64,000 nucleotides of DNA from positions 1 through 64,000 of the forward strand of contig CALFSX010000212.1 of assembly GCA_937916515.1 (NCBI GenBank), given 5' to 3'. Within the stretch, counting starts at the first letter, position 1. The number at the start of each line of letters is the position of its first letter. Shown one piece after another: positions 1-64,000 of this stretch. Position numbers and translations under genes: made by a program. Source of the DNA: an uncultured Planctomycetaceae bacterium (GTDB taxonomy: Bacteria; Planctomycetota; Planctomycetia; Planctomycetales; Planctomycetaceae). The notes under the pieces are model-generated. The model worked only from the letters and a program-made list of their open reading frames with translations. It was not told the origin of the DNA and did no database searches.

Positions 1-91
1 ACCTATGCTGTTCTATTTTGCCTTGCTCGTTAAGTGCGTGGTACCTATGCTGTTCTCGCACGCAATGGCTGCGAATTTATCGGTACCACGC
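1..91. repeat. Short direct and inverted repeats in intergenic DNA
   Basis: The 14-mer ACCTATGCTGTTCT occurs at 1-14 and again at 43-56. A perfect 10-bp inverted repeat, GCGTGGTACC at 36-45 and GGTACCACGC at 82-91, encloses the second copy. No gene was seen in 1-277. The structure may continue to the left of the window, so its full extent is unknown. It could be part of a dispersed intergenic repeat; no other copy was noticed in this window. Confidence 0.5.
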
Positions 92-230
92 AGCTGTCAT
101 CAACAGCGGGTCAGCCACTGTGAAAATAATAAACCCGCGAACTTTTCAGACCGGGGATCCGGGTGGATTGGGATCTGGGGCGGCTGGACTATTTGACTTC
201 CTTTTGGATCTGGCTCTTGGAAGTAGTTCT

Positions 231-261
231 GAATTCACCCTGCGGCTGCGAGGGTGAATTC
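231..261. terminator. Perfect 11-bp hairpin downstream of the esterase gene
   Basis: GAATTCACCCT at 231-241 and AGGGTGAATTC at 251-261 form an 11-bp stem with a 9-nt loop, 17 nt beyond the stop codon of the minus-strand esterase gene. There is no T-run on either side. It is therefore either a weak terminator or an mRNA 3'-end stabiliser rather than a classic intrinsic terminator. Confidence 0.4.
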
Positions 262-277
262 AAGAATATCGTCGCTT

Positions 278-1657
<1,380 letters not shown>

Positions 1658-1717
1658 TTATAGTGGCCGCGACGGATGAAACGGAATTACATTTGCAGTG
1701 ACTGCGACAATAGACGG

Positions 1718-2185
1718 TTATCGCCTGGCGGCTGAATCTGTGAGTCCACTGATCGATGTGAATTCCGAATTCAGTGATTCAGCAACCTGATTCAGCAGCC
1801 GCGTCAATACTTCTCCTTCACCGGGTTGCAGTGATTCAAGCATTTGGTGGCGAATCGATTCACCAGCCTTAAATACCTGTTGAAACTTTCGCTTTCCGGT
1901 CGCTGTCAGTGCCGCTGTCCGAGCTCGTGAGTCACTGGGATGCGAATCGCGGCGTACCAGGCCCTGTTTTTCCAGCAGCACCAGCATCGCTCGAACAGTA
2001 CTGGGATCTGACGGCATTCGGCGGGCCAGTTCGCGTTGAGTCAGTGCGTCGCCGCGAGCCAGCGTGGCCAAAAGCACAAACTGGTCAGCAGTGATACCAT
2101 GTTCCAGAAACCTTTTGTCCGAACGGCGGTGCAGCGCCAGATACGCTGCTCGCAGCGCCATCGGAAGTTCGCTTGTTCCTGACAT
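1718..2185 (-). CDS. MarR-family transcriptional regulator
   Basis: A 155-residue winged-helix regulator. The ATG at 2185 is preceded by AGGAGG seven bases upstream, which decides the start over a longer frame from 2308. Visible MarR features are an N-terminal dimerisation helix (LRAAYLALHRRSDKRF), the HTH region (LTQRELARRMPSDPSTVRAM), the recognition helix and wing with RRDSHPSDSRART, and C-terminal dimerisation helices. The DxRxR wing motif is intact. It is divergent from the flavodoxin-like gene at 2426, and symmetric DNA elements lie between them. By analogy with MarR/quinone-reductase pairs it probably represses itself and that gene in response to a phenolic or redox signal; this is inference. 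Confidence 0.88.
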   Translation of the reverse strand: MSGTSELPMALRAAYLALHRRSDKRFLEHGITADQFVLLATLARGDALTQRELARRMPSDPSTVRAMLVLLEKQGLVRRDSHPSDSRARTAALTATGKRKFQQVFKAGESIRHQMLESLQPGEGEVLTRLLNQVAESLNSEFTSISGLTDSAARR

Positions 2186-2208
2186 TGTGGCCTCCTGTTT
2201 TCTGTTTA

Positions 2209-2239
2209 GTGCGTACACGCACGATCTGAAATCGTACAC
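2209..2239. promoter_or_regulatory. Candidate MarR operator (two abutting inverted repeats)
   Basis: GTGCGT-AC-ACGCAC at 2209-2222 and ACGAT-CTGAA-ATCGT at 2221-2235 are two perfect inverted repeats sharing two bases. In addition CGTACAC occurs at 2213-2219 and 2233-2239, spaced 20 bp, which is about two helical turns. The block lies 24-54 bp upstream of the MarR start codon, where a promoter or operator is expected. The symmetry is seen directly; binding by the MarR protein is inferred. Confidence 0.45.
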
Positions 2240-2425
2240 CGGATAGCAACGATTGCAATGATGAAAGGCAGTCTGCATTGTTACGTCGTTGCGCGAAGTC
2301 GCGGTCAAGGATAGGTCCGGTGTTCAGTCGGCAAAAATTTTGCTTCGCGATGTCAAAGCGAAAGGTTCTTCGTATATTGCAGTATCCGCAACTCAATCGC
2401 TGCTTGTGACAGAAAGGTTAATGAC

Positions 2426-2989
2426 GTGCCCAGGATTCTTGTGCTGTATCATTCGAACTCAGGTAATACTCAACGAATGGCAGAACTTATTGCAGAAGGA
2501 GCCGGTCAGTTGGCGGGCACAGACGTGCGGCTGAAAGACATTTCTGAGGCAGATCACACGGATCTGGAATGGTGCGACGGCCTGGCACTGGGGTCTCCCA
2601 CAAACTATGGCACGGTCAGCTGGCAGATGAAGCAGTGGTGGGATCAGCAGCCGATTGAAAACTGGGGCAAACGGGATGGCAGGATTGGCTGCGTGTTCAG
2701 TTCTGCAGGAGCCTGGGGCGGTGGACAGGAATGGACCTGCATGACCTTGATGTCGATTCTGATCAACTATGGCTTTCTGGTCTTCGGGCTGACTGACTAT
2801 ACCGGCGTCAAATTTTCAGCTCACTATGGAGCCATCGCTGCAGGCCCACCAGCGGCTGACCGTGAAATGGATGCCTGCCGTCGTATCGGCCTGCGTCTTT
2901 CAGAATGGGCGGCTACCATGATTGAAGGGCGAAAGGATTCGCATCCGCTAAAGCAGACGTACGACAGATTTGCAGATCTGGGCAAGTAA
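2426..2989 (+). CDS. Flavodoxin-fold NAD(P)H:quinone oxidoreductase-like protein (WrbA-like)
   Basis: A 187-residue flavodoxin-fold protein starting at GTG 2426, with AAAGG about eight bases upstream. The FMN phosphate loop is YHSNSGNTQRMA (residues about 8-19). The segment GLALGSPTNYGTVSWQMKQW matches the second flavin loop of WrbA-type proteins, and SSAGAWGGGQEW matches the third. WrbA proteins reduce quinones by two electrons in the cytosol; here only the FMN-binding fold is certain. It is divergent from the MarR regulator across a 240-bp region with a candidate operator, which suggests induction by a quinone-like or oxidative signal. Confidence 0.82.
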   Translation: MPRILVLYHSNSGNTQRMAELIAEGAGQLAGTDVRLKDISEADHTDLEWCDGLALGSPTNYGTVSWQMKQWWDQQPIENWGKRDGRIGCVFSSAGAWGGGQEWTCMTLMSILINYGFLVFGLTDYTGVKFSAHYGAIAAGPPAADREMDACRRIGLRLSEWAATMIEGRKDSHPLKQTYDRFADLGK

Positions 2990-3136
2990 TTGCGGTGTCA
3001 TGCAGCTTAAGTCGACTAAGTCACAAACCTGGATTCAAATTCGGGGGTCTGGATTCAGGGACGTGGATTCGTGGCCAGGCCGCAGAGATTCAAGCTTGGT
3101 CTGTGTGAGCGTTGTTTGACGATCTTGTGGAACTGT

Positions 3137-3937
3137 TCAGGAAGCGGCTTGTTGAGTTCGGTAGGCGAAGCTGAAGATTCCCATGGCGATGGCTACGTTT
3201 AGCGAATCGGTTCCATTAAACATTGACACCGTGAGTTTGGATTCGCATTCGTTGGCGATGGCAGGGCTGATGCCGTGTGTTTCGTTGCCGAAAACCAGAA
3301 CCGTGCGTTCTGGAAACCGGAAGGCCGACAATTCTATTGCGTTTGAATCCAGCACGGTGGCGCAGCAGTGGTGCCCGGATTCTTTCAGTTGTTGCAGTGA
3401 TTCCGTACCGTTTTTTGTTTCGATAATCGGAAGAAACAATCCGTTGCCCATGGAAACTCGAAGTACTCGCCGAGAAAACGGATCAGCCGTGCCGGGACCC
3501 AGCACAACAGCGCTGGCACCAAAGGCGGCAGCGATGCGGATCATCAATCCTACGTTTTGCTGATCAATAATCTGGTCGCCATAAAACACCAGGCTTGGGC
3601 CATTGGCTTTGATGACGTCGTTTAGTTGTGGAGCTGGCTTTCGTCGAGCTGCGGCCAGAACTCCATTGTGAAACGAATAACCCAGAAGTACGGAGGCGAG
3701 ATCTCGATCCATGTGGTAGACCGTCGTGCCGGCTGTGATGCGAGATTCAAAGTTTCGTAGTTTCTGATCTGTTACCAGCAGTGTTTGAACGTCGTAGTCA
3801 CTGTTCAACAAGCGTTCCACCAGTGTTGTGCCTTCTGCGATCAGCAGATCCAAATATCGGTTCGCGTTGGTCTTTTTCAGGTCGCGAAAAATGTCCAGTC
3901 GCGGATCATCCAGGCTTTCAATTCGTACCTTTTCCAT
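3137..3937 (-). CDS. SpoU/TrmH-family RNA 2'-O-methyltransferase
   Basis: A SPOUT-class methyltransferase of 266 residues that would transfer a methyl group from SAM to a ribose 2'-OH of rRNA or tRNA. The three SpoU motifs are present: QQNVGLMIR (motif 1), VFGNETHGIS (motif 2) and SLNVAIAMGIFSFAYR (motif 3) at the C-terminus. About 110 N-terminal residues form the substrate-binding L30e-like domain typical of RlmB/TsnR relatives. I chose ATG 3937; an in-frame GTG at 3952 would start inside the adjacent repeat. The target nucleotide cannot be told. A copy of the 131-bp repeat begins 15 bp upstream, so the promoter must lie within or beyond the repeat. Confidence 0.85.
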   Translation of the reverse strand: MEKVRIESLDDPRLDIFRDLKKTNANRYLDLLIAEGTTLVERLLNSDYDVQTLLVTDQKLRNFESRITAGTTVYHMDRDLASVLLGYSFHNGVLAAARRKPAPQLNDVIKANGPSLVFYGDQIIDQQNVGLMIRIAAAFGASAVVLGPGTADPFSRRVLRVSMGNGLFLPIIETKNGTESLQQLKESGHHCCATVLDSNAIELSAFRFPERTVLVFGNETHGISPAIANECESKLTVSMFNGTDSLNVAIAMGIFSFAYRTQQAAS

Positions 3938-3951
3938 CGATATGTCTCTCA

Positions 3952-4082
3952 CAAGGGCTTCGCCCTTGACCCGGTGGCGTGGAACGCGGAATACGTGGAG
4001 CGTTTGAATCGCCGAGACGCTCCGTTGTCGCTCTGAAAACTTGGCTTAGTTTGAACAGGTTTGGTTCAATGAGGAAGTCCAG
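3952..4082. repeat. 131-bp palindromic repeat, tandem copy 1
   Basis: First of two tandem copies, offset exactly 131 bp. The 81-bp core (3952-4032) opens with the near-perfect palindrome CAAGGGCTTCGCCCTTG and holds a second hairpin, GGAGCGT...ACGCTCC, ending in GTTGTCGCT. The rest of the unit (about 50 bp) is less conserved between copies. An inverted third copy of the core is at 63117-63197. The region 3938-4294 has no convincing gene; open frames through it are read-through of the repeat. Confidence 0.85.
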
Positions 4083-4213
4083 CAAGGGCTTCGCCCTTGA
4101 CCCGGTGGCGTGGAACGCGGAATACGTGGAGCTTTCGAACCGCCGAGACGCTCCGTTGTCGCTTCGCAAACCTGAATTAATGGAACAGATTTGGCTTAAA
4201 AGGAAATTTCATG
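4083..4213. repeat. 131-bp palindromic repeat, tandem copy 2
   Basis: Second tandem copy. The core at 4083-4163 is nearly identical to copy 1 for its first 50 bases and differs slightly at the second hairpin (GGAGCTT against GGAGCGT). The following spacer is recognisably related to that of copy 1 (GGAACAGATTTGGCTT against TGAACAGGTTTGGTTC), which shows that the whole unit was duplicated and then diverged. Confidence 0.8.
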
Positions 4214-4294
4214 CACTTGCCGCAATGTCTTTTGGAAATGCGGATTTGAAGCAGGGCGGTGGTTCTGTGTTGCCAGCAGCGATTGCTGTTCTGG

Positions 4295-4753
4295 TTAAAC
4301 GCAGGTATTCAATAGTTCAACGGACAGGACGTCGTCGATGGAGATTGGTGTACATTCAACCGTGTTGTCTGTGCCGGCATCTCTGCCGACGATGACCAGT
4401 GTGCCGCGAACGGATTTTCGGGAATCAGGATAGCCTTCCAGTATGGAACCATCTTTAATTATTGCCCGGACTGGATGAGTTTCGTGAACGCCCGCGAGTT
4501 CCGGGTGCGTCAGGCCGTCAAAGCGTTCCCACGCCCATGTCCACAACGTTGCGTTTAGGTCGACTCGCCCGGCAATGTCCAGCCATTCCACTTCTGCCTG
4601 ACGCAGTTGTTTCAGAGTCGCCTGGTGGCACCATGGGCGCAGGACTTCTTCAATCCATTTGCGACGTGATGCAGCAAGTTCTTCAAACGATTCAGGCACT
4701 TGAGTTTCTGGTGCCTCTGTGGAAGTTGCGGTTTCGTTGAGATTGTGTGACAT
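4295..4753 (-). CDS. Hypothetical protein, probably planctomycete-specific
   Basis: A 152-residue protein not recognised as a member of a named family. The N-terminus is acidic and Glu/Thr-rich. A Trp-rich helical middle follows (RRKWIEEVLRPW, TLWTWAWERF), then a C-terminal beta-rich part (VRAIIKDGSILEGYPD, VRGTLVIVGRD) that could form a small SH3- or Sm-like barrel. There is no signal peptide or membrane segment, so it is probably cytosolic. The start ATG 4753 has GGAA about nine bases upstream. The well-spread charged and aromatic pattern and lack of a better frame support it as a real gene. Confidence 0.6.
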   Translation of the reverse strand: MSHNLNETATSTEAPETQVPESFEELAASRRKWIEEVLRPWCHQATLKQLRQAEVEWLDIAGRVDLNATLWTWAWERFDGLTHPELAGVHETHPVRAIIKDGSILEGYPDSRKSVRGTLVIVGRDAGTDNTVECTPISIDDVLSVELLNTCV

Positions 4754-4841
4754 GACAGGTTCCGAGCGAATATTTCAGTCAACCAGTATTTTGAGTGCAT
4801 GTTATCTGCTTAGCGTTGCCAGTTCACCGAAACCATCGCGC

Positions 4842-4888
4842 AAAAAAAGAAACGGTCGATCTGCAATGGGAATGCGGATCGACCGTTT
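4842..4888 (-). terminator. Intrinsic terminator for the gene at 4922-5572
   Basis: AAACGGTCGATC (4850-4861) pairs with GATCGACCGTTT (4877-4888). On the minus strand the 12-bp stem is followed by a run of seven T residues after one C. It sits 34 nt past the stop codon of the minus-strand gene, a textbook position. Confidence 0.85.
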
Positions 4889-4921
4889 GGAAGACATTTT
4901 GCTGCTGAGAGCGTTTCTGAT

Positions 4922-5572
4922 TTATTGAACCTGGCGTTCTGAAAACTTCGAACTGGATTCTGAAGTTTGAGTTCGAGCAGATTGATTTGCTGTTGTTGGA
5001 TTTGGGTTGGTGGCTGCTGGTCTGCCGGCAATTTGTGGTTGCGGCACGTCGTCTGTGGGGGCCCAGTTGGCAACCGACCATGTTGGGTATTCGTCGGCAA
5101 CGCTGACCGCCAGGTCCTGCAGAGCTTCCATCAGCTTCTTGGTTGTCAGCTGTTCATTTTTGACAACTCGTTGCAGCACGAAGCGTTTGTTGGACGGGAT
5201 GTAGGCGAAGAATTTGCCATTGCCGAGTCGATCGTTGGCGGCCAACAAGCGGAGGAGGGCTGTGCGAGGAACTTCGTTGGCGTTGGTTGGAATTTCGTCC
5301 AGCCATGCCATCACCCACACAGATTCGCCGTTGCGGCTAAGCACGGACGACATACTGAACTTCCATTCTTCGCCGCGAACGCTTGTTTTAAAGGCGAAGT
5401 CGTAGCGTTTGTCGGTCTTCAGTGGTTTAAGGCCGATGGAATTCAGGGCTTCCCCGAGCTGTTGTTCACTGAACGCTCCCGGCGGCAGTGCTCTGTCTTC
5501 TTCTTGAGCGAAAGTCGAACTAGCGCTTAGCAGCAGCAACGCAGGTAGGAAAATTTTGCCGATGGTCATCAT
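4922..5572 (-). CDS. Secreted hypothetical protein with a YbjN/chaperone-like domain
   Basis: A 216-residue exported protein. ATG 5572 has AAGGAG eight bases upstream, which settles the start and gives a signal peptide (KIFLPALLLLSASSTFAQ). Residues about 30-150 (YDFAFKTSV, WKFSMSSVLSRNGESVWVMAWL, LLRLLAANDRLGNGKFFAY) have the alternating strand and helix pattern of YbjN or type III chaperone-like domains, an inference from pattern only. The last ~50 residues are a disordered Pro/Thr/Ser/Gln tail. A strong terminator follows, so it is probably transcribed alone. Function unknown. Confidence 0.65.
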   Translation of the reverse strand: MMTIGKIFLPALLLLSASSTFAQEEDRALPPGAFSEQQLGEALNSIGLKPLKTDKRYDFAFKTSVRGEEWKFSMSSVLSRNGESVWVMAWLDEIPTNANEVPRTALLRLLAANDRLGNGKFFAYIPSNKRFVLQRVVKNEQLTTKKLMEALQDLAVSVADEYPTWSVANWAPTDDVPQPQIAGRPAATNPNPTTANQSARTQTSESSSKFSERQVQ

Positions 5573-5734
5573 AAAATGCACTCCTTTGCATCTGTCTTCA
5601 AAGACAAGTTTTCGACCTGAAGTGCTGCGGTGACAGTTTTGGCTTTCGCCATCCCATTTTCTGTAACCACGTCTTTTGGCAGACAGCGACACCACGTCGC
5701 GACACATCGCCAAATTTGCTGTTGTTGCAAGCCA

Positions 5735-6361
5735 CTAATTGTGAAATAGAGACTCTAGGCAAATCTGGGACCAGGTTTCAAACTCATCAAGTCTGCGCAA
5801 CAGTTCTTCCGGTTGAGCGAACTCTGCGTTAATCATCGACTTTTCGCGTGGCGTAACTTTCGCCGAGTCCAGTTCGAAAACATGGACAATGCCTAAATGG
5901 ACTTTTCCAACTTCGGACTCGTCATCGTTAATCAGGCCGACGCACTTTTCTGTCCATTTAGCTTCCAGAAAAACCTCTTCTTCAATCTCACGTTTCATGC
6001 CTTCCAGGTAGGGGGAGCCTGCGCCATTCAGGTCCAGAGTTGAAACGTGCCCGCCAACTCCCACAGAACGTTTGGCGTGCAGGCGAGTTTCGCCCTGATC
6101 GGTTCCTCGCTGATAGCTGAAGATCTGTCCATTGCTGCAAAAGATGCAGTAGGGAATCAGCTGTTTGAAAGAAGGGTCCGCCTCCATGTCTGGACGAGGC
6201 CGATAGCTGGCGTGGATTGGGTCCAGAATTACATTCAGATAGCGATCCATGTCTCCACAGAAGCCCTGAAAGTGTCCGACTTCGTGAAACACGGCTGTGG
6301 GAATCACCAGCACTTGTTCGATGGGCGTATTCGTGGTTGATGTATTGGCGGATTCGGTCAT
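5735..6361 (-). CDS. NUDIX-family hydrolase (predicted phosphoesterase type)
   Basis: A 208-residue protein with a NUDIX-box-like segment: GVGGHV, then a Glu in SPYLEGMK, then REIEEEV, corresponding to the REUxEE core. NUDIX enzymes cleave nucleoside diphosphates linked to another moiety with Mg2+. The region before the box ([15 protein letters not shown]) and the length recall the COG4112-type predicted phosphoesterases. The REUxEE glutamates are present, so activity is plausible, but the substrate is unknown. It is cytosolic with no signal peptide. It runs in the same direction as trpC, 68 bp downstream of it. Confidence 0.75.
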
Positions 6362-6429
6362 GGCTCTTCGATTCTTAACGGAATGTTTTTGTTGTTGGAT
6401 GGCTGTTTCGTGCTGTGTTCTTAAGGGAA

Positions 6430-7215
6430 TCAGCTGCCATGCATCAGGCTTGTGACCGCTTTGGCGATATCAGGCTGTCTCATCAGTGATTCGCCGACCA
6501 GCACGCCTGCGACACCCGCTTCGCGTAGCCGAATGATGTGTTCGTAAGATTTGATGCCGCTTTCGCTGATCAGCATGACGTCTGCTGGCACGTCCTTTAT
6601 AAGGTTGAAGGTGTGTTCCAGCGATGTGACAAACGTTCGCAGGTCTCGATTGTTGATACCTATCAGTTTGCCGCCGGTGTTCAGAACTCGGGGAAGGTTT
6701 TCTGGTTCGTAAAGTTCGATCAGGGTTTCCATTCCCAGCTGGTGAGCGTAGTCGTACAGGTCCTGAAGTTGAGTGTCGTTCAGGCATTCGGCGATCAGCA
6801 GAACGCAGTCGGCTCCGGCAACTCGCGCTTCCAGAATCTGGTAGCGGTCGATGATGAATTCTTTTCTCATCACCGGAATGGAAACGACTTGTCGAATCGC
6901 TTTCAAATAGTCCAGATGACCTTTGAAGTAATGTTCGTCAGTTAACACACTCAGGCAGTGTGCGCCGGCAGATTCATACGTGACAGCGATTTCTGTGGGA
7001 GAGAAGTTTTCGCGAATCAAGCCAGCTGATGGCGACGCTTTTTTCACTTCAGCGATCAGGCCGGGTTGAGTGCCTGCGGCCAGTGCCGTTCGGAAGCAGC
7101 GAACTTCTGGAGCGTTCGGAAGTTCAGTTTCCAGCAGGGAAAAAGGCTTTCGCTGCTTTGCAGCGGCAATTTCCTGGCGTTTAGTTTCGATGATCTCGTC
7201 AAGAACGGTCGACAA
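6430..7215 (-). CDS. trpC: Indole-3-glycerol phosphate synthase
   Basis: Converts 1-(o-carboxyphenylamino)-1-deoxyribulose-5-phosphate to indole-3-glycerol phosphate in tryptophan synthesis. Family motifs in order: [35 protein letters not shown] with the catalytic Lys, [43 protein letters not shown]. The frame is open to 7371, but GGAG stands eight bases before TTG 7215, which gives 261 residues, the normal TrpC length. No other trp gene is nearby, so the pathway is dispersed. It is divergent from the CPBP gene, with 164 bp between start codons. Confidence 0.93.
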
Positions 7216-7379
7216 TGACCCAACTCCGCGTTGTGATACCTGTTTTACGCGGCACTCGGCCCACAAATGGCCGGCGGCGCGTGTTACGTGAAGTTTTGGA
7301 TCATATAGCTCATTGATCGGGAAACAACGTAGGTTGAGCGTTCTTAAACAACTGTCCTCTAATTCCTGCAATACGATTC

Positions 7380-8678
7380 ATGATTCCTGCCCAGTTTTTG
7401 ATCGCTCAGGCGGCTCCCGCAGTGCCTGAGGCTACCGTCGGGCAGTTGATGTCAGCACTTTGTGTTCTGGCGGTGATTGTCGGAAGCCTTTCGATGGGCA
7501 GCGTCTGGCTGGCTCGCTGGAAGCAGTGCGGCGTGGCGATTCCTCAGGCAGCTCGCAAGCCCTTGCGAGTGCCGTTGCTGCTGCTTGCATGTGGTTTCTT
7601 GATGTCTGGCTTGATGGCGTTGTTGGCAAGTGTTGCGCCAGCTTTGGACGACATGGCTGCGGCTGGCGAGGCCGTTGAGTTGGATTCAGGGGCTGGAGAG
7701 TCTTCTGCTGGCGAAGGTGAAACGGCGGATGCAGATCCCGCCATGGAGGTCGCCGCTGACGAAGCTTCGCTGGTTACAGGCGATGAAGTTCAGGAAGCAG
7801 ACGCTGACGGGCCGGTTGCCGCAAAGAAAAAACCTACCGGCCAGCAGGTCTACAACATGATATTGGGCAATATTCAGTTCAACCTGGTGATTTTCGCGAT
7901 TTTCGGGATCACGATTTGGATGGGGCAGGATCGGCGCAGTCGGCTAGTTCTGAATGCAGACGACATCGGCTATGAGGTGGCTACTACAGCCTGGGATCAG
8001 TCGTTTCAGCGGTTTCCGGATCTGGATAGTCCACCGGAATCAGAGACGCCGAATGTTGGTGAAAACGGTCGGACGGAATACATCGCCGCTGAAGTTGGCG
8101 ACGCCCAAAACAGCGTGCCGGATCGTACTAATCCATATGCGTCCGCCGGACTGGAATTCAGCAATCGGAACAACGCGAGCGGTGAAGATAGTGGCCAGAA
8201 AGTCGACTCGCTGAAAAATCCTGAGCCGTGGGTTTTATCGACGGAACTAAGGTTTGCGTTGGAGACGTTTTTGGTGGCCTATTTCCCAACGACGGCGATT
8301 CGCATCCTGATCGTATCACTGTTGCCAGAATCGCCGTCTCACCCGTTTTTGGAGATCATTGAAAACGGTGTCAGTTGGGACATCATCGCGTTGATCTTTT
8401 TTATGGCGGTTGTAATTGCTCCACTGGTCGAAGAATTACAGTATCGAGTCGTTCTGTTGGGGGGCATGCAGCAGCGAAATTTGCAACTGGCAGGTTGGAT
8501 TCTGTCTTCGGTATTGTTTGGGTTGGCTCACGGATTTCCGGACTGCATTGCGTTGCTTCCGCTGGCGTTTGCAATTGGCTATGTCTATTCCCAACGCAGA
8601 AGCTATCGCACAGCGGTTTTGGTGCATTTTTTGTTTAATCTGTTCAACATGCTGCTGGCCGGGCTGTCGATGATGTAG
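7380..8678 (+). CDS. CPBP-family intramembrane metalloprotease
   Basis: A 432-residue membrane protein of the CPBP (Abi/Rce1-like) family. The catalytic signature is near the C-terminus: EELQYR (Glu 351 and 352, Arg 356), His 384 in GLAHGF, and HFLFN (His 416, Asn 420), all within predicted membrane helices. The N-terminal half is unusual: two hydrophobic segments (about 24-45 and 62-85), then about 60 strongly acidic Glu/Asp/Ala-rich residues, another helix (160-180) and a long polar linker before the protease domain. Substrate unknown; CPBP proteins process prenylated proteins or peptides or act in anti-sigma cleavage. Confidence 0.82.
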   Translation: MIPAQFLIAQAAPAVPEATVGQLMSALCVLAVIVGSLSMGSVWLARWKQCGVAIPQAARKPLRVPLLLLACGFLMSGLMALLASVAPALDDMAAAGEAVELDSGAGESSAGEGETADADPAMEVAADEASLVTGDEVQEADADGPVAAKKKPTGQQVYNMILGNIQFNLVIFAIFGITIWMGQDRRSRLVLNADDIGYEVATTAWDQSFQRFPDLDSPPESETPNVGENGRTEYIAAEVGDAQNSVPDRTNPYASAGLEFSNRNNASGEDSGQKVDSLKNPEPWVLSTELRFALETFLVAYFPTTAIRILIVSLLPESPSHPFLEIIENGVSWDIIALIFFMAVVIAPLVEELQYRVVLLGGMQQRNLQLAGWILSSVLFGLAHGFPDCIALLPLAFAIGYVYSQRRSYRTAVLVHFLFNLFNMLLAGLSMM

Positions 8679-8826
8679 TTTCTATTCAGCCGAAAGCCGT
8701 CTTGCGTTCGTTTTCAGGCGGTGTGCTTTACGGTGGTGCAGTCAGTTATCGATTGATAATCTTTCCTGGATTTCGGCCGTCAGTTGGATAGGCCGCGACA
8801 TTTTTTCCTTAAGGCGAATTACGCTG

Positions 8827-10053
8827 GTGTCTATTTCATTTCCGTCTGTTGATGAGCAGTTAAGCATTCTGCGTCGTGGTGTTGAGAAGATTGTTCCTGA
8901 AGAAGAGCTTGCAAAGAAGTTGCAGCACAGTCGCGATACTGGCGTGCCTTTGCGAGTAAAGTACGGAATCGATCCGACTGGAATTGACGTGCATCTGGGG
9001 CACACGGTGCCACTGCGAAAGATTCGGCAGTTTCAGGAATTGGGGCATCAGGCCGTCATTATTATTGGCAACGCTACGGCCATGGTGGGTGACCCCAGTG
9101 GTCGAGACGAAGCTCGCAGCAAGCGCCTTACTGAAGAACAGGTGGAAGCAAACGCGAAGGACTATCTTGCTCAAGTGGGCAAGGTTGTTGACATGAGCAA
9201 GGCAGAAGTTCATCGCAACGGCGATTGGTTCGGCAAAATGGGGCTGACGGAAATTCTGGGCCTGTGCGGTCGTGTGACCGTTGCTCAATTGCTGACTCGC
9301 GACGACTTTGCGAAACGTTACAAAGAAGAAAAACCGATCTTTCTGCACGAGTGCATGTATCCCGTGATGCAGGCGTGGGACAGTGTGGAGATTACGTCGG
9401 ATGTGGAATTGGGTGGCACTGAGCAGCTGTATAGTTTTATGCTGGCCCGCGACCTGCAGGCTCAGGAAGGCCTGAACACTCAAATTGGCATGATGTCGCC
9501 CATTCTGGTGGGGCTTGACGGTGTTAAGCGAATGGGGAAAAGTCTGGGCAATTACATCGGAATCAGTGAGGCTCCGTATGAGATGATGAAGAAATTCATG
9601 CAGCTGCCCGATGGTCTCATGAAAATGTATTTTGAGCTGCTAACGGACGTGTCGTTGGACGATGTCGAAAAGTTGTTGGCTGGCCATCCCAAAGAAGCCA
9701 AAATGACGCTGGCGAAGATCGTGATTGACCAATATCACGACCAACAACAGGGTGTGGAAGCGGCTGAACGCTGGCAAAACGAAATCGGCGGTGGCGGGCT
9801 GCCGGCCGATATTCCCGAAGTCGTTTTGGCGGCTTCTGAGCTGGAAGATGGCAGTTTGCCCGCGTTTTTATTGCTGGTGAAGCTGAATTTGCAGACATCC
9901 AACGGTGAATCGCGACGCTTGATTAGCCAGGGTGGAGCGAAACTTGGGGAAGAAAAGACAGTGATTACGGATGCGAACCAGAAAATCGCTGTTGAAGACG
10001 GTATGCTCGTGTGGGCAGGCAAGAAGAAATTCTGCCGAGTCAAGCTTGCTTGA
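8827..10053 (+). CDS. tyrS: Tyrosyl-tRNA synthetase
   Basis: Charges tRNA-Tyr. The protein has 408 residues, normal for the family, from GTG 8827 with AAGG about 11 bases upstream. Class I signatures are HLGH at 56-59 and KRMGKS at 234-239. The surrounding text (GIDPTGIDVHLGHTVPLRK and GNATAMVGDPSGR) fits the TyrZ-like branch rather than E. coli TyrS. A C-terminal S4-like RNA-binding segment (ESRRLISQGGAKL) is present. A small hairpin with a T-run follows directly. Confidence 0.95.
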   Translation: MSISFPSVDEQLSILRRGVEKIVPEEELAKKLQHSRDTGVPLRVKYGIDPTGIDVHLGHTVPLRKIRQFQELGHQAVIIIGNATAMVGDPSGRDEARSKRLTEEQVEANAKDYLAQVGKVVDMSKAEVHRNGDWFGKMGLTEILGLCGRVTVAQLLTRDDFAKRYKEEKPIFLHECMYPVMQAWDSVEITSDVELGGTEQLYSFMLARDLQAQEGLNTQIGMMSPILVGLDGVKRMGKSLGNYIGISEAPYEMMKKFMQLPDGLMKMYFELLTDVSLDDVEKLLAGHPKEAKMTLAKIVIDQYHDQQQGVEAAERWQNEIGGGGLPADIPEVVLAASELEDGSLPAFLLLVKLNLQTSNGESRRLISQGGAKLGEEKTVITDANQKIAVEDGMLVWAGKKKFCRVKLA

Positions 10054-10058
10054 AATAA

Positions 10059-10079
10059 GCCACGTGCGTGGCAATTTTT
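10059..10079 (+). terminator. Probable intrinsic terminator after tyrS
   Basis: GCCAC (10059-10063) and GTGGC (10068-10072) form a short GC-rich stem around a GTGC loop, followed by AATTTTT. It starts six bases after the tyrS stop codon. The stem is short, so efficiency may be moderate. Confidence 0.6.
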
Positions 10080-10136
10080 GGCTGCAATCAACCAAGATTC
10101 CAGCGTAAAGACGTGAATAGAACCGAGAGATATTAA

Positions 10137-11207
10137 ATGACCATTGGATTCGGAATTGTCGGCACCGGCATGATTTCGCATTTCCATGCGAAGGCGATCG
10201 CTGAAATCAGCGGCGCCAAAGTTGTTGCCTGCTGCGACACGGTAGAAGAACGTGCGACAAGCTTTGCCAACGAATACGGTTGCAAGGCATACACCAGCCT
10301 TGATGATATGCTGGCAGATGCGGACGTGCATATCGTGAACGTGTGTACTCCCAGTGGAGCGCACCGCGATCTGGCTGTGGCTGCGGCGAATGCTGGCAAA
10401 CACGTTGTCGTGGAAAAGCCTTTGGAAATCACGCTTGCTCGTTGCGACGACATCATCAACGCCTGTAAAGACAATAACGTGCGTTTGTGCGCGATTTTCC
10501 CGTCGCGATTCAGTCCGGTTAATATGGCGTTAAAGCAGGCTGTGGAAGACGGTCGCTTTGGTCGTTTGACGCTGGGTGACACCTATGTGAAGTGGTGGCG
10601 AACTCAGGAATATTATGACAGCGGCGGATGGCGCGGCACATGGGGAATGGATGGTGGTGGTGCATACATGAACCAGGCCATTCATCAGGTTGACATGTTG
10701 TACTGGTTGATGGGTGATGTGGTCGAAGTGAATGGCATGACCGACACGCTGGCTCACGAACGCATTGAGGTAGAAGACGTTGGGGTTGCGACTTTGCGAT
10801 TTGCCAATGGTGCGATCGGCGTCATCGAAGCCACGACGAGTGCATGGCCGGGGCTGCTGAAGAAAACGGAAATTCACGGTACTCAGGGCACAGCGGTTGT
10901 TGAACAGGACGACATCCTGCGTTGGGAATTCATGAACGAACTCGACAGCGACGCTGCTGTTCGAGAACAGTTCAAGCCAGGATCGTCCAACACCGGCGGT
11001 GCGGCTGATCCCAAGGCGATTTCGTTTGTTGGTCATCGAGATCAGTTGCAGGATTTCGTCGAGTCGATTCAGGAAAATCGAGACGCTCGCGTTGACGGCA
11101 TTGATGGTCGTAAAAGTGTGGAAATTATCCTGGCCATCTATCAGGCAGCCTGGACAAAGCAGACTGTCACCTTGCCTCTTCCCTGTGACCCGGTTCGCCC
11201 GTCGTAA
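10137..11207 (+). CDS. Gfo/Idh/MocA-family NAD(P)-dependent oxidoreductase
   Basis: A 356-residue sugar or inositol dehydrogenase-like enzyme. The Rossmann motif GIVGTGMI (6-13) binds NAD(P), the EKP motif is at 93-95, and the substrate-side motif GGGAYMNQAIHQVDM (173-187) holds the catalytic His. No signal peptide, hence cytosolic, unlike the many secreted members in planctomycetes. The exact substrate is not predictable. A GAGAG stretch lies before ATG 10137. tmk begins nine bases after its stop, so the two are probably co-transcribed, though no functional link is evident. Confidence 0.88.
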   Translation: MTIGFGIVGTGMISHFHAKAIAEISGAKVVACCDTVEERATSFANEYGCKAYTSLDDMLADADVHIVNVCTPSGAHRDLAVAAANAGKHVVVEKPLEITLARCDDIINACKDNNVRLCAIFPSRFSPVNMALKQAVEDGRFGRLTLGDTYVKWWRTQEYYDSGGWRGTWGMDGGGAYMNQAIHQVDMLYWLMGDVVEVNGMTDTLAHERIEVEDVGVATLRFANGAIGVIEATTSAWPGLLKKTEIHGTQGTAVVEQDDILRWEFMNELDSDAAVREQFKPGSSNTGGAADPKAISFVGHRDQLQDFVESIQENRDARVDGIDGRKSVEIILAIYQAAWTKQTVTLPLPCDPVRPS

Positions 11208-11216
11208 GCAGCAGTC

Positions 11217-11915
11217 ATGACAGTTATTATCGCAATTGAAGGAATCGACGGAGCAGGGAAGGGAACCCAGTCACGCCAGTTGGTCGAACGCCTGCAGGCT
11301 GCAGGTATTACGGCTGCCGGTTTGCAGTTTCCCCGCTATTCTGAAACGACCTTCGGGGGCGTGATCGGCGACTTTCTGAACGGAAGGTTCGGCGATCTGG
11401 ATTCCGTGCATCCGTTGCTGGCGTCGGTGCTGTATGCGGGCGATCGCTTTGAATCAAAACAGGTGCTGCAACAGGCAATCGACCAGCACGACGTGGTTGT
11501 GCTGGATCGATTTACTGGTTCCAACCTGGCTCACCAATGTGCCAAGCTGGACGGTGACGAGCGAACTGAACTGATGACCTGGATTGATCATGTTGAGCAC
11601 GTCGTGTTCGGCTTGCCTCGACCGGACATGAACGTACTGATTGATATCAGTTCCAACTGGAGTCGTGAACTGGTCGGCCGCAAGGGTGCGCGCGACTACA
11701 CAGAAAGCGAAGCAGATATTCAGGAATCGAATCTGCCGTACCTGGAACGTGTGCGAGCCTGCTACCTGACAATTGCGGCACGACGTGATGATTGGTGTTT
11801 GGTGGAAAGCCTTGATGAAAACGGCGAGCTACGAACCATCAGTGATATCAATAAAGAAATTTTTGAACTGATCAGGCCGCTTGCTGGTCTTCCTGAGAGT
11901 CCGATTCAGGCGTAG
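11217..11915 (+). CDS. tmk: Thymidylate (dTMP) kinase
   Basis: Phosphorylates dTMP to dTDP for DNA synthesis. The P-loop EGIDGAGKGTQ is at 8-18, FPRYSE follows the pattern of the dTMP site, and DRFTGSNLAHQ matches the DR(Y/F) motif that positions the substrate. The LID-like segment GRKGARDYTES follows. It has 232 residues, slightly longer than typical. Its last 44 bases overlap the 3' end of scpB on the opposite strand, so no room exists for a separate terminator. Confidence 0.88.
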   Translation: MTVIIAIEGIDGAGKGTQSRQLVERLQAAGITAAGLQFPRYSETTFGGVIGDFLNGRFGDLDSVHPLLASVLYAGDRFESKQVLQQAIDQHDVVVLDRFTGSNLAHQCAKLDGDERTELMTWIDHVEHVVFGLPRPDMNVLIDISSNWSRELVGRKGARDYTESEADIQESNLPYLERVRACYLTIAARRDDWCLVESLDENGELRTISDINKEIFELIRPLAGLPESPIQA

Positions 11916-12687
11916 CTTCATCGGCCAGTTCATCACTGTCGCTGGTAGCGCCTGCAACTGTTGAATCAGTTTCTTGTGTGGGATCGGGTTTTCGTCCGAT
12001 CGTGTCGTAGTCGGGTAGTTCCTGAATGCTTCCGATTCCGAACATGTCAAGAAACGCTCGAGTTGTAATGTACAGGAATGGTCGGCCAAGCGAATCTTCT
12101 TCGCCGCCGACTTTCACAAGGCCACGATCAACCAGCTGACGAATCATTTCGCTGGCTTGAACTCCCCGAATCGCTTCCACGCCGACTCGAGTGATGGGTT
12201 GCTGGTAAGCGATGATTGTGAGCGTTTCCATGGCCGATTGAGACAGCTTCATCTGAGACTGTCGGTGATGCAGCCGGTCCAGCCAGTTAACCAGTTTGGG
12301 CCGCGTCATCAGCAAGTAACCAGTTGCCGTTTTTTCAATTCGAAACGCCGACTGAGTCAGGTCGTAGCTGGTGTTAAGCAGCTCAACCATTTGTTTGGCT
12401 TCTTTGCCATCGATAATTCCAGCCAGCAGTGCGAGCTTGCGGCTGGGAACAGCGCCTTTGGAAATTAGCAGCACTGCTTCCAGACGAGCCATCCTGTCTG
12501 ATCGAATGAGCTGACCGTCGGCTTTCAGAACTGATGTGTCTACGATCGTTTTCAGTCGGAACAGTGGTCCGTTGCGATAGATGGACTTTTGCAGTTCCGA
12601 CTGTGCGTTTGCTACCCGACGCAGTTCATGGGTGTCGCCAGAACCGTTGTGTGTCAGAGATCGTGAGTTTGAGATACTGGCGTACAT
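11872..12687 (-). CDS. scpB: Segregation and condensation protein B
   Basis: Winged-helix subunit of the SMC-ScpA-ScpB condensin complex that organises the chromosome. The tandem winged-helix region is visible: ARLEAVLLISKGAVPSRKL, then LSQSAMETLTIIAYQQPITR, the hallmark ScpB helix, then IRGVQASEMIRQLVDRGLVK and the GRPFLYITT wing. About 50 N-terminal residues precede the usual ScpB start and the C-terminus is an acidic tail (ATPESDSQEDQQAA). I chose ATG 12687 over TTG 12714; neither has a good ribosome binding site, so the N-terminus is uncertain. scpA is not in the window. Confidence 0.88.
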   Translation of the reverse strand: MYASISNSRSLTHNGSGDTHELRRVANAQSELQKSIYRNGPLFRLKTIVDTSVLKADGQLIRSDRMARLEAVLLISKGAVPSRKLALLAGIIDGKEAKQMVELLNTSYDLTQSAFRIEKTATGYLLMTRPKLVNWLDRLHHRQSQMKLSQSAMETLTIIAYQQPITRVGVEAIRGVQASEMIRQLVDRGLVKVGGEEDSLGRPFLYITTRAFLDMFGIGSIQELPDYDTIGRKPDPTQETDSTVAGATSDSDELADEATPESDSQEDQQAA

Positions 12688-12750
12688 GCCCGCAGTTCTT
12701 TGAGCGATTATCAATTCGGCCAGTTTCAGTCTGGTCCGTGTAAGTCTGGT

Positions 12751-13386
12751 TTATTGGTTTTGGTTGGCCAGCCATGACTTTACCTGCACAACGACGTCTG
12801 TTGCGGCGGCGGCACGAGTTGATCCGATGGCTTCAAAACGATAGCTGATAATTCCCTGTCCAGGCTGGAAGAATGCAACGAAACCAAACGAACGGCCGTC
12901 GCCGGGGGAAAACCAAAGTGTCCGAGTCACCCCCAGCTGTCGCAGAACGGCCAGCAGGTGGTCGGTATCCGCATCGTTGCCAGGCTCAGGAGACCGATTC
13001 GAAAAAGCGGATGATGGATTTCCGTTGTTGGAGGCATAGCTGGCACGCGGAGCGATCGAGCTGCCACCAGAATTGAATCCGTCGGAGGCTTCTGCCAGCA
13101 AGGCATTTTCCAGTCCCGGAAAATCATCTTCAGCGCCGAATTCTTCTGCAGAACCGAGTTCTGCACCGAATTCGCCGGAGGCAAACTGATCCGGGGGAAA
13201 ACCGCCAGCGTCTGGTTGTTGGTCCGTGGCGTCCTTCTGAGAGGCTGCGGAAAGCAGACTGCTTAGAAAGTTGCCCTTGGAGTCAACTGGTTTCAGCATG
13301 GCGATGGCTGGCACAATAATCAGTGGCAGCATCATGATAAATGTTGTTAGCGGCCCGCCGCGTGAGGATTCCATTCCAGTTTCCAC
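12751..13386 (-). CDS. Hypothetical single-pass membrane protein
   Basis: A 211-residue protein with a hydrophobic segment near the N-terminus (TTFIMMLPLIIVPAIAML, about 14-31). A long low-complexity stretch rich in Gly, Ala, Asp, Phe and Ser follows, then a C-terminal folded part (LLAVLRQLGVTRTLWFSPGD, RSFGFVAFFQPGQGIISYRF). The frame can start at GTG 13386 or ATG 13374; the ribosome binding site does not decide. The gene lies 63 bp upstream of the scpB start on the same strand. Not recognised as a named family; the membrane segment is the only safe inference. Confidence 0.6.
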   Translation of the reverse strand: METGMESSRGGPLTTFIMMLPLIIVPAIAMLKPVDSKGNFLSSLLSAASQKDATDQQPDAGGFPPDQFASGEFGAELGSAEEFGAEDDFPGLENALLAEASDGFNSGGSSIAPRASYASNNGNPSSAFSNRSPEPGNDADTDHLLAVLRQLGVTRTLWFSPGDGRSFGFVAFFQPGQGIISYRFEAIGSTRAAAATDVVVQVKSWLANQNQ

Positions 13387-13759
13387 ATCTGTGATAAGGA
13401 GTTCCTTCTCCAGTAATTCTGTCGTCGTCGGCTGGTTATCAATGCGTCATTCGACATTGTGTGGCGTCGAAATTTGAGGCGTGATCTAACCAATCGGGTG
13501 GCAGATATTGCCGAAGTTTAGTTCCAATGCAAGAATGCCACAATCGCAGTTTACGAGACCCTACTTTCTGGACAGCAGTAGGAAAGACAAGTGCCAATTC
13601 CTTGCGAATGCTTCAAGAATGCTGCTGATTCAGGCAGATGAAGTCATAGAATAGGCCTCGATGAGTCGTTTTTGTTGGCCTCGTCCCGGCTATAATCAGG
13701 AGTTCCGTGAGATTCAGGCGGAAAAATTCGACCGCAATGTCTCCCCGGAGAAAAAAAAT
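13387..13759. other. Divergent intergenic region, no gene seen
   Basis: 373 bp between the divergent genes at 13386 and 13760. A perfect -10-like TATAAT at 13691-13696 lies 64 bp before ATG 13760, but no convincing -35 box stands 16-18 bp upstream of it. Nothing else structured was noticed. Confidence 0.35.
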
Positions 13760-14539
13760 ATGCGATATCTCAATACAACCAAGTCTGTTTTGGCTCTATT
13801 GACACTTGGTGTCTGCCTGCCTGTTTCCAGCTTAGCCGATGAGCCATCTACGGCTGAAGAGCATCCGCTGAGACCTGCGATCAGGTATGCAAAAGCCTGC
13901 CTTGAAAAGGTGGAAGCGTTGCCTGGCTATGAAGCGACGTTCTATAAGAAAGAGGTCGTTGGCAAGGCTGTGATTTCGCAACAGATGAAAATCAAAGTGC
14001 GTCATGAACCATTCAGCGTTTACTTGTACTTTCAAACGCCCCATGAAGGCCGCGAAGTTATCTACGTTGATGGTGCCAATAACGGAAAACTGCTGGCTCA
14101 CGAAGCTGGTTTGTTCAGTATTGCCGGCACGATGGAACTGATGCCGACTGATCCAATGGTCATGGGCGAAAATCGCTATCCTATTACAATGGCAGGAATC
14201 GCCAACGCCGTAAAAGTGATCATCGATCGATGGGAAGAAGAAACCAAGTATGGCGAAATTGATGTCAAGTATTTTCCAGAAGCCAAGCTTGGATCTCTCA
14301 CTTGTCGAGTTGTGGAAGCAACTCACCCCGTGCCTCGGCGTCAGTTTGACAGCCATAAAATTCGAATGTGGGTTGATACCAAGTCTGGATTGCCGGTTCG
14401 TATGCAGAAGTTCGGCTTTCCTCGAAAAGCTGGCGGCGAGCCTCCAATTATCGAAGATTACACATTCACTGACATCAAGACTGACACTCGTCTGACAGAT
14501 GCAGATTTCGATCGCAACAATTCCAAGTACAGCTTTTGA
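13760..14539 (+). CDS. DUF1571-like secreted protein
   Basis: A 259-residue exported protein. ATG 13760 has CCGGAG nine bases upstream and yields a signal peptide (KSVLALLTLGVCLPVSSLA); the frame is open further upstream but lacks a signal there. The body (GYEATFYKKEVVGKAVIS, MKIKVRHEPFSVYLYFQ, GREVIYVDGANNGKLLAHE, MWVDTKSGLPVRMQKFGFP) matches my memory of planctomycete DUF1571 proteins, which resemble LolA/LolB-type lipid-binding folds. A role in envelope lipid handling is a guess from that fold. A terminator follows at 14651. Confidence 0.75.
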   Translation: MRYLNTTKSVLALLTLGVCLPVSSLADEPSTAEEHPLRPAIRYAKACLEKVEALPGYEATFYKKEVVGKAVISQQMKIKVRHEPFSVYLYFQTPHEGREVIYVDGANNGKLLAHEAGLFSIAGTMELMPTDPMVMGENRYPITMAGIANAVKVIIDRWEEETKYGEIDVKYFPEAKLGSLTCRVVEATHPVPRRQFDSHKIRMWVDTKSGLPVRMQKFGFPRKAGGEPPIIEDYTFTDIKTDTRLTDADFDRNNSKYSF

Positions 14540-14650
14540 TTTACGAACGACAACGCATCAATTCATTTCTAATGTTTTTGTTTAGTGCCCTGTATTGTCG
14601 CTTTGCAAATAAGGCCCCGTCCTTAACGGGCTGTCTTCAAAATCAAGTCA

Positions 14651-14682
14651 AAGGTCGAGGCGTTGCGTCTCGGCCTTTTTCT
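14651..14682 (+). terminator. Intrinsic terminator after the DUF1571-like gene
   Basis: AAGGTCGAG (14651-14659) pairs with CTCGGCCTT (14669-14677) with one G-T pair, and the stem runs into a T5 tract. It is about 110 nt beyond the stop codon at 14539 and before panC. Confidence 0.75.
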
Positions 14683-14788
14683 ATTGAATCCATTTGCTTT
14701 CGTTTCTGTTGTTGTTCAGCGTTACACTGAGCCGGGTGGTTTTCGTCGAATATTGTCAGGCATTCGATTTTAAGTTGAGAATTTAAAA

Positions 14789-15637
14789 ATGCAGGTTGAA
14801 TCGACTCCTTCTGTTGTGCGTGAAATTGTAAGAACAGCTCGGCGCGATCGTGCTGTTGTGGGTGTGGTGCCAACCATGGGGGCTTTGCACGCAGGGCATG
14901 TGAGCCTGATTGAACGTGCCAGAACTGAGTGTGATTTTGTTGTGGCGACGATCTTTGTAAATCCGACGCAGTTTGGCCCGAATGAAGATTTTTCTAAGTA
15001 TCCGCGAACGATGGAGCAGGATCTGGAGATGTGTAAGAACGCTGACGCTGATCTTGTATTTACTCCTGACACATCTCAAATGTACACGGCCGACGCAGAA
15101 ACCGTGGTTAAGGTGACTCAATTGACATCGCGTCTGGAAGGCGCTGTTCGGCCAACTCATTTCGATGGTGTGACGACTGTTGTTGCCAAGCTCTTCAATA
15201 TCACCGATCCCGATAAAGCATTTTTCGGGCAGAAGGATTTTCAGCAGCAACTTGTGATTCGCAGAATGGTGGCGGATCTGGACTGGGGCATCGAAATCGT
15301 GACATGCCCGATTGTTCGGGAAGCTGATGGTTTGGCCATGAGCAGCCGGAATCGCTATCTGTCCGCAGAAGAACGTCAACGTTCTCTTGTGCTAAGCCAA
15401 TCGCTGCAACTGGGCAAAAAGCTGGCATTGGAAACTGCCGCCACACCAGCGGAAATTGAGCGCCAAATGCAGGATTTGATTTTGGCGACGGATGGCGTTG
15501 TGCTGGACTATGCCGTGGTTTTGTCTGCAGATTCACTGCTTCCGCTGCAGAATCGTCCGGATTCCGCAGTCGCTTTGGTGGCAGCGCGGTTGGGGGCGAC
15601 ACGCCTAATCGACAACCAGATTCTGCAATTTCGCTGA
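14789..15637 (+). CDS. panC: Pantothenate synthetase
   Basis: Joins pantoate and beta-alanine with ATP to make pantothenate for CoA synthesis. The 282-residue length is standard. Motifs: PTMGALHAGH (28-37, the HxGH ATP site), FVNPTQFGPNEDF, FFGQKDFQQ and MSSRNRYLS (KMSKS equivalent). GAGAA lies seven bases before the ATG. panB and panD are not nearby. lgt follows in the same direction 132 bp downstream. Confidence 0.95.
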   Translation: MQVESTPSVVREIVRTARRDRAVVGVVPTMGALHAGHVSLIERARTECDFVVATIFVNPTQFGPNEDFSKYPRTMEQDLEMCKNADADLVFTPDTSQMYTADAETVVKVTQLTSRLEGAVRPTHFDGVTTVVAKLFNITDPDKAFFGQKDFQQQLVIRRMVADLDWGIEIVTCPIVREADGLAMSSRNRYLSAEERQRSLVLSQSLQLGKKLALETAATPAEIERQMQDLILATDGVVLDYAVVLSADSLLPLQNRPDSAVALVAARLGATRLIDNQILQFR

Positions 15638-15769
15638 TTGGACAAGATTCGCTATATTGCCGCGAAGGGTCTGGCAGGGGGCGAGGCGAATACGTGGGCG
15701 ATTGGCGTCTGCGATTTGTTTTCGTTGTTGTCGGGCGTCGCCGTCAACCATCGAATCTGAGAACTCGCT

Positions 15770-16843
15770 ATGCGAAAAGTGCTTCTCCGCATTGTCTTTG
15801 ATCAACTCTGGCACTTTCAGTCTGTCGGAAATGAACTGCTGATTGGTTTCGGTTGGGCGATCGCTTTATGGCTGGTGATTGCCGCCGTTGCGTTGGGCGT
15901 TATGTGGAAGGTGACGCGAGATTCCAAACAGGTGTTTTCGTCGTTGCTGTTCTGGTCCATTATTCCCACTGCGATCGCGATGATTCCGGTTCTGGGGCTA
16001 CCTCTGGCGCATGATGGCATCCCCGTTTTTGGCTACGGTTTTATGATGTTCGTGGGATTTTCGACGGGCACATTTCTGGCAAGCCGTCGAGCTCAAACCG
16101 TGGGGATGAATCCCGATGTTATTTGGGATCTGATGATGTGGCTGCTGATTCCTGGAATTATCGGCGCGAGAATCGTGTACCTGCTGCAGAATTGGAATCG
16201 GGTGTTGGGAGGAAAGCAGGGGCTGGCGTTTGTTAAAAGCGTGGTCGCTTTGTGGGACGGAGGCATCGTGTTCTACGGTTGCATTATTGGAGGCGTCGCA
16301 GGTTTGCTGGTGTTTTGTCGCCGCAACAAAATTCGACCGCTGCAATTGCTGGATGTGATCATGCCGTCTCTGTTTGTGGGGCTGGGCTTCGGAAGGATTG
16401 GCTGCTTTCTTTACGGTTGTTGTTTTGGAGCACCGTGTGAATTGCCGTGGGCGGTACAGTTTCCGTCGGATAGCATGACCTATCAAGTGTTGTCCGAACG
16501 TGGTCTGCAGTTTCTTTCGGCCGATCAGCAGTTAACGATTCCCCTGCATCCGACTCAGATCTATAGCTCTATTCTGGCGTTCGCGTTGGGAGGGCTGCTT
16601 AGCTGGTATTTTCGTCGTCGCCCATTCGAAGGTGCTGTGCTGGCGCTGGGGTGGATTATTTATCCGATCAACCGGTTTGTCCTGGAGATTATTCGAGACG
16701 ATGAACCTGGTCGCCTTGGAACTGCGTTTACTTTTTCACAGCTAATGAGCATTGGGTTGTTTATTTCCGGATGCGTGCTGATGTTTGTGCTGCAGAAAAA
16801 GCATTCAGCCGCGAAGCCAGTAACAGAGCCGGGGAAGCCATGA
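15770..16843 (+). CDS. lgt: Prolipoprotein diacylglyceryl transferase
   Basis: Transfers diacylglycerol from phosphatidylglycerol to the lipobox Cys of prolipoproteins in the inner membrane. The 357-residue protein has about seven hydrophobic segments. The Lgt signature appears as GLGFGRIGCFLYGCCFG, a Cys-rich variant in place of the usual GRxGNFxNxExxG, and HPTQIYSS with the substrate-binding YE/YS region near the C-terminal REIIRDDEPGR-like segment. It is longer than the E. coli enzyme at the N-terminus. A clear lipoprotein substrate in this window is the product of 39902-40798. Confidence 0.88.
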   Translation: MRKVLLRIVFDQLWHFQSVGNELLIGFGWAIALWLVIAAVALGVMWKVTRDSKQVFSSLLFWSIIPTAIAMIPVLGLPLAHDGIPVFGYGFMMFVGFSTGTFLASRRAQTVGMNPDVIWDLMMWLLIPGIIGARIVYLLQNWNRVLGGKQGLAFVKSVVALWDGGIVFYGCIIGGVAGLLVFCRRNKIRPLQLLDVIMPSLFVGLGFGRIGCFLYGCCFGAPCELPWAVQFPSDSMTYQVLSERGLQFLSADQQLTIPLHPTQIYSSILAFALGGLLSWYFRRRPFEGAVLALGWIIYPINRFVLEIIRDDEPGRLGTAFTFSQLMSIGLFISGCVLMFVLQKKHSAAKPVTEPGKP

Positions 16844-16883
16844 AGTAGCGGCTTGATTGAGCTATCGATGGCAATTCGGTGAA

Positions 16884-17525
16884 ATGCTGCAAGAATATTC
16901 CCGCATCGGGGTACTTAATGTAGTTTTTGATCACTTCTGTTGGGCCGAAGCATCGTTGGATTCAATATCAGACAATCAGTTGATCCAGCAAACCATTGCC
17001 GGGAATACTAGCGCCTTTGGTGCGTTGATTGAAAGATATCAGGACCGTCTGGTACATAGTCTTGAGCACGCGATTGGCTCTCGAGAAGATGCTTTAGATG
17101 CCGCTCAACAGGCCTTTGTTTCTGCGTGGAAGAATCTGGCTTCGTTTCGGCAGGATGCTGCATTCTATTCGTGGCTGTACCGCGTGGCCTTGAATGCAGC
17201 GATCAGCAATAAACGCAGACAGCGAGTGCCAACCACGTCGTTGGAAAATTATGTGGCAGCATCCGGCGTTGTGCCTCACGATAAGAATTCTGATGCCGAT
17301 CCGGAACGTCAGTTGGCCAGTGACGAACACGTTTGTTTGGTGCGTGAAGCACTGCTGCAGCTAGCCAAAGAATTTCGCCAGCCGCTGGTGTTGAAGGAAA
17401 TGGATGGCTTTTCTTATGAAGAAATTGCGTCTATTCTGGATATTCCAATCGGCACCGTTCGCAGCCGAATTTTCCGAGCTCGCAAGGAACTCACCGAACG
17501 TTTGCAAAGACTGTTCGGAGAGTAA
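16884..17525 (+). CDS. ECF-type RNA polymerase sigma factor
   Basis: A sigma-70-family protein with regions 2 and 4 only. Region 2 spans NTSAFGALIERYQDRLVHSL to QAFVSAWKNLASFRQDAAFYSWLYRVALN; region 4 is LPxEFRQPLVLKEMDGFSYEEIA with the HTH IPIGTVRSRIFRARKEL. The start is uncertain: ATG 16884 (213 residues) is given, but TTG 16956 would begin just before region 2 and fits typical family lengths. No anti-sigma gene is adjacent. It lies 41 bp after lgt, so co-transcription is possible. Confidence 0.85.
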   Translation: MLQEYSRIGVLNVVFDHFCWAEASLDSISDNQLIQQTIAGNTSAFGALIERYQDRLVHSLEHAIGSREDALDAAQQAFVSAWKNLASFRQDAAFYSWLYRVALNAAISNKRRQRVPTTSLENYVAASGVVPHDKNSDADPERQLASDEHVCLVREALLQLAKEFRQPLVLKEMDGFSYEEIASILDIPIGTVRSRIFRARKELTERLQRLFGE

Positions 17526-17535
17526 ACTTTGTCCG

Positions 17536-17556
17536 GCTGCCAGCAGCGTTTTTTTT
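17536..17556 (+). terminator. Possible weak terminator after the sigma factor gene
   Basis: GCTG (17536-17539) and CAGC (17544-17547) form a four-base stem followed by G and eight T residues. The T-run is good but the stem is short. The position, 11 nt after the stop codon and before the convergent sppA gene, supports it. Confidence 0.4.
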
Positions 17557-17659
17557 CGTAGGCAACATTCTGAGAAAAAAGGCTGGCCCAACTATCGCGA
17601 AGCGACATGAACGAATGGGGCCATTCAATTCGTGATCTTTGCTGGGACAGGGCAGGTTT

Positions 17660-18712
17660 CTATTTGGCCGAACCTGCGACCCACGGATTCCAGGAACAAT
17701 AGTACATAGCTTTAGGCACACTGGCGTCCAGGATTTGCTCCATCACTGACGTTGTCGATTCTGTTTTGGCTCCCAGCAGCATGTCGAAGAGTCCCGGAGC
17801 CACAGAATATTCAACGGTTTCATAATCTGTCAGGCTCAGAGATTTTGCCAATGCGGCCAGAGCGTCTTCTTCATAGCCGATTTCATCAACCAGGCCGCTT
17901 TTCACGGCCTGATTGGCTGTGTAGATTTGGCCCGTTGCAAGTTCTCTCACCTGTTCTTCGTTCAGCTTTGGTCGGTTCTGTTCTATGACGCCCACAAAAC
18001 GTACGAATGAATCGTCCAGGATTGCTTTCCAGACTTCCTGTTCGCGTTCTGTGAGATCGCGAAATGGGTTAAGAGAATCTTTCAGTGGTCCTGTGACCAA
18101 CGGCTCGACAGTGACCCCGATTTTGTTTGCCAGTTCCGACGCGTTGTAGCGAGGCACAATCACGCCGATTGAACCGGTCCACGTTGTCGGTTCTGCGAAG
18201 ATGCGTCCTGAATTGCCGCTGGCCATCGCGATATAGTAGCCGCCAGATGCTGCCAGGCGTTTCATGGCGACGTAGACAGGTTTCTTGTCTGACAGCTTCT
18301 TCAGTTCGTAATACAGTTGGTGACTGTCAGCAACCAGGCCTCCGGGACTGTCGATTGCCAACAGAACTCCTTTGATTGTGTCGTCGTCAATGGCATGTTT
18401 GATTTGTTTTAACCAGCGTTCAGTGTAGGGCGGCATGATTGTGCCCGAAAAGTTGATGACCGCCAGTTTGGAAGTCGCTTTCCTGTTTCCGGAATGGTGA
18501 ACCTGGTTGATGCCGTTGGCAGGGCCCGTGGATTCGGCTGCCTTGCTTAGAAGAAATACGACGTTCATCAAAATGGACGCGGACAGGACGGTGACCAACA
18601 GTCGCTTTCCTGTCGACTTCCAGGTTGAGTCGCTCGCTTCTACTCGAATTACGACTGAGTTGGCTGTTACCGTAGTGGATTCACCCGGTGACATGGAATG
18701 CTCTTGGGGCAT
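17660..18712 (-). CDS. sppA: Signal peptide peptidase SppA (S49 family, short form)
   Basis: Membrane-anchored serine peptidase that degrades cleaved signal peptides. A membrane anchor is at about 37-57 (LLVTVLSASILMNVVFLLS). The S49 core follows: LLAIDSPGG, then the nucleophile Ser (about 156) in AASGGYYIAMA, and the general-base Lys (about 211) in GPLKDSLNPFR; GQIYTANQAVKSGLVDEIG is the conserved C-terminal motif. At 350 residues it is the short, single-domain form that would oligomerise. Start ATG 18712 has GGA about 11 bases upstream; TTG/GTG alternatives further upstream add no recognisable sequence. Confidence 0.88.
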   Translation of the reverse strand: MPQEHSMSPGESTTVTANSVVIRVEASDSTWKSTGKRLLVTVLSASILMNVVFLLSKAAESTGPANGINQVHHSGNRKATSKLAVINFSGTIMPPYTERWLKQIKHAIDDDTIKGVLLAIDSPGGLVADSHQLYYELKKLSDKKPVYVAMKRLAASGGYYIAMASGNSGRIFAEPTTWTGSIGVIVPRYNASELANKIGVTVEPLVTGPLKDSLNPFRDLTEREQEVWKAILDDSFVRFVGVIEQNRPKLNEEQVRELATGQIYTANQAVKSGLVDEIGYEEDALAALAKSLSLTDYETVEYSVAPGLFDMLLGAKTESTTSVMEQILDASVPKAMYYCSWNPWVAGSAK

Positions 18713-19068
18713 GTCTGCATTTTCCGATTCAAAAATCGATCTAAGGGTTGTTGCGGCGGCGATTGTCGTCAATTGCGATGCGATTGTGAAGACAGGCAGT
18801 CTGAGTTGAGTTTCTTTGTCACATAGAATGTCGCGTTGGTAGTCATGTTATCTATCGCAAGGCCGCAGAAACTGACTTTCCGGAACAATAGACTCATTCC
18901 GACCAGTCGATAGACCTGAATAGGTCGTGCCAGGCGGTGACTTCTCAGCGTGTGCGTGAGTGAGCCCGTCCAGCCGAATCTGCCGACTTTCAGAGAAAAA
19001 TTTACGCACCAGTGGTGCCGACAGACTTCAGCAAAACGAGCTCTGAGCGGAAAACAGGAAAGCGGACC
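18713..19068. other. Divergent intergenic region, no gene seen
   Basis: 356 bp between sppA and the YHS-like gene. It must hold both promoters, but I could not identify a convincing -35/-10 pair or any notable repeat. Confidence 0.4.
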
Positions 19069-20751
19069 ATGAGTAAGCGAACTGGCATTCAACAATTTGT
19101 GTTCTCAGCGGCTTTTGTCGCTTCGCCATTGTTTGCCGCAAATATTGGCTTCATAGAGGCATCGGATCAGCCTGTTCTGAGGCCTGCCACTGCTGAGCAG
19201 TTGCGGCCCATTCCAGACAACCGGCCGTCGTCTGTTGTGCCGGTTGCGGTAACAGGCGACTCGAAGGCTGGTGCTGAGACTTCAACAGTTGACGCAGAGC
19301 TTCAGCGAATTTTTCAGCAAAACGGGCACCCCATGCCTGAAGCGGTGGTGTCGCAGATTTCGGTCGCGCAAGTGCCAGAGGCTGCCAACACTGGAATTGA
19401 GTTGGTTCAGCACACTCAACCAAATGCACAATCGGAAATCGGTCGCAAGTCGAATCGGAAAGACGACTCCGGTAAGAAGCCGGGAATATTCAAACGGTTC
19501 TTCGGGACGTTTTCTGGTCAGGAAGTCGAAGAGGTAAGGCCCGTTGGCGAACCAGCACCACCGATTCCAAGCCCCCCGCCGATTGTTTATCAGACACAAC
19601 AGGATCTGAACAAAGCGAAAAGCACCGGCGGACTTAATGACCGCGCTGCTGGCAATGCTCAGTTCTTTCCAAGCGTCGCCAGAACAGACTCCAACAGTTA
19701 CGGAAAGGCGTCCACAAAGTCTGACAGCTTTATTAATCCGTTTACGTCGCAAGTCGGCATGCGGGAAAATGAAGTTCTGCTTGACCTGGATTCGCTGATT
19801 GAAGATGAAATTGAAGTCGCTGAAACAAAGCAACGTTCGGCGACAACACCTCAATTGGCTGATGCAAAAGTGGAGGAAGTGCCCGTTAGAAGCACGTCAG
19901 CGAATACGCTGGTGAAGTCGGTCAGCAGTTCTGTCGTTACCGAACAGCAAACTGACGCGGGACCGTACACTGGTTTTCGTCTGGATACCCCAAAACACAC
20001 TTACGGAAATTCTGCTACTGTTGCTGCAACCGTTGTCGATGTGGTGAACGAAACAGTTGAAGTGGAGAGTGCTGCACAGCCCGTAATTCAGCTTCCTGTT
20101 GTGAGCGAAGCGAATAAGGTTGATCGGGAAGAATCTGATTTCGATGAAATTCCACTTCTGGATGAACCAGAGATGCAACTTCCAGTTGCGGAGTCTCAGG
20201 CAGAGGAAGAAGTTCCGCTGCTGGATGTCACTCAGCAGGAAAACACGATTCAGACTGCCGTTGCAGAACCACTGGTGAAAATTCCCGATCCAGTCGCCGA
20301 GCCAGCACCAACGACTACTCTAAATGTTGAACAACCGGCGATTCCTGATCCGCAGCGTCTAAAATCATTGGAAGCGAGAGCTCAGAGAGATCAGCAGCTT
20401 TATCGAATTATGGCTCGTACGGGGCAGAAGGGATTCAAAGGTTTTTGCCCGGTTGAACTTCGCGACAATCGACAACTGATCGATAGTCGACAGCAGTATA
20501 AAGCGAAATTTGGTCTGCAAACGTACTACTTCAGCTCACCAGAAGCGAAGTCTGCATTTGATGCCAATCCGGCAAGATACGCCCCTGCCGCTGGCGGAAG
20601 CGATGTGGTATTGCTTGTGAACACGGGTGAAGAAGAGGCGGGAGCGTTGGACTTCACACTGTGGTACAGAGATCGCCTGTACATGTTCCGCTCTCGCGAA
20701 ACGCTCGACATCTTTTCTCGCGACCCATTGCGGTATGCGAACCAGTATTGA
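19069..20751 (+). CDS. Secreted protein with C-terminal YHS-like modules
   Basis: A 560-residue exported protein. ATG 19069 is preceded by AGGAAAG, and the N-terminus (QQFVFSAAFVASPLFAANIG) reads as a signal peptide. Residues about 30-440 are low-complexity, rich in Glu, Val, Pro and Ala, with repeated phrases such as DEIPLLDEPE and EEVPLLDVTQ, and are probably disordered. The last ~120 residues hold a YHS-like domain (FKGFCPVELRDNRQ, YYFSSPEAKSAFDANPARYAP) and a shorter related repeat (LYMFRSRETLDIFSRDPLRY). YHS domains in metal proteins bind metals through Cys; here one Cys is visible. Function unknown; probably a periplasmic or surface protein. Confidence 0.7.
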   Translation: MSKRTGIQQFVFSAAFVASPLFAANIGFIEASDQPVLRPATAEQLRPIPDNRPSSVVPVAVTGDSKAGAETSTVDAELQRIFQQNGHPMPEAVVSQISVAQVPEAANTGIELVQHTQPNAQSEIGRKSNRKDDSGKKPGIFKRFFGTFSGQEVEEVRPVGEPAPPIPSPPPIVYQTQQDLNKAKSTGGLNDRAAGNAQFFPSVARTDSNSYGKASTKSDSFINPFTSQVGMRENEVLLDLDSLIEDEIEVAETKQRSATTPQLADAKVEEVPVRSTSANTLVKSVSSSVVTEQQTDAGPYTGFRLDTPKHTYGNSATVAATVVDVVNETVEVESAAQPVIQLPVVSEANKVDREESDFDEIPLLDEPEMQLPVAESQAEEEVPLLDVTQQENTIQTAVAEPLVKIPDPVAEPAPTTTLNVEQPAIPDPQRLKSLEARAQRDQQLYRIMARTGQKGFKGFCPVELRDNRQLIDSRQQYKAKFGLQTYYFSSPEAKSAFDANPARYAPAAGGSDVVLLVNTGEEEAGALDFTLWYRDRLYMFRSRETLDIFSRDPLRYANQY

Positions 20752-20774
20752 GTTTCGCCAACCGAAAATTTCAG

Positions 20775-20810
20775 AGCCGTTGTCAGCTTTTGCTGCCAAC
20801 GGCTTTTTTA
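20775..20810 (+). terminator. Intrinsic terminator after the YHS-like gene
   Basis: AGCCGTTG (20775-20782) pairs with CAACGGCT (20797-20804), with an inner CAGC/GCTG extension around a TTTT loop, and ends in six T residues. It lies 24 nt after the stop codon. Confidence 0.85.
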
Positions 20811-21120
20811 TGCGCAGTGATTGATTGCGGAAACCAGGGGGCTGGGCAGATGCGTGCAGCGCGATTTTGCTGAGCCGCGTGTGGATTGAGGCCTGATGAT
20901 TGGTTTTCTGAGGTCGGTGTCGAAAACTGCTGTTTCAGCATCGACGTTTGAAAGAATCTTCTGCCGGTTCGATTGCAGTTTCTACATTTCGCGTTGCGTA
21001 CAGCTGCAGAAAGTGCCGAAGTTGGTGAGTAACTTTTTCAAAATCCGGGGTTCGTGGATTGTTCTGAAGTTTTTATTGAAGAACTGGCAAACAGTTTTCG
21101 GTTTTTGGGACAAAACCGTG

Positions 21121-21150
21121 TTGACATAAAAAGTCGATTCAAGATATCAA
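21121..21150 (+). promoter_or_regulatory. Candidate sigma-70 promoter
   Basis: A perfect TTGACA at 21121-21126 is followed after 18 bp by TATCAA (21145-21150). It points toward the bEBP-like gene starting at 21360. The -10 box is weak. Confidence 0.4.
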
Positions 21151-21359
21151 TCGGCCTCTCAAGCCGAACTCGCTTTTGAGTTCAACTTACCTATCTCATT
21201 CCCTTCCTTTCCCGTCCGGGAAATCCAGCTCGACGGATTCTTATCTCAAGGGTCCAGCGGAATCACATTCGATGTTCTATTGCTTGTGGCCTGCAGTCGT
21301 GTTTGCGTTCTCTCAATCCTGCCTCTCTCTTTTCGACCCGCTCACAAGTTGAGGACATC

Positions 21360-22868
21360 ATGAACGAGTACCCCTCTGGCGCTCATCATGGGCCACAAAT
21401 TCTGCAGTTTCCTGGTGCAAGGATGCAACCAGTAAACCCAGTGGCTCCAGAAACTTCTTTCCAGACACCCGTTGAAACAGCTCCTGCTCCTCAGGCAGTG
21501 CTTGTGTTTTCACCGCGACCTGGAGCTCGCCAACTGCTTGCCGACGATGTTCGCAAGCGAGGAATGTCGGTTTGCGAAACTGACAGCCCTGATGCAATGT
21601 TGTTTCACTTAAGCCGTCAGGAATTTCAGATCTGCATCATCGACGATGCAGATCAGGTTTCACGACTTCAGGAAGTCAACGCAGCCATCAAGAATCATTC
21701 ACGAGCCGCTCAGGTTTTGTGTCTGGTTTCTGAAGACTCTCGATGGGGCCGCGAAACGGTTCCAACGTTCGAGTGCGAAGTTATTGAACGACCATTTTCA
21801 GCCACACGATTTGGTGCGGCATTGATGACGGCCATTCAGAAGAATGACCTGATTCGCGAAAACGAAAACCTGAAGCGTCAGTTGCTTAACCGCAATCTGA
21901 TGGACCTGGTTGGTAGTACGCCAGCCATGCAGGCTTTGCGAGAAAGTATCCGCATTGCTGCAGACGACGACCGAACTGTTTTGGTTCGAGGTGAGTCGGG
22001 CAGTGGGACAACATTGATTGCAGAAGGTCTGCACCGTTGCAGTCGACGAGCTGAAAAGCCGTTTCTGCGAATTGACTGCAGTCTGCACTCGGTGGAAACT
22101 CTGGAACATCAGCTTTACGGGGATAATACTCCAGACGGTTTTCCTGGCTATCTAAAGATGGCCAGCGGCGGTTCCATTCTTTTGGACAACGTCGAAACCG
22201 TTGCTTTGCCGTTTCAAAAACGACTTTCGCAGCTGCTTGAACAGCGAGCGACGTCGATTCTGAATGGAACACAGGATTCGCCAAACATTCGGTTTATTGC
22301 GGCAACGCATTCAGACCTGAATCGACTGGCGATGGAAGGACGATTCCGCGATGACCTGCTGCAACACCTCAGCGGCATTACATTGCAGTCTCCACCGCTG
22401 CGAGTTCGTCACAATGACATTCCACTGCTTGTGGAGCACTTCATTGGCGAAATTTCACTCAAGGAAGGACGACCTCCACGTGAGGTGAGCACGGATGCTC
22501 TTCAACTTCTTGAGACTCATACGTGGCCGGGCAATGTTCGCGAATTGCAGAACATTATTGAACGTGCCTGCACTATCGAAGTGGGTGGAAGCATTACCGC
22601 CGACAGCATTCGATCGTGGCTGCAGAACGAATGTGATGAGGACGCCAACGTCGAATCCGTTGGCATGACGCTTCGGGAAATGGAGCGAAAGCTGATTGAG
22701 TCCACGTTTGCACGCTGCAACGGCAATCGAGAACGAACGGCTCAGATCCTGAAAATCGGCCTTCGAACTCTGTCCGGCAAGCTAAGAGAATACGGCTACC
22801 CTCCTCGTGGCGGCCCAGGTTCAAATCTGAAGATCCATGCACCGTCTGTTGAGCGTCGAGCCGCTTGA
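21360..22868 (+). CDS. NtrC-like protein with a degenerate AAA+ domain and Fis-type HTH
   Basis: A 502-residue relative of sigma-54 activators. An N-terminal receiver-like domain (about 45-160, CIIDDAD) is followed by an AAA+ domain and a C-terminal Fis-type HTH (NGNRERTAQILKIGLRTLSGKL). Key ATPase parts are lost. Walker A reads GESGSGTT, with Thr (about 217) in place of the invariant Lys. The GAFTGA loop that contacts sigma-54 is absent (LYGDNTPDGFPGYLKMA instead). Walker B reads LLDNVE with Asn for Glu. The second arginine finger is His (FRDDLLQHL). The WPGNVRELQN motif is intact. The frame is full length, so this is not a recent pseudogene. It probably binds DNA without driving sigma-54 transcription. 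ATG 21360 follows GAGG. Confidence 0.85.
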   Translation: MNEYPSGAHHGPQILQFPGARMQPVNPVAPETSFQTPVETAPAPQAVLVFSPRPGARQLLADDVRKRGMSVCETDSPDAMLFHLSRQEFQICIIDDADQVSRLQEVNAAIKNHSRAAQVLCLVSEDSRWGRETVPTFECEVIERPFSATRFGAALMTAIQKNDLIRENENLKRQLLNRNLMDLVGSTPAMQALRESIRIAADDDRTVLVRGESGSGTTLIAEGLHRCSRRAEKPFLRIDCSLHSVETLEHQLYGDNTPDGFPGYLKMASGGSILLDNVETVALPFQKRLSQLLEQRATSILNGTQDSPNIRFIAATHSDLNRLAMEGRFRDDLLQHLSGITLQSPPLRVRHNDIPLLVEHFIGEISLKEGRPPREVSTDALQLLETHTWPGNVRELQNIIERACTIEVGGSITADSIRSWLQNECDEDANVESVGMTLREMERKLIESTFARCNGNRERTAQILKIGLRTLSGKLREYGYPPRGGPGSNLKIHAPSVERRAA

Positions 22869-22891
22869 TCAGCGTGTTTGGTAAAACTAAA

Positions 22892-22933
22892 GCAGGGCAG
22901 GGCGAGTTCTCACAGGGGACTCGCCCTTCCTGC
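22892..22933 (+). terminator. Hairpin after the bEBP-like gene
   Basis: AGGGCGAGT (22899-22907) pairs with ACTCGCCCT (22919-22927), extended by outer GCAGG/CCTGC arms (22892-22896 and 22929-22933). A short GTTTAG follows rather than a T-run. It starts 24 nt after the stop codon and probably ends or stabilises the mRNA. Confidence 0.55.
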
Positions 22934-23038
22934 GTTTAGTGTTCTTAAACTAGAATTGTCGCTGCCGTCGAATACGTTGTTTGACGGTTGCAAAATGGTT
23001 TTTGTGGAACCCCGACGATTGGTCTGGGTTGTTGTGCC

Positions 23039-24211
23039 ATGTTTCAGGCCCTATCCAGAAGCGTTAAGCAGTTTCTGACAGCCCTTGTGCTGTTGCTGCT
23101 TGCTGTTGTGGGGCTGGAGTTATTGCTGCAGATTAAGACGGAGGCTCCTGTTTCGACTGTCAGCAGCCGTGCTAAGTTGCAGTGGCAACCATTGCTGGCT
23201 CCGTCCGCTGTCACACATCACGAAATGCGGCGACTGTATAAGCAACAGGATTCTGGCACCGGGTTGACGATTTCCACCAATAGCCTTGGGCTGCGAGGCG
23301 ACCAGCCAGCTATTCCGAAGCCCGCTGATGTCTTCCGCGTGCTTGTGCTGGGCGATGACACTGTTCTTGGTGCAGAGCTGCCCACCGAAGAAACCGTTTC
23401 CGCGAGGCTTCAAACCTTCCTGCAGTCCGCGACGCAGCGTCAGGTGGAAGTGCTGAATGCTGGCGTGCCTGGATTTAGCCCATTGTTGTCGTGGCTGCAG
23501 TTTCAGCACGAACTGAAAAAACTGAAACCGGATCTTGTCGTTCTACATTTCGATATGACGGACGTTGCGGATGATTCAGCGTATCGAAGTATGCTGCGAG
23601 ATTCCGGCACTGATCAGATTTGCTCCAACCCGCTCTTGTTTCCGGATAGGCATGCTGGCAACCCTTTGATTCGGCTGATGAGAAATTCCTCACTTTGTCA
23701 GCTTTTTAAGTCGAATGCCGGAGCCTTAACCGGTGAACGAAGCCAGGCAATGTCGTCTGCATTGTTTGAACGTTACGAATGGACGGCGGCAGCAAACACG
23801 GACCTTCGCTTGTTAATTCAGCATGCTCTGTCACCGTTAACGCAGTTTCAGCGTGATTCCCAAATCGAAGGCTATCGATTGATTGTCACGACTTCGCCGG
23901 TACCCTGGCAGGTTGCATCGGGAGAATCGTTTCCCGGATTGTCTGAGCAGATTTCTGCGACGGCTGTCTGGCCGGAGACGGAAGATTTGCCTTATCAAAT
24001 TTTACAGGCCGCCTGTGACAAAGACGGAATTCCTTTTTGTAATTCCACTGATGCATTTCGAGGATTTAGTCAGCCGGAAAAGTTGTTTCTTGGTGACAGC
24101 CCGGAATTGTCCAAATATGGCGCCCTGCTTTACGCCCGAGAAATAGCATCTATGCTTCTTAAGACGCCTGATATTGCAGGGCTGACATCTGGCGGGCCGG
24201 CTGCATTTTGA
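23039..24211 (+). CDS. Membrane-anchored SGNH-hydrolase-like protein, catalytic residues altered
   Basis: A 390-residue protein with an N-terminal membrane anchor (FLTALVLLLLAVVGLELLL) and an SGNH/GDSL-type domain outside the membrane. The lead-in TNSLGLRGDQPAIPKP and FRVLVLGDDTVLGAELP match secreted SGNH proteins, but block I reads GDD where family members have GDS, so the nucleophile Ser (about 107) is replaced by Asp. The GxND block reads DMTD, and the C-terminal DxxH block reads GDSPELSKYG without His. It may be a non-catalytic binding protein. ATG 23039 is the best start for the anchor, although no ribosome binding site is clear. Confidence 0.7.
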   Translation: MFQALSRSVKQFLTALVLLLLAVVGLELLLQIKTEAPVSTVSSRAKLQWQPLLAPSAVTHHEMRRLYKQQDSGTGLTISTNSLGLRGDQPAIPKPADVFRVLVLGDDTVLGAELPTEETVSARLQTFLQSATQRQVEVLNAGVPGFSPLLSWLQFQHELKKLKPDLVVLHFDMTDVADDSAYRSMLRDSGTDQICSNPLLFPDRHAGNPLIRLMRNSSLCQLFKSNAGALTGERSQAMSSALFERYEWTAAANTDLRLLIQHALSPLTQFQRDSQIEGYRLIVTTSPVPWQVASGESFPGLSEQISATAVWPETEDLPYQILQAACDKDGIPFCNSTDAFRGFSQPEKLFLGDSPELSKYGALLYAREIASMLLKTPDIAGLTSGGPAAF

Positions 24212-24356
24212 ACGAACAACAACGCTTACCGATGTGGCGACCGTTGGATCTGAGACTTATCTGTCTACGATATATTGAATTCGGGCGAGTTCCGTTGGAA
24301 CACGCCTGATGGCAGTTTGATGAAAACTTTACTTCCAGTTTTTTAAAGCGAATCTC

Positions 24357-25586
24357 ATGAGTTCCTATGAGTCTGCGTGTCATTACTTTGAAAATGCCGC
24401 AACGGTGATGGATCTGTCACCAAACATGAAGAAACTGCTGCTGACGCCTGAACGAGAAGTAAAGGTTCAGGTGGCCATGAAAATGGACAACGGCGAGATC
24501 GCTACGTTTGTTGGTTATCGGATGCAGCACAATAGTGCTCGCGGGCCAATGAAAGGCGGACTACGTTTTCATCCTGAAGTTGATGCACAGGAAGTTCTGG
24601 CGCTGGCATCGTTGATGACCTGGAAGACTGCCGTTGTTGATATTCCTTATGGCGGCGCGAAGGGGGGGATTACTGTTGCGCCGAAGTCTTTGAGTCCCAA
24701 CGAACTTGAACTGATGACTCGCAAGTTTGTCGATGAGCTACAGGACGTGATTGGTCCGGATAAAGATATTCCAGCGCCGGACATGGGCACAAACGCTCAG
24801 GTGATGGCGTGGATTGTGAACCAATTTGAAAAATACCACGGCTTCAACCCAGCTTGCGTAACGGGGAAGCCACTGGAACTGCACGGTGCCGACGGACGCG
24901 AAGAAGCAACCGGACGTGGAGTGGGATTACTAACGGCCGCGATGCTTGAAAAATTCGGCCGGTCGTTAAAGGGGACAACCGTTGCAATTCAGGGATTTGG
25001 CAACGTTGGGTCATTTGCCGCCGAATACGTTCATGCTCAGGGAGCAAAGGTGGTCGCCATTTCCGACATAAGTGGAGGTAAATATTCGGCTGAAGGAATC
25101 GATATTTCTGCAGCGTTGAATTACGTTTGTGATCATCGTTCCCTGGACGGGTTTCCATCAGAAAAACAAATCAGCAATGAAGAGCTGCTGACATTGGATG
25201 TGGACGTGCTGATTCCTGCGGCGCTGGGTGGGGTTCTTACTCACGAAAACGCAGGTGAAGTACGAGCTCGCTATGTGGTGGAAGCCGCCAATGGCCCCAT
25301 TACTCCAGATGCAGACAGAATCCTGCAGTCAAAGGAAATTGTTGTGTTGCCAGATATTCTGGCAAACGCAGGCGGCGTGACGGTTAGCTATTTTGAATGG
25401 GTGCAGAATCGACAGTACTTCAAGTGGGATATTGAACGAACGCGAACTGAGCTTGCGAAGACTCTGACTGCAAGCTTTGAGAAGATGTGGGATCTTGCCA
25501 CAGAAAAACGAATACCTCTAAGAACGGCGGCCTATCTTATGGGTATCGGTCGAGTTGGCAGAGCAACGGTTCTGGCTGGAATTTAA
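24357..25586 (+). CDS. gdhA: Glu/Leu/Phe/Val-family dehydrogenase, probably glutamate dehydrogenase
   Basis: Oxidative deamination or reductive amination of an amino acid, most likely glutamate/2-oxoglutarate. The 409-residue length is that of the hexameric small type. Motifs: [11 protein letters not shown] and PYGGAKGG (catalytic and substrate Lys), PAPDMGTN, the Rossmann motif [13 protein letters not shown], and [15 protein letters not shown]. The overall pattern fits NAD-type GDHs. A cNMP-binding protein gene follows after 54 bp, so its product may sense the same metabolic state. Confidence 0.92.
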
Positions 25587-25640
25587 GTCCACGCGATCGC
25601 AGTTTTTGACCAGTTTCGCATCGGATTTGGAGCAATCAAA

Positions 25641-26165
25641 ATGAATATGCTAATCAATGATTTGACCACCCTGCAGATTTTTCAGGGCATAAACAACGAA
25701 GATGCGGACCTGATTTGCCAGTCGTTGAAGACTTCGCATTTTACGGCGGGCCAGTCGATTCTGAATGAAGGTGAGTGCATTCAGACGCTTTGGATTATTC
25801 TAAGAGGCGAATGTATTGTGAGTCGTTCCAGTGAAGCCAGCGAATCTCATGTATTGGCAACGTTAAAGGCAGGTGACGTGTTCGGAGAAATGTCGTTTGT
25901 CAGAACTGCGCCTCATTCCGCGTCAATTAAATCGATTGGTGATGTGACAGCGTGCTGCTATGACCGCAATGATTTTCTAAACCTGCTAAAGGAACGCCCG
26001 GAAGCTGCCTGGCGAGTGACATCGAATATAGCCGCTGTTTTGGCGGAGCGACTTCGCCGGATGGATACATGGGTTTGCGATCTGGTTGACCGCCCCAACG
26101 CCATGGAACACCGCGACGAATGGCAGAGCTTTCGGTCGGCCGTTTACACCAACTGGACGTTCTAG
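25641..26165 (+). CDS. Cyclic-nucleotide-binding-domain protein without a DNA-binding domain
   Basis: A 174-residue protein that is almost entirely one CRP-type cNMP-binding domain. Characteristic turns are LNEGECIQTLWIILRGE and the phosphate-binding cassette GDVFGEMSFVRTAPHSASIK (close to the FGExxL...RxA consensus). A helix follows (SNIAAVLAERLRRM, like the CRP dimer helix), but there is no HTH after it, so it is not a full CRP/FNR regulator. GGAG lies eight bases before ATG. It sits 54 bp downstream of gdhA on the same strand and may act as a sensor subunit; the ligand is unknown. Confidence 0.8.
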   Translation: MNMLINDLTTLQIFQGINNEDADLICQSLKTSHFTAGQSILNEGECIQTLWIILRGECIVSRSSEASESHVLATLKAGDVFGEMSFVRTAPHSASIKSIGDVTACCYDRNDFLNLLKERPEAAWRVTSNIAAVLAERLRRMDTWVCDLVDRPNAMEHRDEWQSFRSAVYTNWTF

Positions 26166-26509
26166 TTTTGCCTCTTCTAAACGAATTGTTCTGAACGCCC
26201 GTGTCGAAAAGTTAAACGTTCTGGCGGGTGGCCAGGCGAGCGTTCGCGAAGTCGTCTACGGAAATGTGAATTCGTAGTTCCTGACTTATCGCTTGTTTCT
26301 TTCTGTGCTGCCGCGAAAAGGAATTTCGCGTAATTCCGGCGTGAATTACGAAACCACAAATTTGCTGCCGAACGCTCGGCTTATACTGTGGGTCAGTCCT
26401 TTCGACCATTTTTTTTTTGCCATCAATGACGCAGCCAGCTGTATCGGAAGGCGTGCCGTCCACGGGGTATGTTCGGGCGGCGAAACAGATAACAAGACAA
26501 AGATAAAGC
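26166..26509. other. Intergenic region before proA, no gene seen
   Basis: 344 bp. A -10-like TATACT at 26382-26387 lies 123 bp before the proA start but has no clear -35 partner. No terminator hairpin was found for the upstream cNMP-binding gene. Confidence 0.35.
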
Positions 26510-27766
26510 ATGCTCGATTTAGCTCAATACGCCAAAGATGTCGCTCAGAATGCTCGGCAGGCGTCAACTTCGCTGGCCACCATCACTGGCGACCAAAAAC
26601 TGAACTGGCTGCGGATTTGTGCACAGCAGTTGGTGTCGCGGACAAGCGAAATTGTCGAACAGAACTCCATAGACATCGCCGCAGGGGAAGCGAAACAACT
26701 GAGTTCAGCCATGCTGGACCGACTGCGGTTAACTCCCGAACGTATTCAATCGCTGGCCAATTCCATTGTTGAAGTTGGCCAATTGGCGGATCCTGTGGGC
26801 GAGATTATCGAAAGCTGCAAACGCCCGAATGGTTTGTTGATAACAAAGGTTCGTGTCCCACTGGGTGTTGTGTTCTTTATTTACGAATCGCGGCCCAACG
26901 TTACGGTCGACGCGGCCGCTTTGTGCGTGAAAAGCGGCAACGCTGTGATTTTGCGAGGCGGAAGCGAGGCGTTTCACAGCAATACCATTTTGTACGATGT
27001 GTTGAAGCAAAGCCTAAATGAAGCTGGGCTGCCGGAAAACGCCGTGCAACTGGTGGAGACAACCGACCGGGCAGCTGTGGGCGAATTCCTTAAGCGAGGC
27101 GACTTGATCGATGTGACGATACCTCGCGGTGGTCGATCGCTGATCGAACGTGTCAGCCGTGAAGCCACGATGCCGGTGATTAAGCATTTCGACGGAATTT
27201 GCCATGTGTACATCGATGGATCTGCAGATCAGCAGATGGCTCTTGACATCACGATCAACAGCAAATGCCATCGCCCCGGGGTGTGCAATGCGGCCGAGAC
27301 GCTTTTGATTCACAAAGACGCGGCGGCTCGGTTTTGGCCGCAGCTGGCAACAGAACTACAGAAAAACGGAGTAGAACTGCGGTGCTGCGTAGACAGTATT
27401 CGCGGCGTTGAGCGTGGCAAAGTGGCGACCGACGAAGACTTTGCCACCGAGTACCTGGATTTGATTCTGTCCGTGAAAATTGTCGACTCAATCGAAGCTG
27501 CCTCAGAACACATTCGCCAATTTGGGTCGGGGCACACGGAAGCGATTGTGACGAAAGACCTTGAATCTGCTGAGTATTTTCAAGCAAACGTCGATTCATC
27601 CGCCGTTATGATCAACGCCAGCACTCGTTTTAACGACGGTGGCGAATTTGGGCTTGGTGCGGAAATTGGGATCAGTACGGATAAGTTTCATGCGCGCGGC
27701 CCCTGCGGTCCTCGTGAAATCATGAGCTATAAATACGTGGTTCACGGGGCAGGCCAGATCCGTTAA
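26510..27766 (+). CDS. proA: Gamma-glutamyl phosphate reductase
   Basis: Second step of proline synthesis: NADPH-dependent reduction of gamma-glutamyl phosphate to the semialdehyde. The 418-residue length is standard. Aldehyde-dehydrogenase-fold motifs: VPLGVVFFIYESRPNVTVDAAALC, AVILRGGSEAFHSN, VTIPRGGRSLIERVS, the catalytic Cys region NSKCHRPGVCNAAETLL, and the C-terminal RFNDGGEFGLGAEIGISTDK. proB is not adjacent. After the stop, an 8-bp hairpin with a GTAT loop (27800-27819) may mark the mRNA end. Confidence 0.95.
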   Translation: MLDLAQYAKDVAQNARQASTSLATITGDQKLNWLRICAQQLVSRTSEIVEQNSIDIAAGEAKQLSSAMLDRLRLTPERIQSLANSIVEVGQLADPVGEIIESCKRPNGLLITKVRVPLGVVFFIYESRPNVTVDAAALCVKSGNAVILRGGSEAFHSNTILYDVLKQSLNEAGLPENAVQLVETTDRAAVGEFLKRGDLIDVTIPRGGRSLIERVSREATMPVIKHFDGICHVYIDGSADQQMALDITINSKCHRPGVCNAAETLLIHKDAAARFWPQLATELQKNGVELRCCVDSIRGVERGKVATDEDFATEYLDLILSVKIVDSIEAASEHIRQFGSGHTEAIVTKDLESAEYFQANVDSSAVMINASTRFNDGGEFGLGAEIGISTDKFHARGPCGPREIMSYKYVVHGAGQIR

Positions 27767-28007
27767 TTGAGACTTCCAGGAAATCCTCTGTTCCGTCTGC
27801 GAAATCTGTATAGATTTCGGCCCTCAGATTTGCGAAAGTGCCTTCTGGTGCCGATACTCACACGACACCAGACCCCAGAAGCCGGTTAGCGCCCGATAAT
27901 TTGCACACAAATGGCAAATTTGACGGATAGCGGCAGGAATACTGGCTTTCAAAACGCTGGGTCGTTATACTCCCCGGCTCGCTGGTCGCGAGTAAATATA
28001 CACATGT

Positions 28008-28025
28008 TCACCTACCGATCGGTGA
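28008..28025 (+). promoter_or_regulatory. Small hairpin covering the rpmI ribosome binding site
   Basis: TCACC (28008-28012) can pair with GGTGA (28021-28025), and GGTGA is the only Shine-Dalgarno-like element before ATG 28032. The loop holds the palindrome ACCGATCGGT. Translational control of ribosomal protein genes is common, so this may be a regulatory hairpin; the stem is only five base pairs. Confidence 0.25.
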
Positions 28026-28031
28026 TGGATA

Positions 28032-28232
28032 ATGCCAAAGCAAAAAACACACAAGGGAATGAAACGCCGCTTTAAGATTACGGCGTCAGGGAAAGCAAAG
28101 CATCGCTCTGCTTTTCGTGGCCACTTGCTAAGCGGCAAGTCTTCAAAGCGTAAGAGAAATCTTCGCAATGGGGGCATTACTGAAGGTAAAGACGCGAAGA
28201 ACATTATTGAAGCTCTTCGTCCTTCACTTTAA
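28032..28232 (+). CDS. rpmI: 50S ribosomal protein L35
   Basis: A 66-residue basic protein of the large ribosomal subunit. It has the L35 pattern: [20 protein letters not shown] near the start and the middle [19 protein letters not shown]. It is followed 105 bp downstream by rplT as in most bacteria; the usual upstream partner infC is absent here. Confidence 0.95.
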
Positions 28233-28337
28233 GACAAATTTTCGCCAGCTCGGATGTTGAGCTGACGGCAACTTTTAACACATTTTGGCGGAGCAGTTTG
28301 GTTCTTCGCCGACTGCACTGGCCGGAAGACTAACGTC

Positions 28338-28703
28338 ATGCGTGTCACACTCGGAAAAGCTCGTCGCCGATCAAAGAAGCGACTATTTAAAGAAGCTCGC
28401 GGTAACTTCGGTGGCCGAAGTAAGCTTCTGCGAACAGTTAAAGAAACGATTCTTCGTTCTCGTGCCTACGCGTTTCGCGACCGTCGAGTTCGTAAGCGTG
28501 TTTTCCGTCAGTTGTGGATTACGCGTCTTACAGCTGCCTGCCGACAACGCGGAATTTCGTATTCTCAGTTCATCAACGGCTTGACGCTCGCGAACATTGA
28601 ACTGAATCGCAAGTCGCTAAGCGAACTGGCCATTGTTTCACCAGCTATCTTCGACGAAATTGTCGAACTGGTGAAGGCTGCCAAAGCGAAAGCTGCTGCA
28701 TAG
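28338..28703 (+). CDS. rplT: 50S ribosomal protein L20
   Basis: A 121-residue, strongly basic assembly protein that binds 23S rRNA. L20 hallmarks: [39 protein letters not shown] and [25 protein letters not shown] lies nine bases before ATG. An intrinsic terminator follows 24 nt after the stop, so rpmI-rplT form a two-gene unit separate from pheS. Confidence 0.95.
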
Positions 28704-28726
28704 TCAGTCGTGTTTGAATTAAAATC

Positions 28727-28761
28727 AGCGAGGAATCCGGCAACTGATTCCTCGCTTTTTT
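28727..28761 (+). terminator. Intrinsic terminator after rplT
   Basis: AGCGAGGAATC (28727-28737) and GATTCCTCGCT (28746-28756) form a perfect 11-bp stem with an 8-nt loop, followed by T6. Confidence 0.92.
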
Positions 28762-28963
28762 GCGCGCGTTGCACAGTTTTGCTTCGCGTCCACGTTTTCG
28801 CTGCGAGCTTAGTCCGGTTCGTTACACGGGCAATTTGATGTGCATTCAGTCACGCTTCACGATCCAGAATCGTTCGCGTGTTGCTGAATACTTCACTAGA
28901 ATTCGCCCAGTGGAAGTCGTGGCTGTCGAGTTAGTTGGGAACACGCTCTAATCTGATTTGTCG

Positions 28964-29014
28964 CAGGGCGTTAGCCCCGGCTGCTTGCCGTGTTAGACCG
29001 GGGCTAACGCCCTG
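28964..29014. repeat. Perfect 17-bp inverted repeat in the rplT-pheS gap
   Basis: CAGGGCGTTAGCCCCGG (28964-28980) and its exact reverse complement (28998-29014) flank a 17-nt loop. There is no T-run, and it sits between the rplT terminator and the pheS start, so it is not a terminator for rplT. Its perfect symmetry suggests a mobile palindromic (REP-like) element. The surrounding 28704-29138 region has no gene. Confidence 0.8.
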
Positions 29015-29138
29015 TGGCTGGTTAAAACGACAGTTTCAGAGCATGGGTGGTTACGGCGACTTTGCTGCATCAAACCAGTTGTATGTGCCAATCAATGATG
29101 GCTGAGGCAGATAGTGTTTCAGCTTTTGGAGTAATGTT

Positions 29139-30143
29139 GTGGATATCCTGAACGCCTTCAACGAATACGAAACCGCCGCTCAGTCGGCAATTGCTGATGC
29201 AACATCTGCGGAGCAGTTGGAGCAGGTTCGTATTGAGTTTTTGGGGCAGAAAAAAGGAAAGCTGCGAGACCTGCAGGCGCTGGTAGGAAAAGCGACCAAA
29301 GAAGAAAAGCCTGTTGTCGGCAAGCGATTCAATGAGGTGCGAACAGCAGTTACGGAAAAGCTTGAGGCGCGGCTTGCTGAAGTTGCCACAGCAAAGACGG
29401 CTGCGGAATCAGACTTTGATCCCACATTGCCGGGGCAAGCCATGGCACTCGGGAATCTGCACCCGATTACTCGAACGATTACGCACTTTCGAGAGCTGAT
29501 GGGCAGGTTTGGTTTCCGCGTTGTGGAGGGGCCTGAAATTGAGGACGAGCTGCATAACTTTGACTCGCTGAATATTCCCATGGAGCACCCGGCACGTGAT
29601 CCGCTGGACAACTTCTACATTGCCACTGCTACGGCAATGGCTGGCGGTCCGATTTTGCTTAGAAGTCAGACTTCCACCGTTCAGATTCGTACGATGGAGC
29701 AGGAAAAGGCGCCGATTAGAATTGTGTCTTTGGGGCGTGTTTATCGTCCCGATGCAATGGACCCGACTCATTCCTGTATGTTCCATCAAATGGAAGGTTT
29801 GATGGTTGATACGGATATAAACATGGCTCAGCTGAAGACTGTGCTGGCGATGTTTGCTCGTTCGTTTCTCGGGCCGGATGTTGAGATTCGGTTTCGGCCG
29901 TCGTTCTTTCCGTTTACTGAACCTTCTGTCGAAGTTGACATGAAATGGGGCGATAGCTGGATGGAAATTGGCGGCGCTGGAATGGTGGACCCGAATGTGT
30001 TTCGGTCCGTCGGCTACGATCCTGAAAAGGTGAGCGGCTTTGCCTTTGGATTGGGCATTGAACGCTTCTGTATGAAGCACTTCGAAGTTGACGACATCCG
30101 TCGCTTCTATGAAAACGACGTGCGGTTCCTGAAGCAGTTTTAA
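29139..30143 (+). CDS. pheS: Phenylalanyl-tRNA synthetase alpha subunit
   Basis: Catalytic subunit of the (alpha-beta)2 enzyme that charges tRNA-Phe. The 334-residue protein starts at GTG 29139 with GGAG seven bases upstream. The N-terminal coiled coil ([20 protein letters not shown] onward) precedes the class II core: motif 2 [19 protein letters not shown] and motif 3 [13 protein letters not shown]. pheT, which usually follows, is not in the window, so the two subunits are encoded apart or pheT lies elsewhere. Confidence 0.95.
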
Positions 30144-30221
30144 GCATTCAGTTCGTGGTCGACATCACGGCTATTGATGAAGCCGCGCCCACCTGAAGTT
30201 GCAGTCGAGGAAGGCTTCGTC

Positions 30222-30251
30222 AAAAACGCCTGTATTTTACAGGCGTTTTTT
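30222..30251. terminator. Bidirectional intrinsic terminator between pheS and the zinc-ribbon gene
   Basis: AAAAACGCCTGTA (30222-30234) and TACAGGCGTTTTT (30238-30250) form a 13-bp stem with a 3-nt loop, with T-runs on both strands. It can end pheS on the plus strand and the 30334-30795 gene on the minus strand. Confidence 0.9.
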
Positions 30252-30333
30252 GTTGGCGAGTACCGGTAATTGATAGTGAACTGCGATTGATGACGTCCCT
30301 GAACTGATTTCCGTTGGCTGCAGGCTCAAAACA

Positions 30334-30795
30334 TCATTCCTGAAGTTTAAGCGGGCCTTCGCAAAAGCGGCAGGCGACGTTTTGGCCCAAGTAGCTGGTG
30401 CTGGCTCGGATTTCTTCTGAGCAATGCGGGCACGTGGTGTAGACGGCAATTCGTTCAACTTTTGAGTTGTATTCGAATGTGTGGCTGCAGTGACGGCATT
30501 GCACAGTGGCTCCAATATATTTGGAGTTGATTCGCAACTCTTCACTACATCCGCCGCAGCGAACATAGTGGCCACGAGCCTTGGCTGTTTTCATAATCTG
30601 GATCTCCGGCAATGGAATGAACACCGGAACTTCCACGCTATCTTCGGTGAGTTCGCTGTTTAGCAAAGCGCGGCACGACACGCAATGCACCACGTTTGCG
30701 GGCATTTCATGACTACATCGGGGACAAGGTCCCCCTTTCCAGGCGCCGCGGACACCCCTCATTTCATCTGACATATCAAAAACGCTCGAACTCAT
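30334..30795 (-). CDS. Protein with three zinc-ribbon-like CxxC pairs
   Basis: A 153-residue cytosolic protein with three Cys4 modules: CPRC...CVSC (about 24-41), CGGC...CRHC (about 79-101) and CPHC...CRFC (about 121-142). Each pair of CxxC motifs is 14-20 residues apart, as in zinc ribbons. Modules 2 and 3 share the phrase (R)xxSxYxGxxVxCRxC and look duplicated. Not recognised as a named family; it could bind nucleic acid or protein. A 7-bp direct repeat (GCTACAC at 30813-30819 and 30832-30838) lies just upstream of its start. Confidence 0.75.
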   Translation of the reverse strand: MSSSVFDMSDEMRGVRGAWKGGPCPRCSHEMPANVVHCVSCRALLNSELTEDSVEVPVFIPLPEIQIMKTAKARGHYVRCGGCSEELRINSKYIGATVQCRHCSHTFEYNSKVERIAVYTTCPHCSEEIRASTSYLGQNVACRFCEGPLKLQE

Positions 30796-31444
30796 GTGTT
30801 CATTCCTGCTTGGCTACACACGGTGAAATTTGCTACACCGAGTGTTCGATTTTGGTACCCAAACCAAATTCCGCAGGACTGTTCGACCTGCGATCTATAC
30901 TCTGAAATCGCCTTAAAAACTAACAACTTGTACTCACTGGCCCAGGATTCTGTGCGTTTTTGCAGCTTTGATCGGTGCTGCTTTAGACGTAAGTTGTTTT
31001 ACTGAAAAGGTTTATGGGGCGATTCGGCCTCTTGCATCATCCTCCAATTCGCCAGGCATAAAGTCTAAACGGAAACGTGCTTGCACTTGGTTGAGGCAAC
31101 GATTTGCAAATGGCATTCCAGAGATGTCGCGTTCAGCAGAGAAAAAATGCACGATTCTGCCTGACTAGTGAGCAGGGAAACGTTCGCTACGTCGAATCCG
31201 AACGTCATTAAGGATATGATGCGAAGAGTGTTTCAGGGGCGGATGACTTGATGTGTTCCTGATTCCAATGCAGCGACGTGAATTCGGGCCTGAATGTCGC
31301 TGTTGCAATCAAAACGCGGGAGTTCCCCAGCTTTGTTGAGCCAGTGCTCCGCAAACTGTCAATGATGCGAGCAACGTGCTTTCATTGTCTTAAAGTAAGA
31401 CTCCAAATCGCTTTCGACTTTTCACGACAAGACGCAAGAAATCA
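30796..31444. other. Intergenic region, no gene seen
   Basis: 649 bp between the divergent zinc-ribbon and FHA-activator genes. Apart from the GCTACAC direct repeats near 30813 it shows nothing recognised. The short open frames have no coding character. Confidence 0.4.
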
Positions 31445-33466
31445 ATGCCAAGCGAAACCAGGCCACTAATGGATGACGAACTTAATCAAGCGTATTTGCT
31501 TAGCTGGGATGGGGCCACCTGGCGAGACGTTGTTCGACTGCGAGCCGGTCAGGTGGTGACGGTCGGTCGTTCTGCCACAAACAAACTTGTTCTCCATGAT
31601 GATGCCTGCAGTCGCAATCACTGTGAAGTGTTTTTTCTGGATGGCGAGTGGTGGCTTCGTGATCTGGAGAGTCGTAATGGGACACTTGTCGGTGATGAAG
31701 CTGTCTCTGGCGACATTGAGCTGAATTCCGGTGACATTGTGTCGATTGGTAAATGTCGTCTGGCGTTTACCAGCAGCCTTGATTCACAGCCTGTGCTTCC
31801 GGGGCTAACGCACACAATGACGGATCGAGAGACGTCGCCAGCGACGGACGCTGGCGCGCAGGTGGAAGATGAGCCAGCGATTTTGCATCGTTCGAATTCT
31901 CCGGAATTTCTTTCGAACGATCGAGATGTCGCTCGCCAATCTGCTTCTGTTGAATTGTCGCGGCTGTACCGGCTTGGCCTGGAAATGGGAGCTGCAAAAA
32001 CTCGACAGCAGCTTACAGAAGTGGTGCTGAAGAACCTGGCGGAAGAAACCGTGGCGGATATTTCAGCGGTTTTGCTGGCGCGCCCCGAAGCAGGTACAAG
32101 TCTGGCTCCGTCGGATCTGTTAGTGGTGGCTTACGACAGTATTAAGGATTTGCCGTATCGCCGAGTGTCAGACAATCTGTCGCGAGTGGTTCTTTCCAGC
32201 CGTGAAGCCGTGCTTGCTCGAGATGTGGGTGACGACAAGCAGTTGGCGGTATTCGACAGTCTGGGCGAAATGCGAGCCATCAGCGTTATTTGTGCGCCCA
32301 TCAATTGCGATGACGAAGTGCGAGGTTTGGTGCATTTGTATTCAACCAACCCTGACAATTCTTTGGATAAGCACGATCTGGATTATACCCTGGCAGTGGC
32401 ACGTCAGTTTGCTGTTGCCCTGGATCACATGAATGAACGTGATTCCCTAAAGACTGGGCTTGATCAGGCACGCAACGAAAACAAGTCGCTGCGACAACAA
32501 ATAAGTGACGACGTACAACTGATTGGCGAAAGTCAGCGTATGCTGGAACTTCGCGATAAGATTGAGCTCATTGCCGAAACTGATGCCAGCGTGCTGATTC
32601 GTGGTGAGAGCGGTTGCGGCAAGGAACTTATTGCACGCAGCCTGCATCTGCGGAGTCCGCGCAGGGAAGGGCCGTTTGTTTGTCTTAACTGCGCGGCCTT
32701 GAACGAAAGTTTGTTGGAAAGCGAATTATTTGGTCACGAGAAAGGTGCGTTTACCGGAGCTTCTGAACGAAAGATTGGTCGTTTCGAACAGGCCGATCAG
32801 GGGACACTGTTTCTGGATGAAGTTGGGGAAATGAGTCCAGCGATTCAGGCGAAGTTTCTTCGTGTGTTGGAAGGACATTCGTTTGAACGGATTGGCGGAA
32901 GAAAGCCGATCGAAGTCAACGTCCGGATTTTGGCGGCGACAAACCGAGACCTGGAAGAAGCTGTTGATGATGGAGACTTCCGGAAGGATCTTTATTTTCG
33001 TTTGCATGTGGCGGAATTGATTGCCAGTCCGTTGCGAGAGCGTCGGACTGACATTCCGCTGTTGGCGGAGTTCTTTCTGGAGAAATATGTCGCCAAGACA
33101 GGACGAGTCATTTCTGGTTTCACGGACGACGCGAAGGAGTTGCTGAAACAGTATGATTGGCCGGGTAACGTGCGAGAGCTTCAAAATACGATTGAACGCA
33201 CGGTAATCCTGTGTCGGAACGAGGTTGTTCGGGCCAGCAACATCCAGCTGTCGACGCTGTCGTCGCGACTGACGATGGAAGAGCCAATTTCGTGTCAGAC
33301 GGGCGAATATCAGGAAATACCGTTGGCTGATATCGAACGTGGCCACATTCTTTCGACTCTTGAGCACACTGACTGGAATAAGTCAAAAGCGGCTCAAATT
33401 CTTGGAATCGAACGATCCACACTGGACAGGAAACTCAAACGCTACCACGTGTCAAGACCAGACTAA
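31445..33466 (+). CDS. FHA-GAF-AAA+ sigma-54-dependent transcriptional activator
   Basis: A 673-residue enhancer-binding protein. Domains: FHA (about 30-110; VGRSATNKLVL, SRNHCEVF, LRDLESRNGT), which reads phospho-Thr; GAF (about 170-330); AAA+ with intact Walker A GESGCGKE (387-394), GAFTGA (434-439), Walker B LFLDE (455-459), arginine fingers FRKDLYFR (512-519) and WPGNVRELQ; and a Fis HTH (KSKAAQILGIERSTLDRKLK, about 647-666). The FHA domain implies control by Ser/Thr phosphorylation, and two such kinases are encoded at 49-58 kb. ATG 31445 is used; ATG 31469 is an alternative. Confidence 0.93.
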   Translation: MPSETRPLMDDELNQAYLLSWDGATWRDVVRLRAGQVVTVGRSATNKLVLHDDACSRNHCEVFFLDGEWWLRDLESRNGTLVGDEAVSGDIELNSGDIVSIGKCRLAFTSSLDSQPVLPGLTHTMTDRETSPATDAGAQVEDEPAILHRSNSPEFLSNDRDVARQSASVELSRLYRLGLEMGAAKTRQQLTEVVLKNLAEETVADISAVLLARPEAGTSLAPSDLLVVAYDSIKDLPYRRVSDNLSRVVLSSREAVLARDVGDDKQLAVFDSLGEMRAISVICAPINCDDEVRGLVHLYSTNPDNSLDKHDLDYTLAVARQFAVALDHMNERDSLKTGLDQARNENKSLRQQISDDVQLIGESQRMLELRDKIELIAETDASVLIRGESGCGKELIARSLHLRSPRREGPFVCLNCAALNESLLESELFGHEKGAFTGASERKIGRFEQADQGTLFLDEVGEMSPAIQAKFLRVLEGHSFERIGGRKPIEVNVRILAATNRDLEEAVDDGDFRKDLYFRLHVAELIASPLRERRTDIPLLAEFFLEKYVAKTGRVISGFTDDAKELLKQYDWPGNVRELQNTIERTVILCRNEVVRASNIQLSTLSSRLTMEEPISCQTGEYQEIPLADIERGHILSTLEHTDWNKSKAAQILGIERSTLDRKLKRYHVSRPD

Positions 33467-33764
33467 GTTTTTCGACACATCGGTAACTCTTTTCAGTGCA
33501 TCGTCTTTACCGACGATGAGGCACCTTGCTGGATAGATTGACGTTCCTTTGGAAACGTAATTTCCTGTTGCGATTTTTTGTTGACAATTCGCCACGCTGG
33601 CTCAAGAATCGTCAGCAAGGGACTACCGCCGTTTTGCACGATAGTTTTGGCTGGTTTGGCGTACTGCGTTGACCTGCCGAATCGCTGTAAAAGGTGTTTG
33701 TAAGGAGCCAATGGAATGGCGAAAGTTCAGCAAGAATACAATTTGCTAACATTTGGAGCACTGA

Positions 33765-34082
33765 ATGTCGTCGTTCATAGGTGAGTTGGACGGAGGTCTG
33801 GAAGCACTTTCAGACATCGAGGGTTACGAGTTTCTAAGCGATCTTGATGCGGGCTTTGAAGAAGAGTTGAAGTCGCTTGGCGTTGACCCGGGAGCTCCTA
33901 CGGCTGCAAAGCCGGGATCTGAGGAAAAGGTGATGATGCTGGCGGCTCGTTACGCCGCTGGATTGCCCCTGTGGCACAACGATGACTGCTATGACCATGG
34001 TCCGGGTAGCGTTGGTAACTTGTTTGTTGGTGGTGACCTTGTGAATGGCGCAACCGACGAAGAAGATTTCGACGTTGCTTAG
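33765..34082 (+). CDS. Small acidic hypothetical protein
   Basis: A 105-residue, very acidic protein with no recognised family. GGAG lies six bases before ATG 33765 and a strong terminator follows, which supports a real single-gene transcript. The N-terminal half has repeated acidic patches (LDGGLEALSDIEGYEF, SDLDAGFEEEL). A conserved-looking core LPLWHNDDCYDHGPGS carries the only Cys together with His and Asp residues, then NLFVGGDLVNG. No signal peptide or membrane segment. It could bind metal through the His/Asp/Cys cluster; that is speculation. Confidence 0.6.
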   Translation: MSSFIGELDGGLEALSDIEGYEFLSDLDAGFEEELKSLGVDPGAPTAAKPGSEEKVMMLAARYAAGLPLWHNDDCYDHGPGSVGNLFVGGDLVNGATDEEDFDVA

Positions 34083-34113
34083 CCGGTTAAGATAGATCAA
34101 GTTCTGACTAAAC

Positions 34114-34149
34114 AAAAAAGGCAGCCTTCAAGTGAAGGCTGCCTTTTTT
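34114..34149. terminator. Strong bidirectional intrinsic terminator
   Basis: AAAAAAGGCAGCCTTC (34114-34129) and GAAGGCTGCCTTTTTT (34134-34149) form a perfect 16-bp stem with an AAGT loop. It lies between the convergent genes ending at 34082 (+) and 34216 (-) and can serve both. Confidence 0.95.
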
Positions 34150-34215
34150 AATTGATCGATGGTTAATTGATTTTTGTGGAAGAAGTTCACTGCCTTAGCG
34201 CTGACAAGTCGAAGG

Positions 34216-34509
34216 TCAGAAGGTTCGATCTTCGCCTTCCATGCGAGATTGTAGTTCATCACGTTCGCGGCGAGTCATTTCCAGGTCGAACATCAGATAC
34301 TTGACGTCCAGACGCAGTTGAGACAGTGCTTCCTGCACGAGTCCAAGAATGCGACGTCGACGCAGTACAGAGTCTGATACTCTATTGAAACAGGCCAGGA
34401 CTTCAGATTTGTTTTCCGTATCGATGGACTTCAGGAGGTCTCCAAGTTCGATAAGTTCAGCTGGCAACTCATCCGTCTTGCGATCCTGAAAGCGTTTTGG
34501 CTGTGTCAT
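34216..34509 (-). CDS. Small helical hypothetical protein
   Basis: A 97-residue protein, mostly alpha-helical and charged. The C-terminal half (RRRRILGLVQEALSQLRLDV, KYLMFDLEMTRRERDELQSR) is a likely coiled coil, and its LDVKYLMFDLExTRRERD phrase looks like a motif I recall from planctomycete conserved hypotheticals. ATG 34509 chosen over an alternative codon at 34533. Function unknown. Confidence 0.6.
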   Translation of the reverse strand: MTQPKRFQDRKTDELPAELIELGDLLKSIDTENKSEVLACFNRVSDSVLRRRRILGLVQEALSQLRLDVKYLMFDLEMTRRERDELQSRMEGEDRTF

Positions 34510-35532
34510 TGCAAAAGCTCTCGTTCGGGGCATAAGGGAGACACGATTGTGTTCTGACTTCTAATGGGTCGCAAGGAAATACGGTCTCAAATCGAAGAGA
34601 ATGGGCGATGATTGGGTATGGATCTCCCCAGTCTCAGGCCCGAAACTGCGTCACAAATTGCGTAACCAAAATTATCGTTACAACGTGAACGAAATTTCAG
34701 CAGCCGATCTTTCCGAAACGATTATTCGCAGGGCATTCGCAGCCGTCAAGCAATTCGATACGAACTAACCGCGTCATTTTGGAACACCGGAATCGTGGGC
34801 CCGTTTCGGCATTGTTTAGCTTTTCGCTCCAGCGTGGCTGTCTTCCGGAAGTTGCAAACAATTGCTTCTGCTCTGGACTAACGCCAGCGGGGGGATTGGT
34901 TGTGAACCGGGAAAACTTGCCCTCGGCACGAAAACGCTGCTTTGTTAGACTTCCAGCTTCCCAATACCGTCGTTTTGGTCTGAGGCCTGACCGCGATTTT
35001 TTAGCCCCAACGTGCCTTTTCGCGGTTTTTTTTCGCTCTGGCGAATGCGTCTGATTCGAACGGTCTGTGGGAAACTAAACTTCGCCAATCTGCCTGATGT
35101 TTTTTGCCTAGAGTGCCACTATTGCAGTGAGCGGAGTGAGATGGATGGATTTAATTGTGACCAACACTCCTGTGGTTTTTCAGTGCTTAATTTCTGGAAA
35201 GCCGGAGTCGCCAGGCTTCGGGGTTTAACGGTAAAATAACTGAACTCTGGCGAGTTCAACGATATTCCAACCCAATGATTTGGGCCTTATAAAGCCTTGG
35301 TTATGAGTCGTCATGCAACGAACAATACCGACCAGTTGCGGAGATCATGATTCAACATGAGCCGTCACCAGGCCCAAGTAATATTTGACGTGGGAAATCT
35401 GCAGTGAAAGAAACGTCGCCATATACGCACTTCGCTGGCGCGCGTGAAACACAGCGAACGGTTAGTCGTTGCGATTGTACTGCGCGATTCAATGACAGCG
35501 GGACGGTGGTCACTTTGCGACTGCTCAGCAAG
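34510..35532. other. Long intergenic region, no gene seen
   Basis: 1023 bp without a convincing gene. A 7-bp stem ACCGCGA (34990-34996) and TCGCGGT (35020-35026) followed by T8 resembles a terminator, although the loop is 23 nt. The two larger plus-strand frames here (34779-35054 and 35012-35239) lack ribosome binding sites and have an unnatural Cys/Arg-rich composition. It may hold a small RNA or decayed sequence. Confidence 0.4.
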
Positions 35533-38331
35533 ATGTTCGTTCGTTGTGTGGTTGCCATGGCAGCCGGGGCGGTTTTTATGTCCTCGGTTGCGTTGGCCGT
35601 TGATGATCCGGCTGATTGGCAAGTTCAGTTGTCGGATACATCTGCTGTAAAGCTTGTCAATCGTACTCAGCGAACTGAAGGCGATCTGAAGTTCGCTCGT
35701 TTTCATCTTCAGTCCGGTACTGGTTTTCAACAAGTAAAACTCATCCTGCCTCGTCCTCGATCACTCGCGCATGATGATTTTTCAACCAGTGTAAAACTTA
35801 GTTCCAACGTTACTGCTATTCAGTTTGGTCTGCGACTGGTGCTGCCAATGCAATTGGACCCCAGAACCGGCATGCCTGTTGTCACGTCGCTGATTGGTGG
35901 CACGAGTTCGAAATTGGAACAGTGGCAGACATTGTCTGCCGTGGGGAATTCGGACGCGGTTAAAGACCGGATCCGAAAACTCAGGGCTGAGATGGTTCAA
36001 TCTGCTATCGACTTAACGGGTGCTTATTTTGATGCCTGTGTTGTGGTTGCTGAGATTCATAAAGGCGACGCGTTTATTGATGTTGCGGTCGGCGACTACG
36101 GCCCGGTTGTGTCTCCGGACGACACTGCGGAGAGAGTTCCTGTTGGAACCGACGTTCAGCATGTCAGACGTGTTCACGTTCAGCGTGGTCAGGTTGTTGT
36201 TGATGGGCAGCGTATCTTTCCACGATTTATGCCGGATCACGGAGAGTCTGAGCAATTCCTTAAGCGACTGGGGGTTAACGGCGTCTGGGTTGGCGACTTG
36301 CATGGCACGCCACGAATGCAGGCTTTGATTGATCAGCAGGTGTTGGTCATTGCGACACCACCGCATCCGGAATTTGATCCTGCAGATTTCAGCGCACCTT
36401 TGCAGGGACTTCCGCCTTTGGAATCCGTGCATCCGTTGCCATCGATTTGGTATTTGGGCACGGGGGTGACAGCCGATCAGATGCCGCACTTGATGGCGTG
36501 GGGGCGAGAAGTTCGCAGCGCTGATCGTTTGATGCAGCGACCTTTGATGGCAGATGTGCTTGCTTTGGAAGGAGTCGCATCGCGTCAGTTGGACCTCGTC
36601 GGCATTAGCCAGCATTCAGTCGGGGGATTGCGATCTTTTGGGGAAGCTCGCAACAGGTCCTATGCTCGCCAGAATTCGGCAGCTCAACTGACGTTGCCGT
36701 GGGAATGGATTCAAACCGAACAATCGCCCGCACTCAACAATTGGCGAGGAAGATTGGGGCTTAACTCAGCGACAATTGAGCCTGAGCAAATCATGATGCA
36801 GCTGGTGGCGATGCTGTCATCCGGGTCTCGAGGGATTGGATTCTGGAAGACGCATGCACTGGACGGTTCGAGCGCTGAAAGTCAGGAGGTTTCGAAAACG
36901 GTTGAGTTGGCGTTGTTGTATCTTGACATTGTTGAGCCCTTGTTGGAACAGGGGCGAGTTGAAGGGCACATCGATGTCAACGTTGCAGCGGATGCGCGGC
37001 AGCAGGCATCGTCACGAGGTATCCTGCAAAATTTTGGTTCTGCAAATTCCAATGGAGATCGTTATGCGACGGCTCCTGCGGGCCCCGACGCAGCGCTGAT
37101 TAACAGCCCCGGGATGTCACTGATTCTGGCCGCGTTCTGGGACAATGTGTCTCAGTTTGTGCCTCAGGAATTATTCGCCGGGAAGGGCACAATGACCGTG
37201 GCTGCTTCCGAAACGGCATCTGCGTGGCGGGTTACGGCCACAGGTATTCAAGGTCTTCGCCGTCAGCCAACGGCAGGTGGTTTATTGATTGATATTGAAG
37301 ACTTCGATCAGTTTGCCATTATTCTTGTCTCTTCCGACCCGCAGGATCGGCGTGGTATAGAGAAGCGTATCCTTAGAAACATTGAACGAGCGGCTCACCT
37401 GTTTGTTGACATTGCTGCACTTAAGCTGGACCGCGTTTCGAAGACCTGCGCAGGAATTGACAGTGTGATTTCTTCCAGCGATTCAACGTCTTCACAATTG
37501 TTTGTTAAGGCGCGGACGTTGACTGATGCTGCACGTCAGGCACTCGGTCGTCGAGACTATTCTGGCGCAGAAAGCTATTCGCGAGCGTGTTTGCGGGAAT
37601 TGCGAAAGATTCAAAATCGATATTGGTATCGTGCTGTGCAGTCTTTGCCGACTCCTATGGCAAGTCCATATTCGATCAGCTTCTCGTCGCTGTCTGATCA
37701 TTGGCAAATGATGTCGCGAATTCAAGGCGATACGGCAACCGACAGTCTTTTGCCATCCGGTAACTTTGATGATGTACGTTTGTTGTCGGACGGCACCTGG
37801 ACGCCTGTGTCTTCTCAGGAAGATTTCTATCACACAGGTGCAGACATTGTCTCGGAGAATCGTCGCGACAACCATGTGCTGCGTATTCGGGCCTGGCGGA
37901 AGGCAGAAGGGCTTCCAAATCTGGACAAGCCTTCTGTCTTGATTCGTTCGCCAGAGCTAAACGTTGTGAAAGGCGCCGTTTACGAAGTGTCTGGTCGGGT
38001 CAAGGTGGGGCAGGCCATTGTTCCCGAGTTGGACACGCCATTTTCCATATTCGACAGTGACCTTGGGCCTGAATTTGCGGTTCGACCGACCCTGGAACCC
38101 TCTTGGCGAACATTCCGTATTTATCGACAGGCGTCAGAAACCGGCCCATGGAAAGTATGGATGTCCGTCAACGGCGCGGCCGAAGTCTTTGTTGACGACT
38201 TTTCGGTGCGTCAGGTGGCTGGCGTTGAGACAGCTCCGCAAATTCCGGAATTGACTGAACCAGAAGTAAAAACGCTACTTAACCTGCGAAATTCTTCCCG
38301 AGTAAAGGGAGCGGGCTATGCGGTTCCGTAG
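35533..38331 (+). CDS. Large secreted protein of unknown function
   Basis: A 932-residue exported protein. ATG 35533 gives a signal peptide (FVRCVVAMAAGAVFMSSVALA); the open frame begins at GTG 35404 but the extra residues are not signal-like. The middle (VFPRFMPDHG-like IFPRFMPDHGESEQFLKRLG, GVWVGDLHGTP, TLPWEWIQTEQ, GSRGIGFWKTHALDG) has the feel of a glycoside-hydrolase-type TIM barrel, while the C-terminus (LPSGNFDDVRL onward, ~170 residues) looks like a jelly-roll carbohydrate-binding module. Neither is certain. Likely acts in the periplasm or outside. Confidence 0.65.
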   Translation: MFVRCVVAMAAGAVFMSSVALAVDDPADWQVQLSDTSAVKLVNRTQRTEGDLKFARFHLQSGTGFQQVKLILPRPRSLAHDDFSTSVKLSSNVTAIQFGLRLVLPMQLDPRTGMPVVTSLIGGTSSKLEQWQTLSAVGNSDAVKDRIRKLRAEMVQSAIDLTGAYFDACVVVAEIHKGDAFIDVAVGDYGPVVSPDDTAERVPVGTDVQHVRRVHVQRGQVVVDGQRIFPRFMPDHGESEQFLKRLGVNGVWVGDLHGTPRMQALIDQQVLVIATPPHPEFDPADFSAPLQGLPPLESVHPLPSIWYLGTGVTADQMPHLMAWGREVRSADRLMQRPLMADVLALEGVASRQLDLVGISQHSVGGLRSFGEARNRSYARQNSAAQLTLPWEWIQTEQSPALNNWRGRLGLNSATIEPEQIMMQLVAMLSSGSRGIGFWKTHALDGSSAESQEVSKTVELALLYLDIVEPLLEQGRVEGHIDVNVAADARQQASSRGILQNFGSANSNGDRYATAPAGPDAALINSPGMSLILAAFWDNVSQFVPQELFAGKGTMTVAASETASAWRVTATGIQGLRRQPTAGGLLIDIEDFDQFAIILVSSDPQDRRGIEKRILRNIERAAHLFVDIAALKLDRVSKTCAGIDSVISSSDSTSSQLFVKARTLTDAARQALGRRDYSGAESYSRACLRELRKIQNRYWYRAVQSLPTPMASPYSISFSSLSDHWQMMSRIQGDTATDSLLPSGNFDDVRLLSDGTWTPVSSQEDFYHTGADIVSENRRDNHVLRIRAWRKAEGLPNLDKPSVLIRSPELNVVKGAVYEVSGRVKVGQAIVPELDTPFSIFDSDLGPEFAVRPTLEPSWRTFRIYRQASETGPWKVWMSVNGAAEVFVDDFSVRQVAGVETAPQIPELTEPEVKTLLNLRNSSRVKGAGYAVP

Positions 38332-38654
38332 ATTCCCTGAGAAAGTCATTGAGACCAGGTTTCCGCAGGCGAGAAAGCTTGCAGACTAAGTTGCAAACGG
38401 TACGCTGTGCGACTTCGACAAGCAGGTTTGCGACTTGCCTGCGGACACGTAAATGTCCCTGGCTTGCCGTCATTTCCTGGAAAAGCACGTTCCCTTTGGG
38501 GGGTAGTGCAAATCTGCGTGATCGGGTTTCAGTTTCGAAATCCGGTGACACGATGGTAGGTTGAATTATCAATCGCCTCACACAACGCTTCAATGTCAAC
38601 TCAGTCTGTTGACAGCAAATTTGAGTGCTCAGCTCTAAAAGGACAATCTGAACG
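38332..38654. other. Intergenic region before the aldolase gene, no gene seen
   Basis: 323 bp. A short inverted repeat GCAGG...CCTGC is visible around 38423-38443. No clear promoter boxes or riboswitch were found. Confidence 0.35.
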
Positions 38655-39686
38655 ATGCCAATTGCAACTCCCGCACAATACGCCAGCATGCTCGACGCAG
38701 CACAAAAGGGAGGCTATGCCTATCCAGGAATTAACGTTACGTCGATTGTCACAATCAACGCTGCCTTGAAAGCATTCGCTGACGCCAAATCAGACGGCAT
38801 CATTCAGTTTTCAACCGGTGCCGGAGAATTCGCTTCTGGCCAGAATGTGAAAGATGCTGTTCACGGCGTGATTGTGCTTGCTGAAGCGGCTCACCGCCTG
38901 GCTGAAAAGTACGACGTTCTTGTCGCGCTGCATACGGACCACTGCCAACCAAAGAAGGTTGATAGTTTTATGAAGCCACTGATCGCAGCTACGGCCGCTC
39001 GTCGTGCCGCAGGGCAGGGCAACCTGTTTCAGTCGCACATGTACGATGGCTCAGAATTGCCATTGGAAAAGAACATTGCTCAAAGTCAGGAACTTCTGAA
39101 ACTGTGCGTCGAAAACGAAATCATTCTGGAAGTTGAAGCCGGAGTTGTGGGCGGCGAAGAAGATGGCATCGACCATTCAGACATGCCTGCTGATAAACTG
39201 TACACGACTCCTGAAGACATGGTTCAGGTTTACGAAGCCTTAAGCGGCATTGGTCGATTCATGTTTGCCGCAACCTTTGGCAACGTTCATGGTCACTACA
39301 AGCCAGGTGCCGTTAAGCTGCGACCGGAAATTCTTCGCGATGGTCAAAAAGCCGTCATGGACAAGTACGGTGCTGCTGCTGAATTCGACCTGGTGTTCCA
39401 CGGCGGATCGGGTACTTCAACCGCTCAGTTGCAGGAAACTCTGGACTACGGCGTCGTTAAGATGAACATCGACACCGATACTCAGTATGCATTCACTCGC
39501 CCAATCGCGGACTGGATTCTGAAGCACTACGACGAAGTGCTGATGGTCGATGGCGAAATCGGTTCAAAGAAGGCTTACGATCCTCGCACCTATCTGAAGC
39601 TGGGTGAAACGGGAGTCGCCAATCGCATGATGCGAGCCTGTGACGACTTGCGAAGCACCGGCAAGACGATCTTTGGCACGGTCTAG
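38655..39686 (+). CDS. fbaA: Class II fructose-bisphosphate aldolase
   Basis: Zinc-dependent cleavage of fructose-1,6-bisphosphate to DHAP and glyceraldehyde-3-phosphate in glycolysis and gluconeogenesis. The 343-residue protein is of the class IIA type. Metal and catalytic motifs: HTDHC (93-97), EVEAGVVGGEEDG, FGNVHGHYKPGAVKL and VFHGGSGTS, and NIDTDTQYAFT for phosphate binding. It stands alone with its own terminator. Confidence 0.94.
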   Translation: MPIATPAQYASMLDAAQKGGYAYPGINVTSIVTINAALKAFADAKSDGIIQFSTGAGEFASGQNVKDAVHGVIVLAEAAHRLAEKYDVLVALHTDHCQPKKVDSFMKPLIAATAARRAAGQGNLFQSHMYDGSELPLEKNIAQSQELLKLCVENEIILEVEAGVVGGEEDGIDHSDMPADKLYTTPEDMVQVYEALSGIGRFMFAATFGNVHGHYKPGAVKLRPEILRDGQKAVMDKYGAAAEFDLVFHGGSGTSTAQLQETLDYGVVKMNIDTDTQYAFTRPIADWILKHYDEVLMVDGEIGSKKAYDPRTYLKLGETGVANRMMRACDDLRSTGKTIFGTV

Positions 39687-39713
39687 ACCACTGTCTCAGT
39701 AGTATGAAAAATG

Positions 39714-39746
39714 AAAGCCATCGAGTTAACGCTCGATGGCTTTTTT
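39714..39746 (+). terminator. Intrinsic terminator after the aldolase gene
   Basis: AAAGCCATCGAG (39714-39725) and CTCGATGGCTTT (39732-39743) form a 12-bp stem with a 6-nt loop, followed by T6. Confidence 0.92.
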
Positions 39747-39901
39747 AGTTTTTAGTGGTGTATAGGACCGTGTTGTTTTTCTTACCAAAGGGGACAGCAC
39801 TGAGGGAACTTGCACAGAAGGCCGTGGTGGCTGAATGCATCTCGCAATGGCCTGACATTGTCCTGGCGGATGGCCCTGACTGTCGCAAGAGCCCGTTTGT
39901 T

Positions 39902-40798
39902 TTAATATTTGCTGTAGCTGATGTCCATGGATTTTTGGCCGGCAACTTCTTCAATTTGCTTCAGCTGGATAGCCAACAATCGTTCACTGGTGGAAGTTAG
40001 TGAATCAGACTGCAGCAGCATGCGACCGATCGTCCATTCGTCTTGCTTCTGATAGCCGATAACCAGCGTTTCGTTAATGTGAAGTTTGACTTCAAACTGT
40101 TGATCGTAAAGAGGCTGGATCCGTTGCCGGATGGGCAATTGTTCGCCGGAGGCCGAAACGCTGTACCGCATTGTGCGGCTGCCGTGATGAATTTGTGGAA
40201 GGAATCGCAGTACCACCCAGCCTTCACCATATTCCGTTGCGGTAACATCCAGAACACATCGAGCGTCATTAAGTTCACCCGATTTGCTGACGCCATCAAT
40301 TCGGCCCGGCGGCACCATCAGGCTTTTGCCTTCAGGTGATAGTTCGATAATTGAATTGCTTCCCTGTGGAATGGCGACCTGCAGGCCAAAGCTGGATGCA
40401 TTGTCGGAACGTCTCGTCGACGCGGCTGATGATTCAGAATTGACTCGTTCGCCGCGAAGCAGACTTTCCAGTGCCCATGGCAATGTTCCACCAGACACTC
40501 CAATTCGAATTCCACTTTGATTCAGTCGATTTCGGTCGGAATGTGACATTACGCCGCTTTCATCCAGTTCTTCCCACGCAAGTTCTCGCATGCGGCGGTC
40601 AGTTGCCAGGGCCGAAACAATGGATGTGTCCAGTCGAACAACTCGTCTGACGGGGGCGTCGGCTTCAAAGTTCGCCAGCTGTTCTGGCTTGAGGCGATTC
40701 TGTGATGAAACCAGTGATTTCTGCCCAGATCCAAATAGCGCGCAGCCGCTTGTGCCGAGTAATATGACGGCCAAAAGTTGTCGAAAGCTGCGAGTCAT
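39902..40798 (-). CDS. Lipoprotein of unknown function
   Basis: A 298-residue protein with a lipobox: Arg-containing N-terminus, hydrophobic LLAVILLGTSGC, then Ala after the Cys (about residue 19), so it should be lipidated by Lgt and anchored in a membrane. The body has no recognised family; a central beta-rich part (GLQVAIPQGSNSIIELSPEG, EGWVVLRFLPQIHHGS, FEVKLHINETLVIGYQ) suggests a sandwich fold, ending in an amphipathic helix. Confidence 0.7.
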   Translation of the reverse strand: MTRSFRQLLAVILLGTSGCALFGSGQKSLVSSQNRLKPEQLANFEADAPVRRVVRLDTSIVSALATDRRMRELAWEELDESGVMSHSDRNRLNQSGIRIGVSGGTLPWALESLLRGERVNSESSAASTRRSDNASSFGLQVAIPQGSNSIIELSPEGKSLMVPPGRIDGVSKSGELNDARCVLDVTATEYGEGWVVLRFLPQIHHGSRTMRYSVSASGEQLPIRQRIQPLYDQQFEVKLHINETLVIGYQKQDEWTIGRMLLQSDSLTSTSERLLAIQLKQIEEVAGQKSMDISYSKY

Positions 40799-40982
40799 TC
40801 GGGAAAGCAGTGTACAGAAGATCGTATTTTCAGCGTATCTGTGCCAAACTCAGTCATTCGCTATGATTGACTGCCGGTGGAAACTATTGGAATTTAAGTA
40901 TTTCGGTCAACGTCAGAGCAGTGCGTTCATGGCTTTGAATTCCAGGTATTAACATTTACGTCAGGTTGATAAGCTCAAATTC

Positions 40983-41507
40983 ATGAAGCCATCACTCAAC
41001 ACGCAGGAATTGCCGCTTTTTAGAGTCGGTGAAGGGCAGGACACTCACCGAACAATTGCCGGTCGCCCGTTGGTTCTTGGCGGCGTTACTGTTGAAAGTG
41101 ATTTCGGACTTGATGGGCACAGCGACGCCGATGTGCTGTTACATGCGATTATCGATGCATTGCTGGGAGCGGTGGGGCGTGGCGATATTGGCGAGTGGTT
41201 TCCGAATACGTCTAACGAATGGAAAGATGCTGATTCAGCAAAACTGCTGCTGCACGTGTGGCAAAAGTTAAGTTCAGACGGCTGGCGGCTGCAGAATCTC
41301 GACTGCACGATTTGTGCAGAAAGTCCTCGATTGGGAGCCTGGAAACCGCTGATTCGTAAACGCATTGCTGAATTGCTGAACGTGGGTCCTGATCAGGTGA
41401 ACGTGAAGGCAAAGTCTGGAGAAGCCGTCGGCCCGGTCGGACGAAATGAAGCGATTACGGCTACGGCTGTAGTGTTGTTGGCTGGAACGCCGAAGACAGA
41501 ATCATAG
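40983..41507 (+). CDS. ispF: 2-C-methyl-D-erythritol 2,4-cyclodiphosphate synthase
   Basis: Cyclises CDP-methylerythritol 2-phosphate in the MEP isoprenoid pathway. Metal ligands Asp 20 and His 22 are in GEGQDTHR, and His 54 follows GLDGHSDADVLLH. Other motifs: LGGVTVESDFG, GDIGEWFPNT, AESPRLGAW and VKAKSGEAVGPVGRNEAI. 174 residues, normal size with a short N-terminal extension. First gene of an ispF-ruvC-ruvA string on the plus strand (28 bp to ruvC). Confidence 0.94.
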   Translation: MKPSLNTQELPLFRVGEGQDTHRTIAGRPLVLGGVTVESDFGLDGHSDADVLLHAIIDALLGAVGRGDIGEWFPNTSNEWKDADSAKLLLHVWQKLSSDGWRLQNLDCTICAESPRLGAWKPLIRKRIAELLNVGPDQVNVKAKSGEAVGPVGRNEAITATAVVLLAGTPKTES

Positions 41508-41535
41508 ATCTGCTTACGCGAGGGTAATTTCTTCC

Positions 41536-42060
41536 ATGTCATTCGCAGCGAATACTCACCAACACTTCACAACACATGCCCGGTATCTTGGAATTGACCC
41601 AGGGCTTGCCAAAACGGGCTATGCGCTGCTTGAACGCAGACCGCGCGGGCCTTTCTTGCTGGAAGGCGGCATTCTTAAGTCGACTCAAAAGCTAAGTCTG
41701 CAGGCTCGAATTGCTGAAATCGCGAAGGGGCTGCGTGAGGTGTTGGAAGATTTGCGTCCTGAGGTCGTCGCTATTGAACAGGTCTTCTCGCACCGACAGA
41801 ATCCCAAGACGGCTTTGCTGATGGCTCATGTTCGAGGTGCCATTCTGTTAACATTAACTGATGCGGGGATCCCAATTGTCAGTTACACGCCAACTCAGAT
41901 TAAGCGTTTGCTGACGGGAAGTGGGCGAGCTCCCAAAGAACAGATTCAGCACGCCGTGAAAGCGGAACTGGGGTTAGACGCGATTCCGGAACCAAACGAC
42001 GTTGCGGACGCATCTGCCATTGCGTTGTGCCTGTATCATACAGTCAAATTCGCAGCTTAA
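41536..42060 (+). CDS. ruvC: Holliday junction resolvase RuvC
   Basis: Endonuclease that resolves recombination junctions together with RuvAB. Catalytic acidic residues are visible: Asp 21 (GIDPG), Glu 81 (AIEQVF) and Asp 155/Asp 158 in NDVADASAIAL. The conserved AHVRGA and SYTPTQIKRLLTGSGRA follow. At 174 residues it has the usual length. It is followed 66 bp downstream by ruvA. Confidence 0.95.
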   Translation: MSFAANTHQHFTTHARYLGIDPGLAKTGYALLERRPRGPFLLEGGILKSTQKLSLQARIAEIAKGLREVLEDLRPEVVAIEQVFSHRQNPKTALLMAHVRGAILLTLTDAGIPIVSYTPTQIKRLLTGSGRAPKEQIQHAVKAELGLDAIPEPNDVADASAIALCLYHTVKFAA

Positions 42061-42126
42061 ACCACGCGGACAAATTTTGTTTCGTACGCGGCATCCGTTT
42101 GTGTTATCTTCGTTTGAGGTCGAATC

Positions 42127-42744
42127 TTGATTACTCGAATCACAGGCAAGCTGGTAGGCTTGACCGATGTTTGTGCATTCCTGTTTGTGCAGGGGTTTGA
42201 GTATGAAGTGCTGGTGCCGGATTTGGTGCGCCGTCAGTTGCAGTCGTCCATTGGTGAAGAGATCAGTCTTCGGACGATCGAGTACCTGGAAGGCAATCCT
42301 CAGCAGGGCCGTTTAACGCCACGCATCATTGGGTTTGCCAGCGATGCTGAAAAAGAATTCTTCGAATTGGTTTGTTCTGTGGACGGAGTCGGCGTCAAAA
42401 AAGCGCTGCGAGCCATGGTGCGACCGGTGAACGAAGTGGCCACTGCGATCGAAGAAAGTGACATCAAGCAACTTAGCACTCTTCCCGGTGTCGGACCTGC
42501 AGTAGCCGAACGAATTGTGGCCAAGCTTCGACGAAAGATGGCCAAGTTTGCCTTGATGATTGCTGCAGACGTTCCGGATGGAGCCGCTTCGGATGTGATC
42601 AGCGAAGCTTACGAAGCGTTGCTTAGCGTGGGGCACTCAAGTCAGGATGCGTTGTCCAGAATCGATGCGGTCAAGCAAACCGGCAAGAAGTTCAAGACTG
42701 TCGAAGACGTGCTTTCCGAAATCTATCAGAAGCAACGCGGATAG
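42127..42744 (+). CDS. ruvA: Holliday junction DNA helicase subunit RuvA
   Basis: DNA-binding subunit that targets the RuvB motor to junctions. It starts at TTG 42127, fixed by GAGG seven bases upstream and the canonical beginning [10 protein letters not shown]. Tandem helix-hairpin-helix motifs lie in the middle ([36 protein letters not shown]), and domain III ([19 protein letters not shown]) binds RuvB. ruvB is not next to it. A short hairpin (42756-42774) lies between ruvA and the convergent glycerate kinase gene. Confidence 0.95.
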
Positions 42745-42790
42745 ATTTTTGGCCGGCTGTTAGTCTTGTACAGCAGGGCCTGCGACATAT

Positions 42791-44155
42791 CTAAGTGTTG
42801 GGGCCACCCCAGATGCCGACGGCGATGTCCATCACGTTGGTGTGGGTTGGCCCTGTACGCAGCAGACCGCCCGCTTGTTCAAAGAACGGATACGAATTAT
42901 TGATCGCCAGGTATTCGCCGGCGGAAATGTTTCGCTCAACGATGGCCTGCACAAGTTGTTCGTCTGCAACGGCCCCCGCTGCGTCAGTGGGGCCGTCTTC
43001 TCCGTCCGTTCCACCAGACAACAACGCCATGTTTTTCCAAGCCGCGGGATTGCTGTGTTTTGCGATCGCTGCCAACACGACTTCCTGATTTCGACCTCCT
43101 TTTCGGAGCCTGGCTGTTTCGGCCAGTTCGACGGTTGTTTCCCCGCCAGCCAGAATACAGCAGGGCTGCTGGATGTTTGAGGATTCCTGAAGGTCCTGCA
43201 ATTGCCCAAACATTGCGATGCCGTGCTGGTTTGCATGGCCGGAATTTTGCGAACCCAGATTGATGACACAGTAGCCTTTCGCATTGGCTTCGGCTTCAGC
43301 GGCGGCCATGGCGATTTGATTTGATCCGATGATGTAGTTGCTGAAGGAGCAGCTTAAGGTTGACGGCCTGTTGCCAGTTGGCGTGTTTGAGGCTTGTGTT
43401 TCAAGGTGGAAGTAAACTTCTGGCGGAATATGCTGTCCGTCTATGTCGTACTTTTTAAGTACGGCGAGGGCTTCGTCGGGGCCGCTGTTTGCCGGGACGG
43501 TTGGCCCCGATGCAATGATGTCCAGTGGATCGCCAATCACGTCGGAGATAATCAACGCGATCAGTTTGCCAGCTTTGCAGCGTTTCAGAAGTCCTCCTCC
43601 TTTGACCAAAGAAAGCTGACGGCGCACGGTGTTTAGTTCGTTGATTGTCGCTCCTGATTTGGCCAGAAATCGTGTGACGGCTAGTTTTGATTCCAGAGTG
43701 ATTTCCGGAACAGGAGCCGGCAATAGCGCACTGCCACCACCGGAGATCAACACAATGCAAACGTCGTTCTGATCAAGCGATTCGATCCGGCGGATGATTT
43801 CCTGTGAGCCATTGACGCCATCTGCCGTTGGTTCGTTAATTCCCGCTGGTCGTGCACCATGCAGGTGAATCTTTGGCAGGTTTACAACGCAGTCTTCCGG
43901 GACGTTCACCCAGCCACTAAGTTCCACGCTGGAGGGCAATTCACTTAACACTGACAGCAGTCCTCGCGCCATTCCGGCTCCCGCTTTGCCGGCTCCCACA
44001 ACTTCGATTCTGTTCGTTGAGTTCAGGTTGATTATGTCGTTCCCAATGGTGATTTCCGAACCATGAAGAACTACGTTTTTGCGAATCAGCGTTTCGGAAT
44101 TAACCGCATTGACTGCGGCCGTCCAGATTGAGATTGCGTCGTCTCGAAGGTTCAT
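42791..44155 (-). CDS. gckA: Glycerate 2-kinase (MOFRL family)
   Basis: Phosphorylates D-glycerate, probably to 2-phosphoglycerate, as in photorespiratory or serine/glyoxylate salvage routes. The 454-residue protein has the family motifs GAGKAGAGMARG, VLISGGGSALLPAP, LNTVRRQLSLVKGGGLL, SDVIGDPLDIIASGPT, CILAGGETTV, KGGRNQE, GTDGEDGPTDAAGA and RTGPTHTNVMDI. The start is ATG 44155, with a TTG four codons upstream as alternative. The symbol is by family; the product regiochemistry is not provable here. Confidence 0.9.
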   Translation of the reverse strand: MNLRDDAISIWTAAVNAVNSETLIRKNVVLHGSEITIGNDIINLNSTNRIEVVGAGKAGAGMARGLLSVLSELPSSVELSGWVNVPEDCVVNLPKIHLHGARPAGINEPTADGVNGSQEIIRRIESLDQNDVCIVLISGGGSALLPAPVPEITLESKLAVTRFLAKSGATINELNTVRRQLSLVKGGGLLKRCKAGKLIALIISDVIGDPLDIIASGPTVPANSGPDEALAVLKKYDIDGQHIPPEVYFHLETQASNTPTGNRPSTLSCSFSNYIIGSNQIAMAAAEAEANAKGYCVINLGSQNSGHANQHGIAMFGQLQDLQESSNIQQPCCILAGGETTVELAETARLRKGGRNQEVVLAAIAKHSNPAAWKNMALLSGGTDGEDGPTDAAGAVADEQLVQAIVERNISAGEYLAINNSYPFFEQAGGLLRTGPTHTNVMDIAVGIWGGPNT

Positions 44156-44323
44156 ATTGGTGCTCAATATCGACGTTGTTAAAGCATGCAGCAGACGTTG
44201 AACTTCAGGCTGTGGGCAACTTCAATTCGGCAGGTGATGGACAGTTGTTGCTGTTTTTTCTGTGGGCAGCCACTTCGCTGTTGTTGTCAGTCTGTAGCGA
44301 ATTGTTACTGGTAAGCGCGCATA

Positions 44324-44356
44324 AAAAAACTCCTACGTTTTAGGTAGGAGTTTTTT
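44324..44356. terminator. Intrinsic terminator, mainly for the 44387-44611 gene
   Basis: AAAAAACTCCTAC (44324-44336) and GTAGGAGTTTTTT (44344-44356) form a 13-bp stem with a 7-nt loop and T-runs on both strands. It sits 31 nt beyond the stop of the minus-strand small gene and before the start of gckA. Confidence 0.9.
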
Positions 44357-44386
44357 AGTCAGTTGAAGCTTGAGTCTCTGAACGTT

Positions 44387-44611
44387 TCAGGCGCTTGGTC
44401 TCAACTGTGAATACACCGTCAATACTTCGTATAGGTCGGCCGAGACTTTTACCTGATCATCTGCCAGGTCGGCCAGCCAGGACCGATCCCAAATGATGGC
44501 GTCCGCGAGAATCCTTGTAAGCTCCTCTAATTTCATTGAAACTTCCGGAGCATGCAGCTCCGGGCCAGTTGGTTCGCCGTCTTCAGCGAACACTCGCAAA
44601 CGTGGGCGCAT
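44387..44611 (-). CDS. Small hypothetical protein
   Basis: A 74-residue protein starting MRPRLRVFAEDGEPTGPELH, with a helical remainder (EELTRILADAIIWDRSWLAD, LYEVLTVYSQLR). No recognised family or signal peptide. A good terminator 31 nt after its stop codon supports it as a real transcribed gene; the coding pattern alone would be weak evidence at this length. Confidence 0.55.
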   Translation of the reverse strand: MRPRLRVFAEDGEPTGPELHAPEVSMKLEELTRILADAIIWDRSWLADLADDQVKVSADLYEVLTVYSQLRPSA

Positions 44612-45031
44612 CAGTTATCCCTTCCCAATGCATCAAATCTACCGTATTCCATGTTGCAGAATTGAATTCTCACAGCGTGTTAAACGGTCGTCAGTACTTT
44701 GTCGTGGATTGTTGTATCGGCTGGGGGAAGGCGGTGGCTTCATACTAAATTCGGATTGTATCGGTTAGGCGATTTGCGGTGACTTGCCGGAGATTTCAGC
44801 CGAGCGCCCAACAGCTGTGTCGAATTCTGCCACTTGCAGTCCGATGTGTGACTAGTCGAATATGGCTGCATATGAAGCCTGCCTTCGGAAACTGTCAAAC
44901 CCCGGACGCCAAGTGCCGATTGTTCTTAAAGTAGCGGCGTCCGCGAACGTAATCGCGTTGCGCAGATTCCGCCGACATGCGAACCACGGAGCGGTTCGAC
45001 CAGAGTTCAAGTGCAATTCGGGGTTCAAGCT
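44612..45031. other. Divergent intergenic region, no gene seen
   Basis: 420 bp between the small hypothetical gene and the SLBB-like gene. No clear promoter boxes or repeats were identified. Confidence 0.35.
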
Positions 45032-46987
45032 ATGGATCGGCTTCTAAAATTATCGCTCATGCTTACAGCACTTGTGCTGGCAGGCAATGCCGACGCTCAG
45101 GACGCCGCTTTGTACACTGTGGCAGGCGATGTTCCTAAGGCTGAAACGATTCCCTTTGATCCAGTCAGCCACGTGTACGTCCTGGATCTTATAGAACACA
45201 GCGGATTAGTCGCACCGGAAGGCAACGCACTTATTCTTCGAGGTAATCCGCTGCAGGCCGTCTTCAGCGATAACCTGCGTCCTCAGATGACGGGACGTGG
45301 TTCCAGATTAATGCCTGGCGATGTGGTTGTATTCAGGTCGCTTACTTCGGAACCGATGGGTGCGAATAATCTTGTGATGGTCACAGACGGTGTCCCTCAG
45401 GTCATTCCTTTAAACGCAGACGATACGGTGCTTTTGAGAGATGTGACCTATCAGTTTCCGGAGCATCTTTATGACTTCAGTGTAACTCAGACAACCTTCG
45501 GTTCGGCTCGTGCAGTAGCAAAGGCGCCGAATGACCGATTGTTGCACGGGGACGTGATTCAGGTTCGCAGTCGTACCAGTTCGAATGAGCCGCGAATCTC
45601 CAGTGTTTCGCATTCATCAAATAGCTACGGTTTTCCAGATTCGGCTGGATCATTGACTGGCTCAACTGAAACAGTTCCTGCCAAAACTGCGTCGTTGAAC
45701 AGCGAAAGCGTGTTGACGATTCCGGCCTATTCAAATGATGTACCATCTGAATCTTCGAATAACTTGCTTGAGCTTCCGACAGTTGGTGAAATGGAATTGT
45801 TGCCAGCCGGTTCGGCGGTCGCATCAAGCACTCTACCTACAAATAACAAAGACCCATTCCAGCAGGTTTCTTTTCCGGGCGATGCCAGTGATGATTCGTT
45901 TGTGATTCTGGACAGTGCTGACGAAGCCGTTCAGGAAGCCAGTACGGGAGCCGCATTGTGGAATGGAGTCTTCATATTGGGGTTGGTGTTTGCGTTGGGG
46001 CTGATTGCCGTCGGTTGGGTGAAGACTCAAAACGAACGGAAGGCTGAGCAGGAACTTGCCGCCAAGGCCCGAGCAACAAAGCTGGCGAATAGTAAAATTC
46101 GTGAACAGGATGCTCCGGTGGTGCGGCGCAACGAAACCCCGTTGCCGCCTCCCCAAAAACGTCACACTGAAGTCGCATCTCCTCTCGTTTCAAACGCGTC
46201 TGAGTCAAAGAACAAGCCTCTGGAACACTTGGTATTGGGCGCTGAAGAGTCTCCGATTCTGTCCACTGGTGGTGCTGAGTTTAATAAGTCTCAAGATGTT
46301 CCAGTTTCGTTGAAGTCAGAAGATTTGCTCACTGCACAGCTTTTGTCGGCAACCGCAGTTCAGTTTTCTGAAGTACCAGAAACGGCTGATTCTGACAGCC
46401 AGTCTGTCCGTCCAGCCAAAGCGTTGGTGAACGAACATGAATGGTTTGGAGGCGAATGGTTGAAGTCAGAAACAGCAACAATTCCGGGGTCCATCGTTGT
46501 TGAAGGCAACCGTGAGGTTGTTGTTGGAGCAGCGGACTTGTCGGAGGTTGCAGCGCAAGTGGATGAAGTTGATTCGACAGCGGTTTCTGCAGACATTGCT
46601 GCCACTGATACTGAAACTGTTGCCGAAACTGAACTTCAGCTTCCTCCCTCTGAATGCTGGAGCGATCTGGACGACTTGCTGCAGAACCGCTTACCAATGC
46701 AGTTGCTGCAGGCTGACCTGCCTCTGAAGATCACGTTGTTCGGTAAGCCGACTGGTCCGCAGCGTCTAAGAATTGATAGTGCTCATACGCAAATTGCTCC
46801 GCCACACATGTCTATGTGGGCAAAAAGTTCCAAACGGGCTCAACCAGTGGCAGCGGCAACCAAGTCGGTTACACCTGCGAAAGAGAGTGTCGTCGCATCC
46901 AGGCGGACTTCGATCGATAGCGGGGCGTCGGACGCCAACCGGTTTGACCGGGCTTTGAATTTTCTTGAGGAGCAGGCGGACACATGA
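45032..46987 (+). CDS. SLBB-like envelope protein with one transmembrane helix and cytosolic tail
   Basis: A 651-residue protein starting at ATG 45032 with a signal peptide (LLKLSLMLTALVLAGNADAQ). Residues about 30-110 resemble an SLBB/polysaccharide-export soluble ligand-binding domain (VSHVYVLDLIEHSGLV, GRGSRLMPGDVVVFRS), and a second similar unit follows (VIPLNADDTVLLRD, DRLLHGDVIQVRS). A Ser/Thr-rich linker leads to a membrane helix at 308-330 (GVFILGLVFALGLIAVGWV). The cytosolic part (~320 residues) is charged and ends in a conserved-looking segment (CWSDLDDLLQNRLPMQLLQ, LPLKITLFGKPTGPQRLRID). Its stop codon overlaps the start of the next gene (ATGA), so the two are translationally coupled. 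Function unknown. Confidence 0.7.
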   Translation: MDRLLKLSLMLTALVLAGNADAQDAALYTVAGDVPKAETIPFDPVSHVYVLDLIEHSGLVAPEGNALILRGNPLQAVFSDNLRPQMTGRGSRLMPGDVVVFRSLTSEPMGANNLVMVTDGVPQVIPLNADDTVLLRDVTYQFPEHLYDFSVTQTTFGSARAVAKAPNDRLLHGDVIQVRSRTSSNEPRISSVSHSSNSYGFPDSAGSLTGSTETVPAKTASLNSESVLTIPAYSNDVPSESSNNLLELPTVGEMELLPAGSAVASSTLPTNNKDPFQQVSFPGDASDDSFVILDSADEAVQEASTGAALWNGVFILGLVFALGLIAVGWVKTQNERKAEQELAAKARATKLANSKIREQDAPVVRRNETPLPPPQKRHTEVASPLVSNASESKNKPLEHLVLGAEESPILSTGGAEFNKSQDVPVSLKSEDLLTAQLLSATAVQFSEVPETADSDSQSVRPAKALVNEHEWFGGEWLKSETATIPGSIVVEGNREVVVGAADLSEVAAQVDEVDSTAVSADIAATDTETVAETELQLPPSECWSDLDDLLQNRLPMQLLQADLPLKITLFGKPTGPQRLRIDSAHTQIAPPHMSMWAKSSKRAQPVAAATKSVTPAKESVVASRRTSIDSGASDANRFDRALNFLEEQADT

Positions 46988-48027
46988 TTACTGCCATTGA
47001 TTTTGGGTGTCACGAAATTCGGTCCGCCTTTCGCAGTCCGAAAGATGACAAGATTGTGAATCTTTATACGGAGCGAGCCGAATATGCTGTGCTGCCTGCT
47101 GAAGATCGCTATCGACAGATTCTTGCCGACAAAAAAATCCCCTACGCTGAGTGCGAACAGAGCCTTGTTGTGTTTGGCAATCGTGCTGAACAGGTGCGTT
47201 GGCTAAGTCGAAAACCGTGCGCTCCGTTATTCGCGGACGGTAAGATTCCGACGGTAGACGCACCAGCTCGGCAGATTTTAAGCGTCCTGACAAAGGCGAT
47301 TCTGCCTCCATTGAAGCCAGAAAACGGCAGTCAGTTTTGTTGCTTTAGTGCTCCCGGAAATCGAAGCAACGCAGGGAATTCTGAGTTCCTGTCTCGCCTG
47401 ATTCGGATGCACGGTTACATTCCGGTGGAATGTTCAGCTGGTCATGCTGTAACTCTGGCAACCGGAAACGAAACCCGGTTTTCAGGTATTACGATTTTGA
47501 TCGGTGCCGATTCTTCTCAGGTTAGTATTTCTCGATTCGGTCGCGAGCTGGCCAGCGAGTCTATTAATGTTGGCGCGAACTGGATCGACAACGAGCTGGC
47601 TGAACAATTCAAGCTGCGGACATGGGACGAATCGGGCGAATGCTATCCTGACTTTTCAGCGATTCGGGAGTGGAAGCATGACCCGAAAATTCACCTGCGC
47701 AATGGCTTTAGTGAGCAGGAAAAATCGCTGTCACGGCTTTACGGGGTTGTACTCACTCGTGTTGCACGTTGCCTGAAGGGGCTGCTGCAATCAAGTTCCG
47801 CTCTGAAGGCTTCGAAAGAACGTTTGACGGTCGTTTGTGCTGGTGGTGCAACGCAGGTTGGCGGTTTTGCGGCAGCGCTCACTGAGCGATTTGTCGAACA
47901 GGATATTGCCGGAAACATGGTGTCTGTTCGTATTGCCAACGACCCGGTGACAGCCGTTGTGCGAGGTCTGTTGATTCAGGGTGAGCTGGAACAACGACGT
48001 GTTTCCGATTCGTCGGTCGCCGCGTAG
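46984..48027 (+). CDS. Actin-fold ATPase-like protein (FtsA/PilM/MreB-related fold)
   Basis: A 347-residue cytosolic protein with the actin/Hsp70 nucleotide-site pattern. Phosphate 1 loop is AIDFGCHEIRSAF (4-16), phosphate 2 is ILIGADSSQVSISRFG (about 170-185; Gly-Ala-Asp replaces the usual Asp-x-Gly), and the adenosine loop is VVCAGGATQVGGFAAALTERF. It matches no subfamily I can name. It begins four bases inside the preceding SLBB-like gene (ATGA overlap), so it is likely made in fixed ratio with that membrane protein and may bind its cytosolic tail, as PilM binds PilN. That partnership is inference. Confidence 0.72.
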   Translation: MITAIDFGCHEIRSAFRSPKDDKIVNLYTERAEYAVLPAEDRYRQILADKKIPYAECEQSLVVFGNRAEQVRWLSRKPCAPLFADGKIPTVDAPARQILSVLTKAILPPLKPENGSQFCCFSAPGNRSNAGNSEFLSRLIRMHGYIPVECSAGHAVTLATGNETRFSGITILIGADSSQVSISRFGRELASESINVGANWIDNELAEQFKLRTWDESGECYPDFSAIREWKHDPKIHLRNGFSEQEKSLSRLYGVVLTRVARCLKGLLQSSSALKASKERLTVVCAGGATQVGGFAAALTERFVEQDIAGNMVSVRIANDPVTAVVRGLLIQGELEQRRVSDSSVAA

Positions 48028-48110
48028 GTTGAAGCTGGCTGCCGTTAGTGTGGGTGGCCCTGTTTATTAGCGTTGCGAGCTTCTGTTGCCTGGCTATGGT
48101 TGTCGCGTGA

Positions 48111-49295
48111 CTACATTCGATCCATGTAGCGGATGAATTCGACTTCCAGTCGGCTGATGTCTCCGAACGCAGCCTGAAAGTCTTCCAGGCGTTCTCTGCC
48201 AGAGTAGGGGGCCATCGGGTCTCGCTTGCCGATTTGTTGCAGGTAATTGACGAAATTCTGTCGACGCGAGGCGTTTTCCATCAGGAAAAATGCGAACGCC
48301 CATGATTCGCTGTAGGAATTCAGCGTGTTCTGATGAAAGTATTCGTCCGACGCTACCAGCATTGCCAGGTTGCCGACTTTCCGAGATGGGCGATGGCGTT
48401 GTTCAAACCAGATGGCTCGTTCATTGTTTATTCGCTCAGAAATCAGTTGGCGACCTTTCGTGGTTCTCATGCCACTTGGTTCAAGAACTGTCGCCAGGCC
48501 TTCGACAACCCAGATTGGCGTGCGTCCCAGGCGTGAATGGATTCCAATATTGTATCCCACCTGGTGAGTTGTTTCGTGAATGATTGTACTGGCTGTTTCG
48601 CCCGTGATTTGATTTGACGCTGCTATAGCGTTCAGGTTTTGGCTGGAGCGGTTCGGTTTGAGATCTCGCTGCGATGTAAATACAAGGTTCGGATCGTCGA
48701 ACAACGCGACGCGATTTGTGTTGAGCGAATAGTAGCCCATCAGGGTCGCGGAAGGTGTGATGCCGTCGCTAACACAGTATTCTGCGAACTCACGTTGCGA
48801 CCCAAAAACGACTGCAACCAATGGAACTTCCGGTGCATTCACTTTGAAACCGCGAACGCGATAGAATTGCTCTACGTCGCGATAGATGGACTCAAACAGC
48901 TTTGCGTATTTTCCTGCATTGCCGTTGGGGGCACACACCAGATAGCGAGCGGTACCGACGACTTCATAGCCGTTTGAAAACTCTTCGCGCAGTTGCTGGC
49001 GAAAGGCACTGGTTTCCAGCGGCTGGAAGTGTGCTGAAATTTTGTCCAGGCTCTTAAGCGAGCTTACATCCAGATGGATCAGTTGCCCCTGGCGGTCCAT
49101 TAACGAACAGTTTGATCGCGTCAAAGCGACGACTTTACCTTCGTAAGTCTGCTGACCGTCGGTGACTCTAATCAAGCCGGCAGCATGTGCGTTTTTGCTG
49201 GTCGCAATACAGCCCATGCAAAGAATGAAGGCGGTTGCGACTCTTAGTAAAGACGACAGCGCGGAATTGCTGGTCGCTTGTTCTTGATGTTGCAT
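48111..49295 (-). CDS. DUF1570-like secreted zinc metallopeptidase
   Basis: A 394-residue protein starting at ATG 49295 with an N-terminal hydrophobic signal (LLRVATAFILCMGCIATS). An SHD1-like module (RVTDGQQTYEGKVVALTRSN, GQLIHLDVSSL) precedes the peptidase part. The gluzincin zinc site is IIHETTHQVGYN (His 240, Glu 241, His 244) with the third ligand Glu 265 in WVVEGLATVLE, a layout I associate with DUF1570. It is expected to be extracytoplasmic. The substrate is unknown. Confidence 0.8.
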   Translation of the reverse strand: MQHQEQATSNSALSSLLRVATAFILCMGCIATSKNAHAAGLIRVTDGQQTYEGKVVALTRSNCSLMDRQGQLIHLDVSSLKSLDKISAHFQPLETSAFRQQLREEFSNGYEVVGTARYLVCAPNGNAGKYAKLFESIYRDVEQFYRVRGFKVNAPEVPLVAVVFGSQREFAEYCVSDGITPSATLMGYYSLNTNRVALFDDPNLVFTSQRDLKPNRSSQNLNAIAASNQITGETASTIIHETTHQVGYNIGIHSRLGRTPIWVVEGLATVLEPSGMRTTKGRQLISERINNERAIWFEQRHRPSRKVGNLAMLVASDEYFHQNTLNSYSESWAFAFFLMENASRRQNFVNYLQQIGKRDPMAPYSGRERLEDFQAAFGDISRLEVEFIRYMDRM

Positions 49296-49550
49296 GATTT
49301 TCGGATTGGTCTGGTGCGAATTTTGAGGCCAGTCCGGGAGCTTATGAGGAGGTAGATTAAGACTAGGTCGCGACAGCAAGCATGTGGGCTGCAATTTGAA
49401 TTGCAGCAATCCAGAATCGATCTGGCTGCGCGATTGGGCAGACCGTGCGGGCATCATATTTGATGCAACCGCTACGATCGTTGCATGTCTGTCATTGCTC
49501 GGACGTTTGACTTCGGAGCAGGCCGAGAGTTTGTCAAGCCGAACGAGTTT

Positions 49551-51122
49551 CTACCACAGATCCGACAGGTGCTGCAGTGTCGTTTTGCACCAGTCTGTAA
49601 ATCCGAATTCGGCGACTCCGACGACTGCTGCGATTGCCAAAGTGCTGAGAAACAGAACGGTGGCCAGCAGGATTCGCCGTCGTGATGCGCGTTTGTCCAG
49701 TGTGACGAATTCGTCTGTCGGGCGCGGAGTAGTGTCTGCATTGTTCGATGTTGCAACAACGCTGAGTGCTTTTCTGCGGTGCTTAAGAAAAGCGGGGTTC
49801 ATAACGTCGTGCACGCCGTGGGCTTCGTCTAGCTTCTCCAGAAACTGTTCGAATTCTGAGGAATACTCCGCTTGTGGCGCCGTTGCTGTCTGTCGATCTT
49901 TGGCAAATCCAGTGGGCGATGCAGCGGTTTGGGTTTCTGCTGCTCGAATGGAATCGGTTGGAGTTTCCGCCGATGTTTCACGCTGCGATGGTTGGATTCG
50001 CTGCAGCTTTCTTGCTCGCAATGCATCTTCGCTGCTGGCAATCATGGCGGCTGGCTGATCATAAGTTGAATCATCAACTGCTGTATCCAGCCAGCCTTGC
50101 AGAGCATCGGCAACTTCGCCTGCCGTTTGAATTCGTTTTGATCGTTGTTTGACCAACATCTTCTGCAGCAGGTTGTAAAGTGGCTCCGGAATGTCGCTTC
50201 GGATGGTTCTGAGATCCTGAGGATCTTTGGTTTGGTGAGCCAGAATTCGCTGCGGAAGCGTGCAGTCGACGAAAGGTGGCCGACCGGTCAGGATGTAGTA
50301 AAGAGTGCATCCCAGGGCGTAAATGTCAGCTCGAGAGTCAGCTCGATGACTGTCGACGGCTTGTTCTGGAGCCAGGTAATCTGCCGTACCGAGCACGCGT
50401 TCGTTGAAGTCGCGCGTCAGGTTTTCATCACCTGCGTTTTCTGCGATTCCTGCCAGTCCCAGATCCAGAAGTTTGATAGTGCCGTCGGTTGTTTCGAACA
50501 GATTGCCAGGTTTTACGTCTCGATGAATCAGGCCCTGACTGTGAGCGTATTCAAGTCCTTTAGCCGCCTGCTGAATCACCTCGGCAGCCTTTCGAATGCT
50601 TAAAGGGCCATCCACGGCGACCTTGTTATACAGGTCTGAACCTTCAAGCAGTTCCATCGACATGAAATGTACGTGGGATTGTTCATCGTCGTTGCTAAGT
50701 ATTTCGTAAACGCGAATCACGTTTTTGTGATTCAGCAATGATGCCAATCTTGCTTCGCGCAGAAAACGCGGTAGGTAAGACGCATCGCTGGCGTCAGCTT
50801 TGGAAGGTGGTAAAACCTTCAGAGCGTGGATGTCGCCGGTTTCTGAATGCTGCGCCACATATAGAGTGCTCATTCCGCCCTTGGCCAGATGTCGCAGCAG
50901 TTTATATGGGCCGAGAAAGAAGCCTCTGTGTTTTCCCTGCAGCAACTTTCCCGCCTGCCATTCAGTAAGCAGACATTGTTCAACCAGAACGTTGGAAAAA
51001 TCGAGTGCCGAGCCGGAACGTGATGGAAACCGAGCCAGCATCGAACGGATCGTCTGCTCACTCAACAGGCCGCTGGCAGCCAGTAGATTGCAGAATGTCT
51101 TGTTGGCCTGAAGTATTTCCAT
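49551..51122 (-). CDS. Eukaryote-like Ser/Thr protein kinase with C-terminal membrane anchor
   Basis: A 523-residue kinase. About 70 N-terminal residues (LLAASGLLSEQTIRSMLARF, LVEQCLLTEWQAGKLLQGK) form a helical module often found ahead of planctomycete kinases. The catalytic domain has GKGGMSTLYVA (P-loop), Lys 102 in ALKVL, HRDVKPGN (200-207), DLG at 220-222 in place of DFG, and APEQ (251-254). A disordered linker is followed by a transmembrane helix at about 484-504 and a short outer tail. Catalytic residues are complete, so it should be active. It could phosphorylate FHA-binding targets such as the activator at 31445. Confidence 0.92.
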   Translation of the reverse strand: MEILQANKTFCNLLAASGLLSEQTIRSMLARFPSRSGSALDFSNVLVEQCLLTEWQAGKLLQGKHRGFFLGPYKLLRHLAKGGMSTLYVAQHSETGDIHALKVLPPSKADASDASYLPRFLREARLASLLNHKNVIRVYEILSNDDEQSHVHFMSMELLEGSDLYNKVAVDGPLSIRKAAEVIQQAAKGLEYAHSQGLIHRDVKPGNLFETTDGTIKLLDLGLAGIAENAGDENLTRDFNERVLGTADYLAPEQAVDSHRADSRADIYALGCTLYYILTGRPPFVDCTLPQRILAHQTKDPQDLRTIRSDIPEPLYNLLQKMLVKQRSKRIQTAGEVADALQGWLDTAVDDSTYDQPAAMIASSEDALRARKLQRIQPSQRETSAETPTDSIRAAETQTAASPTGFAKDRQTATAPQAEYSSEFEQFLEKLDEAHGVHDVMNPAFLKHRRKALSVVATSNNADTTPRPTDEFVTLDKRASRRRILLATVLFLSTLAIAAVVGVAEFGFTDWCKTTLQHLSDLW

Positions 51123-51589
51123 TGGAACCGAAAAGGCAGATCAGTTTGGCGAGTCACGAATAATTCGCAGGAAAGTTTGTACCGATCACTCAAAAGAGGG
51201 CGCCGTGCTAAGATATAATCATTGTTGCGTTGACAGGCCATCCATTCTCGAATTCACAGGATTTTTTGGCGGTTTTGCGGGTCCCTAACGAATTTTGAAC
51301 CACGCTCGGCAGGTTTTGTCGATGAGGGGCGGTGGCGGCGTCTGTCGCCGAATTCCGGGGGCGGGCTGCTAATTGGTGGATGTTCGTAAAGTGGTACTTT
51401 TACGAAAGTCCTTGAAGTCATAGGTTGGTGAATCGCAGCGAGCTGGTTTCGGCAGTGTCTGCGTTCACGTAAAAGTTGTGTGCTTGCGGCAGCAATGTGT
51501 TTACGGGCGGAGCTTCCACGTAGTTTGCTGTGCTGGCAGTTTTTCTGTGCTGGCAGGGCGGTGAAGGGCAGAGCCTGGTTGGGTTGATT
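51123..51589. other. Intergenic region, no gene seen
   Basis: 467 bp between divergent genes. It includes a GC-rich stretch around 51320-51370 and a small imperfect hairpin (CGTAAAGT/ACTTTTACG) near 51388-51407. No promoter could be placed with confidence. Confidence 0.35.
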
Positions 51590-52144
51590 ATGTCAGAACA
51601 TGTTTCAACTAGATGGGTTAACTCAAACGTTGCGATGGCGTTTTTGTTGATGGGAGCGTTGCTGTCCTGTCTGATTTTTGCAGATCGCTGGACTACTCTT
51701 CCGATTAACTTTCCGAGTGCCTGGTACCGATCGCGAAACTTTCATGTTCTGCTTTGTGTTTGTTTCTACGTCGGGTCCTGGTTGGCATTTCGTCACGCAA
51801 AATCGAACGTGGAGATTCAGGATGCAACACACCCCGTGTTTCAGTCGGTGAAACTTTACACTCGAGAATCTTGCCACTTGTGCGAACAGGCGTTGACGGT
51901 GCTCAGCGACTTTGCGGACGTGATGCCAGAAATCATCCTTGTTGATCTGGATGAAAATCCAGAGTTTCTGGAACGTTACTCGATGCACGTGCCCGTCGTT
52001 GAAATTGACGGCCGAGTTCGATTCAGGGGTGTGGTGAGCCGAGTCTTGCTGCGGCGGATGATTGAATCGAGACAACGACAGCTTCATGTTTCGGCTGTGG
52101 TTCAACACTTGCCCGCAAGAAAATCAGAAGGGCAGGGTGGATGA
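51590..52144 (+). CDS. Membrane protein with a C-terminal glutaredoxin-like domain
   Basis: A 184-residue protein. Two hydrophobic segments (MAFLLMGALLSCLIFA and FHVLLCVCFYVGSWLAF) precede a glutaredoxin-like domain with LYTRESCHLCEQALTVL (CxxC), a VDLDENPEFLERY turn, the cis-Pro motif HVPVVEIDG and a final helix RVLLRRMI. This resembles DUF836-type thiol proteins. The four-base overlap with the next gene (ATGA at 52141) implies translational coupling. The start ATG 51590 lacks a clear ribosome binding site; a GTG at 51530 is the alternative. Confidence 0.78.
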   Translation: MSEHVSTRWVNSNVAMAFLLMGALLSCLIFADRWTTLPINFPSAWYRSRNFHVLLCVCFYVGSWLAFRHAKSNVEIQDATHPVFQSVKLYTRESCHLCEQALTVLSDFADVMPEIILVDLDENPEFLERYSMHVPVVEIDGRVRFRGVVSRVLLRRMIESRQRQLHVSAVVQHLPARKSEGQGG

Positions 52145-52836
52145 ATCTACTGGGAATGTTTGCTCGGCAACCTGTTGCCGGACAAACGAAGACTCGACTG
52201 GCCGCCAGTATCGGCGACGAGGCAACTGTCGCATTGTATTCCGGATTTGTTGAAGATCTGCTGCAGCGTTGTCCTGGAATTGCTGACAGCTTTGTTGCTG
52301 CGGTGATTCCCGCGACGCGTGATTCAGAGCTATGGTTTCGTGCTCGCCTGCCTGCTGAATCCGGTCTTGTCTTTCAGCCGGAGGGGGATCTTGGTGAAAA
52401 GATTGACTGGTTTTTTCAGTACGCACATCAGCTGAAGGCTGACAGGACGATTTTGATTGGATCTGACAGCCCGGATCTTCCGTCGGAAGTGATTCGTCAG
52501 GCGTTTGAGCGGTTGCAGAATTGTGATCTTGTAGTGGTGCCGGCAACCGACGGGGGATTTGTTCTGGCGGGGCTGCGAACACCGGTTTCTGGCCTGTTTT
52601 CGGATGTTTGCTGGAGTTCAGGTCGCACACTTCTGGACGTTCTGGCGCGGTCGCAGACGATCGGCTTGAGAGCTGATGTGCTGCGTCCCTGGTATGATAT
52701 TGATACTGTGCAGAATCTAGGTGCGTTCATCGCTTTGCAGGAACATCGTGGATCAGAAGCAGCCGCTTGTCCTTGTACAAACGCTGCCATAAAGCAGTTC
52801 GAAGGTGAGATTTTGGCGGGATTAAGCAAATCCTGA
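52141..52836 (+). CDS. DUF2064 / TIGR04282-like GT-A-fold glycosyltransferase
   Basis: A 231-residue nucleotide-sugar-type transferase. Family features: GMFARQPVAGQTKTRLA at the N-terminus, IGSDSPDLP (the acidic metal motif), VVPATDGGFVLAGLR and DIDTVQNLG. The TIGR04282 group has been linked to arsenosugar and related radical-SAM pathways in other bacteria, but none of those partners is adjacent here. Translationally coupled to the upstream glutaredoxin-like gene. Acceptor unknown. Confidence 0.82.
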   Translation: MNLLGMFARQPVAGQTKTRLAASIGDEATVALYSGFVEDLLQRCPGIADSFVAAVIPATRDSELWFRARLPAESGLVFQPEGDLGEKIDWFFQYAHQLKADRTILIGSDSPDLPSEVIRQAFERLQNCDLVVVPATDGGFVLAGLRTPVSGLFSDVCWSSGRTLLDVLARSQTIGLRADVLRPWYDIDTVQNLGAFIALQEHRGSEAAACPCTNAAIKQFEGEILAGLSKS

Positions 52837-53074
52837 GTTTTTGTAGCTCAATCCGACTGGGCGTTTAGTGGTTCGTTAGACTTATGAATACTTCGGTAAG
52901 TGTAGGTTGGCGACCGCTGTTGAAAGCTTTTCTGGTGAGTGGTTTGGCGGTTGCTTCGCTTTTATGGTGCCCCGGACTTCTGCCGAGTTCAGGACAATCT
53001 ATACTGCTGAATATTCAGGACCAGCTGGCAGACTGGTCAGTAAGTGAAGTAAAAATTCAAGGCACAATTGAACT

Positions 53075-53545
53075 ATGTCTCCCAAAGAAATTGACCTGTC
53101 TGGTTCTCGCGTTCTAATCGCTGACGACAATGAGCAGAATCGTGAATTGCTTGATGCATATCTGGCTGATGAAAACTATGAAATTCTGATGGCAAACGAT
53201 GGTCAGGAGACCATGGATGCTATCGAGGCCAATCAGCCGGATCTGATTCTTCTGGACATTATGATGCCCAGAATGAGCGGCTATGAAGTGTGCGAGAAAA
53301 TCAAAAGCGATCCAGAGAAACAGAATATCCCCGTTTTGATGGTTACCGCATTGAACGAAATGGGTGACATCGAAAAGGCAGTGAAGGCTGGTTGTGACGA
53401 CTTCCTGACCAAGCCTGTTAATCAACTGGAATTGAAAACTCGCGTTCGCTCTTTGCTGCGTGTTCGGCATCTGGCCAACGAACGAGACCGTTTGTTGGCG
53501 TACCTGGAAGAAATGGAACAGCAGGTACTGCAGATGAAAGGCTGA
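53075..53545 (+). CDS. Response regulator consisting of a receiver domain only
   Basis: A 156-residue protein with a complete REC domain: acidic pair Asp 17/Asp 18, phospho-acceptor Asp 61 (ILLDIMMPRMSG), Thr 91 and Lys 113 (FLTKPVNQLEL). After the domain there is only a helical tail (RHLANERDRLLAYLEEMEQQ, coiled coil). The receiver is PleD-like. No histidine kinase is nearby, so its partner is unknown; it may act by protein contact. Confidence 0.9.
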   Translation: MSPKEIDLSGSRVLIADDNEQNRELLDAYLADENYEILMANDGQETMDAIEANQPDLILLDIMMPRMSGYEVCEKIKSDPEKQNIPVLMVTALNEMGDIEKAVKAGCDDFLTKPVNQLELKTRVRSLLRVRHLANERDRLLAYLEEMEQQVLQMKG

Positions 53546-53673
53546 TGTTGATGCTGGCGTAGCTTTTGAATGAACGATTGAGTGTTCGTTCAACTGGATT
53601 CTTTTGATTACAACCGTGGTTTGCGTGTTCATTCCCTTTTATGACTGCGGTGACGCAGACTTAGTTGAATTGT

Positions 53674-54918
53674 ATGTCTGAATTACCTGTTGCTGATTCT
53701 TCTGCCGGTCCGACTGCTGTTCGAGTTATCTTGAAGCCTCGTCGTGCTCAACCGTTTTTTGGACGTCATCCGTGGGTCTTCGAAAGTGCGATTGACGCTG
53801 TTGAATGCGATACTGGTGAGGAGCCATCCGCTGGCACGATTGTGGAACTGTGGTCCGCAAAGCACGACTTTGTGGCACGCGGACTGTGGAATCCCAACAG
53901 CAATATTCGAGTGCGTTTGTACACCTGGATTCAGCAACAGGCAATCGACAGTGACTTGATTCGCCAACGCATTGCTTCTGCGGTTGAATTACGACGCGGG
54001 ATGTTTGATCTTGCGTCCGAAAAGGTAGCGTGCCGTTTGATCTTTAGTGAGTCCGATGGGCTGTCCGGCTTGTCGGTGGATTTTTATGGTCGCTACTTGT
54101 TGGTTCAATTCACCAGTTTAGCGCTATTTCAGTTTCGCGATGCGATCATTGAGGCGTTGCAGGCGGAAGTTCAGCCACTGGGCATTTGGCTGCGAACCGA
54201 AAAAGGAATGCGCGAAGCTGAAGGTTTGGAAGTTGTTGATGGATTAATTTCCGGCCAGGCTCCGCCACGCCCGATGTTCATGAATGATCACGGAGTCGAA
54301 TATGGTGTGGACGTGCAGGAAGGGCAGAAGACCGGGTACTATCTTGACCAGCGTGAGAATCGCTTGAGTGCGTCAAGATTTACGAAGGGCTGTTCTGTTC
54401 TGGATGCCTTCTGCTTTTCCGGCGGGTTCGGTATCACGGCGGCGGTGAAGGGCGGGGCGAGTCAGGTTTTGGGTGTGGATTCATCAGAGCCCGCTTTGGC
54501 GTTGGCTGCAGCAAATGCAGAACTGAACGGAGTGGCTGACAAATGCCAGTACCGACGTGGAGACGTGCGGGCGGAACTGGAATTAATGGTGGAGCAGGGC
54601 ACCACGTTTGACGTTGTGGTGTTGGATCCTCCGCGTATGGCAAGAACTCGCGGCGGTCTGGAAAGAGCGATCAAGGGATACAGCCGCCTGAATGAACTAG
54701 GCGTTGCGGTCTTAAAACGCGGCGGAATTCTGGTGACCTGCAGTTGTTCAGGGCTGGTGTCGCGAGCCGACTTTGTGGAAATGATCTCTGGAGTTGCCAG
54801 AGCAACAGGTCGTGATATTCAAATTCTGGAACAACATGGACAACCGCTGGACCACCCTGTTTCGGCAACCTGTCCGGAGACCGAATATCTGAAGATGCTG
54901 ATTTGCCGTGTGCTTTGA
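53674..54918 (+). CDS. rlmI: RlmI-like 23S rRNA cytosine-C5 methyltransferase
   Basis: SAM-dependent rRNA methyltransferase of the PUA-RlmI type. A PUA-like domain occupies the first ~90 residues (VILKPRRAQPFFGRHPWVFE). The catalytic domain has EGQKTGYYLDQRENR, the SAM motif VLDAFCFSGGFGI, a GVDSSEPALALA acidic loop and DPPRMAR; TCSCSG carries a Cys pair where the catalytic Cys is expected. ATG 53674 is preferred to TTG 53665. Length 414 is typical. The modified base is assumed by homology. Confidence 0.85.
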   Translation: MSELPVADSSAGPTAVRVILKPRRAQPFFGRHPWVFESAIDAVECDTGEEPSAGTIVELWSAKHDFVARGLWNPNSNIRVRLYTWIQQQAIDSDLIRQRIASAVELRRGMFDLASEKVACRLIFSESDGLSGLSVDFYGRYLLVQFTSLALFQFRDAIIEALQAEVQPLGIWLRTEKGMREAEGLEVVDGLISGQAPPRPMFMNDHGVEYGVDVQEGQKTGYYLDQRENRLSASRFTKGCSVLDAFCFSGGFGITAAVKGGASQVLGVDSSEPALALAAANAELNGVADKCQYRRGDVRAELELMVEQGTTFDVVVLDPPRMARTRGGLERAIKGYSRLNELGVAVLKRGGILVTCSCSGLVSRADFVEMISGVARATGRDIQILEQHGQPLDHPVSATCPETEYLKMLICRVL

Positions 54919-54945
54919 TTGGAAGATCACAGTCGGATCCTCGCG

Positions 54946-56259
54946 TTATTTGGCGACTTCACGAGTGACAAGTTCGTTCAGTTCTTTCAGTCCATCTCTG
55001 CGGTCGATTTCATAGAAGCCCGACTGATAGTGAACGATGTTGCCTGATTTCGAGATCATGATCCACAATGGCAACGATCCAGCATTCCTGCGTGGGTCGC
55101 CTACGGCTTTCAGCAGTGAGCCATTGTCATATCCGATGGGGTAGGTGATGTTCATGAACTCCGCCAGCTTCTTCGCGGTACGGCGTCCAGCAACAACCTG
55201 ATCGGCTTGTTGCAAAGAGTTATTGGTTGCCACGCCGACAACTTCCACGCCGTCCTGTTTGCGATTGTTGTACAGGAATTCCAGATAGCCGACTTGCCCA
55301 TACGGTTCTGATAGTGGTTTTTCTGAGTAATTCCAAAAGTGCAGGATCGTCACTTTTCCCTTCAACGCGGCTGAATCCAGTGTTCCGCCAGAGACCAGGT
55401 TAAGCGTGAAACCGGGAGCAGGCTTGTCCTGTAGCTGTTGCTCACGGGCCATGGTTTGTTGAAGCCGGCGTTCCTGGGTATCAACGTCGCGGCGAATTCG
55501 CAGGACGGTTTCCTGTAGTGGAGTGTCCTTTGCCAGGGCGGTCAGGTTGTCTTGTCTTTCTTTTGCCAGAACAATCTGCCGAGATGCCAGTTCACTAAGC
55601 TGAGAATCTGGGCGCCGCTGCAAAACTGACTGTAGTTCCAGCAATGCTGACTGAAGCTCATTGTTTTTTCTGGATGCCTCTGCGGCGACCGGCTTGCTGG
55701 AGGTTTGGTGAATTGATAGCCGGAATTTTTCGCCTTGCCCCATGAAGACATCCATGTCAGCTTTCAGCAATAGCCCTGAGGAAGCTTCAACAGTAATTGA
55801 TTGCTGACGACCTCGGCGTTCGCGAGCTCGCAGCTTCCACGCGCTGATTTTATCGATGGTTTCAGGTGATTCGGCAGTAAACGTCCACCCGGCGTCCGTC
55901 CATTCTGAATCAGAATTGATGTCTGCGGGAAGGTTCATTTTCAGTACGGGCAAGGGCAGGGTGTAGGTGTTTTCGTCGAACTGGTAAATTAGATGTGGGC
56001 TGACGGAACCAGTCTTTCCAAGGGTTCCAAAACTTTCCGGCCACGGGCAGCCGTCAATTTCGTCGTCAAGAACAGCGAAAAAGTCAGTACTTCCCTGCAA
56101 CAGCAACGTTTCGAAATTGCGGAGAATTCGTTCGTCGGAATTTGAGGTGGCCTGCGACAAAGTGCCAGTAAATCGAATCTCCTGCACAGAATCTGTTGCC
56201 TGGGCCGTTGCCGCTAAAACGGTCGCGAGTAAGTAGTAAGTGCAGATTCGAATCGCCAT
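54946..56259 (-). CDS. Secreted redoxin-fold protein lacking the CxxC motif
   Basis: A 437-residue exported protein. AGGAG eight bases before ATG 56259 fixes the start and gives a signal peptide (RICTYYLLATVLAATAQA). The N-terminal ~180 residues are beta-rich and resemble lipid-binding or DUF-type envelope domains; a helical linker (LLELQSVLQRRPDSQ, VDTQERRLQQTMAREQQ) follows. The last ~150 residues are TlpA/AhpC-like (PAPGFTLNLVSGGTLDSAAL, KVTILHFWNYSEKP, LPLWIMISKSGNIV), but the position of WCxxC is NYSEKP (about 310-315), so no redox pair is left. A reductase role is unlikely. Confidence 0.75.
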   Translation of the reverse strand: MAIRICTYYLLATVLAATAQATDSVQEIRFTGTLSQATSNSDERILRNFETLLLQGSTDFFAVLDDEIDGCPWPESFGTLGKTGSVSPHLIYQFDENTYTLPLPVLKMNLPADINSDSEWTDAGWTFTAESPETIDKISAWKLRARERRGRQQSITVEASSGLLLKADMDVFMGQGEKFRLSIHQTSSKPVAAEASRKNNELQSALLELQSVLQRRPDSQLSELASRQIVLAKERQDNLTALAKDTPLQETVLRIRRDVDTQERRLQQTMAREQQLQDKPAPGFTLNLVSGGTLDSAALKGKVTILHFWNYSEKPLSEPYGQVGYLEFLYNNRKQDGVEVVGVATNNSLQQADQVVAGRRTAKKLAEFMNITYPIGYDNGSLLKAVGDPRRNAGSLPLWIMISKSGNIVHYQSGFYEIDRRDGLKELNELVTREVAK

Positions 56260-56728
56260 CAATAAAACTCCTGAAGTAGAATCTGACTGCCCCGGTCTAT
56301 GCAAAAGACCTCGCCTGGCTCTAAGACTCCTAGTTTCGTGACTATCTCAAAATGGCCGATTGTCCGCAACGGGACGCTGTTTAATAGTGTGGCGTCGGTT
56401 CTGGAATCCGGCCTGCCGTTTGATGAATGACCGGTTCATGACGCAGTTGGCAGCTCGATACCGCCATAAATTGCTGCCTTTTTGCCAGGACTGATGCATT
56501 GACGCCACGTTGACCGATAGTTCGAACATTTGCCGCGAAGAATCCTGATAGAAGTCTGACGTCCCACTTTTTGAATACCCTTCGCATCAGATTCTGGTGT
56601 TACACTATACTGAATAAACAAAAAATGCCCATTGCGGTCGCTTTTCGGGCGATGTCGTTGTGGGGTAAATAAGTCAGGTTTCGGCGGTTCCTCGTAACTG
56701 CCGCAGGGCCAGCTGGGGGAGTAGACAA
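56260..56728. other. Intergenic region, no gene seen
   Basis: 469 bp between divergent genes. A -10-like TATACT at 56606-56611 lies 118 bp before the kinase start but lacks a -35 match. The short frames on the minus strand overlap one another and have no coding look. Confidence 0.35.
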
Positions 56729-58255
56729 GTGTCTGAAGGCCAGATGATCATAGGTAACTATGAACTACACAACTGCGTTGCCGCCGGAAGTACCACTCAG
56801 ATTTGGGAGGTCACCCAGGCTGGTTCGCCGATGCAATTGGCGATGAAGCTGATGCTGGACGACGCCAGAATGATCCCGGCGGAAAAGAACGTGCTGAAGC
56901 ACGAGTTCAAGATCGGGAAAATGATGGACCACCCGTCGTTTTTGCGGTTTCATGAACTGGAAATAAATCGAGATCACGCGTTTTTTATAATGGACTTTTT
57001 CCGTTCCCCCAGCCTGAAAAATCATATCACGTCCAACCGTGCCGCCATTCAGTCAACGTTTAAAAAACTGGCTGAATCGTTGGCACTGGCGTTTCAGTTT
57101 ATGCACGAAACCGGTTGGCTGCACAGAGACATCAAGCCGGATAATATTTTAGTGAACAAGGCGGGCGAAGCTCGCGTGATCGACTTTTCATTGTCCAGCA
57201 AAGTGCTGGGTGGGCTGGGGAAACTGATTGCCGGAAAGCAGAAAGTTATTCAGGGGACGCGCACCTATATTGCACCGGAAACGATTCTCAAAAAGCCACC
57301 TACTCCTCAGACGGATATGTATAGCCTTGGCGTTACATTCTTTGAAGTACTGACTGGGCAGCCTCCGTTCGCTGGAGATTCTCCCAATGCCCTGTTGAAA
57401 AAACACCTGGGCGAAACGCCAGTGGGGCCATCCGCTATTAATCAGAACGTCACTAAAGAACTGGATCGCGTTGTCCTGCGAATGCTGGAAAAGAATCCGC
57501 TGAAGCGATTTGAGTCGATGCAGGAACTGGCGGGTGCCTTACGGAGCATTAAGTGCTTTGATGCGGATCCGCTTGAGTTGTTTATGAAGCAGGCGGCCGA
57601 CAAAAAAACAAACGATGCAGATTCTGTTGACAAACGTCTGGATAGCCGTGCGGATGCGGTGCGAACGTTGAACGGAATTGCAGCACCAGCAGCTCCAAAG
57701 AATAAACGTCGTGTAAGCGAGAAGCTGCTTCGCGAAGAAGAGGCGCGGTTGGCTGCCATTGCCGCCAAGAAGAATGGAGGTGCTCCTCCAGGTCAGAATG
57801 CTCAGATGCCAGGGATGATGCAGCCAAACATGATGCCTCAAATGCCTGGCATGATGTATCCGGGCATGCAAATGCCACCTGGTTACGGCCAGCCTGGGAT
57901 GCCGCCGGGCATGATGCCGCCCGGAATGCCAATGCCAGCTGGTTACGGTCAACCAGGAATGCCAATGCAACCCGGAGCCCCGATGCCGCCTCAGTACACT
58001 CAGCAGGCACCAGTCCCGCAAGCTCCGCCGGCACCGGCTCAGCAACAGCCTGCTCAGCCAGTACAACAGCAACCGGCTCCTGTGCAGCCAGTACCTCAGC
58101 CGCCTGTGCAACAACAGCCGGTTCCGCCAGCGTCTCAGCCTCCAGAGCCGCAGCAACCTGTTCAGCCGGCGCAGCAGCCTGCTTCTGCGGCAGATCAGGA
58201 AGAAGTTACTACAGAAGACCTGATGGACCTGATGTCTCAGTTCAAGATCGAGTAA
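56729..58255 (+). CDS. Ser/Thr protein kinase with a Met/Pro/Gly-rich C-terminal tail
   Basis: A 508-residue kinase starting at GTG 56729 with GGGGGAG seven bases upstream. Catalytic motifs: Lys 40 (LAMKLML), HRDIKPDN (132-139), DFS at 152-154 for DFG, and APE (182-184). The P-loop is weak (VAAGSTTQIWEV). From about residue 355 the tail is low-complexity: Met/Pro/Gly runs with GYGQPGMP repeated, then Pro/Gln/Val-rich stretches, and ends with an acidic helix (TTEDLMDLMSQFKIE). No transmembrane helix, so it is cytosolic. accA follows 112 bp downstream on the same strand. Confidence 0.88.
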   Translation: MSEGQMIIGNYELHNCVAAGSTTQIWEVTQAGSPMQLAMKLMLDDARMIPAEKNVLKHEFKIGKMMDHPSFLRFHELEINRDHAFFIMDFFRSPSLKNHITSNRAAIQSTFKKLAESLALAFQFMHETGWLHRDIKPDNILVNKAGEARVIDFSLSSKVLGGLGKLIAGKQKVIQGTRTYIAPETILKKPPTPQTDMYSLGVTFFEVLTGQPPFAGDSPNALLKKHLGETPVGPSAINQNVTKELDRVVLRMLEKNPLKRFESMQELAGALRSIKCFDADPLELFMKQAADKKTNDADSVDKRLDSRADAVRTLNGIAAPAAPKNKRRVSEKLLREEEARLAAIAAKKNGGAPPGQNAQMPGMMQPNMMPQMPGMMYPGMQMPPGYGQPGMPPGMMPPGMPMPAGYGQPGMPMQPGAPMPPQYTQQAPVPQAPPAPAQQQPAQPVQQQPAPVQPVPQPPVQQQPVPPASQPPEPQQPVQPAQQPASAADQEEVTTEDLMDLMSQFKIE

Positions 58256-58367
58256 TCTTCGTCAATATTCGGTTGTGCCGTACCGGCGGTCGATCACATT
58301 TTTTGCGAGCAACCTTGGTTGTGCCATGTTGCTCATTAAAATTTTTTTGTCGTTACAGACCTGTATC

Positions 58368-59339
58368 ATGGCTCCACAGCACCAGCTCTCATTTGAAAAA
58401 CCAATCTATCAATTGGAATCTCAGCTTCTGAAATTGGAAGCGGAGCCCAATCCAACGCCAGCCCTGAAAGACAGTATTCGGCGGATGCGTGTTGAACTGA
58501 CTCAGATGACACGTGAACTCTACGAGAATCTTGATCCGTGGCAGATTGTTCAGGTTTCACGGCATCCAGAACGTCCTCAAACAGCTGATTACGTTGAACT
58601 GGTCTTTGATGAATTCGTTGAACTGCATGGTGACAAAGCGTTCGGTGACGATCGCGCGATTATCACTGGATTCGCCAAACTGGACGGTCGCAAAGTGATG
58701 TTGGTTGGCCACCAAAAAGGACGGACTCTGAAGGAACGCAACGAGTGCCTATATGGATGTGCCAATCCGGAAGGCTATCGGAAAGCAATGTCCAAAATGG
58801 AGATGGCTTCTCGATACAACCTGCCGATCATCTGCCTGATCGATACTCCAGGCGCTTATCCAGGCATTGGTGCCGAAGAACGCGGCCAGGCGTACAATAT
58901 TGCGGTCAATCTTCGCGACATGTCAACTCTGGAAGTACCAATCGTGTGCGTCGTCATTGGTGAAGGCGGATCTGGTGGTGCATTGGGTATCGGTATTGGT
59001 GACCATATCGCCGTGCTTCAAAACGCTTACTATTCAGTGATTAGTCCGGAAGGCTGTGCTGGAATTTTGTGGAAGCATTCGAAGCACGCCGACAAGGCTG
59101 CTCAGGCGTTGCGTTTCACAAGCAAAGATCTGATGGAACTGGGCATCATCGACGAAGTCGTTCCTGAGCCACTTGGTGGTGCTCACCGAAACCATCGTCA
59201 GATGGCGATGGCTTTGAAAGGCATGCTGTCCAGCTCATTGCAGTCGCTTGAAGGGATGTCCGGGCAGGAATTGGTCAATCGCCGCTACGACAGGTTTCGT
59301 AAGATTGGCGTCTTTGAAGAGGCGGCAACCGTCGGTTAG
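58368..59339 (+). CDS. accA: Acetyl-CoA carboxylase carboxyltransferase subunit alpha
   Basis: Alpha half of the carboxyltransferase that makes malonyl-CoA for fatty acid synthesis. ATG 58368 starts at MAPQHQLSFEKPIYQLE, the normal AccA beginning, giving 323 residues. Motifs: GDRAIITGFAKLDGRKVM-like DDRAIITGFAKLDGR, GHQKGR, CLIDTPGAYPG, EERGQAYNIA, GEGGSGGALGIG and SPEGCAGILWKHSKHADKAA. The beta subunit gene accD is not in the window. Upstream in-frame codons to 58275 are not used. Confidence 0.95.
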   Translation: MAPQHQLSFEKPIYQLESQLLKLEAEPNPTPALKDSIRRMRVELTQMTRELYENLDPWQIVQVSRHPERPQTADYVELVFDEFVELHGDKAFGDDRAIITGFAKLDGRKVMLVGHQKGRTLKERNECLYGCANPEGYRKAMSKMEMASRYNLPIICLIDTPGAYPGIGAEERGQAYNIAVNLRDMSTLEVPIVCVVIGEGGSGGALGIGIGDHIAVLQNAYYSVISPEGCAGILWKHSKHADKAAQALRFTSKDLMELGIIDEVVPEPLGGAHRNHRQMAMALKGMLSSSLQSLEGMSGQELVNRRYDRFRKIGVFEEAATVG

Positions 59340-59388
59340 ACACAGCCGTGCTGTCGCTGGCAACGCTAATAACGAAAACGCGTTCTTA

Positions 59389-59452
59389 AGTGGCGTATGT
59401 TTTCATGGGGCCATGTTTCTACGTCGCCCCATGAAAACTACGCCACTTTTCT
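59389..59452 (+). terminator. Long hairpin terminator after accA
   Basis: AGTGGCGTA (59389-59397) and TACGCCACT (59439-59447) form the outer arm, and TTTTCATGGGGC pairs with GCCCCATGAAAA inside (59400-59411 with 59426-59437). A T-rich stretch (TTTTCTTT) follows. The combined stem of about 21 bp is unusually long for a terminator and could also be a palindromic element. Confidence 0.65.
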
Positions 59453-59990
59453 TTGACGGCTGCTTTAAAGAATCCGGGGGCGTGTCGGAAGTTGGCTGTC
59501 GACCGCATCGGCAGTTGGCAGGTTTCCGGCCGATCCTGCATGGCTGATCGGCACGATGTCTGCGGCCAGAGGCTCTGGCGATTTGTACACCCGCCAACTA
59601 TTGATTCGGGTGTGTGAATGACCGTGAGCCCGTGGCATGAGATTTCGTATTGGGACGGCCGGGTTTTGGACGGTCGGTGCTGCCATGCAATCTATTGGTA
59701 CGATCGGGCTGCTCATGTATGGAAATCAGCGGGGCAGTTTGCTGCATCGATGAACGTCTGATTCCGCCAGCGTTTCATTCCCACCAGGCGGTATCGCGTG
59801 ATGCGCTGTTGCGAGTCAGTGAGCGTCTCGTGTGCCGCATTCGATTCTTGCTGTGTCGGCAAATCTGCCGCTGTATTTTTACCTACACCCAACGTCCGAT
59901 AATGTCCGTTATGTTAGGTTAATGTCAAAATGTGCTGCTTTTTAAAGGGGCAAATTTCGACCTCTCAGAATGACTTGAAACGCATTCTGT
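59453..59990. other. Intergenic region between accA and the CvpA gene, no gene seen
   Basis: 538 bp between convergent genes. The largest open frame (59650-59922 on the plus strand) has no ribosome binding site and a Cys/Arg-rich composition. Nothing further was identified. Confidence 0.4.
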
Positions 59991-61220
59991 TTACTGACGC
60001 GACTGATTTAGCCTTTGCTGCAGGTCAAAGCTGAGTGCATTGAATGACACGCCGGCTTTATCCAGCTGTCTAATGATGCGGTCATCCAGTCGAGTCTGAA
60101 CGTTGGTTAACGGGTCCGGATCTGTGGCTCGCAAACTAACATCAGCAAACCAATCTTCGATGACCGCCTGTTGGATCTGCGGAGGCACGCCGATCAGGTA
60201 GTCCTGTGTCTTCTTCACGACGCGATCACGGTCCTTATAGATATCGCCGATTTCGTTCAAAAGCTGGCCGATATTCGTCTGCCCGGACGATGCCGAATTT
60301 CCGCTGGTACCCGATCCCAATCTTCCTCCAATACTGGACAGGAACTGGGTGATGGTGGAAGGAACCTGGGGTTCGAACGACTTCCCCAGTTGATTCACAA
60401 AGTTGTTCTTTTGTTCGGGGGTTGCAGAATTCCATTGCTGCTGCAACTGGGCCCCAAATTGTTCCTGTGCAGATTTAGGCAAGGTTCGCCACATCTGGTC
60501 GAACGAAACGCCAGTGCTGGCGGATGGGACTTGCGATGAACTGTTTGTGTTCGAGCTGTTTGGATTCAGGCCTCCGATGACTCCGTCGACGATATCCGGC
60601 AATTGAAACCCACCGCCCTGCCCCTGAACATCTGTTGGCGTCGACGTGCCAGGCTTTGTGTTCCAGATATCGCTGATCGATGTGCTGTTCCCAAGGTGTT
60701 CTTCGTGGATGGGTGCCAGTCCCTGTTCCAGTTCGGCAACTGCCTTTTGCAGGTACTCCGGAAAATAGTCAGGAGTGATGGGCTTCACTACGTCCAGAAC
60801 CTGGCACGCAGCGCGACCGGTATAAGAAATCAAAACGACGGATTTCAACGAGTCGAACACTGTGACGGAAAAGAACGTCACCACTAGCGAGATCACGACG
60901 CCCTTTACAAATCCCAGCAGTGCTCCCAGATGTCGATCGAAGTCCTTGAACTTGGCTTTCTCCATCCAACTGTTCAAGGTGCCGGCCGCCATAAAAGAGC
61001 CCAGCGAAAAGCCGATGTACAGCACCAGCATCGCAATCCAGTGCTTTAATGGCTGCTCCACGTTAATTTGCGGCTCAATAATAGGCGCAAGTTTGTCCGC
61101 GAATTTGAAGCACAGGATCAGCGCGGCAATCCAGGCCAGTTGAGTGACCAGGCCTCGCTGAGCTCCCTGCCAGGTGGCGTAAACCAGGATCGCCAATATG
61201 ACAATGTCGTACCAAACCAT
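59991..61220 (-). CDS. CvpA-family membrane protein with a long cytosolic or periplasmic tail
   Basis: A 409-residue protein. The first ~170 residues match the CvpA (colicin V production) family: WYDIVILAILVYATWQGAQRGLVTQL, then hydrophobic segments LAWIAALILCF, HWIAMLVLYIGFSLGSFM and GALLGFVKGVVISLVVTFFSV, with the conserved DRxLGALLGFVKG phrase. The tail is unusual: Ser/Thr/Gly/Gln-rich, then repeated-looking helices (QEQFGAQLQQQWNSATPEQK) and a final charged helix. CvpA proteins influence secretion and envelope homeostasis; the tail has no known role. Confidence 0.78.
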   Translation of the reverse strand: MVWYDIVILAILVYATWQGAQRGLVTQLAWIAALILCFKFADKLAPIIEPQINVEQPLKHWIAMLVLYIGFSLGSFMAAGTLNSWMEKAKFKDFDRHLGALLGFVKGVVISLVVTFFSVTVFDSLKSVVLISYTGRAACQVLDVVKPITPDYFPEYLQKAVAELEQGLAPIHEEHLGNSTSISDIWNTKPGTSTPTDVQGQGGGFQLPDIVDGVIGGLNPNSSNTNSSSQVPSASTGVSFDQMWRTLPKSAQEQFGAQLQQQWNSATPEQKNNFVNQLGKSFEPQVPSTITQFLSSIGGRLGSGTSGNSASSGQTNIGQLLNEIGDIYKDRDRVVKKTQDYLIGVPPQIQQAVIEDWFADVSLRATDPDPLTNVQTRLDDRIIRQLDKAGVSFNALSFDLQQRLNQSRQ

Positions 61221-61494
61221 GATATTTGCTCGAATTTCAAATCCGTCTGACGTATCAAGCCCGCAAATTTACTGATGCAGCGTCGGCCGATCTGAAGTGT
61301 TGATTCAGTTGGGCTGAACTTCCTGAGACGACGCGCAATTCAGTTCCGCGAAGTATAGGTAGTTTGCACCAGCGGCGGGAAGATTGAATTTTCAACGCCG
61401 ATTCCAGAGCGAAGGCCTGTAATTGGAAATCACCAACGACTGAATCTGGATGTCGATACCCAAGTGGAAACATCAGCAAAATGGAGCTGCTCGG

Positions 61495-61944
61495 TTAGAA
61501 CGACTTCTTGCTGTCCAGCATCAACGTAACAGGTCCATCGTTGACCAATTGCACGTTCATGTGAGTTTGAAAACGGCCTGTTTCTACAGGAATTCCCAGC
61601 CCACGAAGTTCGGCTGCGAAACTCTGGTACAGAGCGTCTGCTTTTTCCGGGCGGGCTGCTGAAACGAAACTTGGACGTCGTCCCTTCCGACAGTCGCCAA
61701 ATAAAGTGAACTGGCTGACTACCAGGACAGCCGCCTTAACTTCTCTGAGGTCCAGGTTCATTTTTCCTTCGCTGTCCTCGAAGACTCTTAGTCCAGCGAT
61801 CTTCGCGGCCATCCAGTTCACGTCGTCCTGGTTATCGTCTCCGCCAACTCCCAGCAGAACGACAAAACCGCTGGCAATCGCACCGACGGTTTCACCATCA
61901 ACTGAGACGGAAGCCTCTGAAACTCGTTGTACAACAGCTCGCAT
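61495..61944 (-). CDS. dtd: D-aminoacyl-tRNA deacylase
   Basis: Removes D-amino acids (and Gly from tRNA-Ala) mischarged on tRNA. 149 residues, standard length. The two active-site motifs are VSQFTLFGD and, near the C-terminus, VNDGPVTL (Gly-cisPro). The N-terminus [17 protein letters not shown] is the classic DTD opening. Stands alone. Confidence 0.95.
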
Positions 61945-62105
61945 GTTTGGGGTGTCCGGTGGTTTTTGTTGCTATAGGGGCTTGGGGTCATATTTGGCGG
62001 ATTTCGCGTTTTATTTGGGCCGCAGGTCGGAGCAGCTGGCGTCGGCATCAAGCAGTTTTGTTGTGCGCAAGCTGCCTATTTACCTCATGCTTACGCGGCT
62101 GTTCG

Positions 62106-62924
62106 TCAAAACTTTCCCATCCTACGTTCTCGGGAAGGCAGGATCTCCAGGCAAGTGGTCCACCAGCCCGTTAAAACCGTTTGAATGAATTCAATCGGCA
62201 GATTTTCTTCCTGCATTTCCGCAGCTAAGCGAGCGTGATCGTACACAACGGATCGGAATTCTACGAAGCACGCGGGCTTTGGGTGATTGCGGGGTAGGGG
62301 GCTGTTTGTGGCGTCAATTCCGGTCTTCAGAATGGCGTACCAGACACCCGTGGTGCCATCGTTTTCCGGGCGTCCAAGCACTCCAATGTTGGCGTAAAGT
62401 CGTCCGTTGTTCAGTTCTCGCTGCCAGTGAATTCCTGAATGAGTTCCCACAATCACGTCCGCGTTATGTTCATCTGCAAGACGATTCAGGAAAGCTGTGC
62501 TGGTGTTTGATTCCCAAAGAAACTCATTCGTACGACGTGGGCTTCCGTGACACAAAAGAATTTTAAGCCCATCAATTTGTAGCCAAATCTGTTTGGGCAG
62601 CGTCCTCAGAAATGCTTTGTTGGTGTCGCTGGTGTTTTTTAACGTGTAGTCGTAACTGACCTGAGCGAAAAGGTTGTCACGTGGGTCTGTATATCCGCAC
62701 TGGCAATCGTCCAGTTCGTTCCCAATGCTGTCGTCATAGTTTCCCTGCACGCAAAGAACATCGTGTTCTGCCAGAATAGGAAAGACGCGATCCGGATGTG
62801 GGCCGAAAGCTCCCAGGTCGCCAAGGCAGTACATGGCATCGACCTCGCAAATTCGAGCGTCCGAAATTGCGGCCTGAAGAGCAAGATAGTTGCTGTATAG
62901 TCCGCCAAAGAGTGCGATTTTCAT
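62106..62924 (-). CDS. Metallophosphoesterase-fold protein with altered metal site
   Basis: A 272-residue calcineurin-like phosphoesterase fold. Family landmarks GDLGAFGPHPDRV, GNYDD (GNHD equivalent), LLCHGSPRR and VGTHSG are visible, but the first metal motif, normally SDxHGN, reads GGLYSN: the Asp is Gly 8 and the His is Tyr 10. Since that Asp bridges the two metals, catalysis is doubtful or relies on a different arrangement. No signal peptide. The frame is intact, so this is a diverged protein rather than a pseudogene. It was probably a nucleotide or phosphodiester hydrolase originally. Confidence 0.75.
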   Translation of the reverse strand: MKIALFGGLYSNYLALQAAISDARICEVDAMYCLGDLGAFGPHPDRVFPILAEHDVLCVQGNYDDSIGNELDDCQCGYTDPRDNLFAQVSYDYTLKNTSDTNKAFLRTLPKQIWLQIDGLKILLCHGSPRRTNEFLWESNTSTAFLNRLADEHNADVIVGTHSGIHWQRELNNGRLYANIGVLGRPENDGTTGVWYAILKTGIDATNSPLPRNHPKPACFVEFRSVVYDHARLAAEMQEENLPIEFIQTVLTGWWTTCLEILPSRERRMGKF

Positions 62925-63084
62925 CTGTTCATTTCTTCGCCAACAATGTGCATGATTTTTGTGTTAGAGGGGAAGGCTTATTGTTAAGTGGGTGGCCCAG
63001 GTGTTGTTTGCTCAGGCATGCTTCGATGTTTTAGTGTCCGCAGGCCTCAGTTCCAGTTTTACGTTGTCTTGGCGTCTTACTCAA

Positions 63085-63111
63085 AATGATGCTCGCACGG
63101 TGCGCATCATT
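63085..63111. repeat. Cruciform-forming inverted repeat next to repeat copy 3
   Basis: AATGATGC (63085-63092) and GCATCATT (63104-63111) form the outer arm, with GCAC/GTGC pairing inside around one G. It directly abuts the third copy of the palindromic repeat, and together they make a compound hairpin element. Confidence 0.65.
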
Positions 63112-63116
63112 CTCGT

Positions 63117-63197
63117 AGCGACAACGGAGCGGTTCAGCGATTCGAACGTTCCACGTTTTTTTTATGCCACGCTACTGGGTCAAGGGCGAAGCCCTTG
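63117..63197. repeat. Palindromic repeat core, inverted third copy
   Basis: The reverse complement of this 81-bp stretch carries the same CAAGGGCTTCGCCCTTG palindrome, GCGTGG, CGTGGA, GAATCGC and CCGCTCCGTTGTCGCT blocks as the tandem copies at 3952 and 4083, in the same order. The middle is diverged, with an A-rich insertion. It overlaps the 3' end of the radical SAM gene and contains its stop codon. Confidence 0.8.
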
Positions 63198-64000
63198 TTA
63201 GGCTTGAATTTGTGCAGATCGCTCCATATTGATAGCAAGTATAGCAGGCACCGTGCTTGAGTTTGAAGGCGCGTGTTGATTCTGCAATCGTGTTTCCCAT
63301 GTTGGCATCGGGCTCTTCCAGCAGAATTGGGCACACATACACGCCCCGACTTGTGATGACTCGGCTGTGATGGCACAGCAGTTGGTTATGGTCGAAGTCT
63401 TCCATCATCTGATGGCTGATGCGTTCTGTATCCTGGTATCCTTTTGTCCGTTTTTCTTCCGCACCAATTTTAAGGCGTGGCAGGATCTTGAGTCGTGGTC
63501 GGCTGTAGCCGTGGCTTTGCAGGACACTGCGAAATTGATTCAGCATGTTTGCGTTCTGCGAATCGTCCCACGTTTGTGTCATGGTAATGATGGGCAGGAA
63601 TCCGAATTCGCTCAAAAGTGAAACACCTTGAATCGCTCGGTCGAATGTTCCTTTGCCGCGGACGGGATCGTTGATTTCAGAGGTTGGTCCGTCAATGGAG
63701 ACTCGGAATTCAAGGCTGTATTGCGACTGGTTTTCGGTCGCGGCCAGTTGCTGCAGCCATTCGCTTTTCAGCACGGTTCCGTTTGTGAGTACGGTTGCGG
63801 GGCCGAAATCGAGCGTTCGTTGAAGCATGCGAACCAGTTCCTTATTCAGGAACGGTTCACCGCCAGTGAAGTAGTATTCTCGCACACCACGTTCGACAGA
63901 TTCCAATAGGGCTGATTCAACCTGAGCAAACGTCAGGAAGTCGAAACTGTGATTTTGAGGACTGCAGCTGATGAAACAATGTTCGCAGGTGAGGTTGCAG
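63172..64000 (-). CDS. Radical SAM / SPASM-like protein, N-terminus outside the window
   Basis: Partial gene; the frame is open through base 64000, so the start lies to the right. The last visible upstream residues are CNLTCEHC, the CxxxCxxC that binds the [4Fe-4S] cluster of radical SAM enzymes. Other motifs: YYFTGGEPFLN (GGE, SAM binding), VLTNGTVL, EFRVSIDGPTSEIND, and a C-terminal Cys-rich SPASM-like section (VYVCPILLEEPDANMG, CYTCYQYGAICTN). Such enzymes often modify peptides or cofactors. The last eight codons and the TAG stop lie inside a copy of the dispersed repeat, which suggests the gene end was rewritten by an insertion. The substrate is unknown. Confidence 0.88.
   Translation of the reverse strand, partial: CNLTCEHCFISCSPQNHSFDFLTFAQVESALLESVERGVREYYFTGGEPFLNKELVRMLQRTLDFGPATVLTNGTVLKSEWLQQLAATENQSQYSLEFRVSIDGPTSEINDPVRGKGTFDRAIQGVSLLSEFGFLPIITMTQTWDDSQNANMLNQFRSVLQSHGYSRPRLKILPRLKIGAEEKRTKGYQDTERISHQMMEDFDHNQLLCHHSRVITSRGVYVCPILLEEPDANMGNTIAESTRAFKLKHGACYTCYQYGAICTNSSLTRASPLTQ

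Follow-up and report, generated by a model that had tools for sequence, protein, structure and literature searches.

The gene pair at positions 45032–48027 of the window (the whole 64,000-nucleotide stretch of uncultured Planctomycetaceae DNA analysed here) raises the question of what an actin-fold protein, encoded together with a membrane protein, does in a bacterium of this family. According to PMC10632474, ftsZ is reported absent from all Planctomycetes, and mreB, ftsI and ftsW are dispensable in Planctopirus limnophila. The absence of FtsZ, to which the first-pass annotation had pointed, extends to this genome, where no match was found with a model that was positive in 13 of 14 control genomes. 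The main-text passages of the P. limnophila essentiality study (PMC10632474) that were searched, 12 of 19 places, make no mention of the pair, and a literature search, mostly at the level of paper listings, found no description of an SLBB-partner/actin pair.

The gene pair and its actin

The two open reading frames share four bases (ATGA), as checked from their coordinates, and the expected actin-fold protein of 347 residues is encoded by the second of them:

45032–46987, + strand: P0001, SLBB-type single-pass membrane partner; 651 aa, ATG at 45032, stop TGA at 46985–46987
46984–48027, + strand: P0002, volactin-family actin; 347 aa, ATG at 46984; assigned from PF25216, fold and tree
46999–47022, + strand: phosphate-1 loop DFGCHEIR of P0002, residues 6–13; Asp kept in 35/36 aligned homologues
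47497–47520, + strand: phosphate-2 loop LIGADSSQ, residues 172–179; canonical Asp in 4/36 only
48016–48024, + strand: C-terminal VAA, an SsrA-like ending; Ala-Ala end in 32/41 family actins

A homologue of the SLBB partner lies directly upstream of the actin in all 47 loci with an actin ORF examined, and the four-base overlap recurs in 40 of them; the pair is therefore not a chance arrangement. Constant adjacency, proposed earlier as a check, holds in one direction: the actin was never found without the partner in these loci, whereas 11 genomes have the partner and no detectable actin, and adjacency both ways was rejected. An 864-aa ORF in locus L085, considered as a natural fusion of both genes, is an out-of-frame read-through; the actual actin start there is at 1586.

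Judged by its sequence, P0002 is a volactin-family actin. It matches the Pfam family Volactin (PF25216) with 138.9 bits (E 3.6e-40) over residues 1–331; at 139 bits against a cut-off of 35, the earlier statement that the ATPase fits no nameable subfamily no longer holds. The family is known from shape-changing salt-loving archaea. A profile built from Planctomycetaceae actins only (A1) gave 186 and 177 bits for two haloarchaeal volactins, versus 20 bits for the genome's own MreB, with PilM unlisted. A search of 72,556 plasmid records with P0002 returned four matches, all haloarchaeal, two of which reach PF25216 scores of 447 and 466 bits. The predicted structure is a confident actin fold (pLDDT 87.8, pTM 0.86) that aligns with MamK (Z 28.6, rmsd 2.7, 297 residues aligned), in agreement with the actin/Hsp70 fold first proposed from the sequence.

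Membership of the PilM, MreB and FtsA families was considered and rejected. P0002 scores 22.5 bits on the PilM model TIGR01175 (cut-off 133) and 16.6 bits on the MreB model PF06723 (cut-off 27), and FtsA is not among the families listed for it at E ≤ 1. The genome's own MreB (389 bits) and true PilM (145 bits) are encoded elsewhere, at C19 and C217, respectively. A clear match to PilM, FtsA or MreB, which the first-pass annotation had named as evidence against its reading, was thus looked for and not found.

Of the 36 aligned homologues, 32 lack the phosphate-2 Asp; the phosphate-1 Asp is absent from a few sequences, among them L109, one of five family actins left out of the 36-sequence alignment. 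Given the mostly missing first residue and the occasional lack of the second, hydrolysis may be weak or lost. The IGADSS loop, previously described as atypical, is so with respect to actins at large, but Asp-less loops are common across the volactin family, and the loop was rejected as the mark of a new subfamily. The Planctomycetaceae actins form a clade with long branches in the tree; most filament-forming actins have no such long branches. An Ala-Ala C-terminus is found in 32 of 41 Planctomycetaceae actins, versus 7 in a background of 302 mechanically picked ORFs. The tag of the genome's own tmRNA (SsrA) ends in SLAA, and the resemblance of the actin ends to it suggests turnover by ClpXP.

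The membrane partner and its cytosolic tail

P0001 has the architecture outlined in the first-pass annotation, with a signal peptide, two SLBB-like units, one transmembrane helix and a tail of about 317 residues (about 320 in the original estimate):

45032–45100, + strand: signal peptide, residues ~1–23; by eye from sequence
45101–45586, + strand: ectodomain, two beta-grasp/SLBB-like units, residues ~24–185; pLDDT ~90, WzaB/Wza match
45965–46033, + strand: transmembrane helix, residues ~312–334; hydropathy, model helix 305–359
46652–46810, + strand: tail motif, ECWSDLDDLLQNRLP to APPHM, residues 541–593; candidate actin-docking site, leave-one-out scores
46931–46981, + strand: C-terminal helix around RFDRALNFLEEQ, residues 634–650; partly kept without actin

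The protein contains one strong hydrophobic segment, starting near residue 312 (319 if counted from an upstream GTG), and its predicted topology is N-out/C-in according to the positive-inside rule, judged by eye. The AlphaFold model comprises a confident two-unit ectodomain (~24–185), a long helix (305–359) and a mostly disordered tail with short helices at 541–550 and 634–650; the pLDDT of the whole model is only 55.9. The first ectodomain unit (24–106) resembles WzaB and Wza, which contain SLBB domains (Z 9.4, rmsd 2.6, 77 residues aligned), and the second (110–185) shows a weaker similarity to beta-grasp/ubiquitin-like folds (best Z 7.9). A Pfam scan of P0001 itself gave no SLBB match; among the 33 partner homologues of alignment A6, SLBB was found in 19 and SLBB_2 in 20 (E ≤ 0.01). 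The fold match and the Pfam matches of the homologues identify the ectodomain as SLBB-type. A sequence search of the PDB with the partner profile A5 returned nothing credible.

The tail motif has the consensus DLLxNRLP..LP..RxDxxH..PHF. With a profile trained only on partners encoded beside actin, it scored 23–89 bits in all 42 training partners, in a leave-one-out procedure that left close relatives in. All six unseen partners beside actin also bear the motif (24–52 bits), four of them being same-genus relatives of five actin-less ones. In the 11 partners from actin-less genomes, the motif is gone or degenerate (−4 to 15 bits, with remnants of 8–15 bits in four tails), and none reaches the lowest score of the 42 training partners. 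Profile A1 found an actin in none of the 15 actin-less genomes, versus all eight positive controls, four of which are from the same genus as actin-less genomes. The ectodomain tree implies about six changes in actin presence or absence; at least three are forced by well-supported branches, and two took place within one genus.

Because actin and motif are repeatedly absent together, the motif is a candidate actin-docking site; the loss could instead come from general divergence of the tail. The terminal helix is a less probable candidate for the principal docking site: 6 of the 11 actin-less partners still score above the shuffled 95% level for it, and its scores in genus g35 overlap (2.2–8.7 with actin, 1.6–10.7 without). 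The actin is missing from 13 of 68 sampled Planctomycetaceae genomes, which means that even here the module does not occur throughout, and the retention of the partner without detectable actin in 11 genomes points to some actin-independent role of the partner.

Possible function

With moderate confidence, the pair is regarded as a two-gene envelope-linked module, in which a membrane-anchored volactin cytoskeleton would be linked to an SLBB protein acting in the periplasm as an anchor or a sensor. P0001 is predicted to span the inner membrane, with its SLBB ectodomain in the periplasm, where it would probably bind a glycan or an envelope protein. The actin would polymerise and dock on its partner, the flexible tail using the motif to keep actin, as a monomer or by the end of a filament, at the membrane; this is suggested by the recurrent lack of both actin and motif in the same genomes. 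Translational coupling through the ATGA overlap may keep the two proteins in proportion, and the Ala-Ala ends probably make the actin accessible to ClpXP, so that filaments could be removed. With such a module, the FtsZ-less Planctomycetaceae would have a dynamic actin, tethered to the membrane, with which to organise their envelope or shape the cell, comparable to Haloferax volactin filaments, whose tips are held at the membrane. Set against this reading are the partial loss of the phosphate-loop Asp residues, the long branches of the clade and the persistence of the partner where no actin is detected.

A further reading, rather unlikely, is that the actin is a proteolytically resettable cortical cytoskeleton on an envelope-reporting SLBB receptor, placing or shaping the bud. 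If true, an actin shared with haloarchaea would help to place or shape the bud in budding Planctomycetaceae devoid of FtsZ.

It is possible, albeit doubtful, that P0002 is instead a PilM-like adaptor, a non-polymerising actin that acts as a monomeric nucleotide-dependent clamp on the tail and switches the SLBB envelope receptor in the manner of PilM–PilN, but without pili. The presence of a short linear motif in the tail of the partner, the loss of the phosphate-2 Asp and the long branches are consistent with this, as is the weak PilM profile match; this score, however, is far under the PilM cut-off, the true PilM is encoded elsewhere in the genome, and P0002 matches volactin at family level, a family with a polymerising member in Haloferax (PMC10869688).

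A regulator of polysaccharide export, with the SLBB protein as part of a Wza/OPX-type exporter gated by the actin, is improbable. The resemblance of the SLBB unit to WzaB/Wza and the SLBB matches of the homologues would fit, but Poly_export is absent from the 33 homologues scanned (Pfam, E ≤ 0.01), and the 10 neighbouring ORFs scanned include no capsule/export family; no pilus family, and no PilN or PilO, was found among them either. Few neighbours recur outside Fuerstiella-like genomes: the DUF1570 gene (family 2) occurs in 14 loci, family 16 in five and others in three, with some genes in GC-rich loci mislabelled by the ORF picker.

Co-expression of the two genes without interaction of their products is very hard to credit, the survival of the partner without actin in 11 genomes being set against several lineages in which motif and actin are both absent although the ectodomain and, partly, the terminal helix are retained.

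A second actin whose membrane partner carries a candidate docking motif at a mapped position offers a testable route into planctomycete envelope organisation.

Comparison with known systems

In PilM–PilN, an actin-fold ATPase is encoded next to PilN, a single-pass membrane protein whose N-terminal tail contains a short docking motif. The gene arrangement is alike in the present pair, but the candidate motif lies in the C-terminal tail of P0001. The pair also differs from PilM–PilN and FtsA-type modules in partner and neighbourhood, in line with the dissimilarity suspected at the outset. MreB–RodZ likewise combines an actin with a single-pass membrane anchor; P0002, however, falls under the MreB cut-off and its partner has an SLBB ectodomain. 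Wza/OPX proteins share the SLBB-like fold of the P0001 ectodomain, whereas the P0001 homologues scanned lack Poly_export and P0001 has a predicted transmembrane helix and a long cytosolic tail. The closest solved folds to P0002 are MamK and BeeR (Z 28.6 and 27.8), with only 16% identity across the aligned residues; the Z-scores of MreB and eukaryotic actins are just 2–4 units lower. According to PMC11929497, BeeR is a conserved protein of Verrucomicrobiota.

Volactin is known from Haloferax volcanii (HVO_2015), where it forms dynamic filaments with tips bound to the membrane (PMC10869688). P0002 belongs to the same family by profile over its full length, with about 20% identity to the haloarchaeal homologues from the plasmid search. 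The Haloarcula and Natrinema homologues also lack the usual phosphate-2 Asp, and a membrane protein is encoded upstream both there and in Planctomycetaceae. The haloarchaeal neighbour, however, is a DUF7139 protein, multi-transmembrane by eye (two genera, 36.5% identical, with DUF7139 scanned in the Haloarcula one), in place of the single-pass SLBB protein, and the Ala-Ala actin end was observed in Planctomycetaceae only. Outside this family, 66 of 189 sampled Planctomycetota genomes contain volactin-family members. Actins of the other classes match profile A1 with E 9.9e-26 to 3.5e-64, but the upstream partner is different in 16 of 20 loci (10 of these 16 partners were inspected, and none has a hydrophobic segment), and none of the 20 actins has an Ala-Ala end. 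The family thus occurs both in haloarchaea and in roughly one third of the Planctomycetota genomes sampled outside Planctomycetaceae, with partner exchange between lineages; it may have taken on different partners in three of them, namely a DUF7139 membrane protein, a soluble-looking partner and an SLBB receptor.

Gene pair and surroundings

The assembly holding the window (G000:C212) is 8.3 Mb in size. Two ORFs lie where the first-pass annotation had put them, and their coordinates bear out the four-base overlap it described, an ATGA common to the end of P0001 and the start of P0002.

45032–46987: P0001, SLBB-type single-pass membrane partner, 651 aa
46984–48027: P0002, volactin-family actin, 347 aa

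The ten neighbouring ORFs scanned have housekeeping or unrelated functions: ispF (YgbB), ruvC, a helix–hairpin–helix protein (ruvA, judging from its position), a MOFRL/DUF4147 protein, a DUF1570 protein, a Ser/Thr kinase, a DUF2064 protein, a response regulator and a methyltransferase; one of the ten has no family match. Outside Fuerstiella-like genomes, neighbours seldom recur among the 42 loci compared: the DUF1570 gene (family 2) is found at 14 loci, family 16 at five and some others at three.

These 42 loci comprise the window, the contig-end locus L113 and 40 around actin hits, 37 of them from among the 51 other Planctomycetaceae genomes with such hits and three from a class sample; six further loci were added later. 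A P0001 homologue is located directly upstream, on the same strand, at all 41 first-set loci with an actin ORF and at 6/6 later ones. At the listed starts, 40 of the 47 actin genes share precisely four bases with the partner gene, either ATGA or GTGA; the exceptions are L078, L085 (one base), L091, L094, L098, L103, L110. L078 keeps the usual overlap, but its actin has an internal stop; in this genome (G007, loci L078/L119) the stop is a TAG, the partner is intact, and a sequencing error or a fresh loss may be responsible. Among 19 named loci, partly from the same genomes, 18 have the partner; in the 19th, L124, the contig begins 16 bases ahead of the actin.

In the partner, the conserved parts besides the ectodomain and TM helix are two short stretches of the tail. 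The wide partner alignment (33 of 42 partners) has the consensus GxVxxPGVY..AGG..GDV, which we take to be SLBB-like; Pfam SLBB is matched by 19 of its 33 members and SLBB_2 by 20.

Family and features of the actin

The view that the ATPase fits no nameable subfamily has to be abandoned: P0002 matches PF25216 (Volactin) with 138.9 bits over residues 1–331 (cut-off 35). It is not a clear PilM or MreB, both models scoring below cut-off (22.5 against 133 bits and 16.6 against 27, respectively). A separate MreB (389 bits) and a separate PilM (145 bits) are encoded elsewhere in the genome; FtsZ had no match there, the same model being positive in 13/14 control genomes. PF25216 gives 447 bits for the Haloarcula protein and 466 for the Natrinema one; on a profile of 36 of the 41 family actins (L075, L078, L101, L109 and L110 omitted) these two reach 186 and 177 bits, and the genome's own MreB 20. 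A tblastn search of P0002 against 72,556 plasmid records returned four matches, every one from haloarchaea (E 1e-7 to 5e-5), and these same four are matched with 40–43% identity by a homologue that belongs to another planctomycete class. The P0002 structure model (pLDDT 87.8) resembles MamK (Z 28.6), BeeR (27.8), archaeal actin 4bql (27.4), crenactin 4cj7 (26.9) and MreB (26.4) about equally, so fold alone cannot place it; its position among the volactins comes from sequence.

In one sample, homologues occur in 52/60 family genomes, with a single weak match (20 bits) in 38 genomes outside the family. In the class sample, PF25216 exceeds its cut-off in 55/68 family genomes and in none of 180 others; in the phylum sample, 76/199 genomes do so, including 66/189 outside the family. 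In the actin tree the family actins group together, a far-off PilM row excepted, and haloarchaeal proteins are placed with other planctomycete classes, although, with very long outgroup branches and a program warning on long-branch joins, the root and order are unsure. Planctomycete volactin L134 is 43% and 40% identical to haloarchaeal L153 and L154, which suggests that the gene may have passed between domains. Locus L148 (4644–7962) carries a tandem pair of volactin-family genes, one a 658-residue ORF with extensions, and L152 (5028–8417) an ORF of 1129 residues that matches the actin family at 315–649 and again, partially, at 971–1028.

The phosphate-1 Asp is present in 35 of the 36 aligned family actins and is also absent from L109, outside that alignment; the phosphate-2 Asp is present in only 4/36. 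The phosphate-2 loop is odd, as first noticed, but not peculiar to P0002: by a count made by eye, 16/21 rows from other planctomycete classes have SCGGGMFN there, and the two haloarchaeal proteins both have SFGAGMTN. The actins of L191–L195 (genera g35 and g26) are short (303–321 aa), and the profile passes over positions ~200–245, as if an insert or part of a subdomain were absent.

The C-terminus is AA in 32/41 family actins and A in 39/41. AA ends 7/302 other ORFs of the same loci (mechanically picked, at least 150 aa), 1/41 partners and 0/20 actins of other classes. The preceding residues are variable, and the genome's own tmRNA tag is ANTQYSLAA. ClpXP might recognise this end, and the actin would then be subject to turnover.

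Partners without an actin

On rescanning, the 36-row profile matched none of the 15 family genomes earlier lacking actin hits and all eight positive controls, four of them from g35. The partner profile shows that 11 of the 15 contain a homologue of the partner that lacks an adjacent actin, two of these genomes being single-contig assemblies (G237, G260); G055 is the genome of contig-end locus L113, and G016, G052 and G226 yielded no convincing partner. Constant adjacency therefore holds for the actin, preceded by its partner at all 47 loci with an actin ORF, but not for the partner.

The cytosolic tail of P0001 carries the motif DLLxNRLP..LP..RxDxxH..PHF, a candidate docking site for the actin. 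With a profile trained solely on partners with an actin, leave-one-out scores, close relatives being kept in, are 23–89 bits in all 42 first-set partners, of which 41 have an actin ORF next to them and the remaining one lies at a contig end. The 11 partners from actin-less genomes score −4 to 15 bits (Mann–Whitney p 2e-7, uncorrected for kinship); motif and actin are absent together. Six actin-adjacent partners outside the training set score 24–52 bits; four belong to g35, as do five of the 11. Shuffling the actin-less tails (220 shuffles) gives a 95% level of 1.9, exceeded by four of the 11, and a maximum of 8.6. The terminal helix is partly kept, exceeding its shuffled 95% level in 6/11. On the ectodomain tree the actin label requires six changes, three forced by well-supported branches (bootstrap not settled); two of the separations fall inside g35, where we infer losses, not gains. 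The simplest reading is that the tail motif is maintained only where there is an actin to hold.

Other lineages and known volactins

At 16/20 loci of other classes the upstream partner is different, and its sequence matches nothing in the family loci. This protein (L133–L152 except L133, L150, L151 and L152) is conserved, directly precedes volactin, has an N-terminal motif like DLxxKGxxxVKVL..LIxEAV and lacks a hydrophobic segment in all 10 of the 16 that were examined for one. In both haloarchaeal loci, L153 (3917–4825, Haloarcula) and L154 (3971–4894, Natrinema), a conserved membrane protein with an acidic tail lies upstream of the volactin homologue; it is DUF7139 in Haloarcula, and the two are 36.5% identical. 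It is a candidate membrane anchor of archaeal volactin; no mention of DUF7139 was found in the literature searched, mostly non-subscription papers.

In similarly mostly non-subscription literature, the planctomycete passages found alongside volactin concern the different actin of Uabimicrobium; searches for a planctomycete SLBB–actin pairing gave only papers unrelated by title, and those for Planctomycetota actin homologues only work on magnetotactic bacteria. The module therefore appears to be a membrane-receptor-coupled variant of a known actin family. In such a module the P0001 tail would dock the actin, P0002 would form filaments tethered at the membrane, and the whole may serve envelope or shape. 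A serious rival is that P0002 is a PilM-like clamp that does not polymerise, given the long branches of the family actins and their lost Asp. The nearest experimental guide is the volactin of Haloferax, which forms dynamic filaments with membrane-bound tips and is required for the timely rod-to-disk transition (PMC10869688).
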